DNA of 64,000 nt from Opitutia bacterium (lineage in GTDB: Bacteria; Verrucomicrobiota; Verrucomicrobiia; Opitutales; Opitutaceae). A model generated the notes under the pieces. The model had not been told where the DNA came from. It searched no databases and was given only the letters and a program-made list of their open reading frames with translations. Each line of letters starts with the position of its first letter. The stretch's first letter is position 1. The position numbers and the translations under genes were made by a program. Positions 1-64,000 of this stretch are shown in pieces. Where the stretch lies: the NCBI GenBank assembly GCA_016187925.1, contig JACPIS010000001.1:1-64000 (forward strand). The letters are read 5' to 3'.

Positions 1-129
1 ACGGAAAAACACCGCCACTGGTGGCGCGTCCTCCTCCGCCAATTGAGCGACGCGGATCCCTGCTATGCAGTTGCCGCCCTCGCCGCCAGAGCCGGAAAAA
101 ATCAGATTATCTCGACCTCGACTGCATGA
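1..129 (+). CDS. 3' end of an unidentified gene (partial)
   Basis: Frame 1 stays open from the window edge to a TGA at 127-129 and encodes the last 42 residues of a protein. The fragment holds HWWRVLLRQLSDADP and an alanine-rich helix, then ends in ISTSTA. I do not recognise the family from so little sequence. The stop lies about 10 bp before the left arm of the inverted repeat at 139-240, so the repeat begins just outside the gene. The open frame and amphipathic helical composition make it plausible, but it could be a chance reading frame in GC-rich DNA. Confidence 0.4.
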   Translation, partial: TEKHRHWWRVLLRQLSDADPCYAVAALAARAGKNQIISTSTA

Positions 130-138
130 GTCCGGCTT

Positions 139-240
139 AGAGCGGTTTAAATAAACTCATAGCCGCATGACTTGTCCAGGGGTAGGGCGAATCCTCCGAA
201 TGAGCCGCGGCTCGTCGGGACGACTCGCCCTACCTTTCGC
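139..240. repeat. Palindromic element, left inverted copy (family A)
   Basis: The core at 181-234 begins GGTAGGGCGA and ends TCGCCCTACC, with GAGCCGCGGCTC in the middle. The whole block, including the AT-richer flank at 141-174, reappears as a near-exact reverse complement at 2555-2656. Related cores lie at 22787 and 63405. It looks like a small non-autonomous REP/MITE-type element. No transposase is present in the window. Confidence 0.8.
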
Positions 241-305
241 GGCCACTCTTCAAATTAATATGCTGTAGATCTACGCCGACGCAGATCTGCTACGGATGGC
301 ACCTC

Positions 306-328
306 CACTTTTCGGAAGCCGAAAAGTG
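306..328 (-). terminator. Stem-loop downstream of the GH97 gene
   Basis: CACTTTTCGG pairs perfectly with CCGAAAAGTG across a 3-nt loop, about 90 nt beyond the stop of the GH97 gene. No run of T follows on the minus strand, so it may protect or end the transcript without being a classical intrinsic terminator. Confidence 0.45.
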
Positions 329-418
329 CCACGCCGAAGCCCGCGGCGTAGGCGGGCAGACTGTCGGACGTGAATGGTTTTGGCGAGAGGACCGCCGTCA
401 CGCTTGCGGGCGGGACGT

Positions 419-2401
419 CTATCGCGGCGTGAGCTTCGCCACGAAGCCGCCGAAGGGCAGCAGGGTGACTTTGAGGAGGTCGCGGCTGGCGATGGGCTGC
501 GTCTTGGCGGCAAACTGCGTCGCGTCCGCCCCGTCGGCGATGAGGGAGAATTCGTAGTCACCGGCCGGGAGGATTCCCGTCAGATCGAGCGTCTGCTCCA
601 AGGGCTGGTCGCGGCCGTTCACGCCCGCCAGATACCATGCCTGCCCGTGACGGCGGGCAAGCACGACGCTCTGGCCCGGGTAGCCGGCCACAAAGCGCGT
701 GTCGTCCCACGCCACGGGCAGTTCCTGGATGAAGCGCTTCGGCGCCTCCGGGAGCCGGCGGTAGACATCCGCATCGTCGGCGAAGTGCACCCAACCCGAT
801 TCGAACAGCACGGTCAGGGCGAGTTCGTGGGCGTAGGTGGTCAGGTGCGGATACCGGCCGTGGCCGAGAGCCATGGGGGTGTAATCCATCGGGCCGACGG
901 CGTTGCGGGTGAACGGGGTGATGGTGTTCTGCGCGGGCGCCCGCTCCGGAAACGTTGCCTCGAAGAGATAGTTCTCTTCGCCGCGCACGGCCTCCATCGA
1001 CATCAGGTTCGGATACGTCCGCGACCAGCCGCGCGGCAGGGTGCAACCGTGGAAGTTGACCATGATCCCGAATTCGGCGGCGTCCTGGAGGATGTCGCGG
1101 TAGAGGGCGAGGCTGGCCTGCTTGTCGCTCTGCAGGAAATCCACCTTGATGCCCTTGACGCCCCAGTCCCGGAGTTGCTTCAGTTCGGCGCGCCGCACCG
1201 CCGGGTAAAAGAGGCTGTCGCGCGGTTTTTCCGTGACGACATTGTTCGGGCCGCCGGAGTTATACCAGAGCAGCACTCCCACGCCTTTTTCCCGGGCATG
1301 GCGGATCACGTCGTGGATGTTGCCGTTGTCCATGATGGGCCAGTTGGCATCCACGAGCACATACTCCCAGCCCATCTCGGCGGCGAAGTCGATGAACCGC
1401 TTTTGCTTCGCGCCATCGCGGGAGCTGGCCTGATCCGACCACCAGCTCCACGCCACGCGGCCGGGACGAATCCAGCTCGGATCCGTGACCGCGCTGGATG
1501 CGCTCAGGTCGTTGACCAGGGTGGACTCGACGATCGTGCCCGGCGAAGGGCCGAGGATGATCACCCGCCAGGGCATTGCCCAAGGTAGCGCCGAGGTCGG
1601 CTCGGCCGGACCGTGGCCATTTCCTTCCTCCGGATCGGGGAGGCGCACGCGATACACACCGTCCGCGGCGGTGCCGGCCAGTCGCGTCGCGCAGTAATCC
1701 GCGGTCGCGTTGGCCTCGGTGATCAACCCCCAGTGCTTCGCGTCCGCCGTGCGGAACAGCACGGGGAACGCCCAGCCCTGGTCCGTCGGCGCGGGCGTGC
1801 CCGCGGCGATGCCGTCCTCGTAGTAAGTCTCGTAGCCCGGTGAATAGACGCCGGGCTTGTCGCTCGGCTGCAGCCAGAGCCGCGCGTCCGGAGGAAGCGC
1901 GAAGCCCGTGTGTTCGGCCTGCACGGTGTGCCGGGCCGGGTCCGCGCCAGGAAGGCGGTAACGGAAAGCCACCCCGTCGTGGTAAGCGCGCAAGTCGAGA
2001 TCCAAGGCCGCGCCCTGCCGGTTGCGGAAGTGCAGCGTGAGCGCATGGGCGGTGTTCCGGCACACCCGGCGCTTGCCGTGCGGCATGAGGTAATTCTCTT
2101 CCACCGTCCGCACCGCGTCGGCGGAGACGAACTGGAGGCCGTCGCGGAAATCCTGATCGCCCAGCGTCAATCCGAGGGGCGAGTCCCCCAGCACCACCGC
2201 GCGCGTCGCGGCCGGTCCGTGCTCCACGCGGAAGGAGAGGCGCGCCGGATGTTTTTGAGGCTCACCCGCCGCCGCGATCTCTCCCAGCCGCACCACGAGC
2301 CGCAACTCACCGTTGGGCGACTCCACCTGCCAGTTCGCGTCGCCTGCGTGGAGCGATGTTGCCAATACAAGGGCGCCGCAAAAAAGCCGGGGTAGTTTCA
2401 T
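419..2401 (-). CDS. Glycoside hydrolase family 97 (alpha-glucosidase/alpha-galactosidase type)
   Basis: The product is a secreted or periplasmic enzyme that removes alpha-linked glucose or galactose from oligosaccharides. Residues 1-19 form a signal peptide (LFCGALVLATSLHA). An N-terminal beta-sandwich begins WQVESPNGELRLVV. The catalytic (beta/alpha)8 barrel follows, with RPGRVAWSWW near residue 310, then KVDFLQSDKQ and NFHGCTLPRGWSRTYPN, and a C-terminal beta domain. The 660-residue length is normal for GH97. The Asp in KVDF is where retaining (galactosidase-type) members carry their nucleophile, whereas inverting SusB-type enzymes use glutamates; this is a family inference. No Sus or transport partner lies beside it. 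The gene sits alone between two inverted copies of a palindromic element, which suggests it may be a captured cassette. Confidence 0.93.
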   Translation of the reverse strand: MKLPRLFCGALVLATSLHAGDANWQVESPNGELRLVVRLGEIAAAGEPQKHPARLSFRVEHGPAATRAVVLGDSPLGLTLGDQDFRDGLQFVSADAVRTVEENYLMPHGKRRVCRNTAHALTLHFRNRQGAALDLDLRAYHDGVAFRYRLPGADPARHTVQAEHTGFALPPDARLWLQPSDKPGVYSPGYETYYEDGIAAGTPAPTDQGWAFPVLFRTADAKHWGLITEANATADYCATRLAGTAADGVYRVRLPDPEEGNGHGPAEPTSALPWAMPWRVIILGPSPGTIVESTLVNDLSASSAVTDPSWIRPGRVAWSWWSDQASSRDGAKQKRFIDFAAEMGWEYVLVDANWPIMDNGNIHDVIRHAREKGVGVLLWYNSGGPNNVVTEKPRDSLFYPAVRRAELKQLRDWGVKGIKVDFLQSDKQASLALYRDILQDAAEFGIMVNFHGCTLPRGWSRTYPNLMSMEAVRGEENYLFEATFPERAPAQNTITPFTRNAVGPMDYTPMALGHGRYPHLTTYAHELALTVLFESGWVHFADDADVYRRLPEAPKRFIQELPVAWDDTRFVAGYPGQSVVLARRHGQAWYLAGVNGRDQPLEQTLDLTGILPAGDYEFSLIADGADATQFAAKTQPIASRDLLKVTLLPFGGFVAKLTPR

Positions 2402-2554
2402 CTTGGTCTCTTTTATGGGGAAAACAGATTTTGGTCCTCGCCTGCCAGGTGAACGAGAACGAACACTGATGTCGGCGGGTAGTCGGTCAAGGAATCATGG
2501 CCGGTTGCCGGCATGGATTCGAACCGCGTCCATGCGGTTAATTTGAAGTGTGCC

Positions 2555-2656
2555 GCGCAAGGTAGGGCGAGTCGTCCTGACGAGCCGCGGCTCATCCGGA
2601 GGATTCGCCCTGCCCCCGGGCAAGTCATGCGGCTATGAATTTATTTAAGCCGCTCT
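2555..2656. repeat. Palindromic element, right inverted copy (family A)
   Basis: This is the reverse complement of the block at 139-240 with only a few mismatches. The core at 2561-2614 runs from GGTAGGGCGA to TCGCCCTGCC, and the AT-rich flank is at 2621-2654. It ends 3 nt from the stop codon of the downstream hybrid kinase. The remaining upstream region of the GH97 gene (2402-2554) holds a 6-bp hairpin but no gene. Confidence 0.8.
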
Positions 2657-2659
2657 CGG

Positions 2660-5113
<2,454 letters not shown>

Positions 5114-5184
5114 CGGGCAGGCCGGACCGGGATGCGATCAGGTATATCGGCTCACGCGGAGGAATATTCAGCGCGGGAAGATGC

Positions 5185-6009
5185 TCAGCGCGTGAAGAAC
5201 GGATTGTATTTCTTCTCCTGCCGGAGGGTCGTCAGCGGACCGTGGCCGCAGGCGAACACGGTGTCGCCGGGCAGGCAGAGGAGTTTTTGCCGGTTGTTGC
5301 GGAACTGGTCCTCGTAGGAGACGAGGCCGCCGCCCATGGAGCCGGCGAAGAGCGAATCGCCGACGATGGCGAGCGGCCAAGACAGACCGGTGACGTAATA
5401 GCTGGTCTGCCCCGGGGAATGACCGGAGGTGAGCAGCGTCTTGATGGCGATCTCGCCCAGATGAAAGTGCGCGTTCTCCTTGAAGGTGCGGGCGCCGGGG
5501 CGGTCGATGGGCTCCAGTTCGCTGCTCCAGACCTCGGCCTTGGTCTCACCGGCGAGACGGGCGAGATCGGCGATGTGGTCGTCGTGCGAATGAGTGAGGA
5601 AGATGTACCGCAGTGTCAGACCCTCGGCGCGCAGGGTGTCGAGCATGGGTTCGGCGGTGGCGCCGGTGTCGAAGGCGGCGGCATGGCGCGTCCTCGTATC
5701 CCAGACGAGGTAGCTGTTCACGCCCATGCCCTCGTGGGGCGTGTTGAACATCGCGAAGCCGCGCGGGAAGACGGGCTGCTCGGGGTACCATTGCTTGCGG
5801 GCGAGCGAGACGAGGGCATCGGGGCCGAGCCGGAGGGCCTGCGCGACGGCGCGCAGGGCGGGCTCGCGGATTTCGCCGCGCTTCAGGGCGGTGAGATCGG
5901 CGAGGGAAACGCCGGCGCGGGCCGACAGGGTCTGGTCGGATAGCTTGAGCCCGCGCTGGGCCTTGCCGAGTACGTCGGTGAAATTGTCCTCGAGCGGGAT
6001 CTTGGGCAT
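5185..6009 (-). CDS. MBL-fold metallo-hydrolase with N-terminal HTH domain
   Basis: The 274-residue product begins MPKIPLEDNFTDVLGKA. Residues about 8-65 resemble a Cro/C1-type helix-turn-helix (LSARAGVSLADLTALKRGEI). A metallo-beta-lactamase fold follows, with the metal motif THSHDDH, then GHSPGQTSYY, GDSLFAGSMGGG and CGHGPLTTL. This resembles glyoxalase II-like hydrolases. I chose the ATG at 6009 because an upstream extension would give low-complexity Arg/Pro-rich sequence typical of a wrong frame. Fusion of a DNA-binding-like domain to an MBL enzyme is unusual but occurs in environmental bacteria. The substrate is unknown. Confidence 0.85.
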   Translation of the reverse strand: MPKIPLEDNFTDVLGKAQRGLKLSDQTLSARAGVSLADLTALKRGEIREPALRAVAQALRLGPDALVSLARKQWYPEQPVFPRGFAMFNTPHEGMGVNSYLVWDTRTRHAAAFDTGATAEPMLDTLRAEGLTLRYIFLTHSHDDHIADLARLAGETKAEVWSSELEPIDRPGARTFKENAHFHLGEIAIKTLLTSGHSPGQTSYYVTGLSWPLAIVGDSLFAGSMGGGLVSYEDQFRNNRQKLLCLPGDTVFACGHGPLTTLRQEKKYNPFFTR

Positions 6010-6065
6010 GACCGACGCATCGCGGGAAACGCGCCGGGCGGCAAGCGTCTTTGCCGCGCAGCCCG

Positions 6066-7583
6066 CTAGGCGGCCGAGGCGGCAGCGGGGTTCAGCAGGG
6101 GCGTGGCGGCGGCGAGCAGCCGGCGGATGAACTGGCCGTGCTCGGCGTCGAGGGCGATGGGATGCGGGCCGCGCCAGCCGGCGATGATCAGGCCGTGGGA
6201 TTGCTCCTGATTGTGCATGGGCAGGAGCACGAATGCACCGAGCGGGGCGTGCTCGCGCAGCCAGGCGGGGAGGTGCGGCTGGATGGTGGGGGCCGCGGCG
6301 TCGTGGATGAGGATGTTCTCCTTTCGTGCGAGGCAGAGGCCGAGCACGGTCCGCTCGCCCTCGCGCAAGCGGGCGGTCGGGCGAAAATCCATCCAGCGCG
6401 CTCCGAGGCCGTGGGTGAGATGGTACTCGGGCGTGCCGGATTCGCGGCAGAACAACCAGCACTCGTCGGCGGCGAGGCTGTCGCGCAGGCCGGCGACGAG
6501 ACGCGGCAGCGTGTCGGCGTCGGGATTGGCGCAGAGCAGGGTGAGTTCCTCGAGCCGCATGAGGTCGCGCGAACGCCCGCGCATCGGCGGCACGGTGCCG
6601 TTGGTGACATCCGGCCGGACATCGCGCGAGGCGACGGGGTCGATGCCGAGCCGGCGCTGTTTGAGGCGCAGCAGGCTGTGCGTGGGCAGTGTGCGGATGT
6701 TGAAACTGCGCATGAAGCGCGCGAGCTCCTGCTCCGTTTCCTCGAGGAGCGCACCGACGACCTCGGCGGCACCGGGCACCAGTTTCTCGAAACGGGTGTT
6801 CAGGGCGCCGGTCTGCTCGGCGAATTCCGTGGCGGTCAGCTTGGGGTTGAAGACGATGCCGGCCAGCTGCATCGAGTAGTCGGCGAGGCCGAGCAGGCGG
6901 TTGTCGTGCGTGTCAGCGGCGTTCTCGATGCTCTCGGGCTTGCACTCGCGGAGGGCGACGAGGATTTCCTCGGGCACGTTGCCGGACTGGAGCAGGTTGT
7001 GCCCCAGCTCGAGCGGGGTGAGGCCGAAGACCTGCCGGAACGCGTCGTCCACGGGCATCAGTTCGGTGAGCGCGGTGGCGCGGCGGTATTCGTCGAGCAT
7101 CGAGTGGGTGAGGACGATGCGGCCGAAATTGCGCAGCGCGGCGCAGATGAACGCGTGCTCGGGGTCCACCTGGCCGGGGATTTTGCCGGCGAGCGTCCGG
7201 GCCATCATGCCGGAGCAAAGGGCGATGGCGGTGGCCTCGCGCTGCTCGTCGGGCCGGGTGCTGCGGTGGGCGTTTTCCAGCAGGAGCAGGGAAGTGGCGA
7301 GGCGGCGCACGCGGTCGTAGCCGATGTGGTGCACGGCTTGGGAGACGCTGCTGATGCGCACGCCCGACGGGTTGTAGCCGAAGGTGTTGGCGGCGGCCAG
7401 GACCTTGGTCAGAATGATGGCGTCGCGCGAAATGAGTCCGGCGAGCTCCTCGACGGCGATCTCCATGTCCCGACTGGAAAGGGTCTGGATGAGACGCACC
7501 AACTCGGGCACGCACGCAATCTGGCCGGATTGCATGGCGGCGGATGCCCGTCTGAGGGTCTCTTTGGCCTGCTCATTCTGCAT
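6066..7583 (-). CDS. HDOD domain protein with C-terminal GAF-like domain
   Basis: The product is a 505-residue cytoplasmic signalling protein. Residues about 15-215 form an HDOD domain, with VPELVRLIQTLSSRDM at its start, NFGRIVLTHSMLDEYR and LTPLELGHNLL. HDOD proteins are HD-related helical folds that usually lack the metal-binding HD pair and work as signalling scaffolds. Residues about 345-495 look like a GAF sensor domain (LEELTLLCANPDADTLPRLV, then VLLPMHNQEQSHGLIIAGW). The ATG at 7583 is the only sensible start, since upstream sequence overlaps the divergent DUF1080 gene. It heads a minus-strand run with the HTH-MBL hydrolase and hybrid kinase, suggesting one signalling unit. Confidence 0.85.
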   Translation of the reverse strand: MQNEQAKETLRRASAAMQSGQIACVPELVRLIQTLSSRDMEIAVEELAGLISRDAIILTKVLAAANTFGYNPSGVRISSVSQAVHHIGYDRVRRLATSLLLLENAHRSTRPDEQREATAIALCSGMMARTLAGKIPGQVDPEHAFICAALRNFGRIVLTHSMLDEYRRATALTELMPVDDAFRQVFGLTPLELGHNLLQSGNVPEEILVALRECKPESIENAADTHDNRLLGLADYSMQLAGIVFNPKLTATEFAEQTGALNTRFEKLVPGAAEVVGALLEETEQELARFMRSFNIRTLPTHSLLRLKQRRLGIDPVASRDVRPDVTNGTVPPMRGRSRDLMRLEELTLLCANPDADTLPRLVAGLRDSLAADECWLFCRESGTPEYHLTHGLGARWMDFRPTARLREGERTVLGLCLARKENILIHDAAAPTIQPHLPAWLREHAPLGAFVLLPMHNQEQSHGLIIAGWRGPHPIALDAEHGQFIRRLLAAATPLLNPAAASAA

Positions 7584-7702
7584 GCCAGCCTTACATCGGC
7601 GTAAAGTTCGCCGGATTAAGCTGCAGCGCAAAAAATTATGCCATCCGCCGGTTGCCGAGGCCGGGGTTGACCTGCCCACCGTCCGGGGGCAGGCTGCCGC
7701 GC

Positions 7703-8359
7703 ATGAAATCCAGGCAATTCCTCCTGCCCGTGCTCGCCTTGGCCGTCGCGACGTTGGCGGCAGGAAGCGACGCCGTGAAGTTGACGGCCTTGGAGCGCTC
7801 GCAGGGCTGGCGGCTGCTGTTCGACGGTGTCTCGGCGGGCGATTGGCGCGGCTACCGGGCCAACGCCCTGCCGGCCAACTGGCACGTGCGCGAGCAATCC
7901 CTGACCGGCGCGGCCGGCCTCGCGCTGGCGAGTGTGGAGGAGTACGGCGATTTCGAGCTGCTGTTCGACTGGAAGGTCGCACCCGGCGGCCATGGTGAGG
8001 TCTATTTCCGCGTGTCGGAGGATGGCAAAACCCCCGAGGAAACCGGTCCCGTGATGGAGCTGGCCGGCCACGGCGACAAGCTCGCCGGCAACGGCGGGCT
8101 CAACGAACCGGACCGCGCCATCACGCCGCAATTCGACGTCTGGTATCGCGCCCGCATCACCGTTTACGGCAAGCAGGTGGAATACTGGATCAACGGCGAA
8201 CGCGTGGCGGGCTTCGCGCTGGGCAGCCCCGACTGGAAACGCGCGGTGGCGGGCAGCCGCTTCAAGGCCTTCCCCGATTTCGGCGCGCTCCCCGGCGGGC
8301 GCCTCGTGTTGGCGGGCGACGGTGTCGCCTTCCGGAATGTGAAGATTCGCGCGCTCTGA
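7703..8359 (+). CDS. DUF1080 (3-keto-disaccharide hydrolase domain) exported protein
   Basis: The product is a 218-residue secreted protein with signal peptide MKSRQFLLPVLALAVATLAA. The mature part is one concanavalin-like beta-sandwich of the DUF1080 family, recognised by GWRLLFDGVSAGDWRGY, LLFDWKVAPGGHGEVYFRV, VMELAGHGD and WNVRITVYGK-like sequence ending in FRNVKIRAL. Members of this family are abundant in Verrucomicrobiota and Planctomycetota and some hydrolyse 3-keto-glycosides, so a role in sugar breakdown is likely. The start at 7703 gives an immediate signal peptide. It is divergent from the HDOD gene and convergent with the TolC gene, so it is probably transcribed alone. Confidence 0.85.
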   Translation: MKSRQFLLPVLALAVATLAAGSDAVKLTALERSQGWRLLFDGVSAGDWRGYRANALPANWHVREQSLTGAAGLALASVEEYGDFELLFDWKVAPGGHGEVYFRVSEDGKTPEETGPVMELAGHGDKLAGNGGLNEPDRAITPQFDVWYRARITVYGKQVEYWINGERVAGFALGSPDWKRAVAGSRFKAFPDFGALPGGRLVLAGDGVAFRNVKIRAL

Positions 8360-8373
8360 GACCAAAAACCAAA

Positions 8374-8400
8374 CAGGCGACCCCTCGCGGAAGCCGCCTG
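8374..8400. terminator. Weak stem-loop between convergent genes
   Basis: CAGGCG and CGCCTG can pair across 15 nt, between the stops of the DUF1080 gene and the TolC gene. A (AC)7 dinucleotide run follows at about 8405-8418. It could act as a two-way terminator, but there is no T tract. Confidence 0.35.
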
Positions 8401-8426
8401 CTGGACACACACACACACTGACAAAA

Positions 8427-9947
8427 TTACTTCGGCACGCTCAGTGAAACATTGAGTTTTTCGAGCGTCGTGCCGAGTTGCCGGTCGTATTCGGCGATGG
8501 CCTTGTTGTAGTCGGCCAGCGCGCGGGCTTCGCTGATTTCCAAGCTGGAGAGGAGTTCCTGCTGCTGCAGGACGAAGAACGTGCTGCCGGTGCCGGCGCG
8601 GAGGCGCTTCACCTCGGCGTCCAGCGTCTGCTGGCCGAGCTCGCGGGCCGCGCGGGTGGCCTCGACACGCTTGCGGGAGGTCTCGATCTGGCCGGCGGAG
8701 TTGCCGACGCGGACGACGATGTCCTGCTCCAGCCGCTGGAGGTCGGTCTCGGCCTGGCGGAGCTGGTACTTGGCCGCGCGGTAACGGCCGCGCTCGGCGG
8801 TAAAGGTGAGGGGAACGGTCACCTGCATGCCGTAGCTGTAGGAGCGGTAATCCTCGTGACGGACGAGATCGCGCGAGACCTGGCGGGAGGTGTCGTAGCC
8901 GCTGTAGCCGTAGCTGCCGACGAGGTCGACGCGCGGCAGCAGCTGGTTGCGCTGGTAACGGTAGTTGATGTCGCCGCGCTTCAGGGCGAGCTGGGCCTGC
9001 TGGTAATCGGGGCGCTTCTTGAGGGCTTCGAGGAAATCGAGGGCGGCGTTCACCATCACGACGGGCGGCACCGGCTGGGAGTCCACCTGGATGCGCCAGT
9101 CGAGCAGCTTGGTGGTGCGGTCGTCGGAGATGAGGGCCTTGAGCTCGTTCTCCGCGTCGCGGATCTGACGCTCGGTGAAGAGCACGCCTTCCTCCCGCAG
9201 CGCGAGGCGGCCGCGGGCCTGGGTGACGTCGAACTCGGACATCTGGCCGACCTTGTTGCGCTTTTCGTTCTCCGCCACGAGGGCGGCGGTCGAGTCGCGC
9301 GAGCGCAGCACGCTGCGGTGCTGGGCGTAGGCGTAGTCGAGGTCGTAGTAGGCGAAGATGACGCGGGTGAGCGTGTCGATGACCGACTGCCTGAACGACC
9401 ACTCGGAAATGTTGCGGTTCGTGAGGGCGATGCGGATCTGCGCCGTGGTGGCGCCGAAACCGAAGTCGCGCAGCAACGGCTGGCGGCCGGACACGCCGGC
9501 GAAGGAATTGTAGTTGTCGGCGAACGAATTCGAGGTGCCGCGCGTGTTGCCGGAGTCGGCGCTGAGGGTGTAGTTGAGGCCCCAGGGCAGCAGGCCGTTC
9601 AGGCCGAGCGAATAGGAGTCGTCGCGGCTGATCGACGCGGCCGGACGCACGCCGGTGGCGGGGTCGACGAGCTGAGGCAGCTCACTGTCGCTGTAGTTGT
9701 AGGAGCCCGTGAGCTTGGGATCGAAGATGCCGAACTGCTCGGTCACGCGCGCGCGGGCGACGGACACGTCGAACGCATGGGACTTGATCGTGTAGTTTTT
9801 CGCGAGCGCGCGCTGGATGGCGTCCTGCAGCGTGATGTGCTCGGCGCCCGCCGGCTCCGGCGCGGCGGCCGGAGACGTCTGCGCCCAAAGCGCGACGGAG
9901 GAACCGAGAAGAAAAACGGAGGCGAGAATGCGCCGGAAAGTGAACAT
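8427..9947 (-). CDS. TolC-family outer membrane efflux channel
   Basis: The product is a 506-residue outer membrane protein. It has a signal peptide (FRRILASVFLLGSSVALWAQ) and a low-complexity linker. The first outer membrane efflux repeat starts at ITLQDAIQRALAKNYTIKSH, and the second ends about residue 480 (LADYNKAIAEYDRQLGTTLE). Long helices such as ALREEGVLFTERQIRDAENE are typical of the TolC tunnel. TolC channels form the outer exit of tripartite pumps with HlyD/MacA adaptors and ABC or RND pumps. No adaptor is adjacent, but HlyD/MacA genes lie at 46305-47558 and 53471-54922. The ATG at 9947 fits the signal peptide and lies about 15 nt after the start predicted for the sigma-54 promoter at 9974-9988, with the TCCC-N6-GGGA site upstream. 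Confidence 0.93.
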   Translation of the reverse strand: MFTFRRILASVFLLGSSVALWAQTSPAAAPEPAGAEHITLQDAIQRALAKNYTIKSHAFDVSVARARVTEQFGIFDPKLTGSYNYSDSELPQLVDPATGVRPAASISRDDSYSLGLNGLLPWGLNYTLSADSGNTRGTSNSFADNYNSFAGVSGRQPLLRDFGFGATTAQIRIALTNRNISEWSFRQSVIDTLTRVIFAYYDLDYAYAQHRSVLRSRDSTAALVAENEKRNKVGQMSEFDVTQARGRLALREEGVLFTERQIRDAENELKALISDDRTTKLLDWRIQVDSQPVPPVVMVNAALDFLEALKKRPDYQQAQLALKRGDINYRYQRNQLLPRVDLVGSYGYSGYDTSRQVSRDLVRHEDYRSYSYGMQVTVPLTFTAERGRYRAAKYQLRQAETDLQRLEQDIVVRVGNSAGQIETSRKRVEATRAARELGQQTLDAEVKRLRAGTGSTFFVLQQQELLSSLEISEARALADYNKAIAEYDRQLGTTLEKLNVSLSVPK

Positions 9948-9973
9948 GAGCGGGTAGTGTTGCCGCCCATTTT

Positions 9974-9988
9974 GCAACCGCCGTGCCA
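9974..9988 (-). promoter_or_regulatory. Sigma-54 promoter of the tolC gene
   Basis: The minus strand reads TGGCACGGCGGTTGC, an essentially consensus -24/-12 element (GG and GC separated by 10 nt). Transcription should start near 9962, leaving a ~15-nt leader without a Shine-Dalgarno sequence. Confidence 0.85.
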
Positions 9989-10085
9989 GCGACCGAAGCA
10001 GTTTTAAAGCGCTGCGATGCAGGCGCTAAAACAACGCATTGGTTTTCGACCAGGCGGACATTCTTTCGTGCTCGGGATTACGTGA

Positions 10086-10099
10086 TCCCGAAAATGGGA
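10086..10099. promoter_or_regulatory. Upstream activator site TCCC-N6-GGGA (tolC)
   Basis: The inverted repeat TCCCGAAAATGGGA is centred about 130 bp upstream of the predicted sigma-54 start. Six copies of this arrangement exist in the window. It is probably bound by the NtrC-family regulator encoded at 49500-50867, but that link is inference. Confidence 0.75.
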
Positions 10100-10123
10100 A
10101 GCCGGCCATTACCGGCCGGCTTC
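10098..10123 (-). terminator. Stem-loop downstream of the M2 peptidase gene
   Basis: GAAGCCGGCC pairs perfectly with GGCCGGCTTC across ATTACC. On the minus strand it is followed by CCCATTTTCGGG. It sits 54 nt beyond the peptidase stop and touches the TCCC-N6-GGGA site of tolC, keeping the two transcripts apart. Confidence 0.65.
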
Positions 10124-10176
10124 GGGTTAACTGGAGTTTGATAGCTAGCGTCAGACGCAGCTTGGCGTGACCGGAC

Positions 10177-11973
10177 TTACTCCCAGCCGATGGGGCGGCC
10201 CTTGTTCTGTTCCTGGAGCCACTGCATGAGCGGCGCGTAGTATTCGACCATGGCGCGCGTGCTGAGTTCTTCTCCGGTGGCTTCCTTGAGCACCTTGCGC
10301 CAGTCCTCGGTCTGGCCCTTCGCCATGATCTTGCGGAGGAAGTCGCCGACTTCCTTGCTGCCGGCGTAATTGCAGCTCTGCGGGGGCTGATGGAGGATAT
10401 TTTTGGCGATGTAGTCGTGCAGCTGGTATTTGAAGACCTGCGCGATGGCGTAGGAATAATAGTAGGCCGGCGTGTCGTTGATGTGCGTCTTCGTGGCAGC
10501 GTCGCACCACTCCTCGCCGCGCTCACTCGGCGGCTCGATGCCTTGGAACTCGCGCACGTATTGCCACCAGCGCTTGTTCCACTCCGAGGCGGGCAGGTTG
10601 TGCGCGTAGATGTCGGCTTCCCAGTGCGCCATCACGCCGGACGACCAGAAGATGAACGGGATGCCGGGCACGAGGCCGTTGTTGAGGAGGAACGCGATCT
10701 CGTCGGCCTTGAAATCCGCGGGCAGGACGCCGAGCGACTTGAGGTAGGGCACCTGCGAGGCGGCCAGCGCGGTGAGCTCGCCGAAGCCTTCGTGGAAGGC
10801 CGGATTGGCGCCGTTGCGGAGGAGCGGCGGCACGTCGGGCCGCGTGTAGCTCATGAAGTAGAAGACGTGGCCGAGCTCGTGGTGCGCGGTGGTGAACCAC
10901 CATGGGTTGGGCTCGATCGACTGGAGCGAGCGGATGTCGTTGTCGAGGTCGAGGTGCCATGCGGAGGCGTGGGTGTTTTTCTTGCGCGCCTGGCCGGCGG
11001 GCACGGGATAGAGGTCGGACTTCGTCCAGAACGTCGCGGGCATTTTCGGGAAGCCGAGGCCGGTGTAGAACGTCTCGGCGCTTTTCACGACCCACTCGGC
11101 GGTGCGGTCCTTGAAGAACGGCGTGAGGTCCGCGCCCTCGGAGAGACCGTCCCACTCCTGCGACCAGCGGTTGTTGATCCAGTGCGCGGGGATGCGCTTC
11201 GGCACGGGCTGGTGGTATTTCTCGGCGAGCTTGTATTTCGCCCAGGTGTGCAGCTGGAGATAGAGCGGGCGGAGCACCTGCATGAATTCGTCGTTCAGCT
11301 TGATCATCTCCTCGGTGGTCATGCCGTAGCTGGCCACCTGCAGGGCGAAATAGTCGTTGTAGCCCATTTCCTTCGCGACGCCGTTGCGCAGGTCACGGAG
11401 CTTGATGAGGCCGTCCTTCAGCGCCTTGCCGGATTCCTTCGATGCTTCCCAGACGGCGAGGCGCTCCTTCAGGTCGGTGCTCGACTGGAGGAGGTTGTCG
11501 ATTTCGTTCACCGTGACCGGCTTTCCGGCGAGCTTGAACTCGAAACCGTTGAGCGTAGACGCCTGCGCGGTCTCGGCCTCGATGCGCGCGGCGGTGAGCT
11601 TCGGGTTGGTCATGGGCGACTCGGCGGCGATGAGCAGCAGGCGCTCGAGCTCGCGCACGGTCAGGTCGTTGAGTTCGTTGCGGTGGAAGAGGAGGGCCTT
11701 GGTCTCGTTGATGAGCGCGGGATTGCCCACGAAGGCCGCGCGGGCCTTGCCGGCCGTCTCCGCCGAGGCGTCGTGCACCGGCGAGACGTCGGTCGAGGCC
11801 TTCCACTGCGCTTCGCTCTCGACGTAATAGATCGCCTGGTAGGAGGCGTTGACGAGGGCGAGGAAGCGGTCGGCGCGTTCCTGCATGGGGTTGGTGTCCG
11901 CGGCGCGCGAGGCGGCGGCGGCCAGGGCCAGCGCGGCGATCAGCACCGGCCGGAACAGGGGGAGTAGTTTCAT
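10177..11973 (-). CDS. M2-family zinc peptidyl-dipeptidase (ACE-like)
   Basis: The product is a 598-residue exported metallopeptidase of the angiotensin-converting-enzyme family, which releases dipeptides from peptide C-termini. The start at 11973 gives a signal peptide (RPVLIAALALAAAASRA). The zinc motif HELGH is in WWFTTAHHELGHVFYF, with the downstream glutamate ligand in AFHEGFGELTALA. Conserved family stretches include LNDEFMQVLRPLYLQLHTWA and GLVPGIPFIFWSSGVMAHWE. Length matches bacterial ACE homologues. It lies 153 nt downstream of the 72-residue membrane protein on the same strand and could be read from that gene's sigma-54 promoter, though it may have its own promoter. A stem-loop at 10098-10123 ends it. 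Confidence 0.93.
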   Translation of the reverse strand: MKLLPLFRPVLIAALALAAAASRAADTNPMQERADRFLALVNASYQAIYYVESEAQWKASTDVSPVHDASAETAGKARAAFVGNPALINETKALLFHRNELNDLTVRELERLLLIAAESPMTNPKLTAARIEAETAQASTLNGFEFKLAGKPVTVNEIDNLLQSSTDLKERLAVWEASKESGKALKDGLIKLRDLRNGVAKEMGYNDYFALQVASYGMTTEEMIKLNDEFMQVLRPLYLQLHTWAKYKLAEKYHQPVPKRIPAHWINNRWSQEWDGLSEGADLTPFFKDRTAEWVVKSAETFYTGLGFPKMPATFWTKSDLYPVPAGQARKKNTHASAWHLDLDNDIRSLQSIEPNPWWFTTAHHELGHVFYFMSYTRPDVPPLLRNGANPAFHEGFGELTALAASQVPYLKSLGVLPADFKADEIAFLLNNGLVPGIPFIFWSSGVMAHWEADIYAHNLPASEWNKRWWQYVREFQGIEPPSERGEEWCDAATKTHINDTPAYYYSYAIAQVFKYQLHDYIAKNILHQPPQSCNYAGSKEVGDFLRKIMAKGQTEDWRKVLKEATGEELSTRAMVEYYAPLMQWLQEQNKGRPIGWE

Positions 11974-12126
11974 GGGGGGAAAATTGATCGGCCGAGGGAC
12001 GCGGCTCAACGGTGAAACGGCCAACCGTGCCATCCGTCGGTCCGAATGCGGTGGGAGGAGGCCGGTGCGCTCACTGGCCACAGAATACGATCATCGTTCG
12101 CCAGCAGCCGCGCCGCGGCGCTCGAC

Positions 12127-12345
12127 TCACTTGCCGGCCGGCGTGCTCGGCGATGCTGGCAACGTGACCGCCGGCGTGCACGGTGTCACGGGGCAGGTCG
12201 GTTGGGCGGGGGCGTGTGCCGCGGGCCGCTCTGCCTCCGGGGATTGCGGCGCGCGATTCTTGGCCAGGTTGTGCAGCCAGATGCCGGCGACGAGCACCGC
12301 GAAGAAGCGAACGAACATTTGCAGGAAGACAGGGAGGTCGTCCAT
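12127..12345 (-). CDS. Small membrane protein (72 aa), sigma-54 controlled
   Basis: The product begins MDDLPVFLQMFVRFFAVLVA. It has one hydrophobic helix (about 8-25), a short basic segment, then a Pro/Ala/Thr-rich tail with two cysteines (CPVTPC). I do not recognise a family. The reading frame is supported by context: the ATG at 12345 lies 14 nt after the predicted start of a consensus sigma-54 promoter, with the TCCC-N6-GGGA site 126 bp upstream of that start. The same arrangement precedes another small membrane protein at 50976-51269. A role as a modulator of the sigma-54-controlled transport system is a guess. Confidence 0.7.
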   Translation of the reverse strand: MDDLPVFLQMFVRFFAVLVAGIWLHNLAKNRAPQSPEAERPAAHAPAQPTCPVTPCTPAVTLPASPSTPAGK

Positions 12346-12370
12346 AGGGGGAGTGTGTCCCGATAATACC

Positions 12371-12385
12371 GCAAGCCTTGTGCCA
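12371..12385 (-). promoter_or_regulatory. Sigma-54 promoter of the 72-aa membrane protein gene
   Basis: The minus strand reads TGGCACAAGGCTTGC, with -24 GG and -12 GC at exact spacing. The predicted start is near 12359, 14 nt before the ATG. Confidence 0.82.
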
Positions 12386-12478
12386 CCGCGCGGCCGTTTC
12401 GGTCCGCTGCGAAGCAACAGGTTAGGCAGGCCCGGTGCGTCCGAGAACCAGTCGCGCCCCGCTGCTGGTATTTAACGT

Positions 12479-12492
12479 TCCCAAAACTGGGA
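12479..12492. promoter_or_regulatory. Upstream activator site TCCC-N6-GGGA (72-aa protein)
   Basis: TCCCAAAACTGGGA is centred about 126 bp upstream of the predicted start, in the gap after the first ADOP gene. It shares spacing and flanks (CG before, GC after) with the other five copies. Confidence 0.75.
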
Positions 12493-12512
12493 CGCGGTGA
12501 CGGCGCGCAACC

Positions 12513-14945
12513 TCACTCCGCCCGCAGCGCCACGAGCGGATCGACGCGTGCGGCGCGGCGCGCGGGTAGCCAGCAGGCGAGGAGCGCCACCGTGGCGAGC
12601 AAGGCGACCACTCCGCCGTAGGTCGGCAGATCCCACGCGGCCACGTCGTAGATGAGGGAACCGAGCAGGCGCGTCACGACGAAGGAACCGGCCAGACCGA
12701 GCAGCATGCCCAGCGCGACCAGCCGCAATCCGTGCGTAAGAATCCAGCGGCCGATCATCTCCGGCCGGGCGCCGAGCGCCATGCGCACGCCGATCTCACG
12801 CGTCTGCTGCACCACGGTATAGGCGATGACGCTGTAGAGTCCGAGCATGGCGAGCGCGAGCGCCACGCCGGCGGCGCTGCCGACGGTCCAGGTGATGAGT
12901 TTGCGCTGGGCGAGGGCGCCGTCGACGACGACCTGCATGGTGGTGAGCTGCGTGAGCGGCAGCTCCGGGTCGAGGGCGCGCAACTGCTCGCGCAGCACCG
13001 GCAGCAGCGCCGCCGGATCGAGCGGAGAACGCACGGCGATGTACTGCGTGCTGGGTGGCGCCTGCAGGTAGCCGAGATACATCGCCGGCCCGGTCGGCCG
13101 GTCCAGCGCCACCATGCGGGCGTTGCCGACGACGCCGATCACCGTATCCCAGACCTGGCTGGGGTTCTGGTTCGCGTCGTCGCTGTCGTACGCGACACGC
13201 TGACCGACGGGATCGCGGTCGCCGAAATATTTTTTCGCGAAGGCCTCGTTGACGATCACCGCCGCGGAGAACGGCCCGGACTGCGTGGGCGCCCGGTCGA
13301 GCGCCGCATCAAAATCCCGGCCCTTGAGCAACGGGATGCCGAAGTTTTGGAAATACCCGGGGCTGACGGTGTGCTTGTCCGCCAGCGGCTCCTGGCCCTT
13401 GACCCAGGTGACGCCGGGCACGGAGAAATAGCCGTTGGTGCCGGAGCGCAGCGGGATGCTGTCGCCCGAGGCCGCGCTGGTGACGCCCGGCAGCGCACGG
13501 AGACGGCCCAGCAGCTGCGTATAAAACTGCTCGCGCTTGCCGGCGTCGGCGCCGTAGCGGGCCGGAGGCAGCGAGACACGGAAGACGGAGATGTTTTCCG
13601 CGGTGAAACCTCGCTCCTGCGTGAGCAGCCGATGCATGCTGCGCACGAGCAATCCTGCGCTGACGAGCACCAGAAGGGTGAGGCCGACCTGGGCGATGAT
13701 GAAAAGATTGTTCAACCGGCGCTGCTGGGGCGTCGCGGTCGAGCTGCGCCCGATGGCGCGCATGAACCGGTCCCACGACGCCGTGGCGCGCCACGCCGGG
13801 ATCAGGCCCGACAGCGCGGTGGCCAGGAGGGTGAGGCCGGCCGAGAACAGCAGGGCGCGCGGCCCGATCTCGAAACGGGCAAAGGTGGCGAACTGGGTCT
13901 TCAGGAGACCGCCGGCCAGTTGCAGGGTGGTGTCGGCCAGCAGCACACCCAGCGCGCCGCCGGCGAGACCGAGGAGCAGGCTTTCGCCGAGCAACTCGCG
14001 CGCGATGCGCCAGCGGCTGGCTCCGACCGCCATCTTGATCGAGATCTCGGCCGTGCGGCCGGTGATGCGCACCAGCTGCAGGTTGGCGAGGTTGACGCAG
14101 GCGATCAGCAGCACCAGCGCGACGGAGCCCATGAGCGTGAGCAGGCGGGGGCGCACGCTCCGCGTGGACCATTCCTGCAGGCTCATGGTCACGATGCCGT
14201 GCGTGATGCCGTGCTCCTTTTGCAGGCGCAGCGCCACGTCGTTCATCCGGTGCTCGACCTGGGCGACGCTGACGCCGTCCTTCAACCGGGCGTAAACCCA
14301 CAAGTGATGATTGCCGCGGCGGGAGGATTCGCGGGTGTAGGCCAGCGGCACGATCAGGTCCAGCGGGCGTTCGTCGGGTGTCACGGCCGTGAAGCCCTCC
14401 GGCAGCACGCCGACGACAGTGACCATCCGGCCACTGAGCTTGAGGGTGCGTCCGATCACGCCGGAGTCGGAGTGCATTTGCGATTTCCACAGCGCGTGGG
14501 CGATGAGGGCGACCGGCGCGGCGCCGGGCGCGCAGTCCGCGGCGGTCAGGTCACGGCCGAGCACCGGGCGCAGACCGAGCGTCTTCAGGAAATTGGCGGA
14601 TACCGTCGGAGTCGTGACCGGGCGCGCGCCCGCGTCGTCGGTCAGGTTCTGGGTGACAAAACCATTGTAGACCATCACGTCGCTGAACAGATCGGTCTGC
14701 TCCTGCCAGTCGAGGTACTCATGGAAATCGGCGACGACCGGCCAGCTCATCGCCGGCTGCTTGCAGCGCAAGGCCACCAAGCGGTCCGGTTGCGGAAACG
14801 GCGGCGGCGTGAGGAGCACGCCCTGGATGAGGCCGAAGATGGTCGTGTTGGCGCCGATGCTCAGGGCGAGCGTGAGTACGGCGACGAGCGTGAAGCCCGG
14901 GGTCTTGAGCAGCGAGCGCAGGGCGAAGCGGAGATCGTGGGGCAT
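12513..14945 (-). CDS. ADOP-type FtsX/MacB permease (1 of 10)
   Basis: The 810-residue inner membrane permease has the duplicated MacB_PCD-FtsX architecture. It starts [20 protein letters not shown], the hallmark N-terminus of acidobacterial duplicated orphan permeases. Predicted helices lie near 20-42, 268-290, 322-345, 365-387 and 415-438, then near 690-712, 742-766 and 780-802. Two large periplasmic domains lie between them. It ends [10 protein letters not shown], the family C-terminus. FtsX/MacB proteins do not make a channel; they couple ATPase action in the cytoplasm to movement in the periplasm. It is last in the ATPase-ADOP operon driven from 20699-20713 and is separated from the next ADOP by 113 nt. 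Its first ~90 bp nearly match those of the gene at 15059-17485. Confidence 0.93.
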   Translation of the reverse strand: MPHDLRFALRSLLKTPGFTLVAVLTLALSIGANTTIFGLIQGVLLTPPPFPQPDRLVALRCKQPAMSWPVVADFHEYLDWQEQTDLFSDVMVYNGFVTQNLTDDAGARPVTTPTVSANFLKTLGLRPVLGRDLTAADCAPGAAPVALIAHALWKSQMHSDSGVIGRTLKLSGRMVTVVGVLPEGFTAVTPDERPLDLIVPLAYTRESSRRGNHHLWVYARLKDGVSVAQVEHRMNDVALRLQKEHGITHGIVTMSLQEWSTRSVRPRLLTLMGSVALVLLIACVNLANLQLVRITGRTAEISIKMAVGASRWRIARELLGESLLLGLAGGALGVLLADTTLQLAGGLLKTQFATFARFEIGPRALLFSAGLTLLATALSGLIPAWRATASWDRFMRAIGRSSTATPQQRRLNNLFIIAQVGLTLLVLVSAGLLVRSMHRLLTQERGFTAENISVFRVSLPPARYGADAGKREQFYTQLLGRLRALPGVTSAASGDSIPLRSGTNGYFSVPGVTWVKGQEPLADKHTVSPGYFQNFGIPLLKGRDFDAALDRAPTQSGPFSAAVIVNEAFAKKYFGDRDPVGQRVAYDSDDANQNPSQVWDTVIGVVGNARMVALDRPTGPAMYLGYLQAPPSTQYIAVRSPLDPAALLPVLREQLRALDPELPLTQLTTMQVVVDGALAQRKLITWTVGSAAGVALALAMLGLYSVIAYTVVQQTREIGVRMALGARPEMIGRWILTHGLRLVALGMLLGLAGSFVVTRLLGSLIYDVAAWDLPTYGGVVALLATVALLACWLPARRAARVDPLVALRAE

Positions 14946-15058
14946 GGGGAGGAGCGGCTGGTTACTGGCAATCGCAATTCGGACGAAAAGTTACGCAAAA
15001 AGAGGCGAAAGGTCCGCGGAGCAAGGCGAGCGGCAGGCGGAGCTTGGCCAGTCGTTGT

Positions 15059-17485
15059 TCACTCCGCGCGCAACGCCACGAGCGGGTCCACGCGCGTGGC
15101 CTTGCGCACCGGGATCAGGCACGCGGCCAGTGCGGCCAGCGTCAGCACGAGCGGCGCGATGGCGAGCGTCACCGGGTCGGTCGGCGCGATGCCGTAGAGC
15201 AGTTGTCCGACGAGGCGGCTCAGCGCCAGGTAGCCGGCGAGACCGGCGGCGACGCCGCCCAGCACGAGCCACGCTCCTTGTCGGAGGACAAGCACCGCGA
15301 TGTCGCCGGCGGAGGCGCCGAGCGCCAGGCGCACGCCGAACTCGGAGGTGCGCTGGGCCACGGAGAAGGCGAGCACGCCGTAGACGCCGAGCACGGCGAG
15401 CAGCAGCGCCACGCCGCTGAACAGCGAGAGCAGCAGCATCGGCGCGCGGCGCGACTGGGCGACATTGTCCATCCGCTGCTGCATGGTCTTCACGTCGAAG
15501 ACGGGTTGCTCCGGATCGGCCGCATGCACGGCCTCGCGGACCGCGGCGGCGAGGGGCGCGGGATCGCCGCCGGTCTTGACGACCAGGACGAGGTTGGTGC
15601 GGGGATCTTGCGCGAAGGGATAGTAGAGCGTCTCCTTCTGCACGTTCTCCTCCAGATTCTGGAACTTGATCGGGGCCACGATCCCGACGACGACACGGTA
15701 GTTCGGCGCGTCGCTGCCGCGGTCGATGCGCTTGCCGATGGCGTCCTGGCCCGGCCAATACTTGTCGGCTAGCACCCGGTCGATCACCACGACTTTCTGC
15801 CCGGTGGCATTGTCCGCCTCGGTGAAATAGCGGCCGCGCAGCAAGGTGAGCCCCATGGCCTTGAAATACCCCGGATCCACGACGCGCACCTGTCCGTGCG
15901 GCGCGGGCGCGCCTGCCGGTACGACGACGTCGGGGCTCGAATAGCTGCTCATGCTGTTGTTGCCCGTGAAGGGCAGCACATCGGTCATCCCGGCCGCACG
16001 CACCCCGGGCAGGGCGCGCAGGCGCTCGAGGGTGGCCTGGGCGAATGCGATCCGCTTCTCGGGTTTGTCGTATTTGGCCGTGGGCAGGGAGAGGCGGGCC
16101 GTGATCACGCCGCCGGATGAGAAGCCGGGATTCTCCTGCTGCAGTTTCTCGAAACTGCGCACCAGCAGCCCGGCGGTGGAGAGCAGCATGACGGCAAGGG
16201 CGATTTCGGTGACGACGAGCCCGGCGCGCATGAGTTGTGTGCGGCGGCCGGCGGAGCCGCGAGCGCCGGCTTCCTTGAGCGCCGCGGCGGCATCGCCCTT
16301 GGCGGCGGACCATGCCGGCAGTGCTCCGAAGCCGAGCCCGGTGAGCAACGCGCAGAGCAGCGTGAAGCCGAACACCGGGAAATCGAGTTCCACCCCATAG
16401 GCGCGCGGGAGCGTGCTGAGTCCGAGCGATCCGAGCCCGCTCAGGCTCCACCAAGCGACGAGCAGGCCGAGCAGGCCGCCGACGAGGAAAAGGAGCACGC
16501 TCTCGGTGAGCAACAGGCGCATGAGCTGCCGGCGGTCGGCACCGAGCGCGGCGCGGATGGCGAGCTCGCGCTCGCGGGCGATCGCACGGGCGAGCAGCAG
16601 GCTGGCGACGTTGGCGCAGCCGATGAGCAGCGCGGCCGCGACCCCCGCCTGCACCAGCCACAGCATCCCGCGGATGTCGGCGACATTTTGCTCGAGGAAC
16701 CCTTGCACGCGTCCGCCGAAGCCGCTGGTTTTCCAAAACTCGCGCTCTTCCGGCAGCCGCTCGGCGTTGCGCACCTGTATCGCGGCAAGATCGCGCTGCA
16801 CTCCCGCAAGCGTGGCCCCGGGCTTGAGCCGGGCGATCATGGTGGAGTATTCGTTGCCCCGCTCCTTCTGCAGCATCTGCTCGGTGATGGTGAACGGCAC
16901 CCACGCCTGCACGCGCGGGTTGGGGAAATAGAACCAGTCGGGCATGACACCGATGACCGTGTAGGTTTCGGTATTAAGCCGGATGGTCTGCCCCAGGATG
17001 CGGGGGTTGCCGCCGAAGCGGTTTTTCCACAACGAATGGCTGAGCACCACGACGTGGTCGGAGCCGGGTTTGGCGTCCTCGGCGGTGAAAACCCGGCCCA
17101 GAATCGGGTTGGACAGCAGGGTGGAAAACAGGGAGGGGGTGGCGGACAGCCCGAAGATGCGCTCCGGCTCGCTCTCACTGGAGAGATTGAAGCTTCGGTT
17201 GGTGTAGAGCGCGCTGTCGGCAAAGCCCGTTACCCCTTCGCGCCGGTCGACATAGTCGGGCACGGAGGTGTTCGCGTTGGGCAGGCCCATCAACGGGTAG
17301 GAGTTGTAGACATAGACAAGCTTGCCCGACTCCGGCCAAGGATAGGGACGCAAGAGCACGGCGTTGACGACGGAAAAGATCGCGCTGTTGGCGCCGATGC
17401 ACAGCGCGAGCGTGAGCACGGCGACGAGCGTGAAGCCCGGGGTCTTGAGCAGCGAGCGCAGGGCGAAGCGGAGGTCTTGGGGCAT
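15059..17485 (-). CDS. ADOP-type FtsX/MacB permease (2 of 10)
   Basis: The 808-residue duplicated permease begins with the same N-terminal signature as its downstream neighbour ([20 protein letters not shown]). The first periplasmic domain opens with [20 protein letters not shown] and includes the conserved [12 protein letters not shown] and VIGVMPDWF motifs. The central helices ([13 protein letters not shown]) and FtsX motif [13 protein letters not shown] are intact. It ends [10 protein letters not shown]. The substrate is unknown. It lies 62 nt from the ADOP at 17548 and is read in the same operon as the ATPase at 19996. Confidence 0.93.
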
Positions 17486-17547
17486 GGGGAGGCGTGGGGT
17501 AATCCGACGGGTGGCGGGAATGTCCGTCGGGCGAAGGGACGTGGAAA

Positions 17548-19974
17548 TTACTCGGACCGCAGCGCGACCATCGGGTCGAGGCGGGCGGCGCGGTGTGCGG
17601 GCAGCCAGAGGGCGAGCAAGCCGACGAGGGCAATGACGGCGGCCACCACGAGGTACACGACGGGGTTATTCATGACACCGGGGCCGAAGATGCTTTGCAC
17701 CGGGCGGGTGAGGAGAAAGCCCCCGACCAGGCCCACGCCGAGTCCGAGGCCGATCTGGCGCCCGCCCTGGACGAGGACGAGGCGCAACACCTGGCCGACG
17801 GTGGCGCCGAGCGCCATGCGCACGCCGAACTCCCGTGTGCGGCGGCTGACCGCGAGAGAAGTCACGCCGTAGACGCCGATGGCGCCGAGGAACAGGGTGA
17901 CGCCGGCGAAGATGCCGGCCATGACGCCGACGATGGTGAAGCCACGGGCGGCCTGCGCCGTGATGCTGGTCAGGGTGCCGATGGAGTGGATGGGTTGATT
18001 GGGATCGAGCGAAGCGATGGCCTTGCGGACCGGGGTGACGTATTGGAGCGGGTCGCCCTTGGTGCGGATGAAGATGTCGAGCCAGCCCCAGCCCATCTGA
18101 TCCTGCACGAGGTAAAAGCCGGCTTCGTCGATGCCTGGGGGCGCGAAGAGGCCCTGCATCTTCATGTCGGGTACGACGCCGATGACGGTGATCCACTCGC
18201 CCTCGGGCGTCTGGCTGCTCTGGAAACGACGGTCGATCGGATCCTGACCGGACCAGAACTTGCGGGCAAAGGACTCGTTGATCACCGCCACGCGGTTCGC
18301 GAGCGATTGCTCGCGGGCGTCGAACAGGCGGCCGCGCAGCGCGGTGACGCCGGCGAGCTTGAAATAGTCCGTGGAAACGACCTCGAGCCAGAGCGAGGGG
18401 CGCTCGTTGGCGTGCTTGAAGACGACGCCCTCGGGCGCAACCGGCGTCGGCACGCCGTTGCCGATGAAAGCGCGGCTGGTGACCGCAACGGAGTCGACGC
18501 CGGGTTCGCTCCGCAGGCGCTCCATGAGTTCGCGGAAAAACTGCGCGCGCTTCTCGAGGGAAGGGTAGACGGCGTCGTAGATCTCGATGCGGCCGCGCAA
18601 CAGTCGGTCGGGGTCGTAGCGGAGGTTGGTCTGCCGGGTCTCGTAGACCGTCCAGCCGAGGACGCAGGCGGCGACCAGCAGGGCGGAGGAGAAAGCGATC
18701 TGCGCGGTGACGAGCCAGCGGGCCACGCGCCCGAGGCCCATGCTGGCGGCGGCGCGGGCGTCGTCCTTGAGCGCGGTATTGACGTCGAGGCGCGAGGCCT
18801 GGACCGCGGGCATGATGCCCGCGAAGAGGCCGGCGAGGACCGTAAGGAGCGCGGTGGCGCCGACGACGCGGTAATCGAGGCGGAAATCGAACCAGTCGGG
18901 TGTGAACGGCTGGTGCGCGAGGTATGTGTCGAGCAGGTCGACGCCGAACTGCGCGGCGATGAGGCCGCCGACGGCGCCCAGGCCCGCGAGCAGGAGGGCC
19001 TCGCCGAGGAGCTGGCGCACGAGCCGCGCCCGGCTCGCGCCGACCGCGGCGCGCACGGCGAGCTCGCGCGTGCGCTGGGCGGCGCGGCCGAGCAGCATGT
19101 TGGCGACGTTCACGCAGGCGAGGGCGAGGATGAACACCGTCATGGCGAGAAGCAGGGCGAGGATCGGAACGGTGCCGCCGCCAGCGTAGGCGAAGGCGAT
19201 CTTGTCGATGTCCATCCGGTTGTAGCCGCGGTTGCTCTCCGGCCATTGCCGCTCGAGGCTGGCGGCGATGCCGTCGAATTCAGCGCGGGCTTGCTCGACC
19301 GACACGCCGGGCTTGAGGCGGCCGATCATTTCGGCGCGGTCGACCGGCGTGGTGCGCGGGTCGTTCGGGCCGGGGCGGAGATTGACCCAGAGACGCTCGG
19401 AGCTCGGAAAGGAGAAATGCGGCGGCATGACGCCGATGATGGTGCCGGCGACACCGTTCACACTGAGCGGCTGGCCGAGCACGGAGGGATCGGAGGCGAA
19501 CTCTTCCTGCCAGAGCTTGTGCGAAAGGACGACGAGCGTTGGCTTGCCGATCTGATCTTCGGTGGCGGTGAACCACCGGCCGAGCATCGGTTGCGCTCCC
19601 ATCAGCTCGGGCACGTTGTAGGTCACGAACCCGCCCGGATGGCTGGAGGGCATGCGACCCGGCGCGCTAAGATTCATGCGGCCGGTGGTGGCGCCGACGA
19701 GGAGGTCAAACGAGGTTTGCCGGTCGCGGAAGGCGATGAAATCGCGGTAAGGCAGCAGTTCCCAGCCGTCGCGACCCTGGCTCGCCGGGGCGAGGCGGCC
19801 GATGTGCATGATGCGCTGGGCGTCGGGTGCCGGGATGCCGCGCAACAGGATGCCGTCGATCAGGCTGAACTGCGTCGCTACGAGACCGATGCCCAGGGCG
19901 AGGGAAAAAGCGGCAATGAAGCTGAAGCTCTTCTGGCGGAGCAGGAGCCGGAAGGCGAAGCGCAGGGAATTCAT
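17548..19974 (-). CDS. ADOP-type FtsX/MacB permease (3 of 10)
   Basis: The 808-residue product diverges more at its N-terminus ([20 protein letters not shown]) but keeps the family core: [14 protein letters not shown] and [11 protein letters not shown] in the first periplasmic domain, [20 protein letters not shown] in the first FtsX unit, and [16 protein letters not shown] in the second. It ends [10 protein letters not shown]. It follows the ATPase gene by only 21 nt, so it is probably the permease most directly paired with that ATPase, with the other two ADOPs read after it. Confidence 0.93.
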
Positions 19975-19995
19975 CGGGGTGCCGCGTGGGCGCGG

Positions 19996-20661
<666 letters not shown>

Positions 20662-20698
20662 GAGGAGAGCGCCAGAACCGGCGGGCAGGAATGACTTT

Positions 20699-20713
20699 GC
20701 AGGGGATATGCCA
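20699..20713 (-). promoter_or_regulatory. Sigma-54 promoter of the ATPase-ADOP operon
   Basis: The minus strand reads TGGCATATCCCCTGC, with GG and GC at the required 10-nt spacing. The predicted start is near 20687, 26 nt before the ATPase ATG. Confidence 0.8.
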
Positions 20714-20801
20714 GAACTCATCCAAGCGCGCTAAAGTTGCAAGCCAACGGCTTGCGCGACAATTCCGGCCGCCGCTGTTACGTTTCAGGTCGAAAGCGAA
20801 A

Positions 20802-22076
20802 TCAAGCCGTCCCGGAATCGGGATGTGCCTCGTCGTCCGCCGCCGGTGATTCGACGGAGGCGAACAGGGGTTCGGCGCCCGTGATCTGCGCGCCCTCGCG
20901 CGTCCAGCGGTAGAGCAGCGGCCCGCGCGCGCGCTTGAGCGACTTGAACAGCGCCCTGTCCACGCGCTGCTGCAACGTCAGCTCCTCCACGCCCGCCGCG
21001 CTGCAGTTGAAGATCTTCGCGTAGCCCTTGTAGATGCGCGGATCGCCGAGGATGCGGGAGGCACCCGTATCAGTCTCCTCCTGTAGCGACGCTCTATGGG
21101 CGCCGTCAGCGGCCTCTCCAGTTTTTCTCGCCAGCACCAAAAAACTATACGGCAGCGCGCGCAGATCGATGCCGGCGCGCTGGCCGAAGCGCACCCAGTT
21201 AGAGTCGGCGAAAATCTCCGGCGGCGGCGACGCGAAATGGTGGCACCAATGCCGCGCGTTCTCCGGCGCCAGCAGGCCGCACGCCGCCTGGTGCGTGCAC
21301 GGCGCCACGACTTCGAACGCGCTGCGCCATTGCTGGCGCCAGCCGACGAGCGCGCGGCTGACCTCGTGCGTGCCGGGCTCGACCCAGAGCACGGTCTGCG
21401 CGCGGGCGATCAACTCGCCCAGCTCAGCGCGCGCGGTGTCGTCGAGCTCGTTGAGCACATGGCTGACCACCAGCACGCCGATCGGTGCGTCGCCGCGCAG
21501 GTCGCGTACGCTCGCGCGCTCGACCGTCAGCCCCGGGAACTGCTTCCGCGCCGTGTGCTCCGCGTAATCCATCGCCAGCGCTGAGTGGTCATGCACCACC
21601 AGTCGCGAGAAATGGTGCGCGCTGAAAAACTCCGTCACCCGCCGGCCCGCGACACCGCTGCCGCAACCCCAGTCGAGGATATCGGACTTGGGGTGGAGCG
21701 GATTGACCTCAATCCGCTCAGAGCGCGTTGGGGTCAGCGCGCTCCACCTATCACCGGCGGTAGGGGGAGGCGAGTCCGTGTCCGAGCCTGTCATTGCGAG
21801 ACGGCCGGCTTCGCCCGACGGCGAAGCAATCCGGCTGACTGGATTGCCACACCCGCCGTTGGCGGGCTCGCGATGACAAAGCGGAGGCGCCCAGCCGCGC
21901 TGCCGCAACTCACGCAACACGGCGTCCCATTTCCAGCCGATGCGCTCGCCGTAGGTCAGGTCGTAGCACTCGAGGTCGGTCAGCGTGTGCCAGTAGGGGC
22001 CGGCCGACTTTGCGTCCGTCAAAAACGTCTCCCGCAGCCGGTCGAGCACCTCCCAGTCGAGTGATTCCCAGTTCAT
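20802..22076 (-). CDS. Rsm22-family class I SAM methyltransferase with in-frame repeat insertion
   Basis: The 424-residue product matches the small-ribosomal-subunit Rsm22 family. SAM motif I is DWGCGSG (about 132-138). The family motifs WVEPGTH, CTHQAACGLL and HWCHHF are present; in Rsm22 proteins cysteines of this region bind an Fe-S cluster. Family knowledge points to ribosomal RNA or ribosome assembly, but the exact target is not known. Residues about 65-130 are not family sequence: they are encoded by two palindromic repeats (21692-21748 and 21790-21877) that keep the frame open and end just before motif I. The last codons also contain the activator site of the next operon. Confidence 0.85.
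   Translation of the reverse strand: MNWESLDWEVLDRLRETFLTDAKSAGPYWHTLTDLECYDLTYGERIGWKWDAVLRELRQRGWAPPLCHREPANGGCGNPVSRIASPSGEAGRLAMTGSDTDSPPPTAGDRWSALTPTRSERIEVNPLHPKSDILDWGCGSGVAGRRVTEFFSAHHFSRLVVHDHSALAMDYAEHTARKQFPGLTVERASVRDLRGDAPIGVLVVSHVLNELDDTARAELGELIARAQTVLWVEPGTHEVSRALVGWRQQWRSAFEVVAPCTHQAACGLLAPENARHWCHHFASPPPEIFADSNWVRFGQRAGIDLRALPYSFLVLARKTGEAADGAHRASLQEETDTGASRILGDPRIYKGYAKIFNCSAAGVEELTLQQRVDRALFKSLKRARGPLLYRWTREGAQITGAEPLFASVESPAADDEAHPDSGTA
20810..20823. promoter_or_regulatory. Upstream activator site TCCC-N6-GGGA (ATPase-ADOP operon)
   Basis: TCCCGGAATCGGGA is centred about 130 bp upstream of the predicted start. It lies inside the last codons of the Rsm22-like methyltransferase gene, so its conservation there is not explained by intergenic position. 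Confidence 0.72.
21692..21748. repeat. Palindromic repeat inside the Rsm22-like gene (GGTGGAGCG...CGCTCCACC)
   Basis: The 57-bp element has terminal inverted arms GGTGGAGCG and CGCTCCACC, with an internal CGGATTGA/TCAATCCG pairing. It is translated as part of the insertion before SAM motif I. Confidence 0.75.
21790..21877. repeat. Palindromic repeat inside the Rsm22-like gene (GTCATTGCGAG type)
   Basis: The 88-bp element begins GTCATTGCGAG and ends CTCGCGATGAC, near-perfect inverted ends. GAAGCAATCC and GGATTGCC lie in the middle. This style of dispersed repeat occurs between genes in many bacteria. Here it is within a coding region and in frame. Confidence 0.78.
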
Positions 22077-22108
22077 TTCCGATGGAGGCTGAAATGCGGA
22101 CGCGGATT

Positions 22109-22134
22109 GGCCACAAAAAACACGAAAACGGCAA
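22109..22134. repeat. A-rich direct repeat, first copy
   Basis: GGCCACAAAAAACACGAAAA followed by CGGCAA lies between the two methyltransferase genes. A similar block is at 23542-23567, so the repeats flank the gene at 22137-23468 in direct orientation. Confidence 0.4.
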
Positions 22135-22136
22135 TG

Positions 22137-23468
22137 CTACGGCAGATTGAAATCCAGATGCCGCGCGAGCGCCTGGGTCCTGATGCCGTAGAAGGCGGCG
22201 AGGTCGCGGATGGCGCGGGCGTTTTTCTCGCGGAGCGTAGGGGCATCGGGTGCGGGGCGCTTGGTGGCGGCGATCATGAGGTTCTTCGCCGTGTGCTCGG
22301 TGGAGATGAACTCGAAGACCTTGGTGTCGTAGCCGGCCCAGTCGAGCAGGAGCGCGCGCAGGGCGTCGGTGGCGAACTCGGCGTGGCGCTCCTGGAAAAT
22401 CCCGTGGCGCAGTGCGGGGGCCAGCACCGGCGCCGCGGTCAACTGCGGGCGCAGCTCTTTCTGGCAGCAGGGGGCGACGACGAGCAGCGACGCGCCGGCG
22501 GCGAGGCCGCGGGCGAGGGCGTCGTCGGTGGCGGTGTCGCACGCGTGCAGCGCGATGAGCACGTCGAGCCGGTCCAGCCGGGCGTCCTGGATGGTGCCGG
22601 CCTCGAAGCGCAGATGCGCGCGCTGGGTGTCGCGCGCGATGTCGTTGCAGAGCTGTACCAGCTCAGGACGGAACTCGATGCCGCGCACGTGTGCCGGGCG
22701 GTGGGCGACGAGGTTGAAGTAGTCGTGCGTGGCGAACGTCAGGTAGCCCTTGCCGCAGCCCATGTCGGCGATCTCGAGCGGGCGGGGGTAGGGCGAGGCG
22801 TCCCCGCCGAGCCGTTCGGCCGGGTGTGATGCTTTGGCCGAGTCGAACGGCGTCGGCTCACCGGGACGGCGCTCAGTGCTGGTGCCTGAGCGGTTCGCCC
22901 GACCTTCGGATTCAGGCGTGCCGGCGGGACCAAGCAGATTCGCATCGGCGACGAGGTGGCTGAGGATCTCAACGAACTTGTGGATCTGGCGGTGCTTGTC
23001 GGCGAGGCCCTCGCGCACGACGCCGGCGGAGTTGGTGACGCCGAGCGCGTGCAGCCAGCCCTGGCTGTCGGCCGGGAGCAGGCGGGCCTTGGTGCGGTCG
23101 TGGCTGGCCTCGGTATTCACCGGGGCGGCCTTGCCGAAGGTGAGGCGTGGCTCGCCCTTCTTGTTGTATTCGAGCTGCACGGTGCGGGCGGGAGTGAAGA
23201 GGTGCGCGCTGTGGAAACCGGTGCCGATGAGCTCGCCCAGCTGCCGGAGCGCCTCCGCGGGCGGGTGGTTCTTCGTCACGTCGTTGGTGGCGTGCCGCCA
23301 GAGGAACGAGTAGTGTGTGGCGCCGCGCAGGGCGACCGGCCGGACGAAGAGGTTCTCCAGCGACGGCTCCGTGCCGCGCGGCTTGCCGAGCGTGAGCTTC
23401 ACGAGCGCGCCGTCGTGCACGCTGGCGGCGAGCAGGCGGAGAAATTCGTCGCGAGGAGCGGCGGTCAT
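22137..23468 (-). CDS. Class I SAM methyltransferase (Methyltransf_32 type) with in-frame repeat insertion
   Basis: The 443-residue product has an N-terminal domain (SFLWRHATNDVTKNHPPAEA), then a Rossmann methyltransferase fold. Motif I is DMGCGKGYLTFA (about 234), motif II GIEFRPELV, then ALHACDTATDDAL and VVAPCCQKEL, the signature of the METTL25-like/Methyltransf_32 group. The substrate is not known. Residues about 181-227 are low in family character and are encoded by a repeat block at 22787-22926 that starts with the family A core, so the element landed in frame just before motif I. The ATG at 23468 was chosen because upstream codons look like untranslated, repeat-containing DNA. It lies 60 nt upstream of the Rsm22-like gene on the same strand. 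Confidence 0.85.
   Translation of the reverse strand: MTAAPRDEFLRLLAASVHDGALVKLTLGKPRGTEPSLENLFVRPVALRGATHYSFLWRHATNDVTKNHPPAEALRQLGELIGTGFHSAHLFTPARTVQLEYNKKGEPRLTFGKAAPVNTEASHDRTKARLLPADSQGWLHALGVTNSAGVVREGLADKHRQIHKFVEILSHLVADANLLGPAGTPESEGRANRSGTSTERRPGEPTPFDSAKASHPAERLGGDASPYPRPLEIADMGCGKGYLTFATHDYFNLVAHRPAHVRGIEFRPELVQLCNDIARDTQRAHLRFEAGTIQDARLDRLDVLIALHACDTATDDALARGLAAGASLLVVAPCCQKELRPQLTAAPVLAPALRHGIFQERHAEFATDALRALLLDWAGYDTKVFEFISTEHTAKNLMIAATKRPAPDAPTLREKNARAIRDLAAFYGIRTQALARHLDFNLP
22787..22926. repeat. Family A-related repeat block inside the methyltransferase gene
   Basis: It begins GGTAGGGCGAGGCGTCC and continues into CGCCGAGCCG, matching one half of the palindrome at 181-234. 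The rest is rich in short inverted repeats. The block is translated without a stop. The right edge is approximate. Confidence 0.6.
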
Positions 23469-23541
23469 TGCCGACGAGGATAGCGATTCTGCGGCGATTG
23501 CGAGCCGCGATGCGCCTAAAGCCAGGCCAGTCCGGAAGAAT

Positions 23542-23567
23542 GGCCACAAAAAGCACCAAGAGCGCAA
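23542..23567. repeat. A-rich direct repeat, second copy
   Basis: GGCCACAAAAAGCACCAAGA followed by GCGCAA resembles 22109-22134. It lies in the 265-nt gap (23469-23733) before the methyltransferase. That gap also holds the perfect 17-bp palindrome GCGGAATTGAATTCCGC and no gene that I can support. Confidence 0.4.
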
Positions 23568-23733
23568 AAAAACAAACCAAGCATGACCGATTCGCGGAGT
23601 GCCATAAGAAGGGACGAGAAACTGCCCCTGGAGCGGAATTGAATTCCGCGCACCTCCAGGCGCCGGCTCAATTGCTCAACCGCCCGACCTTTGTGTTTTT
23701 CTTGGCGAACACTGCCTTGGCCTGTGCCCGGGC

Positions 23734-24597
23734 TCAGTTCAGCTTTTTGAGCGACTCGAGCGCTTGCCGGAACTTGGGGTTGATCTTCAGCGCCGTCTCG
23801 TAGAGTGCGCGCGCGGCGGCCTTGTCGCCCTGCTTCTCGAAAATCATGCCGAGGCGCCAGTTGACGGCGTCGTGTCCGGGCTGGCCGTTAGGCGGCGTGA
23901 CGCTGAGGCATTGCTTGAGCGTCTCCACGCCGCGCTCCAGCCGCGCGCCGGAAATGGCGGCGAGGCGGCCAGTCTGGAACAAGGCACCATAGTCATTGGG
24001 GATGGCCTTGAGCACCTCCTCATATTCGGCAAACGCCAGATCGTATTTCTTGTCGGTGGCGTAGAGGGTGGCGTAAGCGCGCCGTCCCAGGGCGGGATCG
24101 AGTTTCCTGATCTCGGCGGCTTGCGCATAAGCCTTGTCCATGCCGCCGCCCACGAGGGCCGGAGCCTGCCGGGCATACTCCAGCACACTGAAGCGGGCCG
24201 CGATGTTTTTGGGGTCAAGTTCGATGGCTTTCTCGTAGGCCGCGCTGCATTTGCCGGCCCATTTCATCTTGGAAAGCAGGCCGGCCTTCTGGGCGGTGAG
24301 TCCGTAGGCGTCGCCGAGCCGGTTGAAATACTCGCTGTTGCTCGGTTCGAGCGTCGTGGCCTTTTCCAATGCGGACACGGCGGCCTCTTGCTTGTCCTGA
24401 TTCAGCAGGGCGCGGCCGAGCAGATAAAACGCCTCCGCGTTCTGCGGCTCGGTGGCGATGCTCTTTTCAAGCATGCCCTGGGCCTCGGCCCATTTTTGCC
24501 CGGCGAACAGGGCGTTGGCCCGGTCGCGCAGCGCGGGCTCGGCGGCGCCGCCGGTCAGGGCCAGCAGGGAGAGGAAGAAGAGAAGTGTACGGAACAT
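23734..24597 (-). CDS. Exported TPR-repeat protein
   Basis: The 287-residue product starts with a signal peptide (MFRTLLFFLSLLALTGGAA). It is then filled with tetratricopeptide repeats: RANALFAGQKWAEAQGMLEK, NAEAFYLLGRALLNQDKQEA, NSEYFNRLGDAYGL, and a last unit with GMIFEKQGDKAAARALYETA. It should be a periplasmic or membrane-attached helical scaffold for protein contacts. It lies 150 nt downstream of an ADOP gene and is the last gene of the run that begins at 36408, so it may belong to the sigma-54-controlled unit. Confidence 0.85.
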   Translation of the reverse strand: MFRTLLFFLSLLALTGGAAEPALRDRANALFAGQKWAEAQGMLEKSIATEPQNAEAFYLLGRALLNQDKQEAAVSALEKATTLEPSNSEYFNRLGDAYGLTAQKAGLLSKMKWAGKCSAAYEKAIELDPKNIAARFSVLEYARQAPALVGGGMDKAYAQAAEIRKLDPALGRRAYATLYATDKKYDLAFAEYEEVLKAIPNDYGALFQTGRLAAISGARLERGVETLKQCLSVTPPNGQPGHDAVNWRLGMIFEKQGDKAAARALYETALKINPKFRQALESLKKLN

Positions 24598-24634
24598 GTG
24601 GTTGAGAAACGTTGGGAGGAAAATTGTTTCAAGT

Positions 24635-24747
24635 TTACTCGGCCCGCAACGCGACCAACGGCCGTCGCTCCGCCAGGCCGGAGCCAAGGCCAACGAGTGC
24701 CGCGGAAGTGAGTGGAGGCGCATGGTACGGGAATGGGTGACGCTCGC
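24635..24747 (-). repeat. Duplicated ADOP gene tail plus short repeat element (copy a)
   Basis: A second copy of the last ~21 bp of the ADOP gene (GGCCCGCAACGCGACCA, encoding VALRAE-stop on the minus strand) lies at 24635-24658. It is separated from the real gene end by ~90 bp containing GCTCCGCCAGGCCGGAGCC. Copies b and c show the same plan. Confidence 0.6.
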
Positions 24748-27159
24748 TCATTCGGCCCGCAACGCGACCATCGGGTCGACCTTGGCCGCGCGGCGGGCGG
24801 GCAGCCAGGCAGCGAGGGCCGAGACCAGAACCACGAGCAGGGCGACCGCGGCGAGGAGCCAGGGATCGCGCGGGTTGGTCTGGAAAAGCAGGCCTTCGAG
24901 CAGGCGACCGGTGGCAAGATAGCCGAGCACGCCCGCGCCGAGCCCGAGGATGACGGGCCGGAGATATTCGCGCACGACCGCCGCGGGCAGCGCGTCGGGT
25001 GTCGCGCCGAGCGCGAGGCGCACGCCGAATTCCTTGCGGCGGCAGGCCACCGCGTAGGCGACGATGCCGTAGAGGCCGAGCGCGGTGAGCAGCGTCGCCA
25101 CCACCGCGAAGGCGATGATCAGGCTGGTTTGGAAGCGTTGCGGCGACACCGCCCCGGTGGCGATGTCGGCGAGGGTCTGGAACGACGTGAGCGGCACCTC
25201 GGGGTCGACGGATCGCACCGCGGCGCGCAGTGGCGCGACAGCGGCCTCGGGCGCGCCGCGGGGACGCACGATGAGGTTGGTCCGCCCCTGCGCCCAATAG
25301 CCGAACGGACGGTAGATCGTAGGCACCGGGTTGCGGTCGGCATCGGCGCGGACGTCGGCCACGACACCGACGACCACGGACTCGTTTTCGCCGTTGCGGG
25401 TGAGGCGGCGGCCGACGGGATCCTGCCCGGGCCAGAGCACCCGGGCGAGCGAACTGGAGATGACGACGGTCTCGACGCGGTCGTCTCCGGCGCGGAAAGT
25501 GCGTCCGCCGAGCAAGGGCAGGCCGAGTGCGCGGAAATATCCCGGACTGACCATGCGCGTGTTGACACTGGGACGCTCCGCCTCGGTGCGGCCGTCGCCG
25601 ATCACCCAGATCTTGTCGACCCAGGTCTCGCCTTGCAGCGGCAGCTTGTTGGAGATGGCCGCCGCCTCGAACTCGGGCACGCCGGCGAGGCGTCCGAGCA
25701 GGCGGTCGTAGAATTCCACGCGACGCTCCGGCGTGTCGTATTTGTCGGCCGGCAGGATCACCTGCGTGGCGAGCGCGCCGCGGGCTTGGAACCCCTGGTC
25801 GGCGTGGATAAGCCGGTGGAAACTGTGCGCGAGCAGTCCGGCGCAGGCGAGCAAGACGACGCTGAGCGCGGTCTGCACGGTGACGAAGAGGCGGTGGCTG
25901 CGGCCCGTGCGATGCGAGCCGGCCAGCGTGCGGCCCCCGGCGCCGAGTTCGGAGCCGGGCGCGCGGCGCGCCAGTTGCCAGGCTGGCGCGAGTCCGGCCA
26001 GCAGGCCGCAGGCCAGCGTGAGCAGGAGGGCGAAGAGCGTCACGGTCCCGTCGAGCGCGACCTCGCCCAAGCGGGGCAGGCTGGCCGGCGCGAACAACGG
26101 AAGCAGACTCACCGTCGTGTCCGCGAGGAAGAGTCCGCCGAGTCCGCCGAGCGCCGCCACCAGCAGTGGCTCGAGCAGGGCGAGCCGGAAGACGCGGCCG
26201 GGCGAGGCGCCCAGCGCGGTGCGGAGCGACATTTCCGGGCGGCGTTGCTCGGCGCGCGCCAGCAGCAGACCGGCGAGATTGCCGCAGCCGATGAGCAACA
26301 CCGCGGCCACGGAGCCAGCCAGCAACAGGAGACTGCGCCGGCTGTGCCCGACCACGCGCTCGTGCAGCGGCGTGACGACCCCGCGCAGTTCGGCCTTCTC
26401 CCCGGCCTCACGGGCGATGTCGACGGCCAGGGCGTCGAGTTCCCGGCGGGCGGCATCCGCGGTGACCCCGGGGCGCAGACGGGCGAAGACGGCGTAGTTG
26501 TGCCGGCCCCATTTGTCGGCGAGTTCCTCGGGGGCGAGCGTCATGGGCTTGAGCAGGTCGGGCTCGGAGTAGCCGGCCGGTACGAGGCCGAGCGAGGCGA
26601 AGGCCGGCAGCGGCGGCAGCACGCCGACGACCGTGTGCACCTTGCGATCGACGAGCACCGTGCGGCCGACGATCATCCGGTCGGCTTGGAAGCGCGTCCG
26701 CCAGAGCCGGTCGGAGAGCAGGACAACATCGCCGTGGGTGCCGCGCTCATCCTCGGCCGTGAACGTGCGGCCGAGCGCCGGGGCGAGTCCGAGCGCCGGC
26801 AGGAAGCTGGCGGTCGCATGGGTCAGCGCGACCGGCGTGGCGACGCCGGCGTCGTGCAGCGCCACGACCGCGGGGCTGGCGATGCCCAGTTCGGTGAACG
26901 AGTGCGCGCGATCGCGCCACGTCTGATAGTGTGCGGCGTTGACGGCGAGCGGGCTCGCACTGAGGACGGGCACGTGTTCCCGCAGGAAGACGAGGCGATC
27001 CGGGTCGGTCAGCGCGAGCGGGCGCAGCAGCACGCGGTTGACGAGGGAGAACATCGCCGTGCTGGCACCGATGCCGAGGGCGAGCGTGAGCACGGCCACG
27101 AGCGTGAAGCCGGGGGTTTTGAGCAGCGAGCGGAGGGCGAAACGAAAGTCTTGGATCAC
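24748..27159 (-). CDS. ADOP-type FtsX/MacB permease (4 of 10)
   Basis: The 803-residue product has the N-terminal signature [20 protein letters not shown]. Its first periplasmic domain (LREHVPVLSASPLAVNAAHY) carries LSDRLWRTRFQAD and TVVGVLPPLP. Transmembrane segments occur around 20-42, 270-295, 320-345 and 365-390, and three more after 680. FtsX motif EMSLRTALGASPGR is slightly off the usual ELAIR form. It ends VDPMVALRAE. It is the last ADOP of a four-gene run with no ATPase of its own. Confidence 0.93.
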   Translation of the reverse strand: MIQDFRFALRSLLKTPGFTLVAVLTLALGIGASTAMFSLVNRVLLRPLALTDPDRLVFLREHVPVLSASPLAVNAAHYQTWRDRAHSFTELGIASPAVVALHDAGVATPVALTHATASFLPALGLAPALGRTFTAEDERGTHGDVVLLSDRLWRTRFQADRMIVGRTVLVDRKVHTVVGVLPPLPAFASLGLVPAGYSEPDLLKPMTLAPEELADKWGRHNYAVFARLRPGVTADAARRELDALAVDIAREAGEKAELRGVVTPLHERVVGHSRRSLLLLAGSVAAVLLIGCGNLAGLLLARAEQRRPEMSLRTALGASPGRVFRLALLEPLLVAALGGLGGLFLADTTVSLLPLFAPASLPRLGEVALDGTVTLFALLLTLACGLLAGLAPAWQLARRAPGSELGAGGRTLAGSHRTGRSHRLFVTVQTALSVVLLACAGLLAHSFHRLIHADQGFQARGALATQVILPADKYDTPERRVEFYDRLLGRLAGVPEFEAAAISNKLPLQGETWVDKIWVIGDGRTEAERPSVNTRMVSPGYFRALGLPLLGGRTFRAGDDRVETVVISSSLARVLWPGQDPVGRRLTRNGENESVVVGVVADVRADADRNPVPTIYRPFGYWAQGRTNLIVRPRGAPEAAVAPLRAAVRSVDPEVPLTSFQTLADIATGAVSPQRFQTSLIIAFAVVATLLTALGLYGIVAYAVACRRKEFGVRLALGATPDALPAAVVREYLRPVILGLGAGVLGYLATGRLLEGLLFQTNPRDPWLLAAVALLVVLVSALAAWLPARRAAKVDPMVALRAE

Positions 27160-27199
27160 AGGAGCACGATGGGATCAGGGAAGTGAGACAGGGCGGCAC

Positions 27200-27283
27200 T
27201 CACTCCGCCCGCCGGGCGATCCCCCGCCTGCGCCCTGCGGGCTTTGGCGCGGCGAGAAACACAGGTGGGAGCAGAGGTGACAT
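27200..27283 (-). repeat. Duplicated ADOP gene tail plus short repeat element (copy b)
   Basis: The minus strand can encode a 27-residue peptide beginning MSPLL and ending RRAE-stop, almost the same start and end as copy c (MSPLL...ALRAE). AGCAGAGGTGACATG is shared with copy c. It fills most of the gap between two ADOPs. Confidence 0.5.
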
Positions 27284-27306
27284 GCTGAAGGCGGGCTCAA
27301 GTTCGC

Positions 27307-29715
27307 TCATTCGGCCCGCAGCGCGACCATCGGGTCGATGTGCGCGGCGCGACGGGCGGGGAGCCAGCAGGCGAGTGTGGCGACGGCGAGGAGCAGGGCG
27401 GGCACGCCACCGTAGATGAGGGGATCGCCAAAGCGGATGCCGATGAACTGCGCGCGGAGCGCATAGCCGATGGCCAGCGCGAAGACCCAGCCGATGCCCG
27501 CACCGACGAGCACGACGCGCAGACCTTCCCAGATCATCAGGCGGACCACTCCGGACGGGGTCGCGCCGAGGGCGAGGCGGATGCCGATCTCGGGCATTCG
27601 TTGGGCAAGCGAGTAGGCGATGACGGCGTAGAGGCCGATGGCGGCCAGTGCGAGTGAGAGCGGCGCGAGCACGGCGAGCATCCGCGCCGGCATGCGCTGC
27701 AGCACGAGGCTGTTGTCCACGTGCGTGGCGAAAGTGCGCGTGTCGAGCAAGGCGACCTCGGGATCGATCGCGTGCACGGTCTGGCGCAAGGCGCCGAGAA
27801 TGGCGCGCGGATCACCGGAGGTGCGCACGTGCAGCGTGGGGGCGAAGATGAGCTGGCGGCGCATGGTGAGCCACGCCATCGGCTTCGGGGCTTCGTTCAG
27901 GTTTTCGTATTTCGCGTTCCGCACGACGCCGGCGACGACGAAGGTGGTATCGTTGATGATGAAGCGATGGCCGACGGGCGAGCCTTCGGGCCAATAGCGT
28001 TGCGCCATCGCCTCGTTGACGACGGCATCGAACGGCAGATCGCGGCGGGCGAGCGGCGCGAGGTCCGTGCCCTCGGTGATCGTCAGGCCCATCGCGGCGA
28101 GGTAGCCCGGCGTGACGTCGCAATAAAGCGCCTTCCAGTTTGGGTCGAAGGGCTTGCCCTCGACGGCGAAGACGCCGCGCGGGTAGGCGATCACGTCGAG
28201 CGGGACCTTGCTGGCCGCACCGGCGGCGACGACGCCCGGCGTCTCCCGCAGGCGGCGGAGGGTTTCCTCGAGGAAGGCGTGGGCGTTGGCCTCGGTGTAG
28301 CCGCGGCCGGCGAGGTCCACGTTGGCGAGCATGATGTGGGGGGCGTCGAATCCGGTGTCGGCCGCGAGCGCGTGACGGAAGCTCTGGTAAAAGAGTGCGG
28401 CGAGCACGAGCACCACCAAGGCGGCGCCGACCTCGGTGGCGACGAGCGCATCGCGCAGCCAACTGCGGCGCGAGGAGGAGTGTCCGCCGCGCAGGGCCTG
28501 GAGGACGTCGGCGCGCACCAGCTGCCAGGCGGGCGCGAGCCCGAAGAGGATGCCGCAAGCCGTGGCGATGCCGCCGGCGAAGACGAGGGCGGTCCAGTCG
28601 AGCTCGGGCGCGATCTTGACGGGCAGGCCGCCGCCGGAGGGCAGGGGGAGATTCTTCACCGCTTCGACGCCCCAGAGTGCGCAGAGCAATCCGCTCGCGG
28701 CGCCGATGAAGGCGAGCACGACGCTCTCCGCGAGCAATTGAAGGAGGATGCGGGAGGGTGCGCCGCCTACGGCGAGGCGAACGCCGATCTCGCGCTGGCG
28801 GGTGGAGGCGCGCGCGAGCAGGAGATTGGCGGTGTTGATGCAGACGACCGCGAGGATGAGCAGGGCGAAGGCTTGGAGTGTCGCCAAGGAGATGACGATG
28901 ATCTGGCCGCCGCGCGGCGAGCGCCACAGTGGCAGCAGACCGTAGCCGAGCCCGCGGTTGGTCTCGGGGTAGGTGGCGAGGAGCTTGTGCGCCGCAGCGT
29001 CGAGCTCGCCCTGGACCTGAGCGAGCGGCACGCCGGGCCGGAGCTGGACCAGCATCGTGTAGGGACGCGAGGTGCGCGAGGTGAGTTCCTCGGTCGCGGG
29101 TTGAAGCACCGGAGCGAGGGTGGCCGGCAGCCACACGTCGAAGGCGAGGGCGTTGTAGCCGCCTTGGAAACCACGTGGGGCGACACCGATGATGGTGAGG
29201 AGCGCGCCGTTGAGTTTCAACTGGCGGCCGACGACATCGGCCGCGCCGGCGAATTGCTTCCGCCAGAAATCGTGGCTGATGACGACGACCGGCGCGCCGC
29301 CGGCCGCGGCCACCTCGTCGGCGTGGAAAAAGCGTCCTTGTTGCGGCTGCAGGGCGAGCGTTTCGAAGAAATTCGCCGAGACGAATTCGCCGAACGCACG
29401 GGCGTCGCGCTCGGTATTGCCGAGGTAAAAGGAGCGCGGACGTTGCGCCGAGATGGCGGCGACGGACGGCACCATGGCGCACAGGTCCTGGTATTCGCGC
29501 CAGGAGGTGGAGACCCAGTTGCCGGTGTCGTCCTTCACCTCGAGCGACATCACGAGCGGCGAATCGGCACCGGGCAGGGGGCGCACGATGGCGTTCCTGA
29601 GCCAGCCGAAGACGACGGTGTTGGCCCCGATGCCCACGGCGAGTGAGAGAATCACGACCGCGGTGAGAAACGGTGTGCGGGCGAGGCTGCGGATGAGAAA
29701 GCGGAGGTTGATCAT
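27307..29715 (-). CDS. ADOP-type FtsX/MacB permease (5 of 10)
   Basis: The 802-residue product begins LRFLIRSLARTPFLTAVVIL. The first periplasmic domain has the conserved ISHDFWRKQFAGA and LLTIIGVAPRGF. The central helix is VVCINTANLLLARASTRQRE and the FtsX motif is EIGVRLAVGGAPSR. A second duplicated half ends IDPMVALRAE. Topology matches the other ADOPs. It shares the strand and direction of its neighbours, with 238 nt to the upstream ADOP. Confidence 0.93.
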   Translation of the reverse strand: MINLRFLIRSLARTPFLTAVVILSLAVGIGANTVVFGWLRNAIVRPLPGADSPLVMSLEVKDDTGNWVSTSWREYQDLCAMVPSVAAISAQRPRSFYLGNTERDARAFGEFVSANFFETLALQPQQGRFFHADEVAAAGGAPVVVISHDFWRKQFAGAADVVGRQLKLNGALLTIIGVAPRGFQGGYNALAFDVWLPATLAPVLQPATEELTSRTSRPYTMLVQLRPGVPLAQVQGELDAAAHKLLATYPETNRGLGYGLLPLWRSPRGGQIIVISLATLQAFALLILAVVCINTANLLLARASTRQREIGVRLAVGGAPSRILLQLLAESVVLAFIGAASGLLCALWGVEAVKNLPLPSGGGLPVKIAPELDWTALVFAGGIATACGILFGLAPAWQLVRADVLQALRGGHSSSRRSWLRDALVATEVGAALVVLVLAALFYQSFRHALAADTGFDAPHIMLANVDLAGRGYTEANAHAFLEETLRRLRETPGVVAAGAASKVPLDVIAYPRGVFAVEGKPFDPNWKALYCDVTPGYLAAMGLTITEGTDLAPLARRDLPFDAVVNEAMAQRYWPEGSPVGHRFIINDTTFVVAGVVRNAKYENLNEAPKPMAWLTMRRQLIFAPTLHVRTSGDPRAILGALRQTVHAIDPEVALLDTRTFATHVDNSLVLQRMPARMLAVLAPLSLALAAIGLYAVIAYSLAQRMPEIGIRLALGATPSGVVRLMIWEGLRVVLVGAGIGWVFALAIGYALRAQFIGIRFGDPLIYGGVPALLLAVATLACWLPARRAAHIDPMVALRAE

Positions 29716-29855
29716 GAAGAGGGTGGAACTGACTGGGATGGTGGTCGCGGAGTCTCGGTGCGGGCTGCAGGGGCGTTCGGCGCGCAGGGGGAAGTAGCGG
29801 ATAGTGGGTAGCGGGTGGTGAGTAGGGGGCGCTGGGGCGGTAGAGAGTCGCGGAA

Positions 29856-29945
29856 TCTTTCTCTTACTCTTACTCTTTCGTCAGATGTGTGGGCGAGCGG
29901 TAGGTGCGGGTTGGGTGGAGAGAACGGGAAAGATTAAGAGAAAGA
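29856..29945. repeat. Pyrimidine/purine-rich inverted repeat between ADOP genes
   Basis: TCTTTCTCTTACTCTTACTC at 29856-29875, continuing TTTC, faces GAAAGATTAAGAGAAAGA at 29928-29945. The arms can pair imperfectly. The surrounding 29716-29953 gap is composed of short G/T-rich repeats and holds no gene. The base composition differs sharply from the flanking genes. Confidence 0.5.
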
Positions 29946-29953
29946 GGAATGAT

Positions 29954-32380
29954 TCACTCCGCCCGCAACGCCACCATCGGGTCGATGCGGGTGGCGCGGT
30001 GGGCGGGGATGAGGCAGGCGAGCGTGGCGATGGCGGCGAAGAACGCGGCGACGGCGCCGAACACGACGGGGTCGAAGGGCTTCACATCGTAGAGCGCTTC
30101 CTGCAGGAGACGGCTGGAGGCGTACGCGCCGACCAGGCCCAGCACGAGGCCGAGACCGACTTGCAGCGTGCCGGTGCGGAGCATGAGGCGCAGGATGTCG
30201 CCCGCCGTCGCGCCGAGCGCCATGCGGACTCCGATCTCACCGGTGCGCTGCGTCACGCCGTAGGCCATGACCGAGTAGACGCCGACGGCGGCGAGCAGAG
30301 CCGCGATGCCGGCGAAGGCCAGCAGCAGCGCCATCGTCACGCGTTGGACGCCGATGGACTGGCTGACGAGCTGGTCGACCGTCTGCGGGGTGGCGAGCGC
30401 CAGGGTCGGGTCGAGCTCGTGCAGGATGCGGCGCAGCACGGGGATCACGGAGGAGGCAGACTGGCCGGGCCGGGCGACGCCGACCGCGTTCATGAAGGCA
30501 CCGCCGCGCTGCAGGCGTGGATAATAGATTTCGTCGGGCGGGGGCACGGCGAGGCCGTTGGCCTTCACATCGCGGACGACGCCGACGATGCGGTTCTTCA
30601 CGTCGGCGTTGGGCCCGGTGAGGATGACCTTGTCCAAGGCGGATTCGCCGGGGAAAAGTTTCTTGGCGAGCGTCTCGTTGAGGATGGCGGCTTTTTCACC
30701 GTCAAAGCGGTCCTGATCGGTGAAGAAGCGGCCTTCGCGGAGCTGCAGGCCCATGGCGGAGAAATAGCCCGGCGTGGCGAAGCGGAGGCTGGCGAGCGGA
30801 CGCTCCGTGACGGGCGCGATGGGGCGGCCCTGCACGGCGAAGGGCGAGATGGCGCCGATGCCCGTGAGCGGCATGCCGAAGGCGGCGCCGCCACCGGCGA
30901 GTTCGGGTGCCTGGCTCAATTTTTCCTGCAGCAGGCGGAAGAACTCGCGGGAGGCCTCGGGCTTGGCGTACCGGGCGTTGGGCAGGGTGATGGCGCCGAA
31001 GGCACGGCCTTCGACGGCGAAGCCGAGATCGGCTTTCTGCAGCTTGTAGAAACTGGTGACGAGCAGGCCGGCGCAGATGAGGAGCGTGAGCGACATCGCC
31101 ACCTGGGCGACGACGAGCACGTGGCGGAAGGCCTTGGCGGTCGTGCCGCCGCCGGCGCCGCGCGTGCTGTCCTTGAGCACGGTCTGGACGTCGGTGTGCG
31201 AGGCCTGCAGTGCCGGATACAGGCCGATGAGCAAGGCGGCGAGCAGCGAGACGAGCAGCGAGAAGGTGAGCACGACGGGGTCGAGCGCGATCTCGTCGGC
31301 GCGCGGCAGCTGGGGGCCGGCGAGAATCTGGATGCCGCGGAGGCTCCACCAGGCGAGCAGGATGCCGATGCCGCCGGAGGCGAGGCTGAAGACCACGCTC
31401 TCGGTCACGAACTGGCGGATGACCTCGCGGCGGCGCGCGCCGAGCGACAGGCGGATGGCGATCTCCTTCTGCCGGGCGCTGACGCGGGCGAGGAAGAGGT
31501 TGGCGATGTTCGAGCACGCGATGAGCAGCACGGCGGCGACGGCGCCGGCGAGCGTCCAGAACGTGCGGCCGAGATTGCCCAGCACCTGCTGGGTGAGGGT
31601 GCGGAGTTCGTTGTGATTCTGGGCGTCGATGTGGCTGGGACGGTCGGCCTTGAACTGTTTTTCCATCTCGCTCACGCGAAGCTGCGCCTGCGCCACGGTT
31701 ACGCCGGGGGCGAGCCGCGCGATGGCTTGGTGCACGATGCCGTTGTCGCGATTGGCCTTGGGAAAGTAGGGGAGGTCGTCGGCGCGGGGGACGATGACTT
31801 CGGTGCCGTTGAAGGGGACGGGGATGCGCTCGGGCAGAACACCGACGATCTCGCGGCCGACGCCGTCGATCTGGATGATGCGGCCGATGATGGCGGGGTC
31901 GGCACTGAAGCGGCTTTGCCAGAGGTGGTGGCTGATCATCGCGACATTCGGGCCGCCTTCCTTGTCCTCCTCGGCGGTGAACTGGCGTCCGCGGACAGGC
32001 CGGAGACCGAGGATGGGCAGGAAATTGGCGGTGACGTGCAGGCCGGCGACCTGCTCCGGCTCGCCCTTGCCCTCGGTGAGCGTGAAGCCGTTGCCGGCGG
32101 ACATCGAGATGTCGGCGAAGACGTCCTTTCGCTGGCCGTAGAATTCGTATTTGGCCCACGAGAGGGCGGGCGCCTCGAGATTGCGCTCCTTGTTGATGGC
32201 CCAGATGCCGACGAGTGAAGCGGGGTCGGGATACGGCAGCGGGCGGAGCACGACGGCCTGCAGCACGCTGAACAAGGCGGTGCAGGAGCCGATGGCAATG
32301 CCCATGGTCAGCACGGCGACGAGCGTGAAGCCGGGAGTCTTCAGCAGGGAGCGGAAGGCGAAGCGGAGGTCTTGAAACAC
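29954..32380 (-). CDS. ADOP-type FtsX/MacB permease (6 of 10)
   Basis: The 808-residue product has N-terminus [20 protein letters not shown]. Its first periplasmic domain includes WAINKERNLEAPALSWAKYE and the conserved ISHHLWQSRFSADP and EIVGVLPERI motifs. Central core ACSNIANLFLARVSARQKEI and FtsX motif EIAIRLSLGARRRE are intact. The second half ends IDPMVALRAE. It lies 162 nt downstream of the ADOP at 32543, with tail repeat copy c between them. Confidence 0.93.
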   Translation of the reverse strand: MFQDLRFAFRSLLKTPGFTLVAVLTMGIAIGSCTALFSVLQAVVLRPLPYPDPASLVGIWAINKERNLEAPALSWAKYEFYGQRKDVFADISMSAGNGFTLTEGKGEPEQVAGLHVTANFLPILGLRPVRGRQFTAEEDKEGGPNVAMISHHLWQSRFSADPAIIGRIIQIDGVGREIVGVLPERIPVPFNGTEVIVPRADDLPYFPKANRDNGIVHQAIARLAPGVTVAQAQLRVSEMEKQFKADRPSHIDAQNHNELRTLTQQVLGNLGRTFWTLAGAVAAVLLIACSNIANLFLARVSARQKEIAIRLSLGARRREVIRQFVTESVVFSLASGGIGILLAWWSLRGIQILAGPQLPRADEIALDPVVLTFSLLVSLLAALLIGLYPALQASHTDVQTVLKDSTRGAGGGTTAKAFRHVLVVAQVAMSLTLLICAGLLVTSFYKLQKADLGFAVEGRAFGAITLPNARYAKPEASREFFRLLQEKLSQAPELAGGGAAFGMPLTGIGAISPFAVQGRPIAPVTERPLASLRFATPGYFSAMGLQLREGRFFTDQDRFDGEKAAILNETLAKKLFPGESALDKVILTGPNADVKNRIVGVVRDVKANGLAVPPPDEIYYPRLQRGGAFMNAVGVARPGQSASSVIPVLRRILHELDPTLALATPQTVDQLVSQSIGVQRVTMALLLAFAGIAALLAAVGVYSVMAYGVTQRTGEIGVRMALGATAGDILRLMLRTGTLQVGLGLVLGLVGAYASSRLLQEALYDVKPFDPVVFGAVAAFFAAIATLACLIPAHRATRIDPMVALRAE

Positions 32381-32429
32381 GGCGTGGAGGGGTTGGAAAT
32401 TGAGACGCGGGTTGAAGGAGATGAAGTCC

Positions 32430-32519
32430 TCACTCCGCCCGCAGTGCGATCATCAGCCTTCGCTCCGCAGATCCGGAGCCACGGCCGACGAGAGACGCGC
32501 GTGAGAGCAGAGGTGACAT
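32430..32519 (-). repeat. Duplicated ADOP gene tail plus short repeat element (copy c)
   Basis: The minus strand reads as a 29-residue frame from MSPLL to IALRAE-stop. CTCCGCCCGCAGTGCGATCA near the stop almost repeats the true end of the ADOP at 32543. The middle carries CGCTCCGCAGATCCGGAGCC, close to copy a. More likely a repeat insertion that copied the gene tail than a real gene. Confidence 0.6.
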
Positions 32520-32542
32520 GATGGCAGCTTGGCGGTGTGCGT

Positions 32543-35068
32543 TCACTCCGCCCGCAGCGCGATCATCGGGTCGACGCGGGTGGCGCGGCGGGCGGGGACG
32601 TAGATGGCGATGAGCGAGACGACGGAGAGGAGCACGGCGACGACGGTGTAGGTGGCGGGGTCGCGCGGGCTGACGCCGAAGAGGAAGTTCTGGATGCCTT
32701 GGGCGCCGAGAGTACCGGCGAGCAGGGCGAAGCCGAGGCCGAGCACGAGGCCGAGGATGATCTGCAGCGAGCCTTGGCGGACCACCATGCCCATGATGCG
32801 CGAGCCGTCGGCGCCGAGGGCCATGCGCACGCCGAACTCCTGCGAGCGCTGGTTGACCGAGAAGGACATGATGCCGTAGAGGCCGACCGAGGCGAGCAGC
32901 ATGGCCACGACGCCGAAGATGGCGAAGAGCACGGCAATGATCCGGTTCTGCCCGATGAAGCCGTCCTGATTGGCTTTGGGCGTGTTGACGAAATAGAGCG
33001 GCAGGTTCGGGTCGGCCTTCTTGGTCTCCTCCCGCAGCGCGGAGAGCGCCGCCTCGCCGCGCTGGCCGCCGCGCGGGCGCACGATGATGGTGCCGAATTG
33101 CGGCGAGACGGGGGCCATGGCGGCGGTGGGCTGGAAGAGGCCGGCGAAGAACGGCACGTAGTAGCCCGTGTCGTCGGTGCCCGGGTTGTTGAACGGCCCG
33201 AGCATGCGGACCGTGGTGACGACACCGATGATAGTGCGCCACGGCGTGAATTGCTGTCCGTTGTTCAGGCTCAGGCGGAAGCGGCGTCCGAGCGGGCTCT
33301 CGTTGCCGAAATGCTTCTTGGCGAAGGCGGCGTTGACGACGGCGACGGGCTGCTTGGCGTCGAGATCATCGCCGTTGAAATCGCGGCCTTCGATGAGCTT
33401 CTGGCCGGTGACGCCGAAGTAGCCGTCGCTGACCTGCTCGAAATTGGTGATCGGGCGGTCCTTGTCGTCCGTGTATTTGCGGCCCTCGATCTCGATCGGG
33501 CTGTTGCCAGAGAAGACCATCTGGAAACGGCTGGTCAGAGCGGCGGCCTCGACCTCGGGGTTGGAGCGCAGCTGGTGGAGCAGCAGGTCGTAGAAACGCT
33601 TGCGCGCCTCGCTGCCGGGATAATCGCCGTCCATCAGGCCCATGCGGGCGGACATGATGGCCGTCGTGTCGTAGCCGTAGTCGATGGCGTTCTGCTTGGT
33701 GATGGAGCGCACCTGCAGGATGGCGCCGATGAGCAGCACGCAGCTCATCATGAGCTGGAAAACGACGAGGCCGCGCGTCACGAAATTGACGCTGCGGCTG
33801 GTGTTGCCGCGGCCGCTTTCCTTCAGCACCTCGCCGGCGTTGGCACGGGAGGACATCCAGGCCGGCACGAGGCCGGAGACCAGCGCGGCGACCAGCGTGG
33901 CGCCGATGGTGAAGATGAGGACGGTGGGATCGATGTCGAAACGGATGTAGGCGGGCGGCGGGTTGGTCTGGTTGCGGACCGCGGCGTCGAGGTAATCGAC
34001 CGACCAGATCGAGAGGCCGATGCCGATGCAGGTGCCGAGGGTGGCGACCAGCAGGCTCTCCGTGAGCATCTGCCGGATGAGGCGGACGCGGGTGGCGCCG
34101 AGCGAGGAGCGGATGGCGAGCTCCTTGGCGCGGAGCGTGGCGCGCGCGAACTGCATGTTCATGACGTTCACGCAGGCGATGAGGAGCACGGCGACGCAGA
34201 AACCGAGCATCGTGAGCAGAAGGCCCTTGAGTTGCGGGCCGGTGAACGCGCTGATGAGGGTTTGCACGCGGGCGGCGGTCAGGTTCTTGTGCGTGTCGGG
34301 ATAGGCGGCGGAGAAGCGCTTCGCGATGGCGTTGAACTCGGCGTTGGCCTGGTCGAGCGTCATGCCGGGACGCAGCGCGCCGATCATGGCGACCTGGTTC
34401 CCCTGGGCGTTGGGTTCGCCGCGCGGCTTGATCGGAAACTCGCTGTAGAGGGGGATCCAGATCTGCTCGTTGACGGGAAAATTGAAATTGGCGGGCATCA
34501 CGCCGATGATGGTGGCGGATTTGCCGTTGAGGCGGATGCCCTTGCCGACGACTTCGCGGCTGCCGCCGAAGTCGCGCTGCCAGATCTGCTGGCTGATGAG
34601 GGCGACCTTCTCGGCGCCGGGCTGGTTGTCCTGCTCGGTGAAGTCGCGGCCGAGCGCGGGCTTCACGCCGAGGACGCGGAAGAAGTCATGGGTGACGTAG
34701 GCGCCGGTCTGGCGCTGCGGGTTGCCGTCGATGGTCAGGTTGACGGTCGAGCCGTTGATGTAAACGGCCGTCGACTCGAAGGATTTCTGGTCGCCGCGGA
34801 TCTCCTCGTAGTCGGCGGAGAAGACGAAGCCGGCGTTGTTGAAGTTGTTCACCGCCTGGGTCGGATCGGTGAAGCCGACGCTGGTGAGGCGCGCGGCATT
34901 GGGATAGGAGAAGCCGCGGAGCATGACGCCGTTGACGACGCTGAACATCGTGGTGACGGCGCAGATACCGACGGCGAGCACGGTGACGGCGAGGGCGCAG
35001 AAGCTCTTTTCTTTGACGAGCACGCGCAGGCCGATGCGCAGGTCCTGGAAAAAGGTCTCGATGATCAT
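32543..35068 (-). CDS. ADOP-type FtsX/MacB permease (7 of 10)
   Basis: The product is 841 residues from the ATG at 35068 (MIIETFFQDLRIGLRVLVKE). A longer frame upstream is Arg/Pro-rich and overlaps the next gene, so it was rejected. The first periplasmic domain has DPTQAVNNFNNAGFVFSADY and ISQQIWQRDFGGS. The core is ACVNVMNMQFARATLRAKEL with ELAIRSSLGATRVR. The C-terminal half has [15 protein letters not shown] and ends VDPMIALRAE. The second periplasmic domain is longer than usual (RPRGGQRGEAALSALREETK region). It begins 26 nt after the TPR-propeller gene, so it should be the first permease of the unit driven by the promoter at 36424-36438. Confidence 0.92.
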   Translation of the reverse strand: MIIETFFQDLRIGLRVLVKEKSFCALAVTVLAVGICAVTTMFSVVNGVMLRGFSYPNAARLTSVGFTDPTQAVNNFNNAGFVFSADYEEIRGDQKSFESTAVYINGSTVNLTIDGNPQRQTGAYVTHDFFRVLGVKPALGRDFTEQDNQPGAEKVALISQQIWQRDFGGSREVVGKGIRLNGKSATIIGVMPANFNFPVNEQIWIPLYSEFPIKPRGEPNAQGNQVAMIGALRPGMTLDQANAEFNAIAKRFSAAYPDTHKNLTAARVQTLISAFTGPQLKGLLLTMLGFCVAVLLIACVNVMNMQFARATLRAKELAIRSSLGATRVRLIRQMLTESLLVATLGTCIGIGLSIWSVDYLDAAVRNQTNPPPAYIRFDIDPTVLIFTIGATLVAALVSGLVPAWMSSRANAGEVLKESGRGNTSRSVNFVTRGLVVFQLMMSCVLLIGAILQVRSITKQNAIDYGYDTTAIMSARMGLMDGDYPGSEARKRFYDLLLHQLRSNPEVEAAALTSRFQMVFSGNSPIEIEGRKYTDDKDRPITNFEQVSDGYFGVTGQKLIEGRDFNGDDLDAKQPVAVVNAAFAKKHFGNESPLGRRFRLSLNNGQQFTPWRTIIGVVTTVRMLGPFNNPGTDDTGYYVPFFAGLFQPTAAMAPVSPQFGTIIVRPRGGQRGEAALSALREETKKADPNLPLYFVNTPKANQDGFIGQNRIIAVLFAIFGVVAMLLASVGLYGIMSFSVNQRSQEFGVRMALGADGSRIMGMVVRQGSLQIILGLVLGLGFALLAGTLGAQGIQNFLFGVSPRDPATYTVVAVLLSVVSLIAIYVPARRATRVDPMIALRAE

Positions 35069-35094
35069 GGGAGTACGGGTTCGCGGGGGGAACT

Positions 35095-36408
35095 TCAGGG
35101 ATGGGTGGAGGTGAAGGGGATGGAGTGGAGAGTGATCGTGTGCGCGGCCGGCTGGGCCGCCGGGTCGTCGAAGAGCACCCAGCCCGAATCGCCGATAAAC
35201 TCGAAACGCTCCCCGGCGAGCTGGCCGAGCGAGAGGTCGGGCATGGTCTGCGGATCCTGCGCGAGGACGGTGACGGCGGAGGCCTCGCCCGCGGGCGTGA
35301 GGGCGATGCGCAGCACGCGCTGGGGGGTGATGCCGTTCTGGATGGCGAGGAGTGCGCCGGGTGCCATGTAGAGGCCGTCGATGCCGAAGAGCGTGCTGCC
35401 GGCCGGGGCGCGCAGGGCCGTGGCCTGGCGGGTGACGGGGTCGATGCGCCAGATGCCGTTGGCGTAGTCGGCGACAAAGAGAAGGCGACCATCGCTGGAA
35501 ACGGCCGCGCCCTGGAGGGAAATAAACCACGGGTAGCTGATCCACGATTCCAGGGCGTCCGCGCCGGGTGGCAGCCGCCAGATGACTGGCGCGGTGGAGT
35601 CGGTGACGTAGAGCGTGCCATCCGCCGCCACGGCGAAATCGCCCAGCACGTGCTCGCGGTCGTCGGCCGGGAGCGGGTGGAGACGGCGGAGCTTGCGGCT
35701 GGCGAGATCGTATTCCGCGACGAAACCGCGGCTCTTGTCGGAGTCGCGATAGCCGTTCATGGCGGTCACGGCGGAGGAGGAGGCCCAGAGTGTGCGGCCG
35801 TCCGCGGAAAACTTGAGGGCGAACACTCCCAGCAGGCCGTCGTCGTCCGCCGAAAACTTCTTCAGGCTGCCGTCGTCCGTGCGCTGCCAGATGCAGCGGT
35901 TGCGCACGTCGCCGAAAAACGTCTCGCCCGTGTGCGGGTGCGTGGCGACCGATTCGAGGATGCCGGTGACACCGGCGACGCTCCGGCGGGTCTCGCCCGC
36001 GAGTCCGAGCGGGCGGGCGTTGGCGGCGAATGCGTCGCGGAGCGCCGCGAAGGCTGCTTCGTTGTGCAGCGCGGCGAAAGCCGGGTCGTGATCGAGTTCA
36101 CCGAAGGCAAGACCCATGTCGGCGAGAACGCGGAGCGAGGCGAAGGCGGCGGCCGGATCGTTTTGCCGGGCGTGCAGCCGGGCGAGTTCGAGATGGATGC
36201 GCGGATAGTCGGGCGCGAATTTCGCGGCGCGCTTGAGCTTGGCCAGGGCGGTGACGTTATCTCCGGCCTGTTGCGCGGCGGCGGCCTCGCGGAGCAGCGT
36301 GCGCTGCGGCGGCTCGGCGAGCATCACCGTGACTATCGCGAGGACGAGGACGAGCGTGATGAAAGTCCGCGTATGCACGCGATAGTGGAGCGAATGTGAG
36401 GCCGGCAT
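35095..36408 (-). CDS. Exported TPR / beta-propeller protein
   Basis: The 437-residue product has an N-terminal signal anchor (TFITLVLVLAIVTVMLA). A short TPR-like helical region follows (NVTALAKLKRAAKFAPDYPR, about 50-110). Then comes an SMP-30/NHL-like beta-propeller (about 140-430) with repeated blades such as ALKFSADGRTLWASSSAV, DFAVAADGTLYVTDSTAPVI and SSDGRLLFVADYANGIWRID. It is probably a periplasmic binding or scaffold protein. It heads the run of four ADOPs plus the TPR protein. The predicted sigma-54 start (about 36412) is only 4 nt from the ATG and excludes the AGGAGG at 36413-36418, so that transcript would be nearly leaderless. GTG at 36378 (MHTRTF) is an alternative start. Confidence 0.85.
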   Translation of the reverse strand: MPASHSLHYRVHTRTFITLVLVLAIVTVMLAEPPQRTLLREAAAAQQAGDNVTALAKLKRAAKFAPDYPRIHLELARLHARQNDPAAAFASLRVLADMGLAFGELDHDPAFAALHNEAAFAALRDAFAANARPLGLAGETRRSVAGVTGILESVATHPHTGETFFGDVRNRCIWQRTDDGSLKKFSADDDGLLGVFALKFSADGRTLWASSSAVTAMNGYRDSDKSRGFVAEYDLASRKLRRLHPLPADDREHVLGDFAVAADGTLYVTDSTAPVIWRLPPGADALESWISYPWFISLQGAAVSSDGRLLFVADYANGIWRIDPVTRQATALRAPAGSTLFGIDGLYMAPGALLAIQNGITPQRVLRIALTPAGEASAVTVLAQDPQTMPDLSLGQLAGERFEFIGDSGWVLFDDPAAQPAAHTITLHSIPFTSTHP

Positions 36409-36423
36409 CACTCCTCCTGCTCT

Positions 36424-36438
36424 GCAGGGGTTGTGCCA
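36424..36438 (-). promoter_or_regulatory. Sigma-54 promoter of the TPR-propeller/ADOP operon
   Basis: The minus strand reads TGGCACAACCCCTGC, with the correct GG-N10-GC spacing. The predicted start is near 36412. Confidence 0.8.
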
Positions 36439-36536
36439 AGGAACTTGGCTTGCGTTTAATGCCTAATAATCAGAGGCAAAAGGAAAAATTTCTGCGTCGG
36501 TGCTTCGCGCGAAAGTCTGAAACTGAAATCGCGCGG

Positions 36537-36550
36537 TCCCATGAATGGGA
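36537..36550. promoter_or_regulatory. Upstream activator site TCCC-N6-GGGA (TPR-propeller operon)
   Basis: TCCCATGAATGGGA is centred about 131 bp upstream of the predicted start, in the gap after the DUF4097 gene. Confidence 0.75.
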
Positions 36551-36569
36551 TGCGGCCGGCGTCTCACGA

Positions 36570-37328
36570 TTATTTCGAATTCACTGTCAGGCTGCCGTTG
36601 ACCGAGTCCAGCTTGAGTTGCACGCCTCCGCCGCCGACGGTCCCGCGCAGGTGACGGCTGCCGGAGCGCTCCAAGGTGATCGGCAGATCGCAGTGGATGC
36701 GACCGTTCACGCTGTCGGCGTTCAGCTCGAACCCGGCATCCTTCGGCACGGTGATGCGGCAGCTGCCGTTCACGGTGTCGAGCACGACCTTGCCCGCGAA
36801 CTTGAACGAATCGTAGTCGACCTTGATGGAACCGTTGACCGTGTCGAAGCGGCCGGCGTTGCCGAGGCCGCGGGCCTCGATGGCTCCGTTGACGGTGTCG
36901 AGGTTCACATATCCTTTCACGCCCTGCACGGTGATGTCGGCGTTGACGACGTCGATCTTGTCGAGCCGCGCGCCGGCCGGGACCATGAGCTTGTAGCGCA
37001 CTTCGCCGCGGGTGTTGCCGGCGAACCAGAGAAAGCCGTGCTTCTTCTCATAGCGGGTCTTGATGGCGAGGCGGCCCGAGGTGGCGTCCACCTCGATGCG
37101 GATGCGCCTGAGATTGTCCTCGTCCGGCGCGCGCTTCTCCGCTTCGAGGCTGACCTCGTTGCGGTCCCACGCGGTGATCTCGACGGAGCCGTTGACGCCG
37201 TCGAGGTGGATCGTGCCGTCGGCGGCGAGGGGGTAGGTCTGGCTGAATTTTTCGGTGACGGTGGCCGAGGCGAACGGGGCGAGCGTGGCGCAGGCACAGG
37301 CGAAGGCGAGGAGGGAGAACAGTTTCAT
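36570..37328 (-). CDS. DUF4097-type exported beta-repeat protein
   Basis: The 252-residue product has signal peptide MKLFSLLAFACACATLAPFA. A right-handed beta-solenoid follows, built from repeats with the pattern D(T/S)VNG: LDGVNGSVEITAWDR, NLDTVNGAIEARGL, RFDTVNGSIKVDYD, VLDTVNGSCRITVPKD, NADSVNGRIHCDLP and KLDSVNGSLTVNS. This fits the DUF4097 (putative adhesin) family. These proteins are exported or membrane-attached; function is poorly known and often linked to envelope stress. It follows an ADOP by 45 nt and is the last gene of the HlyD-side block, so it is probably co-expressed with those permeases. Confidence 0.88.
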   Translation of the reverse strand: MKLFSLLAFACACATLAPFASATVTEKFSQTYPLAADGTIHLDGVNGSVEITAWDRNEVSLEAEKRAPDEDNLRRIRIEVDATSGRLAIKTRYEKKHGFLWFAGNTRGEVRYKLMVPAGARLDKIDVVNADITVQGVKGYVNLDTVNGAIEARGLGNAGRFDTVNGSIKVDYDSFKFAGKVVLDTVNGSCRITVPKDAGFELNADSVNGRIHCDLPITLERSGSRHLRGTVGGGGVQLKLDSVNGSLTVNSK

Positions 37329-37373
37329 GTTGGTGGGATAATACCGCAGGAGCGGAGGGATGTTACGGGGAAA

Positions 37374-39977
<2,604 letters not shown>

Positions 39978-40010
39978 GGGGTGGTGCAGTTTTGGGTCGG
40001 AAATAACGAA

Positions 40011-40032
40011 CGGGTGGCTGGCCTGCCACCCG
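40011..40032. other. Stem-loop between ADOP genes
   Basis: CGGGTGGC and GCCACCCG form a perfect 8-bp stem with loop TGGCCT, between the starts and ends of two ADOP genes. No T tract follows, so an RNA processing or stability role is as likely as termination. Confidence 0.45.
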
Positions 40033-40073
40033 CCGAGAACCCGGCCGGACGAAGGGAAGTCGCAGAAATTGCG

Positions 40074-42635
40074 CTATTCCGTCCGCAACGCCGTCATGGG
40101 GCTGACCTTGGTGGCGCGGCGGGCCGGCACGTAGCAGGCGAGCAGAGCGGCCCCGGCGAGCAGAACGATGGAGACGCCGAGGGCGATCGGGTCATAGGGG
40201 CTGACTTGGAACAGGATCGCAGAAAGCACACGCCCGAGCAGGAGCGAAAGGATGAAGCCGACGGAGACTGACACGGCGGTCTGGAGCGCGCCTTGCCGCA
40301 TGATGAGCGCGAAGACGGAGCCGCGATCCGCGCCCAGCGCCATGCGGATGCCGATCTCACGGGTGCGGCGCTCGACGGCGTAAGCCTTGACGCCGTAGAC
40401 GCCGACGACCGCGAGCACGAGCGCGATCAGGCCGAACACTCCGAAAAGCACGGCGCCGAGGCGGACGATCCAGAGGGAGATGCTGCGCTCGAGCAGGTAG
40501 GGGAAGGGCAGGAGCTGGACGACCGGCACCTCGGCATCGGCCGCCCGCAGCTCGCGGCGGAGAGGATCGATGGCGGCGAGCAGCGCCGCGGGATCCTCCG
40601 TGGCGTAGCGGACGGAGAGGAACGCACTGGCGTTGTAGCGCTGGGCGAGCGGGAAGTAGATCCGGCGCCGCGGGCCACCCTCGTCCTGCACCTCGTGGCG
40701 GTGCCGGTTGACGATGCCGACAACCTCGAGGTCGTTCGATGCGCCATCGGTGGGCGCGGCGGTGAATTTCACGTGCTGGCCGAGCGCGTCCTGGTCGGGA
40801 AAGAGTTTCTGGGCGAGACCCTCGTCGATGATGACGACGCGCCGGGAATCCTTGTCCCGCGCCTCGGTCTCGGTGAAGTCGCGGCCGCGCAGGATTTTTA
40901 CGCCGATGCTGGCGAGGTATCCGGGCGTAATGGAACTCTCGACGCCGTTGGCGCCCGGCGCGGGAGCCTTCGGGTCGGCGCTGGCCGGCAGCGGCTGGTT
41001 GAGCGGCATGAGGCGAGCTGTGTTCGTGATGTTGCTGTAGGGCACGAGGGTCGAGAGGCCGGCGGCCTGCACGCCCGGCAGCGTGCGGGCGCGCTCCGCC
41101 AAAGCCGTCATGCGCCGGATGCCTTCCGGTTGCGGAGCGTTGATGAGGGAATAGTCCACCTCGGCCAAAAGGGTGCCGCGCGGATTGAAACCGAGTTCGA
41201 GGTTGCCGGCCTTGAGTGCGCCGCGGAAGAAAAGTCCGGCGCTGAAGAGCAGGACGAGCGAGAGGGTCATCTGCGCCATGACGAGCAGGTGCCGCGGGGC
41301 GAAGAAACGGTTCCAGCGGCCGGTGGTGACGGGTTCGCCGGTCGCGGCCTTCAGGTCGGAGACGACATCGGTGCGGGCCGCCTTCAGAGCGGGCCCCAGG
41401 CTGAAGACGAGGGTGGCGAGCAGGCAGAAAAGGAAGGTGACGGCCAGCACGGTCCCGTCAGGCTGGATGCCGGCGGCGAGGGAGAAATTCATCGAGCTGA
41501 GCAGCGTCGTGAACGAACGCTCAAGCAGGGTGTTCGACCAATAGCTGAGGAGAATGCCGGCCGCACCGCCGAGCACGGCGAGCAGCAGACCCTCGATCAG
41601 CAGCTGGCGGATGATCTGCCAGCGGGTGGCGCCCACGGCGAGGCGCACGGCCATCTCGCGGGCGCGGGCAGTGCCGCGGGCGAGCAGCATGTTGGCGAGA
41701 TTGAGCGAGGCGATGAGCAGGACGACACCCGCCATGGCGATGAGGAGGACGCCGATGAGACCCACGGGGCCGTCATCCTCCGGACCGGTGCTGAGGGAGA
41801 ACTTGCTCGGGACGGTAAGCTGGAGTTCGCGCGTGCCCTTGACGTCGGCGGGCTGGAGGGCCGTGAGGCGCTGCTCGATGACCGGCAGGCGGGACTTGGC
41901 GGTGGCGATGGTCAGCCCCGGTTGGAGGCGGGCGAGGAGGTTAAAGGAGTAATTCTTGGGATGGTTGAGATCACGGACCTCGGAACCGTCGCTGAAGGCC
42001 GCGGCGGTCTGCGCAAAGATGCCGAGCGGCAGGAAAATTTCCGGGGCGACGATCGCGCTGACCCCGGAAAACCCCCGTGGAGCGACGCCCACGACGGTGT
42101 GCGGGTGGCCATTGACGCGCAGGGTGCTGCCGACGAAGTCGGGGCGGCCGCCGAGGCGCTGCCAGAGATTGTAGCTCGCGATGACGACCGGGAGGTTGCT
42201 GTTGGGGCGGGATTCCTCGGCGTTGAAGAAGCGGCCGGCGACGGGGCGCGCGCCCATGAGCGAGAAGAAATTTTCGGAAACAAGGAAGACGAAGCTGCGG
42301 TGCAACTCGCCCGGCTCGCGGCCGATGCCGGCGAGGGTGTAGTTCACGGCGGCGACGTCGGCGAATACGTCGCGGCTCTCGCGCAACGCCACGAACTCGG
42401 TGTGGGAAAACTGGCGGTGCTCGCGCCCGGCGTCCTTGCGGGCGGTGAAGACGAAGACGACCTCCTCGGGCTTTTCGAGGGCGAGCGGCTTGAACAGCAG
42501 GCCGTTGACGAGGGAAAAGATGGCGGAGTTGACGCCGATCGCGAGGGCGAGGGTGCAGACTGCGATGGCGGTGAAGCCGGGGGATTTGCGCAGCAGGCGC
42601 GTGGCGAGACGGAGGTCGGACAGGAGGTTATGCAT
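40074..42635 (-). CDS. ADOP-type FtsX/MacB permease (9 of 10)
   Basis: The 853-residue product starts LRLATRLLRKSPGFTAIAVC. Its first periplasmic domain contains HPHTVVGVAPRGFSGVSAIV and IASYNLWQRLGGRPD, close to the gene at 37374. The core has LASLNLANMLLARGTARARE-type sequence and EMAVRLAVGATRWQ. A second half has EIGIRMALGADRGS and ends VSPMTALRTE. Gap to the upstream ADOP is 120 nt and to the downstream one 96 nt. Confidence 0.93.
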   Translation of the reverse strand: MHNLLSDLRLATRLLRKSPGFTAIAVCTLALAIGVNSAIFSLVNGLLFKPLALEKPEEVVFVFTARKDAGREHRQFSHTEFVALRESRDVFADVAAVNYTLAGIGREPGELHRSFVFLVSENFFSLMGARPVAGRFFNAEESRPNSNLPVVIASYNLWQRLGGRPDFVGSTLRVNGHPHTVVGVAPRGFSGVSAIVAPEIFLPLGIFAQTAAAFSDGSEVRDLNHPKNYSFNLLARLQPGLTIATAKSRLPVIEQRLTALQPADVKGTRELQLTVPSKFSLSTGPEDDGPVGLIGVLLIAMAGVVLLIASLNLANMLLARGTARAREMAVRLAVGATRWQIIRQLLIEGLLLAVLGGAAGILLSYWSNTLLERSFTTLLSSMNFSLAAGIQPDGTVLAVTFLFCLLATLVFSLGPALKAARTDVVSDLKAATGEPVTTGRWNRFFAPRHLLVMAQMTLSLVLLFSAGLFFRGALKAGNLELGFNPRGTLLAEVDYSLINAPQPEGIRRMTALAERARTLPGVQAAGLSTLVPYSNITNTARLMPLNQPLPASADPKAPAPGANGVESSITPGYLASIGVKILRGRDFTETEARDKDSRRVVIIDEGLAQKLFPDQDALGQHVKFTAAPTDGASNDLEVVGIVNRHRHEVQDEGGPRRRIYFPLAQRYNASAFLSVRYATEDPAALLAAIDPLRRELRAADAEVPVVQLLPFPYLLERSISLWIVRLGAVLFGVFGLIALVLAVVGVYGVKAYAVERRTREIGIRMALGADRGSVFALIMRQGALQTAVSVSVGFILSLLLGRVLSAILFQVSPYDPIALGVSIVLLAGAALLACYVPARRATKVSPMTALRTE

Positions 42636-42755
42636 GGAGGCAGGCGGGGTTGGCCAGACCCAACAACACCTCCGCGGCGGGAGAGTTGCAGGAAAATGGT
42701 GGCGATACCGCGGATAGCGGGATGGCCGGAAGCGGGAAACCGTAGCGGTCGACGG

Positions 42756-45155
42756 CTACTCGGCCCGCAGGGCTTCGACCGGGTTGACCTTGGTGGCCCT
42801 CGCTGCCGGCAGCCAGCTGGCGACGAGCCCGATGAGGATCAGCAGTCCGGCGACTGCGGCGAGGCTCAGTGGATCGTGCGGGGAAACTCCGTAGAGCAAG
42901 CTGCCCATCAACCGCGCCAGCCCGAGGCTGGCCAGCAGGCCGAAACCGAGTCCGAAGGCCGCGAGCTTAAGCCCGTGTCCCAGCATCAGGCGCTGCACCG
43001 TCCCGGCCGTGGCGCCGAGCGCCATCCGGATGCCCACCTCGCGGGTACGCTGGCTGACGATGTAGCTGAGCACGCCGTAGAGTCCGATGGCGGCGAGGAG
43101 CAGGGCGAGGCCGGCAAAGACCGAGAGGAGCGTGAGCATGATGCGCTCGTTGGTGACAGTGAGGTCGAACACCTCATCCATCGTGCGCAGGGCGAAGACC
43201 GGCAGCGTCGGCTCCGCTTCGCGCATGGCCGCGCGGATGGAGGAGGCGAGCGGGGCAGGATCCCGCGTGGTGCGCAGGAGGAACGAAACGCCGCCGGGCG
43301 GTGTGCGGTGGTACGGGTAATAAATCTGCACGCGCGTGTCCTGCCCGATGCCGTAATTCTGTACATGGCCGGCCACGCCGATAATGGTCAGGTAGGTCGG
43401 CTGGGTGGGGGAGCCGAAGGCGATGCGCTTGCCGAGGGGGTCCTGCCCGGCGAAATGTTGCTGGGCAAACTTCGTATCGATGATGCATGTGCCGGGCTCG
43501 CCGGCCTTTTCCCGGTCGGTGAACGTGCGGCCGCGCAACAGCGGGATGCGCGCGGTCTCGAAATACGCGGCGCTGGCCGCGTTGTTCTCGGTCGACGGGC
43601 GCTGGCCGGGGCCTGGCTCGGGTTCGCCCTCGACGAGGTAGCTGGTCTGGTTACCGCTGCCGCTCAGCGGCAGGGGATTGGTCAGGGCGACATGCGTGAC
43701 GCCCGGCAGGCTGCGGAGCTTTTCCATCGCGCGGTCGAGCAATTGGGTGCGCTTGGCGGCGTCGGCCCAGTCGCGGCCGGGCATCACGTAGCTGAAGGTG
43801 ACGAGGTGATCGGTCTGCAGGCCGGCATCGGCGCGGTAGAGGTTGAAGATGGTGCGCATCATCAGGCCGCAGGCGAAAAGCAGCACGAGCGTGAGGGCGA
43901 ACTCGCCGGCGACGAGCACCGAGCGCCAGCGGGCATGGACGCCGCTGCCGCTGCGTCCGCCGGCGGCCAGGGCCTCGTTCAGGTTGACGCGCGAACCGAG
44001 GATGGCGGGCACGAGCCCGAACAGGACGGTGACGCCGACGCCGATCAGCACCGAAAAGGCCAGCACGTTGCCATCCATGCCGACCTGGCTGAGGAAAGGC
44101 GAGTTTGCCGGGATGAGGGACTTGATGCCTTGCATCGTGCCGTAGCCGAACAGCAGGCCGAGGGCGGTGCCGGCGAAGCCGAGCAGCAGGCTCTCGGTGA
44201 GTACGAAGCGGATGAGCCGCCGGCGGCTGGCGCCGAGGGCGGCCCGGACGGCGAGCTCGCGCGAGCGCCCGGCGGCGCGGGCGAGGAGGAGATTGGCGAC
44301 GTTGGCGCAGGCGATGAGGAGCACGCCGAACGCGGCGCCGAAGGAAATCCAGACGGCGCTGCGCTGCTGCCCGACGATGCGCTCGACGAGCAGTTGCAGG
44401 CTCACGGTGTCGCCCGTGTTGGTCTGCGGGTAACTCTGCTCGAGTTGCCGGGCGACGGCCGCCATGTCGGCGCGGGCGGCGGCGAGGGAGACGCCGGGCT
44501 TCAGCCGGCCGAGGCCGTACAGTCCCGGATGGTTGCCGCGATCCATGTTCTGCTCGGCGAAGAGCCCGAAGGGCACCCAGACATCGGGATTGTTCGTGGG
44601 CAGGCGGAAGTCCGCGGGCATCACGCCCACGATGGAATAGATCTCGCCGCTGAGCGTCAGCGTCTGACCCAGCACATCGGGCCGGCCGCCGAGCGCGCGC
44701 TGCCAGAAACGCTCGCTGATGACGACCGTGCGCTCGGCGCCGGGCTTGTCCTCCGCGGCGCCGAACCAGCGGCCGAGCTTCGGGGCGACCTCGAGCGCGG
44801 GGAACACGTCGTGGGTGAACATCGCCCCGTTGACCCGCTCGGTCTCGCTCGGGCCGACGTAGTTGAAGCTCTGGCCGCGGAAGACGCCGAGAGCGGTGAA
44901 ACTCTTCTGCCGCTCGCGCCAGTCGAGGAAATTGGGATACGACACCGACATGTTCGGTACCTGGGTCGTATGCTCGCTGAGATAAACCAGCTCCGACGCG
45001 CGCGGCAGCGGCAGCGGTTTGATGAGCAGCGCATTCAGGAAGCTGAACACACCGGAGTTGGCGCCGATGCCGAGGGCGAGGGTGAGCAGGGCCACGCCGG
45101 TGAATCCGGGGGACTTGCGGAGAGAGCGCAGGGCGAACTTCAGGTCGTGGAGCAT
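42756..45155 (-). CDS. ADOP-type FtsX/MacB permease (10 of 10)
   Basis: The 799-residue product starts LKFALRSLRKSPGFTGVALL. First periplasmic domain: VSYPNFLDWRERQKSFTALG, ISERFWQRALGGRP and YSIVGVMPADF. Core: ACANVANLLLARAAGRSREL with ELAVRAALGASRRR. Second half: EVGIRMALGATAGTVQRLML, ending VNPVEALRAE. It is nearest to the HlyD and ATPase genes upstream, but a strong intrinsic terminator (45385-45417) lies between them. The 229 nt from 45156 to 45384 hold no gene and no sigma-54 or obvious sigma-70 promoter that I can see. Confidence 0.93.
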   Translation of the reverse strand: MLHDLKFALRSLRKSPGFTGVALLTLALGIGANSGVFSFLNALLIKPLPLPRASELVYLSEHTTQVPNMSVSYPNFLDWRERQKSFTALGVFRGQSFNYVGPSETERVNGAMFTHDVFPALEVAPKLGRWFGAAEDKPGAERTVVISERFWQRALGGRPDVLGQTLTLSGEIYSIVGVMPADFRLPTNNPDVWVPFGLFAEQNMDRGNHPGLYGLGRLKPGVSLAAARADMAAVARQLEQSYPQTNTGDTVSLQLLVERIVGQQRSAVWISFGAAFGVLLIACANVANLLLARAAGRSRELAVRAALGASRRRLIRFVLTESLLLGFAGTALGLLFGYGTMQGIKSLIPANSPFLSQVGMDGNVLAFSVLIGVGVTVLFGLVPAILGSRVNLNEALAAGGRSGSGVHARWRSVLVAGEFALTLVLLFACGLMMRTIFNLYRADAGLQTDHLVTFSYVMPGRDWADAAKRTQLLDRAMEKLRSLPGVTHVALTNPLPLSGSGNQTSYLVEGEPEPGPGQRPSTENNAASAAYFETARIPLLRGRTFTDREKAGEPGTCIIDTKFAQQHFAGQDPLGKRIAFGSPTQPTYLTIIGVAGHVQNYGIGQDTRVQIYYPYHRTPPGGVSFLLRTTRDPAPLASSIRAAMREAEPTLPVFALRTMDEVFDLTVTNERIMLTLLSVFAGLALLLAAIGLYGVLSYIVSQRTREVGIRMALGATAGTVQRLMLGHGLKLAAFGLGFGLLASLGLARLMGSLLYGVSPHDPLSLAAVAGLLILIGLVASWLPAARATKVNPVEALRAE

Positions 45156-45384
45156 GGGCGCGGGGGTTGAAGTTTCGTTCGCGGGTGCACGTACGCACCG
45201 GCCGGCCGGGTGGCGATGTCTCTCAAGAACTCCGGTCGGCGCGCAAGGTTACCGGAAAAAATCGTCCCGGCGCGGGGGCCGGTGGGATTCGTGGGATGGG
45301 AAAATTCTCCCGACCTTTCTTCCGTTCAGCAGATCGGGCGGGGCTCGAGCTGGCGGTGGCGGGAAGAAGGGTCGGGAGGCGTGG

Positions 45385-45417
45385 AAAACAAAAAGCGCGG
45401 CGGATGTACCGCCGCGC
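45385..45417 (-). terminator. Intrinsic terminator after the ABC ATPase gene
   Basis: GCGCGGCGG and CCGCCGCGC form a perfect 9-bp stem with loop ATGTA. On the minus strand the stem is followed by TTTTTGTTTTCC. This is the clearest terminator in the ADOP regions and separates the HlyD-ATPase unit from the three ADOPs that follow. Confidence 0.85.
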
Positions 45418-45429
45418 GAAGAAATGACT

Positions 45430-46128
45430 TTAAACCTCGACCTGCTCCTCGACGACGCGGCCGTCGAAGACGTGGATCGTGCGGTCGGCGTTCTTGGCGA
45501 AACGGGCGTCGTGCGTGACCATGACGATGGTCGAGCCAGAGCGGTGGAGGGCGCGGAGCAGCTCCATCACGGCGTCGCCGTTCTTCGAGTCGAGGTTGCC
45601 CGTGGGCTCGTCGGCGAGCAGGACGGCGGGCGAGCCGGCGAGGGCGCGGGCGACCGCGACGCGCTGCTGTTGACCGCCGGAGAGCTGGGAGGGGAGATGC
45701 TTGGCGCGGTGGCCCATGCCGACCTTTTCGAGCGCCTCGGTGACGCGCTGTTTGCGCTCGTTGGCGGGCATGCCGCGGTAGGTGAGCGGGAGCTCGACGT
45801 TCTCATAGACCGTGAGATCGCCGATGAGATTGAACGACTGGAAAATGAAACCGATCTCGCGGTTGCGGATGCGGGCGCGCTCGGGGAGCGTCAGGCCGTG
45901 CACCGGGCGGCCGTTCAGGTAATAGGTGCCGTCCGACGGCGTATCGAGCAGGCCGAGGATGGAAAGGAGGGTGGACTTGCCGCAACCGGACGGGCCGGCG
46001 ATGGAGACGTATTCACCCTTGCGGATGTCCATGTGGATGCCGGAGAGGGCGTGGGTCTCAACTTCGTCGGTCAGGAAGACCTTGGTGACGCCTTCGAGTT
46101 TGATGAGCGAGCTGTTGTCGGTGGTCAT
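45430..46128 (-). CDS. MacB/LolD-type ABC transporter ATPase
   Basis: The 232-residue ATPase has Walker A GPSGCGKST, Q-loop FIFQSFNLIGDLTVYEN, signature [15 protein letters not shown], Walker [14 protein letters not shown] and H-loop VTHDARFAKNA. It belongs to the group that works with FtsX-fold permeases. It lies 176 nt downstream of the HlyD-type adaptor and is followed by an intrinsic terminator, then three ADOPs. The adaptor-ATPase pair with separate permeases suggests this ATPase may serve several ADOPs. Confidence 0.94.
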   Translation of the reverse strand: MTTDNSSLIKLEGVTKVFLTDEVETHALSGIHMDIRKGEYVSIAGPSGCGKSTLLSILGLLDTPSDGTYYLNGRPVHGLTLPERARIRNREIGFIFQSFNLIGDLTVYENVELPLTYRGMPANERKQRVTEALEKVGMGHRAKHLPSQLSGGQQQRVAVARALAGSPAVLLADEPTGNLDSKNGDAVMELLRALHRSGSTIVMVTHDARFAKNADRTIHVFDGRVVEEQVEV

Positions 46129-46190
46129 AAGGGAGTCGGATCAGGGGTGATGGGTGGAAAACACGCGGGAACGGGAAAGGTTACAGAAAG

Positions 46191-46262
46191 TTACGCGTTG
46201 CCGCCGTCATCGGTGGCGATGAGGAGGCTGAGCAGGGAAAGGACGATGACGGTGGCGACCAT
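46191..46262 (-). CDS. Possible 23-residue hydrophobic peptide
   Basis: The reading frame encodes MVATVIVLSLLSLLIATDDG plus GNA: one short hydrophobic helix and an acidic tail, ending TAA. It fills the unusually long gap (176 nt) between the HlyD and ATPase genes. Single-helix peptides of this size occasionally regulate transporters. There is no Shine-Dalgarno sequence, and a chance frame is quite possible. Confidence 0.3.
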   Translation of the reverse strand: MVATVIVLSLLSLLIATDDGGNA

Positions 46263-46304
46263 GAAGGTGGATGGTATCGGTAGAGAGCGTCGCAGGCGGT
46301 AGAG

Positions 46305-47558
46305 TTAGTTCAGGCGGATGCGGTCGTTGGCGTCCCACTGGGACATGTCGGAGAGGATGACCTTGTCGCCGGGCTGGAGGCCTTGGACGATCTCGATGGT
46401 GTTGACCGAGCTGCGGCCGAGCTGGACCTGGGTGCGGACGGCGTCGGCGCCGTTCTCGGCGAGCTTGAAGATGCCGACGGTGCTCTTCTCCTGCCCGAAG
46501 GCCGGGCGACCGACGAAGATGACGTCGTTGAGGCGCTCGAGTTCGATCGTGCCGTCGACCGAGAGGTCGGGGCGGGCGCCCTTGGGCAGTTCGCCGGTGA
46601 GAGTGACGTCGACGGTGACGGTGCCGTTTTGCACGGCGGGATCGATGCGGGCCACGCGGCCCTCGACGATGCCGTTGCGGGTGTCGACCGAGGCGACCTG
46701 GCCGATGGCGATGTCCTTGGCCTGGGTCTCCGCGATGCGGACCTCGGCCTTGAGCTTGGTCGGGTCGGCGACGCGGGCGAGATTGGTGCCGGGCTGGACC
46801 TGAGCGCCGACCTCGACGGGGAGGGCGGAGAGCACGCCGCTCATGCTCGAGCGTACCTTGAGGGCTTCGAGTTCGTCCTGGCGGAGCTTGGCGAGCGAGC
46901 GCAGGCGCTCGACCTCGGCCTCCTGCACGGCGAGCTGCGGCTTGATGGAGTCCTTGGCGAAGGCGTAGCGCTTCTGCTCGATCTCGTGCCGGGTGGCGGC
47001 CTCGGTGGCGTTGACCTTCGAGAGCTTGAGTTGCACGGGCGAGACGAGGCCGTCCTTGAAGAGTTCGTCGTTCACCTCGGCGGTGAGGCGGGCCTGCTCG
47101 TAGGTGGAGCGGGCGTTGGCGGCGGTCGACTCGGCGGCGAGCAGCTGGCTCTCCAGTTGGACGCGGAGATTGGCGAGCTGGGCTTCGGCGGCGCGGAGTT
47201 GGGAGAGGGCGTTGGCGGCGCCGGATTCGACGTCGGGGTTGCTCAGCTCAAGGATGAGGCTGCCGGGCTCGACGATGGCGCCGGGGCGGAGGACGATCTT
47301 GTCCACGCGGCCCTGCGTGCGGGCGGCGATCCAGCGGATCTCCTCGGGGACCAGCGTGCCGAGACCGCGGACTTGGCGGACCATCGGGCCGCGCTTGACG
47401 GTATCGATCCACACGAGGTTGCGCTCGACCGTGGGCGCGGCGGGCTTCAGGCGCGCCAGCAGAACGGTGATGCCGATGAGAACGACACCGGCGATGACGC
47501 CGTAAATGATGCGCTTCTTGCGTTTTTCTTTTGCTACGTTGGGGCGGGCGATATCCAT
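46305..47558 (-). CDS. HlyD/MacA-type periplasmic adaptor (membrane fusion protein)
   Basis: The 417-residue adaptor is anchored by one N-terminal helix (RIIYGVIAGVVLIGITVLLA, about 15-36). It has a biotinyl-lipoyl half-motif (GRVDKIVLRPGAIVEPGSLI), a long coiled-coil hairpin (about 110-245) and the second lipoyl half (SGVLSALPVEVGAQVQPGTN). A beta-barrel follows and a membrane-proximal end (VEIVQGLQPGDKVI-like, TIEIVQGLQPGDKV). Such proteins link an inner membrane pump to a TolC channel. The start at 47558 was chosen because the sigma-54 promoter at 47589-47603 predicts transcription from about 47577, and upstream codons do not look protein-like. It probably pairs with the ATPase at 45430 and the ADOPs. 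Confidence 0.93.
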   Translation of the reverse strand: MDIARPNVAKEKRKKRIIYGVIAGVVLIGITVLLARLKPAAPTVERNLVWIDTVKRGPMVRQVRGLGTLVPEEIRWIAARTQGRVDKIVLRPGAIVEPGSLILELSNPDVESGAANALSQLRAAEAQLANLRVQLESQLLAAESTAANARSTYEQARLTAEVNDELFKDGLVSPVQLKLSKVNATEAATRHEIEQKRYAFAKDSIKPQLAVQEAEVERLRSLAKLRQDELEALKVRSSMSGVLSALPVEVGAQVQPGTNLARVADPTKLKAEVRIAETQAKDIAIGQVASVDTRNGIVEGRVARIDPAVQNGTVTVDVTLTGELPKGARPDLSVDGTIELERLNDVIFVGRPAFGQEKSTVGIFKLAENGADAVRTQVQLGRSSVNTIEIVQGLQPGDKVILSDMSQWDANDRIRLN

Positions 47559-47588
47559 GCGGGTAAATGGGAAATTTCCCCCACTAAC

Positions 47589-47603
47589 GCAGTGCTCGTG
47601 CCA
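47589..47603 (-). promoter_or_regulatory. Sigma-54 promoter of the HlyD-ATPase unit
   Basis: The minus strand reads TGGCACGAGCACTGC, GG-N10-GC intact. The predicted start is near 47577, leaving a 19-nt leader. Confidence 0.82.
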
Positions 47604-47700
47604 ATCGCCAGCCAAGCTCTAAACCGTTGGGTGCTAACTCGAAATAAAAAGCAACGCTTTGGCTCGATAACTCGGCCAGAGCGAAGCCGGGATGTGGCGA

Positions 47701-47714
47701 TCCCGGAAATGGGA
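47701..47714. promoter_or_regulatory. Upstream activator site TCCC-N6-GGGA (HlyD-ATPase unit)
   Basis: TCCCGGAAATGGGA is centred about 130 bp upstream of the predicted start, 23 bp from the stop codon of the sensor kinase gene. Confidence 0.75.
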
Positions 47715-47736
47715 TGCCGCTCGCGCGCGGTGGGAG

Positions 47737-49065
47737 CTACGCCGGCAGCCGCATCCGCGCGATGCAACCGGTGGCGCCTTCGCGGTTTTCCAAGGTCAGC
47801 GCGCCGCCGTGATTCTCGGCGATCTGCCGGCACAGCACGAGGCCGATGCCGGAGCCCGAGGGCTTGGTGGTGAAGAACGGCACGAAGAGATTCTGCGAGT
47901 TGGCGAGACCGGGACCGTCGTCCTCGATGAAAATTTCCAACGCACCGGGCGTCCGGCGCCAGCCGAGCCGTACGCCGCCGCGGGTTTCGAGGGTGGCGTC
48001 GACGGCGTTCTTGATGAGATTGATTACGGCCTGCTCGACTTGGGCCGCGTCGATCTGGGCGGTGAGCTCCGGTCCTTCGACGACCTGCACCGGCACGCGC
48101 GTCTCGAGCGAGGCGATGCGGCGCAGCAGCGGGGCGATTTCCGTCGGCAGCTTCGTGGGCGTCGGCAGCTTGGCGAGCCGCGCGTAGGCTTGCATGAACT
48201 TGTTCAATCCCTCGGCGCGCGCCTCGATGATCTCCAGTCCGCCGCGCATGTCGTCCTCCCAGTCGGCGGGTTTTTGCGGACGGCGGAGCATCGTGGTGAG
48301 CGAGCCGGCGATCGATTTGATGGGCGCGAGGGAGTTGTTGAGCTCGTGCCCGATGACGCGCACGAGGCGCTGCCAGGCCTTCAATTCCTCCTCGCGCAAC
48401 GGCTGGCTGAGGTCGGCGATGACGACGAGCGAGTGGGGCAGGCCGCCCTCGCGGAATACCGTGCGGCGCATGCCCCAGCGTCCGGCGCCGCCGGGGAAGG
48501 TGCGGTTGAGCACGCGCGTCGGCTCGCCCGCGAGGCAGTCGAGGAGGTCCAACTCGCCGGCCTGGCGGCCGAGGATGCGCTCGGCCGGTTGGGCCAGCAG
48601 TTCCTGGCCGGCGTGGTTGACGAGCCGCAGCGTGCCGTTGCCGTCGAAGGCGAAGATGGCGACGTCGATCTCCTCCATGACCGTGCGCAGCAGCGCCGTC
48701 GCTTCGAGCGCGCCGAGCCGCTGCTCCTGCAGCACGCCGCCCAGCATGTTGATCTCCGACATCACGTCGCCGAGCGGCTCGTCGCGGTTGGCGCCGCGGG
48801 CGCGGGTGGAGAAGTCGCCCTCGCGCAGCGCGGTGAGCAGGTTGGCCATGGTCTGCAGCGGGCGCGTGACGATTTCGCGGACGAAGAGCGAGTAGCCGAT
48901 CCAGAACCCGACGATGAGGAGGCCGAGCGTCCAGTATTCCTTGGGGCTGAAGTCGCGCGTCAGGAGCAGCCAGACGGAAACGACGACCGCCGGCAGGCCG
49001 GAGAGCAGCGTGTAGAGGAACACGCGTTGCTCATGCGCGAGCCGGCGTTGTTTTCTGGAGGGCAT
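47737..49065 (-). CDS. NtrY-like membrane sensor histidine kinase
   Basis: The 442-residue kinase has two N-terminal helices (about 14-34 and 43-63) separated by only a short loop, so it senses within the membrane, not through a large periplasmic domain. A HAMP segment follows (RPLQTMANLLTALREGDFST), then a PAS domain (about 125-200; IFAFDGNGTLRLVNHAGQEL). The HisKA motif is VIGHELNNSLAPIKSIAGSL, typical of NtrY/NtrB-like partners of sigma-54 regulators. The HATPase has IEDDGPGL and GSGIGLVLCRQIAENHG. It lies downstream of the response regulator, with the four-helix-bundle gene between. The obvious partner is that regulator. Confidence 0.92.
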   Translation of the reverse strand: MPSRKQRRLAHEQRVFLYTLLSGLPAVVVSVWLLLTRDFSPKEYWTLGLLIVGFWIGYSLFVREIVTRPLQTMANLLTALREGDFSTRARGANRDEPLGDVMSEINMLGGVLQEQRLGALEATALLRTVMEEIDVAIFAFDGNGTLRLVNHAGQELLAQPAERILGRQAGELDLLDCLAGEPTRVLNRTFPGGAGRWGMRRTVFREGGLPHSLVVIADLSQPLREEELKAWQRLVRVIGHELNNSLAPIKSIAGSLTTMLRRPQKPADWEDDMRGGLEIIEARAEGLNKFMQAYARLAKLPTPTKLPTEIAPLLRRIASLETRVPVQVVEGPELTAQIDAAQVEQAVINLIKNAVDATLETRGGVRLGWRRTPGALEIFIEDDGPGLANSQNLFVPFFTTKPSGSGIGLVLCRQIAENHGGALTLENREGATGCIARMRLPA

Positions 49066-49089
49066 CAGGAAGGCGATGAGCGGAAAGCT

Positions 49090-49443
49090 TCAGGCTTTAA
49101 GCTTCTTGATGAAGCTCCCGCGCATCCGCCGTATTTCGTAGATTTCGGTCGCAACGGGTTTCGATTGCTTGGCCGACAAGTACCCCAGCTCGGCCGCCAG
49201 CAGGATGAAGTAGTCGAGCTCGCACGCCGATCCGAGTGCGATGTTCAGGAAGCGTTTCAATTCGGCATCACCGTCGCGCCCGCAACCTTCGGCGATGTTG
49301 GCCGGAATGGAAGCGGCGGCCCGGCGCATCTGGCTGGTGAGCCCGAAAAGCTCTTCCTTCGGGAACAACTGTGTTCCCCGGTAGATTTCGAGCGTCAGCG
49401 CATGGCTGCGCTGCCAGACGAGGATTTCCCGGTAATCTTTCAC
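49090..49443 (-). CDS. Four-helix-bundle protein (23S rRNA intervening-sequence protein family)
   Basis: The 117-residue product begins MKDYREILVWQRSHALTLEI and has the family markers QMRRAAASIPANIAEGCGR and FLNIALGSACELDYFILLA. This matches the S23/IVS four-helix-bundle family (also related to Avd of diversity-generating retroelements). The family is best known from intervening sequences in 23S rRNA genes; most members have no known function. Here it is wedged between the response regulator and its kinase. The flanks are rich in AAGCTT-containing short repeats (49083-49104 and 49470-49492) and AT-richer than the genes around, which suggests it arrived as a small insertion. No reverse transcriptase or 23S rRNA is near. 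Confidence 0.88.
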   Translation of the reverse strand: MKDYREILVWQRSHALTLEIYRGTQLFPKEELFGLTSQMRRAAASIPANIAEGCGRDGDAELKRFLNIALGSACELDYFILLAAELGYLSAKQSKPVATEIYEIRRMRGSFIKKLKA

Positions 49444-49499
49444 GCGGGCAGAGTGAGCGGAGCTGCTTACGGCTTAAAGCTTATTGCTTAGAGCTGAGG

Positions 49500-50867
<1,368 letters not shown>

Positions 50868-50922
50868 CGGGAGTAGTGACGAAAGACGGGAGGAGAGTGT
50901 CAAGAACCCGCTACTATGGAAA

Positions 50923-50960
50923 CGCCGCACCGATCTGCGATCAGGCAGCGCGGTGCGGCG
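50923..50960 (-). terminator. Stem-loop between the 97-aa membrane protein and the response regulator
   Basis: CGCCGCACCG and CGGTGCGGCG form a perfect 10-bp stem with an 18-nt loop, 16 nt after the 97-residue gene's stop. On the minus strand only TTT follows, so it may be a partial terminator or attenuator that lowers read-through into the regulator gene. Confidence 0.6.
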
Positions 50961-50975
50961 TGGAAATGGCGGCGA

Positions 50976-51269
50976 TCAGGCCGCGGTGCGCTCGACGATG
51001 GCCGAGCGGCGGCTGACACCGTAAGCGGTGGCCCGCGGGGCGCCGGCGCGCGGAAGCGCCGGACGGAGCAGCGGCGTCTTGAGCTTGAGGGGCTCGACGC
51101 AGCGCGCGAGGTCGTACGCGGCGAACGCGAGGATGCCGAGGAAGAGCGTGACCGCGAAGACGCGGTCGCCGGAGACCGTGGTAAGGAACTCAGCGTTGCC
51201 GAGCTTGGCGAAAGCCACACCGGCGGCGCCGGCGGCGAGGATGGAGGAAATGAGCTTCAGGTGTTTCAT
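50976..51269 (-). CDS. Small membrane protein (97 aa), sigma-54 controlled
   Basis: The product begins MKHLKLISSILAAGAAGVAF. It has one N-terminal hydrophobic helix or signal (5-24) and a second strong helix (VFAVTLFLGILAFAAYDLA, about 37-56). A basic Pro/Arg-rich tail follows. I do not recognise the family. It is expressed from a sigma-54 promoter (51299-51313) with the TCCC-N6-GGGA site upstream and is followed by the response regulator and kinase genes. It could be a sensor partner or feedback protein of that two-component system, by analogy with small envelope proteins encoded beside sigma-54 regulators, but that is inference. Confidence 0.8.
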   Translation of the reverse strand: MKHLKLISSILAAGAAGVAFAKLGNAEFLTTVSGDRVFAVTLFLGILAFAAYDLARCVEPLKLKTPLLRPALPRAGAPRATAYGVSRRSAIVERTAA

Positions 51270-51298
51270 GACGAGAGTTGGTTGATGCGGGGATAATT

Positions 51299-51313
51299 GC
51301 ACCGGGCGTGCCA
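51299..51313 (-). promoter_or_regulatory. Sigma-54 promoter of the 97-aa protein / regulator unit
   Basis: The minus strand reads TGGCACGCCCGGTGC. The -24 GG and -12 GC are correctly spaced. The predicted start is near 51287, 18 nt before the ATG. Confidence 0.78.
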
Positions 51314-51424
51314 ATCGGCGGCCGCTGCAGGCAACTCGCACCTTGGCAGCCAGATAAATATTCATCCCGGACTTTCGGCCCACTGCCGCCGAGCGGCTTT
51401 TCTTGCGCGACCGGGAGCCAACAT

Positions 51425-51438
51425 TCCCGCGATTGGGA
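51425..51438. promoter_or_regulatory. Upstream activator site TCCC-N6-GGGA (97-aa protein / regulator unit)
   Basis: TCCCGCGATTGGGA is centred about 144 bp upstream of the predicted start, some 14 bp farther than in the other five units. It would allow the regulator to control its own gene. Confidence 0.72.
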
Positions 51439-51489
51439 CGCGAGGCAGGGGGCGCTCGGCTAACGCGAGCAATCAGCCGCGTCCGAAAA

Positions 51490-52698
51490 TCATTCGTAGC
51501 GCAGCGCCTCGATCGGATCGAGTTCGGAGGCCTTGCGCGCCGGGTAGAAGCCGAAGAACACGCCGATGGCCGCGCTGAAGGCGAAGGCACCCACGATGGC
51601 GGGCGTGGAGACGAGCACGGGCCAGTTGTTCAGCTGCGAAATGAGCTGGGAGGTGCCGACGCCGAGCACGATGCCGAGTGCGCCGCCCATGATGGAGAGG
51701 ATGATTGCCTCGGTGAGGAACTGCAGCAGCACATCGCGCCCGTGCGCGCCGACGGCGAGGCGGATGCCGATCTCGCGGGTGCGCTCGGTCACGGAGACGA
51801 GCATGATGTTCATGATGCCGATGCCGCCGACGATGAGCGACACGCCCGCGATGGCGCCAAGCAGCACGGTCATGGTCTTGGTCGTGGCGGTGGCGGCCTC
51901 GGCGAGCTCGAGCTGGTTGCGCACCGTGAAATCCGGATCGCGGCCGCTGCGGCGCTGCTGGAGGAGATCGGTGATGTCCTGCTGGATGCGCGCCATCTGC
52001 TCGGGGGCGGCGGCCTGGACGGTGATGGAGTTGAGAAACTGGCGCCGCGCGATGCGCTTCAGGTGGCTCGTGTACGGAATGATCACGACGTCGTCCTGGT
52101 CCTGGCCGAAATAGTTGAAGCCCTTGCTGCGGAGCAGGCCGACGACCTTGAACGGGATGTTGCGGATGCGCAGGGTCTGGCCGACGGGATCCATGCCTTG
52201 GAAAATCTGGTCGGCGACGGTCTTGCCGATGACGCAGACCTTGGCGGCGTTGCGCACATCGACGTCGCTGAACATCGCGCCCGAGGCGATGCTCCACAGC
52301 CGGATGTCGAGATAGCTGGTGTCTTCGCCGAGGATCTGGGTGTTCCAATTGAGGCCGTTGGCGAGCACCTGGGCGCGATCGCGCATGTCGGGGCTGACGC
52401 TGACCACGCCGGCGATCTCGCCGCGGATGGCCACCGAGTCCTCCACGGTCAGCGTGCTCGCGGAGCCGAAGCCGCCGCGCACGCCGCCGGCGGTGAAGTT
52501 GCCGGGGAAGACCGAGATGATGTTCTGGCCGAGGCTGGCGATGGAGGCCTCGACCTGCGCCTTGGCGCCGTTGCCGATGCTGACCATGGCGATGACCGCC
52601 GCGACACCGATGATGATGCCCAGCGCGGTGAGGACGGAGCGGAGCGCGTTGCGGCGCAGCGCGCGGAGGGCGACCTTGATGGTGTTGTAGAGGCGCAT
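51490..52698 (-). CDS. macB: MacB-type ABC permease (single FtsX unit)
   Basis: The 402-residue permease is a classical MacB/FtsX protein, half the size of the ADOPs. The first helix follows ALRRNALRSVLTALGIIIGV. The periplasmic MacB_PCD domain (about 45-240) includes GGVRGGFGSASTLTVEDSVA and DVDVRNAAKVCVIGKTVADQ. Three C-terminal helices begin at about 275, 325 and 360, with the FtsX motif REIGIRLAVGAHGRD. It ends ASELDPIEALRYE, the usual MacB C-terminus. It follows the ATPase gene by 3 nt and completes a macA-ATPase-permease operon. Such systems with TolC export peptides, lipids or antibiotics. Confidence 0.94.
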   Translation of the reverse strand: MRLYNTIKVALRALRRNALRSVLTALGIIIGVAAVIAMVSIGNGAKAQVEASIASLGQNIISVFPGNFTAGGVRGGFGSASTLTVEDSVAIRGEIAGVVSVSPDMRDRAQVLANGLNWNTQILGEDTSYLDIRLWSIASGAMFSDVDVRNAAKVCVIGKTVADQIFQGMDPVGQTLRIRNIPFKVVGLLRSKGFNYFGQDQDDVVIIPYTSHLKRIARRQFLNSITVQAAAPEQMARIQQDITDLLQQRRSGRDPDFTVRNQLELAEAATATTKTMTVLLGAIAGVSLIVGGIGIMNIMLVSVTERTREIGIRLAVGAHGRDVLLQFLTEAIILSIMGGALGIVLGVGTSQLISQLNNWPVLVSTPAIVGAFAFSAAIGVFFGFYPARKASELDPIEALRYE

Positions 52699-52701
52699 GG
52701 C

Positions 52702-53463
52702 TCAGGCCGTGAGTTTCGCCGCAGCCTCGGCCGCGTGGAGCTTGCGCAGCTCCTCGGTGGCGATGAGCCGGTGCTCGACGTGGTGGTCGCTGACGAGCCG
52801 CCCGTCGCGCATGATGAGGTTGCGCTTGCAGTAATGCGCGATGTCCAGCTCGTGCGTGACCATCACGATGGTGATGCCCTGCTCGTTGAGTTTTTGAAAA
52901 ACGTCCATGACCTCGACCGAGGTCCTGCTGTCGAGGTTGCCGGTGGGTTCGTCGGCAAGCAGCACCTGCGGGTCGTTGATCAGCGCGCGCGCGATGGCGA
53001 CGCGCTGCTGCTGGCCGCCGGAGAGCTGGCTGGGAAAATGATCGGCGCGCGCACCGAGGCCGACGAGTTCGAGGCTCTTCATCGCGCGCTCGTGCATCTC
53101 GCGCGAGGAGTAGCGGCGGCGGCCATAGAGCATGGGCAGCTCGACATTCTCGCGGGCGGTGGTGCGGGCGAGGAGATTGAAGCCCTGGAAAACGAAACCG
53201 AGTTTCTGGTTGCGGATGTCGGCCAGCTGGTTGCGGTCGAGCCGGGAGACGTCGATGCCGTCGAGCAGGTAGCGGCCCTTGCTCGGCCGGTCGAGGCAGC
53301 CGAGCAGGTTCATCAGGGTGGACTTGCCCGAGCCGGACGCGCCCATGACGGCGACGAAATCGCCGCTTTCGATGGTGAGCGTGACGCCGCGCACCGCGTG
53401 CACCGGCACTTCGCCGGACTCGTAGATCTTGTGGATCTCGTCGATCTGGACGACGGCAGGCAT
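52702..53463 (-). CDS. MacB-type ABC transporter ATPase
   Basis: The 253-residue ATPase has Walker [11 protein letters not shown]-loop [17 protein letters not shown], signature [15 protein letters not shown], Walker [14 protein letters not shown] and H-loop VTHELDIA. A 25-residue C-terminal helix ([20 protein letters not shown]) is extra. The ATG at 53463 was chosen because it starts the family N-terminus ([19 protein letters not shown]) and lies 7 nt after the adaptor's stop. The ATPase is separate from the permease, unlike E. coli MacB where both are fused. Confidence 0.94.
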
Positions 53464-53470
53464 GACGGGC

Positions 53471-54922
53471 TCAGAAGCGGCGCGCGCCGCCGAAGGGATT
53501 GGACTGAGCGCCGGCCGGCTTGGCGCCGGGGAGATTGACGCTCGTGATGACCACGTCGCCCTCGGCGATGCCATCGACGATCTCGGACGCGAGGCCATCG
53601 GTGATGCCCACGCGGACCGACACGGCTTCGGGAGACGCAGACTTGTCGCCGCGCGGCAGACGGTAGAGCGTGCGCGTGACGATCACGGGGTCGCCGGCGC
53701 TGCCGCGATTCGAGGCGGCGGCGGCCTGCTCGGCGGTGATGACGCCGCGCTCGACCATGAGCTTGCGCATCTGCTCGCGCTGCTCGGGCGAAGGCGGACC
53801 GGAACCCGGGGTGAAACCGATCTCGACCATGATCTCGCGCATTTTCTGGCGTTGCTCGGGCGTCAGGTTGGCCATGAAACCGCCGCGGCCGCCTTCGCGG
53901 CCATTGCCGGGCGCCGGGGCGCTCGCTTGGGCGGGCGGGGTCGGAGCGGCGGGGGCGGCCTGGCCGGCGGCGATGGCGGAAGAGGCCACCTGCGTGACCG
54001 CGATGCTCTCGGGCATGCGCACGCGCAGCGCGGCGTTGGGCGCACGGAGCACCGCTTCGCGTTTGGCGACGACGATGGAGACGTTCGCCGTCATGCCTGG
54101 GCGGAGCTTCAGGTCGCGGTTTTCGACGCCGATGATGGTATCGTAGGTGACGACGTTGTTGGCGTTCTTCGGAGCGTTGCGCACCTGCGTGATGGTGCCG
54201 TTGAAAGTGCGGTTGGGAAACGCGTCGACCGTGAACGTGACCGGCTGACCCTCGGCGACCGAACCGATGTCGGCCTCGGCGACGGCGGCGGTGATCTGCA
54301 TCTTGGCGAGGTCGTTCGCGATGGTGAAGAGCACGGGCACGTTCAGGCTGGAGGCGACAGTCTTGCCGACCTCGGTCTGCTTCGAGATGACGATGCCGTC
54401 GATCGGGGAGAAAATGGTGCAGCGGGAAAGATCGACGCGGGCGTTCTCGACGGCAGCCTGGTTGGTGAGCAGCTGGGCCTTGGCCTGCTGGAGCTGCGCC
54501 TGGCTCTGGTCGCTGTCCTGCTGCGTGACGAGTTGCTTGTCGAAAAGCTCCTTCGTGCGGCGGGCGTTGAGTTCGGCGAGCGTGAAGCTGGCCTGGGCGG
54601 AGGCGAGGTTGGCCTCGGCCTGCCGCAGACGCTGCTGGTAGGTGGCGGGGTCGATCTCCACGAGCTTCTGTCCGGCTTTGACGGTGGTGTTGAAGTCGGC
54701 GTGGAGCTTGATGATCTGGCCGGAAATCTGGCTGCCCACATCGACCGAGAGCACGGCGTCGAGCTGGCCGGTGGCCGTGACGACCTGCACGACGTCGCCG
54801 CGCGCGACCGTGGCGGTGGTGTATTCGGGCGTGGCTTCCGCGCGGGCGGCGCGGGAGGAGTACCAGTAATAACCCGCGGCCGCGAGGCCCAGCAGGACGA
54901 GGACAGTCAGAGCTTTTTTCAT
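53471..54922 (-). CDS. macA: MacA-type periplasmic adaptor with inserted LTPEQR region
   Basis: The 483-residue adaptor has an N-terminal anchor (KKALTVLVLLGLAAAGYYWY). The first lipoyl half is VDVGSQISGQIIKLHADFNT. A coiled-coil hairpin follows (about 95-195), then the second lipoyl half (IFSPIDGIVISKQTEVGKTV) and beta-barrel (PVTFTVDAFPNRTFNGTI). Between the barrel and the membrane-proximal domain lies an unusual ~90-residue insert: an Ala/Pro-rich linker, Gly/Arg-rich GREGGRGG, then two copies of a PEQR motif (LTPEQRQKMREIMVEIG and SPEQREQMRKLMVERG). The normal end (VRVGITDGLASEIVDGI) follows. It heads the macA-ATPase-macB operon. Start 54922 gives the anchor directly. Confidence 0.92.
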   Translation of the reverse strand: MKKALTVLVLLGLAAAGYYWYSSRAARAEATPEYTTATVARGDVVQVVTATGQLDAVLSVDVGSQISGQIIKLHADFNTTVKAGQKLVEIDPATYQQRLRQAEANLASAQASFTLAELNARRTKELFDKQLVTQQDSDQSQAQLQQAKAQLLTNQAAVENARVDLSRCTIFSPIDGIVISKQTEVGKTVASSLNVPVLFTIANDLAKMQITAAVAEADIGSVAEGQPVTFTVDAFPNRTFNGTITQVRNAPKNANNVVTYDTIIGVENRDLKLRPGMTANVSIVVAKREAVLRAPNAALRVRMPESIAVTQVASSAIAAGQAAPAAPTPPAQASAPAPGNGREGGRGGFMANLTPEQRQKMREIMVEIGFTPGSGPPSPEQREQMRKLMVERGVITAEQAAAASNRGSAGDPVIVTRTLYRLPRGDKSASPEAVSVRVGITDGLASEIVDGIAEGDVVITSVNLPGAKPAGAQSNPFGGARRF

Positions 54923-55105
54923 GCGCGCAGAGTGACGAGGAGAAGCCGGGCCGGACGTGAAGGCAAACCTTCCCGCAGGGTGGACGGGGCCGGATTCCGC
55001 CGTTGAGACGCCGCGGCGGCGCAGCGGTTTCAATTATTTTCGCGGAGGCGTTTGCGTTTGCGTAAGCCCGGGGCGCGGCTTTTGTGACGCGCAACTACCC
55101 CCATC

Positions 55106-56680
55106 ATGATGAAGCCACTGCATTCATTCGTGCGTGCGCTGCTGTTCGCGGTCGTCGTCACCGCCTCGGCGCAGGAAGAGCCAAAGGAGAAACCCGCCGG
55201 CGGACCCGAAAAGCCCGCCGCGCCCGCCCCGGCGGAGGTGAAGGAGCCGAAGCTCTCCGTCACCGACCACGAAATCACCCTCAACGGCAAGACCATCAAG
55301 TACCGCGCGACCGCCGGCTACCTCGTGCTGAAGGACGAGAAGGACAAGCCGCGCGCCAACCTCTTCTTCGTCGCCTACACGAAACTCGGCGAGGACGACC
55401 CCGCGAAGCGCCCGCTGATGTTCTCGTTCAACGGCGGCCCCGGCTCGTCGTCCGTCTGGCTGCACATGGGCGCCCTCGGTCCGAAGCGTGTCGTCATGAC
55501 CGACAAGGGCGAGTCGCTCCCGCCGCCCTACAAGTGGCAGGACAACGAATTCTCCTGGCTCGACGAGACCGATCTCGTGTTCATCGATCCCGTCTCTACC
55601 GGCTACAGCCGCGCGGCGAAGGACGTCGATGCGAAGCAATTCCACGGCTTCAACGGCGACATCGAGTCCGTGGCCGATTTCATCCGCCTCTGGACGACGC
55701 GCAACCAGCGCTGGGCCTCGCCGAAATTTCTCGTCGGCGAAAGCTACGGCACCACGCGCGCCGCCGGCCTCTCCGATTACCTTCAGCAGAAATACAATCT
55801 CTACCTCAACGGCATCGTGCTCATCTCCTCGATCATGAATTTCGAGACGGCGCTCTTCGCCTCGGGCAATGACCTGCCGTACCAGCTCTTCCTGCCCACC
55901 TACGCCGCCGCCGCGTTCTACCACGGCAAGCTGAAGGCCGACTGGGCGAAGGACCTCCCGTCCGTGCTCAAGCGTGCGCAGGAGTTCGTCGCCAAGGACT
56001 ACACGCTCGCGCTCCTGCAAGGCGATGCGCTGCAGGGCAAGGACCGCGAGCGCATCGCGCAGGAACTTGCCGCGCTCACCGGGCTCTCGCAGGATTACGT
56101 CACCCGGCAGAATCTCCGCGTGAACATCTTCCAGTTCGTGACCGAGCTGCGCCGCAACGAGAACCGCACCATCGGGCGCCTCGACAGCCGTTTCACCGGC
56201 ATCGCGCCCGGCGACAGCGGCGGTGGCGGCCCGGGCGGCGGACGCGACTTCTTCGATCCCAGCCTCGAGGCGATCAACGGCGGCTACACCAACGCGCTGA
56301 ACGACTACGCCCGCCGCGAGCTGAAGTACGAGAACGACCTGCCGTACGAAATCCTCACCGGCAACGTCCAGCCGTGGAGCTACGCCAACGCGCAGAACCA
56401 GTATCTCAACGTCGCCCAGACGCTGAAGTCCGCGATGACGAAGAACACCTTCCTGAAGGTCTGGATCGCCAACGGCTACTACGACCTCGCCACGCCGTTC
56501 TACGCCACCGACTACACCGTGCGCCACATGGGCCTCGATCCCGCGGTGCGCGGCAACGTCAGCCTGACCTACTACGAGGCCGGCCACATGATGTACATCC
56601 ACCTCGACTCGCTGAAGAAACTGAAGGGCGACTTCAGCTCCTGGATGGAAAGCGTCCTCAAGTCCGCCAACGTCAAGTAG
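55106..56680 (+). CDS. Serine carboxypeptidase-like S10 family peptidase
   Basis: The 524-residue exported hydrolase has signal peptide region SFVRALLFAVVVTASA, then a Pro/Glu/Lys-rich linker. It has the alpha/beta-hydrolase S10 signatures: oxyanion strand FNGGPGSSSVWLHMGALGP, nucleophile serine in GESYGTTRAAGL (about 212), Asp in NGYYDLATPF (about 460) and His in YYEAGHMMYIH (about 493). S10 enzymes remove C-terminal amino acids from peptides at acid pH. A Gly-rich loop (GDSGGGGPGGG) interrupts the cap domain. It is followed by a strong bidirectional stem-loop terminator and appears monocistronic. The 183-nt upstream region shows no sigma-54 element. Confidence 0.93.
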   Translation: MMKPLHSFVRALLFAVVVTASAQEEPKEKPAGGPEKPAAPAPAEVKEPKLSVTDHEITLNGKTIKYRATAGYLVLKDEKDKPRANLFFVAYTKLGEDDPAKRPLMFSFNGGPGSSSVWLHMGALGPKRVVMTDKGESLPPPYKWQDNEFSWLDETDLVFIDPVSTGYSRAAKDVDAKQFHGFNGDIESVADFIRLWTTRNQRWASPKFLVGESYGTTRAAGLSDYLQQKYNLYLNGIVLISSIMNFETALFASGNDLPYQLFLPTYAAAAFYHGKLKADWAKDLPSVLKRAQEFVAKDYTLALLQGDALQGKDRERIAQELAALTGLSQDYVTRQNLRVNIFQFVTELRRNENRTIGRLDSRFTGIAPGDSGGGGPGGGRDFFDPSLEAINGGYTNALNDYARRELKYENDLPYEILTGNVQPWSYANAQNQYLNVAQTLKSAMTKNTFLKVWIANGYYDLATPFYATDYTVRHMGLDPAVRGNVSLTYYEAGHMMYIHLDSLKKLKGDFSSWMESVLKSANVK

Positions 56681-56704
56681 CCGCCCAATCCATTTCCAAA
56701 ACAC

Positions 56705-56733
56705 AAAAGCCGGCGCGTCTCGTGCCGGCTTTT
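56705..56733. terminator. Intrinsic terminator between convergent genes
   Basis: AAAAGCCGGC and GCCGGCTTTT form a 10-bp stem with a 9-nt loop. The flanking A and T runs make it work in either direction, for the S10 peptidase on the plus strand and coaD on the minus strand. Confidence 0.8.
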
Positions 56734-56773
56734 GCGTCGCGGGACGTGGCGTCCGCCGTCGGCCGCCCGTGCC

Positions 56774-57310
56774 TTACGGCGAGCGCCGGTGCCAGTCGCT
56801 CTTCGCGCCGGCGCGTTTCTGGCGGGGCGTGGGATGCTTGAAGACCGCGGCGAGCGCCTCGGCGACGGGGGCGGGGACGAACTTGGTGACGTCGCCGCCG
56901 AGGCGGGCGATCTGCTTCACCAGCGTGGAGCTGGTGTAGCTGTAGGTCTCGTTCGGCATCACGAAGATCGTTTCCACGTCGGGCTCGAGGTGGCGGTTCA
57001 TCAAAGCCATGTTGAACTCGAACTCGAAGTCCGACAGCGCGCGCAGGCCGCGGATGATGGCGTCGGCCTTCTGCTGGTGGGCGAATTCGACGAGCAGGCC
57101 GTCGAAGGCGATGACGTTCACGTTGGGCATCTTGCCGAGGGTGGCGCGGATGAGGGCCACGCGCTGCTCGGCCGTGAAGAGCGGCTCCTTGGTGGAGCTG
57201 AGTGCGACGGCGACCGTGACGCGGTCGAACAGCTTCGCGGCGCGCAGGAGCACGTCCAGATGGCCGTTGGTGAAGGGGTCGAAGGTGCCGGGGTAGATGC
57301 AGTGTCTCAT
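56774..57310 (-). CDS. coaD: Phosphopantetheine adenylyltransferase
   Basis: The 178-residue enzyme transfers AMP from ATP to 4'-phosphopantetheine, the penultimate step of coenzyme A synthesis. The nucleotidyltransferase motif is YPGTFDPFTNGHLD (the T-x-G-H family signature). Further conserved parts are FDGLLVEFAHQQKADAIIRG, the LRALSDFEFEFNMALMNRHL segment, and the second ATP motif TYSYTSSTLVKQIARLGGDV. The C-terminus has ~15 extra basic residues (TPRQKRAGAKSDWHRRSP). It is divergent from pgsA, with 118 nt between them. Confidence 0.96.
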   Translation of the reverse strand: MRHCIYPGTFDPFTNGHLDVLLRAAKLFDRVTVAVALSSTKEPLFTAEQRVALIRATLGKMPNVNVIAFDGLLVEFAHQQKADAIIRGLRALSDFEFEFNMALMNRHLEPDVETIFVMPNETYSYTSSTLVKQIARLGGDVTKFVPAPVAEALAAVFKHPTPRQKRAGAKSDWHRRSP

Positions 57311-57428
57311 GCAGCGGAGGGGCGCGGGGTGAGGCTAGGGAAGGCGAGGGGCGCCCCGATGGCGAGAAGTTTTGGACGGGTTATCTCTGGGATTGCCAAC
57401 CCGCGGCGCCCCGCGTGGACTCGCGCCG

Positions 57429-58031
57429 ATGCGGTTCAACCTCCCCAATGTGCTGACCCTGTCGCGCGTGCCGTTGATGTTCATCGTCGTCGGCCTGATG
57501 TATGCCGAGTGGCCCGGGGCGGCCATCTGGGCGTTCTGGCTCTTCATCGCGGCGGCGCTGACCGACTGGCTCGACGGCAAGCTCGCGCGCGAGAGCAACC
57601 AGGTGTCGGCGTTCGGCCGGTTCATGGACGCGGTGATCGACAAGGTGATGGTCATCGGCCTCATGATTGCGCTGGTGAACGGCGATTATTTCCGCGGCTT
57701 CCGCATCACGGCGATGATGCTCCTGCTCTGCATCCTCGCGCGCGAGTTCGCCATGTCGGGCCTGCGCATGGCCGCGGCCACGAAAGGCGTGGTGATCGAG
57801 GCCGACGCCGGCGGCAAATTTAAGACCTTTCTGCAGCTGAACGCCATCGGCTGGCTGCTCGGTGCGAAGATGTTCGAGAGCGGCTTCGGCGGGCTGTTCC
57901 TCGGCGAAGGGCGCCTGTGGGTCACCGGCGTGCACAACATCGGCCTCGTGCTCTTCGCGCTCTCCGCCGTGATGGCGATCACCTCGGGTCTTTCCTATTT
58001 CCGCCGCCACTGGCGCGCGGTTTTCGACTGA
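57429..58031 (+). CDS. pgsA: CDP-diacylglycerol--glycerol-3-phosphate 3-phosphatidyltransferase
   Basis: The 200-residue membrane enzyme makes phosphatidylglycerol phosphate. The CDP-alcohol phosphatidyltransferase motif is complete: DWLDGKLARESN, then GRFMDAVIDKVM, matching DxxDGxxAR(x8)GxxxDxxxD. The N-terminus FNLPNVLTLSRVPLMFIVV is typical. About five or six helices are predicted. The ATG at 57429 starts the family N-terminus; a longer upstream frame is not conserved-looking. pgpA follows after 3 nt, so two successive steps of phosphatidylglycerol synthesis are co-transcribed. Confidence 0.95.
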   Translation: MRFNLPNVLTLSRVPLMFIVVGLMYAEWPGAAIWAFWLFIAAALTDWLDGKLARESNQVSAFGRFMDAVIDKVMVIGLMIALVNGDYFRGFRITAMMLLLCILAREFAMSGLRMAAATKGVVIEADAGGKFKTFLQLNAIGWLLGAKMFESGFGGLFLGEGRLWVTGVHNIGLVLFALSAVMAITSGLSYFRRHWRAVFD

Positions 58032-58034
58032 GCG

Positions 58035-58550
58035 ATGCAACTGCAGGAACCGCGCTGGCCGGCGCGACTGCCGGCGAAATTCGTCACGGCCGTCGCCACC
58101 CTCGGTCCACTCGGCCGGCGGATGCCGGCGCCCGGCACTTGGGGCTCGGCGGCGGGCGTGCTGTATTTTCTCGTGTTCTTCCGCCACGCGCGGTGGGAAG
58201 TGGCGTTCACCTGGACGCTGCTCGCCAGTTGCCTGGCCGTCGCTTTCACCGGCGAGGCGGCGCGACGCATGGGGCGCACGGACCCCGGCGAGGTGATCCT
58301 CGACGAGTTCGTGGTCATGCCACTGGTGTTCCTTGGCTGGCGCGCGGGCTACCCCTCGATGCTGCCCGACTGGGCCGTGCTGCTCGCCGGCTTCGCGCTG
58401 TTCCGCTTCTACGACATTCTGAAGCCGCTCGGCATCCGCCGCCTGCAACGCTGGCCCGGCGGCTGGGGCATCGTGGTCGACGACTTCGCGGCAGCGCTGG
58501 CGGCGTGCGCCACGCTGCATCTCGGCGCGTGGTTGTGGATCAGACTCTAG
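58035..58550 (+). CDS. pgpA: Phosphatidylglycerophosphatase A
   Basis: The 171-residue membrane phosphatase removes phosphate from phosphatidylglycerol phosphate to give phosphatidylglycerol. PgpA signatures are present: FVTAVATLGPLGRRMPAPGT followed by WGS near the N-terminus, DPGEVILDEFVVMPLVF in the middle, FALFRFYDILKPLGIRRLQ, and GGWGIVVDDFAAAL near the C-terminus. Three or four helices are predicted. It is directly downstream of pgsA. Confidence 0.94.
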   Translation: MQLQEPRWPARLPAKFVTAVATLGPLGRRMPAPGTWGSAAGVLYFLVFFRHARWEVAFTWTLLASCLAVAFTGEAARRMGRTDPGEVILDEFVVMPLVFLGWRAGYPSMLPDWAVLLAGFALFRFYDILKPLGIRRLQRWPGGWGIVVDDFAAALAACATLHLGAWLWIRL

Positions 58551-58610
58551 AAGCGGGCCGATTGCCGCGCGGGGCGCGGTTCGGCCGCGAGGCGAAATAC
58601 CCGGGAAGCT

Positions 58611-58625
58611 TGGCATCAAAGCTGC
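58611..58625 (+). promoter_or_regulatory. Sigma-54 promoter of the 102-aa membrane protein gene
   Basis: The plus strand reads TGGCATCAAAGCTGC, GG-N10-GC intact. The predicted start is near 58637, 54 nt before the ATG. No TCCC-N6-GGGA site is upstream, so a different enhancer-binding protein is likely. Confidence 0.7.
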
Positions 58626-58690
58626 ATTTCCGAGTGGCGCGGGCCCCCTGCGCCGCCACTCAATTCTTTCGCCTCCCACTGCCATCTCCT

Positions 58691-58999
58691 ATGACCCCGG
58701 CTTACCTTTTCCCCGTGCTCGGCCTCGCGGCCGGTATCTTCATCGGCTACACGTTCGGACTTTTCCAAGCGCCCGCCGCCCAAGGCGGGCAGGCCGCTGG
58801 CGGCCTCAAGCGCTTCTTCGGCGCGTACGTGCGCATGCTCGGTCTGCTGGTCGCGCTGGTCGCGATGCAACTGACGAGCCCGATGTTTTTCGCCGGCAAC
58901 ACCAAGTGGTGGATCTCGGGCGGCATCCTGCTCGCTTACGGCTGGCAGTTGACGCGCCGCATCATGCGGGCGCGCAAGACGGCGGCCTGCCGGATTTGA
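58691..58999 (+). CDS. Small multi-pass membrane protein (102 aa)
   Basis: The product begins MTPAYLFPVLGLAAGIFIGY. It has about three hydrophobic helices (5-25, 45-66, 76-92) and a basic C-terminus (LTRRIMRARKTAACR). I do not recognise a named family. It lies between pgpA and amt on the same strand. A sigma-54-type promoter stands directly upstream, and a second lies before amt, so a role near ammonium transport or nitrogen response is possible but not shown. Confidence 0.8.
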   Translation: MTPAYLFPVLGLAAGIFIGYTFGLFQAPAAQGGQAAGGLKRFFGAYVRMLGLLVALVAMQLTSPMFFAGNTKWWISGGILLAYGWQLTRRIMRARKTAACRI

Positions 59000-59198
59000 G
59001 TCTTCCCTGAGCCGTCACTCGGCTTTGCGCCCGCGCTGCGTCGGGAGGACGCGCGCCGGGCATCGCGCATTTTTTTGCCGGTCGCGACTGCGCCTGAAAA
59101 TCCCAGGCGGGCGGGCAGAGCTTGGCCGGAGGAATGCGGCGAGAGGCGCCGAGACTGCGCGTTTAAGACACGGCCGGAAGAGATGTTTTTTATCCACA

Positions 59199-59213
59199 TG
59201 GCATCAATCCCGC
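59199..59213 (+). promoter_or_regulatory. Sigma-54-like promoter of amt
   Basis: The plus strand reads TGGCATCAATCCCGC, with GG and GC correctly spaced but a weaker -12 box. The predicted start is near 59225. An inverted repeat CGCCTG-N7-CAGGCG at 59091-59109 lies about 125 bp upstream of it. The rest of 59000-59289 shows no gene. Confidence 0.55.
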
Positions 59214-59289
59214 TTTTGGGGAGCGCGTGCGTCCCTTGCGGCACACACGAACACACATCCCTCAACTCCCCTCGAAAAAAGATAACTCC

Positions 59290-60777
59290 ATGAGAATAAC
59301 GGCCAGAAGTATCGGCAAGTATCTCGCTGTGGTTGCGGCTCTCGCCGCGCTGGGCTCTCTGAGCTCGTTGCGCGCCGAGGAAGCGGCTGCGGCTGTTCCC
59401 AAGATGTCGGACCTTAGTTCCCTGCGCGTCGGTCTCGACACGGTCTGGGTGCTCGTCACCGCCATGCTCGTGTTCTTCATGAACGCGGGTTTCGCTCTCG
59501 TCGAGAGCGGCATGTGCCAGGCGAAAAACTGCGTCAACATTCTGGCGAAGAACTTCATCGTGTTCGCCGCCTCCACCGTTTCCTTCTGGGTAATCGGCTG
59601 GGGTCTCATGTTCGGCGACGGCAATCCGTGGGTCGGTACGCAGGGTCTCTTCTTCCTGGGCGGCGCGGACAATTCCCCCGCGCTGGGCGACGCCTACATG
59701 GCGATGAATCCCTTCTCCGCGACCAAGTACGAAGGCGTCTATGGCGCGATCAACTGGACGCCGGTGCCGCTCTGGGCGAAGTTCTTCTTCCAACTCGTGT
59801 TCGCCGGCACCGCCGCGACCATCGTGTCGGGCGCGGTGGCCGAGCGCATCAAGTTCACGGCGTTCCTGATGTTCAGCTTCCTGCTGGTCGCCGTCATCTA
59901 CCCGATCTCGGGTCACTGGATCTGGGGCGGCGGCATTCTCGGCGCGAATAATTTCCGCGATTTCGCGGGCTCGACCGTCGTCCACTCCGTGGGCGGCTGG
60001 GCCGCCCTCGCGGGCATCCTCGTGCTCGGGCCGCGCCACGGCCGCTACAAGGACGGCAAGATCACTCCGATCCCCGGTCACAACATGACCTCCTCGGCGC
60101 TTGGCGTGTTCATCCTCTGGCTCGGCTGGTTCGGCTTCAACCCGGGCTCGACCATGGCCGCGATGGACGGCACCGCGATCTCCCACGTGCTGGTGAACAC
60201 CAACATGGCCGCCGCCACCGGTTCGCTCTGCGCGCTCATCACGGCGTGGATCATCAAGGGCAAGCCCGAGCTCGGCATGATTCTCAACGGCTGCTTGGCC
60301 GGTCTCGTCGCCATCACCGCGCCCTGCGCGTTCGTGACGATCTCCTCCGGCGCCATCATCGGTGCGATCGGCGGCGTGCTCGTCGCCCTCGGCGTGATCT
60401 TCTTCGACAAGCTCAAGCTCGACGATCCGGTCAGCGCCCTCTCGGTGCACCTGGTCAACGGCATCTGGGGCACGCTCGCGCTGGGCCTTTTCTACCACGG
60501 CAAGGCCCAGTACGGTGACGGCGCCATCGCCAACACCGTCGCGGCGCTCGACACCGGTCTGACGCGCGGCGCGCAGTTCCTGGTCCAGCTCAAGGGCGTC
60601 CTGCTCGTGGGCGGCTTCGTCCTCGTGACCTCGCTGGTGTTCTGGTACATCATCAAGTTGATCGAGGGCGGCATCCGGGTCAGCACCCAGGAAGAGCACG
60701 ACGGCCTCGATGTGGGCGAGCACGGCGACGAAGCGTATCCGAACTTCGTGCCGAAGAGCACCACGCCCGAAGTCTGA
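59290..60777 (+). CDS. amt: Ammonium transporter
   Basis: The 495-residue inner membrane channel conducts ammonium/ammonia. A signal peptide-like N-terminus (YLAVVAALAALGSLSSLRAE) is followed by 11 expected helices. The first, LVTAMLVFFMNAGFALVESG, matches the Amt signature. The twin pore histidines lie in STVVHSVGGWAALAG and SVHLVNGIWGTLALG. The C-terminal tail includes YIIKLIEGGIRVSTQEEHDG. The ATG at 59290 fits the exported N-terminus. No glnK or glnB gene follows, unlike many bacteria; the gene is closed by two stem-loops including a strong terminator. Confidence 0.95.
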   Translation: MRITARSIGKYLAVVAALAALGSLSSLRAEEAAAAVPKMSDLSSLRVGLDTVWVLVTAMLVFFMNAGFALVESGMCQAKNCVNILAKNFIVFAASTVSFWVIGWGLMFGDGNPWVGTQGLFFLGGADNSPALGDAYMAMNPFSATKYEGVYGAINWTPVPLWAKFFFQLVFAGTAATIVSGAVAERIKFTAFLMFSFLLVAVIYPISGHWIWGGGILGANNFRDFAGSTVVHSVGGWAALAGILVLGPRHGRYKDGKITPIPGHNMTSSALGVFILWLGWFGFNPGSTMAAMDGTAISHVLVNTNMAAATGSLCALITAWIIKGKPELGMILNGCLAGLVAITAPCAFVTISSGAIIGAIGGVLVALGVIFFDKLKLDDPVSALSVHLVNGIWGTLALGLFYHGKAQYGDGAIANTVAALDTGLTRGAQFLVQLKGVLLVGGFVLVTSLVFWYIIKLIEGGIRVSTQEEHDGLDVGEHGDEAYPNFVPKSTTPEV

Positions 60778-60794
60778 GTCGCTTCAAAGTAAAC

Positions 60795-60818
60795 GGACAC
60801 GCGCCTCGGTGCGTGTCC
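60795..60818 (+). terminator. Stem-loop after amt
   Basis: GGACACGC and GCGTGTCC form an 8-bp stem 18 nt after the amt stop, just before the stronger terminator. Confidence 0.6.
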
Positions 60819-60827
60819 CTCCCTTCA

Positions 60828-60854
60828 GCGGCCGCCCTGTGCGGCCGCTTTTTT
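60828..60854 (+). terminator. Intrinsic terminator of amt
   Basis: GCGGCCGC pairs with GCGGCCGC around loop CCTGT, followed by six T. This is a textbook rho-independent terminator. Confidence 0.9.
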
Positions 60855-60884
60855 ATGCTCCGTCTGCCCGATGGAGGCCGGCGC

Positions 60885-61811
60885 TCAGCGCGAACCGTCG
60901 CCGTAGTCTTTTTTGCTGCGGTGGAACCAGCGGGAGATGCCGAACTCGGCGCGGAGCTTGGCGCCGGTGCCGGTGGTGGTGCCGTCGGGACCGAAGGTGG
61001 CGTGGAAGCCGAAGCCGATCAGCCAGCGGCCGCGCGAGTTGAACTTCAGTGAGCGCGGCAGATCCCACGCGATGCCGGGGCGGACGGTGAGGAAGGTCTG
61101 GTTGCCGTGGCCGATGAGCGTGGTCGTCTCGTAGCTGACCTCGAGCGTATAGTGGAACGGGTAGCGGTCGTAGACGAAACCGGGCGTGAGGATGACGCTG
61201 CTGCTGTGGGACTCGTTGCGGTCGAAGGAGCCGGGGACGGACGACTTGCTCAGGAGGTTGAGGCCGGTGTTGAGAAACACGACCAGGCCCGGGTAGCTGT
61301 CGATTTTTTTGCTGATGACGAAGTAGGGCGAGTAACGGTTGTAGCCGTTGGTCATGTCGATGGGCGGATGGCCGACGGGGAAATAGAGGTTCAGGCCGGC
61401 GCTGGTGTCGTAGCCCGGGACGAGCTTGTCGCGGAAGCCGTATTTGAAACCGAGCTGGACATCGCCGATGCCATTGCCGGGGTGGTCGGACTTGAGATGA
61501 TGATCGAGATACGGCTCGAGGAGGACGTTGAGTTCGGTGTGGTCGTTCACGCCCCAGCGGACACCGGTGGCGACACGCAGATAACTTCGGCTGGTGAAAT
61601 CGCCGAAGTGCGGATGGAAGACGAGGCGCACGGCGCCCTTGCGCTCGGTCTTGGGCAGGTCGGTGTTGAAGATGCCCTCGATCTTGCGGAGCTCGGGCTG
61701 GGCGGCGGTGGCGGCAGGTGCCGGCTGGGGCTCATCGGCGCGGGCCGAGACGGCGAGGAGCAGGAGGACGGGGAGGAGCCGGGACGGAGAGCGGAGCAGC
61801 GGAAGTGGCAT
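60885..61811 (-). CDS. Exported outer-membrane beta-barrel-like protein (paralog 1)
   Basis: The 308-residue product has signal peptide RLLPVLLLLAVSARA. A short Pro/Ala linker follows, then a beta-rich domain with alternating strands (YLRVATGVRWGVNDHTELNV, VQLGFKYGFRDKLVPGYDTS, GLVVFLNTGLNLLS, WLIGFGFHATFGPDGT). This looks like a small outer membrane barrel with no family name I can assign. It is clearly paralogous to the upstream gene: EGIFNTDLPKTERKGAVRLV aligns with RGIFDVELPRLDPPGTFSLH. It is last in the nif3-like/aroQ/nusG-like run, 99 nt after its paralog. The start at 61811 gives the signal peptide. Confidence 0.75.
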   Translation of the reverse strand: MPLPLLRSPSRLLPVLLLLAVSARADEPQPAPAATAAQPELRKIEGIFNTDLPKTERKGAVRLVFHPHFGDFTSRSYLRVATGVRWGVNDHTELNVLLEPYLDHHLKSDHPGNGIGDVQLGFKYGFRDKLVPGYDTSAGLNLYFPVGHPPIDMTNGYNRYSPYFVISKKIDSYPGLVVFLNTGLNLLSKSSVPGSFDRNESHSSSVILTPGFVYDRYPFHYTLEVSYETTTLIGHGNQTFLTVRPGIAWDLPRSLKFNSRGRWLIGFGFHATFGPDGTTTGTGAKLRAEFGISRWFHRSKKDYGDGSR

Positions 61812-61910
61812 GGGGTGGAGGCCGGCCGGGCGGCCGCGCGAGTTGGCAGCGAAGGAGGAGACTCGCCCCGGCAGGTTCAATCCTTATTCCCGCGGAGACT
61901 GTCCTACAGC

Positions 61911-62843
61911 CTAATGCTGCCGCGCCTCGAAAGCTCCGCGGATTTTGCCTAATACCTGCCGGAACGTGATCTCGGCCCGCACACGCGTACCGGTGGAAAA
62001 CTCGAATCCGTCCGGTCCCCACGTGGCGCGGGCGCCGAGGCCGACGATCCACTGCGTCTTGGAGTTGAGAGTGATTTTCCTGGGCACGAACCACAGCAGG
62101 CTGGGGCGCACGGTGAAGATATTTTGCGCATCGCGCCCGATCAGGGCGGTCGTCGTGTAGGTGGATTCGAGCGTCCACTTGACCTGGCCGAGGTCGTAGA
62201 TGCCGCCGGTGGTGAGCGAGAGCGAATCGCTGCGCGGGGTGTTGGCGCCGACACTGCCGTGCACAAAGGAGGTCTCGACGAGGTCCGCGCTCAAGCCGCC
62301 GAACAGCGTGACCTTGGGGTGGGCGGACAGGCGGTGCTCGACGACCGTGTAGGGAATGTAGTGGTTGCGTCCGTCGGTCAGGTCGGCGGGCGGCGAGCCG
62401 ACGGGGTAATCGACATTGAAGCCGATGCTCGTCTTGTAGTCGGTCCGCGGCCAGTCGGGGAAAAGATATTTCACGCCGCCGTGCAGCTGGCCGATGCCGT
62501 AGACGTGGTCGTCGCCGCCGCTCTTCAGGCCATGCGTGCCGTAGGTGGAGGCCTCGACATTGAAGCCCAGCCGGTCGTCGACCGCCCACGTCACGCCGAC
62601 GGGGACGCGCAGATAGTGGCGGTGCAGCAGGTCGCCGAAGCGGGGGTTGATGTGCAGGCTGAACGTGCCCGGTGGGTCGAGGCGTGGCAGCTCCACGTCG
62701 AAGATGCCGCGGATGCGCGTGAACAGTGTGGCCGGCGTGGCGACGTGCTTGATCTCGGTCTTCTCGGTCGGAACGGTGGTCTGGGCGGATGCGGCCGTTG
62801 CCAGGACAAGGGCGGCGAGAAGAAAAAGGAGACGGGGCGGCAT
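61911..62843 (-). CDS. Exported outer-membrane beta-barrel-like protein (paralog 2)
   Basis: The 310-residue product has signal peptide MPPRLLFLLAALVLATAASA. The mature beta-rich domain contains RIRGIFDVELPRLDPPGTFS, HYLRVPVGVTWAVDDRLGFN, SIGFNVDYPVGSPPADLTDG and FVPRKITLNSKTQWIVGLGA. It parallels the downstream paralog strand by strand (YFPVGHPPIDMTNG against DYPVGSPPADLTDG). It lies 10 nt after the NusG-like gene, an arrangement that may place it under that protein's antitermination. Exact function is unknown. Confidence 0.75.
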   Translation of the reverse strand: MPPRLLFLLAALVLATAASAQTTVPTEKTEIKHVATPATLFTRIRGIFDVELPRLDPPGTFSLHINPRFGDLLHRHYLRVPVGVTWAVDDRLGFNVEASTYGTHGLKSGGDDHVYGIGQLHGGVKYLFPDWPRTDYKTSIGFNVDYPVGSPPADLTDGRNHYIPYTVVEHRLSAHPKVTLFGGLSADLVETSFVHGSVGANTPRSDSLSLTTGGIYDLGQVKWTLESTYTTTALIGRDAQNIFTVRPSLLWFVPRKITLNSKTQWIVGLGARATWGPDGFEFSTGTRVRAEITFRQVLGKIRGAFEARQH

Positions 62844-62853
62844 CGTGTGTGGG

Positions 62854-63366
62854 TCAGGGCAGCGGCTGCAGGGATTCGAGCGGCAGGCGCACCAGCAGGC
62901 CCTGCTGCAGCACGTCGACAGACACGACGATTCCCCTCGGGTTCGCCGGATCGTCGACAAAACCTTCCAGCCCGTGCAGCGGTCCGCCGGAGACGCGCAC
63001 GCGCGTGCCCTTGCGGATGAGCGGGTGGAGCGCCGCCTCGTAGCCGGAGGCACACACGGCCTTCACGTCGCCCAATTGGGCAAGGAAGATGCTCTCGTTT
63101 TCGACCATCAGCGAGCGCACGAGCAGGTCCTGCTGGTAGATGCGGGTCTTTTTCTCCGGCGTGATCTGCGCGAAGACGTACCCGGGGAACAGCGGCTTGG
63201 TGAAAACCTTCTTCTGCGTGCCGTAGCGGCGGACGCTCTCGATCAGCGCGAGGTAGTGGTCGAACTTCTCGCGCACGAGCAGGTCGGCGAACTTCTTTTC
63301 GCAACGCGGCTTGGTATGGCAGACGAACCAGCGCGGCCCGTCGAAATCGGGGAGGTGCTGGGCCAT
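62854..63366 (-). CDS. NusG-family transcription antitermination protein (RfaH/UpxY-like paralog)
   Basis: The 170-residue product has an N-terminal NGN domain (PRWFVCHTKPRCEKKFADLL, then KPLFPGYVFAQITPEKKTRI). A C-terminal KOW-type segment follows (LIRKGTRVRVSGGPLHGLEG, then IVVSVDVLQQGLLVRLPLES). It is shorter and more diverged than housekeeping NusG and is not beside secE or ribosomal genes, so it is a specialised paralog like RfaH, UpxY or LoaP. Such paralogs are recruited to particular long operons. The nearest targets are the two paralogous envelope protein genes downstream. It starts 1 nt after the aroQ stop. Confidence 0.88.
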   Translation of the reverse strand: MAQHLPDFDGPRWFVCHTKPRCEKKFADLLVREKFDHYLALIESVRRYGTQKKVFTKPLFPGYVFAQITPEKKTRIYQQDLLVRSLMVENESIFLAQLGDVKAVCASGYEAALHPLIRKGTRVRVSGGPLHGLEGFVDDPANPRGIVVSVDVLQQGLLVRLPLESLQPLP

Positions 63367-63367
63367 G

Positions 63368-63889
63368 TCAACCGCGGGTCGGGACTCGCAAGGCGCGCGG
63401 CGCGGGTAGGGCGGAGCGGCCCGCTCCGCCGCGGCGCACCGGGCCGGTGCGCCCTGCCTCGGTCACGAGCAGGCGCAGCGCTTCGATGTAGCCCGGGAAA
63501 CCTTGGCCGCTGATCAGGGCGACGCATGCGGCGGCCGTGTACGAGTGGCGGCGGAATTTCTCGCGCTTCCTGATGTCCGAGATGTGCACCTCGACGGCCG
63601 GCAGCGGGGCGACGCTCTTCAGCGCATCGTGCAGCGCGATGCTCGTGTGCGTGTAGGCGCCGAAGTTGACGATGTAGCCCGCGATGCCCGCGTCGGCCAG
63701 AGCATGGATGCGGTCGATCAGCGCACCCTCGTGGCTGGACTGGAAGAACACGACGCCGACGCCGAGCCGCCGCGCTTCGGCGCGGATGAGTTTTTCGAGG
63801 TCCTTGAGCGTGGCCGTGCCGTAGATGTGCGGCTCGCGTTTGCCGAGGCGGTTGAGATTCGGGCCGTGGAGGATGGCGAATTTTTTCAC
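63368..63889 (-). CDS. aroQ: 3-dehydroquinate dehydratase, type II, with repeat-derived tail
   Basis: The enzyme converts 3-dehydroquinate to 3-dehydroshikimate in the shikimate pathway. The family markers are HGPNLNRLGKREPHIYG, QSSHEGALIDRIHALAD, VNFGAYTHTSIALHDAL and EVHISDIRKREKFRRHSY (catalytic His region), then ISGQGFPGYIEAL. Type II enzymes are usually ~145-150 residues. Here 173 residues are encoded because the palindromic repeat at 63405-63458 runs into the 3' end and gives an Arg/Gly/Ala-rich tail (RTGPVRRGGAGRSALPAPRA). The dodecamer-forming core is complete, so activity is probably kept. It lies 19 nt after the nif3-like gene. Confidence 0.93.
   Translation of the reverse strand: MKKFAILHGPNLNRLGKREPHIYGTATLKDLEKLIRAEARRLGVGVVFFQSSHEGALIDRIHALADAGIAGYIVNFGAYTHTSIALHDALKSVAPLPAVEVHISDIRKREKFRRHSYTAAACVALISGQGFPGYIEALRLLVTEAGRTGPVRRGGAGRSALPAPRALRVPTRG
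63405..63458. repeat. Family A palindromic element inside the aroQ 3' end
   Basis: It begins GGTAGGGCGG and ends CGCCCTGCC, with two perfect internal hairpins: GGCGGAGCG/CGCTCCGCC and GGCGCACC/GGTGCGCC. The same plan as 181-234. It is translated and extends AroQ. Confidence 0.72.
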
Positions 63890-63908
63890 AGGGAAAGAGG
63901 GGCGGGTA

Positions 63909-64000
63909 TCAGAGCGGGTTCTCGGTTTCGATGAACACCCAAGGCAGGCGGAATTTCCGGGCCAGCTCGGCGGCCAGCGCCTTCACGCCGAGAGTCTCGG
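63909..64000 (-). CDS. Nif3-like dinuclear metal centre protein, C-terminal end (partial)
   Basis: Only the last 29 or so residues are in the window: TLGVKALAAELARKFRLPWV, then FIETENPL and a stop. This matches the C-terminus of the Nif3/YbgI (DUF34) family, where a (T/S)xGVKALxxxLxxKFxxxxVFI pattern precedes the end. The gene begins beyond the right edge and leads the minus-strand run with aroQ. Confidence 0.7.
   Translation of the reverse strand, partial: ETLGVKALAAELARKFRLPWVFIETENPL

Follow-up and report, generated by a model that had tools for sequence, protein, structure and literature searches.

REP elements inserted in frame in protein-coding genes have been described in Opitutus terrae, in which both uvrA genes are doubly interrupted; flexible linkers were proposed as possibly tolerating such inserts, and most of the O. 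terrae GTAG-20 elements have a GTGG foot (PMC3733652). That paper assigns the Rickettsia palindromic elements RPE-4 and RPE-6 to the CGTC class. The palindromes described here, inside two neighbouring methyltransferase genes of another member of the Opitutaceae, are very probably mobile elements of the REP/BIME type, whose gene-internal copies would persist only if they are in frame, free of stop codons and located in a disordered or interdomain joint.

Palindromic elements in two neighbouring methyltransferase genes

The stretch of DNA analysed (the window; 64,000 nucleotides) lies on contig C44 of a 4.0-Mb draft genome (G000; 48 contigs, completeness 100, contamination 0.64). Two adjacent genes, both on the minus strand, carry the following features:

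20802-22076, minus strand: Rsm22-like (METTL17-type) methyltransferase gene, 424 aa (Pfam Rsm22, E 4e-16)
21082-21105, plus strand: REP unit of family D (TGTAGCGACGCTCTATGGGCGCCG), in frame, within a second loop of Rsm22 at about residues 324-332
21692-21748: family C REP dimer (GGTGGAGCGGATTGACCTCAATCCGCTC and its inverted partner), 57 bp, in frame
21759-21788, plus strand: REP unit, probably of family A and decayed, within the 41-bp spacer that separates the family C and family B elements
21790-21877: family B palindrome (GTCATTGCGAG ... CTCGCGATGAC), 88 bp, in frame
22137-23468, minus strand: Methyltransf_32 gene, 443 aa (Pfam Methyltransf_32, E 8e-32)
22787-22904: family A BIME, comprising a REP (GGTAGGGCGAGGCGTCCCCGCCGAGCCG), a loop and an inverted REP with an extended arm, in frame
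22905-22926: tail of the 141-bp insertion, about 22 bp, compared with the repeat units of the genome without a match

The Rsm22-like gene is host to three or four palindromic elements, and residues 66-131 of its product are encoded by the family B palindrome, the spacer and the family C dimer. Residues 180-226 of the Methyltransf_32 protein are mostly the family A dimer. A preliminary description of this DNA had reported repeats read in frame in both genes, and all are indeed open in the two coding frames. Its lengths for the two Rsm22 repeats were exact, and both repeats were found again; it had overlooked the family D unit and the unit in the spacer. The spacer probably derives from a family A REP that has decayed, judging from its sequence (p 0.003 for that unit, uncorrected, with 10 units tried). 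In the Methyltransf_32 gene the description had placed a 140-bp family A block; the family is correct and the extent is now refined, the dimer lying within a net insertion of 141 bp, or 47 codons, relative to the canonical linker.

The abundance of the repeats was taken from pattern matches, BLAST copy counts being lower bounds (40 candidates scored). Family A gave 95 matches in the genome compared with 3 for a reversed control, family C 64 compared with 0, and family D 33 compared with 8; at least 10 further copies of family B were found by BLAST. For families E, F and H-K the scan covered the fetched stretches. Family A has a GTAG foot, an outer stem of GGC/GCC, GA on either side and a 4-bp inner stem, which covaries (GGCG/CGCC, ACCG/CGGT, GTTC/GAAC, ATCC/GGAT) around a fixed GTAGGGCGA...GAGCC. 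Its distribution among relatives is patchy, with between 0 and 146 units. Each of families A, C and D is a palindrome of 20-40 bp that has an unpaired GTAG foot (GTGG in family C) at one end and a high copy number, as in GTAG-tagged REP/BIME elements; A and C form inverted pairs as dimers, and D occurs mostly as single units. Family B, inspected by eye, has a TGTC foot (ends TGTC/GACA), the arms ATTGC...GCAAT and a CC(A) tail. It resembles, and may belong to, the CGTC class, defined by a C/TGTC foot, an 8-9 bp stem starting with AT, a loop of 4-5 bases and a CCA tail. Elsewhere in the window, positions 139-243 and 2552-2656 form an inverted family A pair that is 92% complementary with 2.3 kb between the arms, and positions 12500-45200 hold a row of about a dozen paralogous permease genes, presumably MacB/FtsX-like, as repeated coding blocks.

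Structure searches show that the predicted structures of both proteins resemble SAM-methyltransferases. For the Rsm22 protein, the top Foldseek matches were chain 7 of 8csr and 8csp, human mitoribosomal small-subunit assembly intermediates; we take this chain to be METTL17. Among the named organisms with the closest relatives of this second protein, Methyltransf_32, are Opitutus, Oleiharenicola and Candidatus Didemnitutus, which points to a genome of the Opitutaceae. In the AlphaFold2 models the inserts share one structural site, where the last N-terminal helix leads into beta-1 of the SAM fold, in agreement with the equivalent position first proposed for them. Both are predicted to loop out as long, low-confidence segments, with pLDDT mostly below 50 in the insert and mostly above 90 in the core, the insert values being depressed partly because the aligned sequences do not cover the inserts.

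Empty sites in orthologues and refilling of the joint

Alignments of 65 Rsm22 and 57 Methyltransf_32 sequences from the order were used to compare the two sites. Rsm22 residues 66-131 have no counterpart in relatives, and in most same-genus genomes the flanks are only a few bases apart. The only other long insert at this site, in G006, is formed by another palindrome, of which that genome has dozens of copies. Methyltransf_32 residues 180-226 are likewise missing from same-genus genomes, where the flanks are contiguous. Orthologues lacking the insert, with which the preliminary description had proposed to align both proteins, exist among close kin for both genes. From DK to GKG the Methyltransf_32 linker measures 87 residues in the window and 38-41 residues in nearly all distant homologues, including nearly all the cyanobacteria, proteobacteria and bacteroidetes compared, and up to 49 residues in a few homologues outside Verrucomicrobiota. 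The objection raised at the outset, that distant bacteria might possess homologous residues in these regions, does not hold, since most distant homologues keep the canonical spacing.

In the clade of 14 members that surrounds the window, every Methyltransf_32 linker has 7 residues apart from those of the window (54) and G039 (34). The nearest row to the window on the protein tree has the canonical 7-residue linker, and G039, whose corresponding joint also holds a family A REP, is placed elsewhere. It is extremely unlikely that the inserts are an old, variable ancestral linker that is merely repeat-like. Such a linker would fit the 19 of 57 Methyltransf_32 sequences that have at least 10 extra residues, many of them palindrome-free, but it is contradicted by multi-copy palindromes with sharp boundaries, by empty sites in same-genus kin, by the short linker of the nearest tree row and by the canonical spacing in distant bacteria. 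As far as the aligned sequences go, the inserts are confirmed as lineage-specific and non-ancestral.

The Methyltransf_32 joint is filled in other species by a family A REP (G039), by family C dimers (G054, G043) and by another palindrome (G047), and on the protein tree no fewer than 14 changes are required to account for the long linkers there. Because several palindrome families occupy this one position across species and so many changes are needed, the joint before beta-1 is demonstrated, at the level of sequence comparison, to be a recurrent acceptor site, or hot spot. REPs do not account for all expansions there, as several relatives have long linkers that show no palindrome. The linkers of G015, G016 and G052, from three other genera (L093, L102, L112), hold a translated TCAACTC-type short tandem repeat.

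The suggestion that this joint is the only tolerant linker of the fold was not upheld. The second Rsm22 loop, which holds the family D REP in the window, is at least 10 residues longer in about 8 sequences, with inserts of about 50 residues in G039 and G018, and G042 carries a REP-like dimer in a different Methyltransf_32 loop, near residue 116. With a little less than even confidence, we suggest that Opitutaceae REPs act as a natural linker-scanning mutagen, in which interdomain joints are refilled by different families in different species and linkers are lengthened across the proteome; in the same tentative reading, the favoured joint would be the one directly preceding the first strand of a SAM- or nucleotide-binding fold.

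Translated repeats across the genome and a candidate mobiliser

Elements inside genes were counted in the fetched stretches by means of a simple score of codon usage, for which the window served as training set, in place of gene calls. For family A, 13 of 79 elements are embedded in coding sequence, in frame and stop-free (12 without the N-terminal case L058, which may precede the actual start codon); the same is true of 6 of 32 family C elements. Frameshifted or stop-containing copies of A and frameshifted copies of C, inspected by eye, are all intergenic. Single-arm in-frame cases of family B were spurious 11-13-mers inside genes and were excluded from the counts. That the inserts are absent from the proteins, through ribosome bypass or RNA processing that would make the frame irrelevant, was also considered. 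In yeast mitochondria ribosomes bypass GC-rich hairpins during translation, and the hairpins here are strong. Nevertheless, all gene-internal A copies found are in frame and stop-free, although only four of six reading frames are open in the A core and only three of six in the C core, and we regard bypass or processing as exceedingly improbable.

The proposed count of in-frame insertions was carried out, and about 20 genes of the genome carry in-frame REPs. The hosts include UvrA (several inserts), AlaRS, PurL, Mfd, NuoG and NuoM, as well as adenine deaminase, Nnr, an OGG-type glycosylase, methylmalonyl-CoA mutase and a SpoU methylase. Of 17 inserts, 12 are located beyond a Pfam domain or at its margin, compared with 3.9 expected and with none of 200,000 simulations as high, a count that is inflated in so far as an insert may itself disrupt the Pfam match. 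A duplicated UvrA-type gene (L366 1636-7500; G000:C38, about 31-37 kb) has an open frame of 1955 aa with at least four separate in-frame REP inserts: two of family A, one of family C and one of the GTAGGGCGG type, the latter two shortly before P-loop segments. In a gene adjoining methylmalonyl-CoA mutase (L019 216-243; G000:C27), a translated GTAGGGCGG-type REP lies about 10 residues before the P-loop AGPGGAGKST.

The occurrence of such repeats in two adjacent genes had been called striking. With about 20 tagged genes among an assumed 3,500 or so, chance alone would give approximately 0.1 adjacent tagged pairs (n squared over N). The use of the same joint in two methyltransferases adds some surprise, but since about 20 genes carry such inserts, mostly at domain boundaries, and the joint is a hot spot, two tagged neighbours are only mildly surprising. 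It is very unlikely that the two genes are in decay or that the inserts arose as errors of assembly. In favour of this stands that the genome is a draft in 48 contigs with many repeats; its completeness and contamination values, the conserved motifs and coding bias that both genes retain on either side of the insert, and the many housekeeping genes with similar inserts all speak against it.

An adaptive role, in which the REP-coded peptide alters RNA binding, partner binding or regulation of both enzymes, is unlikely, if less so than the other alternatives. The inserts lie beside the SAM site, repair genes recur among the hosts (UvrA, Mfd, the OGG-type glycosylase), and changed activity of repair genes has been speculated upon (PMC3733652). 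However, the one joint is filled by different families and by unrelated sequences, the inserts are mostly confined to single species, and the loop is predicted to be disordered. Most likely, the REP-coded peptide would be a neutral, floppy loop.

A gene for a REP-associated tyrosine transposase (RAYT; L127; G000:C5, about 84.5 kb) scores 91 bits against the NCBIfam RAYT equivalog, above the cut-off of 80, and is flanked on both sides by family A REPs in opposite orientation. Family A was the only family found to flank a RAYT gene in this way: a search for a RAYT beside family C or D found none, and no transposase for family B, C or D was identified. Judging from this arrangement, a RAYT of the L127 type is the candidate mobiliser of family A. 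REP-like palindromes adjoin 6 of 8 Y1-type transposase genes (L123-L128) on one or both sides; besides L127, five such genes adjoin other REP-like palindromes, mostly of a different family for each gene, and several REP-RAYT systems seem to coexist in the genome. In the RAYT gene L128 a REP-like palindrome encodes the C-terminus.

In the mechanism that we propose for mobile palindromes, family A would be moved by a RAYT like that on C5, and elements would land at many sites inside and outside genes. Selection would then keep those intragenic copies that preserve the frame, contain no stop and lie in a disordered or interdomain location. The junction of the N-terminal domain with beta-1 of the methyltransferase core would be such a place, and may for that reason have been filled independently in the two neighbours and in orthologues elsewhere.

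Comparison with known palindromic elements

The elements share with the REP/BIME/REPIN and RAYT (TnpA_REP) systems a foot and hairpin, inverted pairs and a RAYT gene bracketed by its own repeat (PMC2817692, PMC3116915, PMC8266576). There REPs are described as extragenic, whereas about one sixth of the family A elements are intragenic here. The preliminary description had likened the inserts to Rickettsia palindromic elements. As characterised in PMC3733652, these are likewise palindromes inserted in frame in genes, and family B resembles, by description, the class of RPE-4 and RPE-6, while families A, C and D belong to the GTAG class; the Rickettsia hosts belong to a different phylum from the present one. 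That comparison fits the kind of element, but a closer precedent is provided by the REPs of Opitutus terrae (PMC3733652).

With the intragenic GTAG-tagged REPs of O. terrae the present elements have in common the bacterial family, the GTAG/GTGG foot, the hairpin and dimers, as well as in-frame insertion into genes, several inserts per gene and uvrA as a target. Methyltransferases are not named in the main text of that paper (PMC3733652). New here are the empty sites, one joint refilled across species, the RAYT locus of family A and the enrichment at domain edges. The locus shows how an element regarded as extragenic turns into protein, with empty sites and a candidate mobiliser, and how one joint was refilled repeatedly during evolution. 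A census across the Opitutaceae would provide a natural map of the insertion-tolerant sites of housekeeping enzymes. The present case is a further instance of a known REP habit in Opitutaceae, with added comparative evidence.
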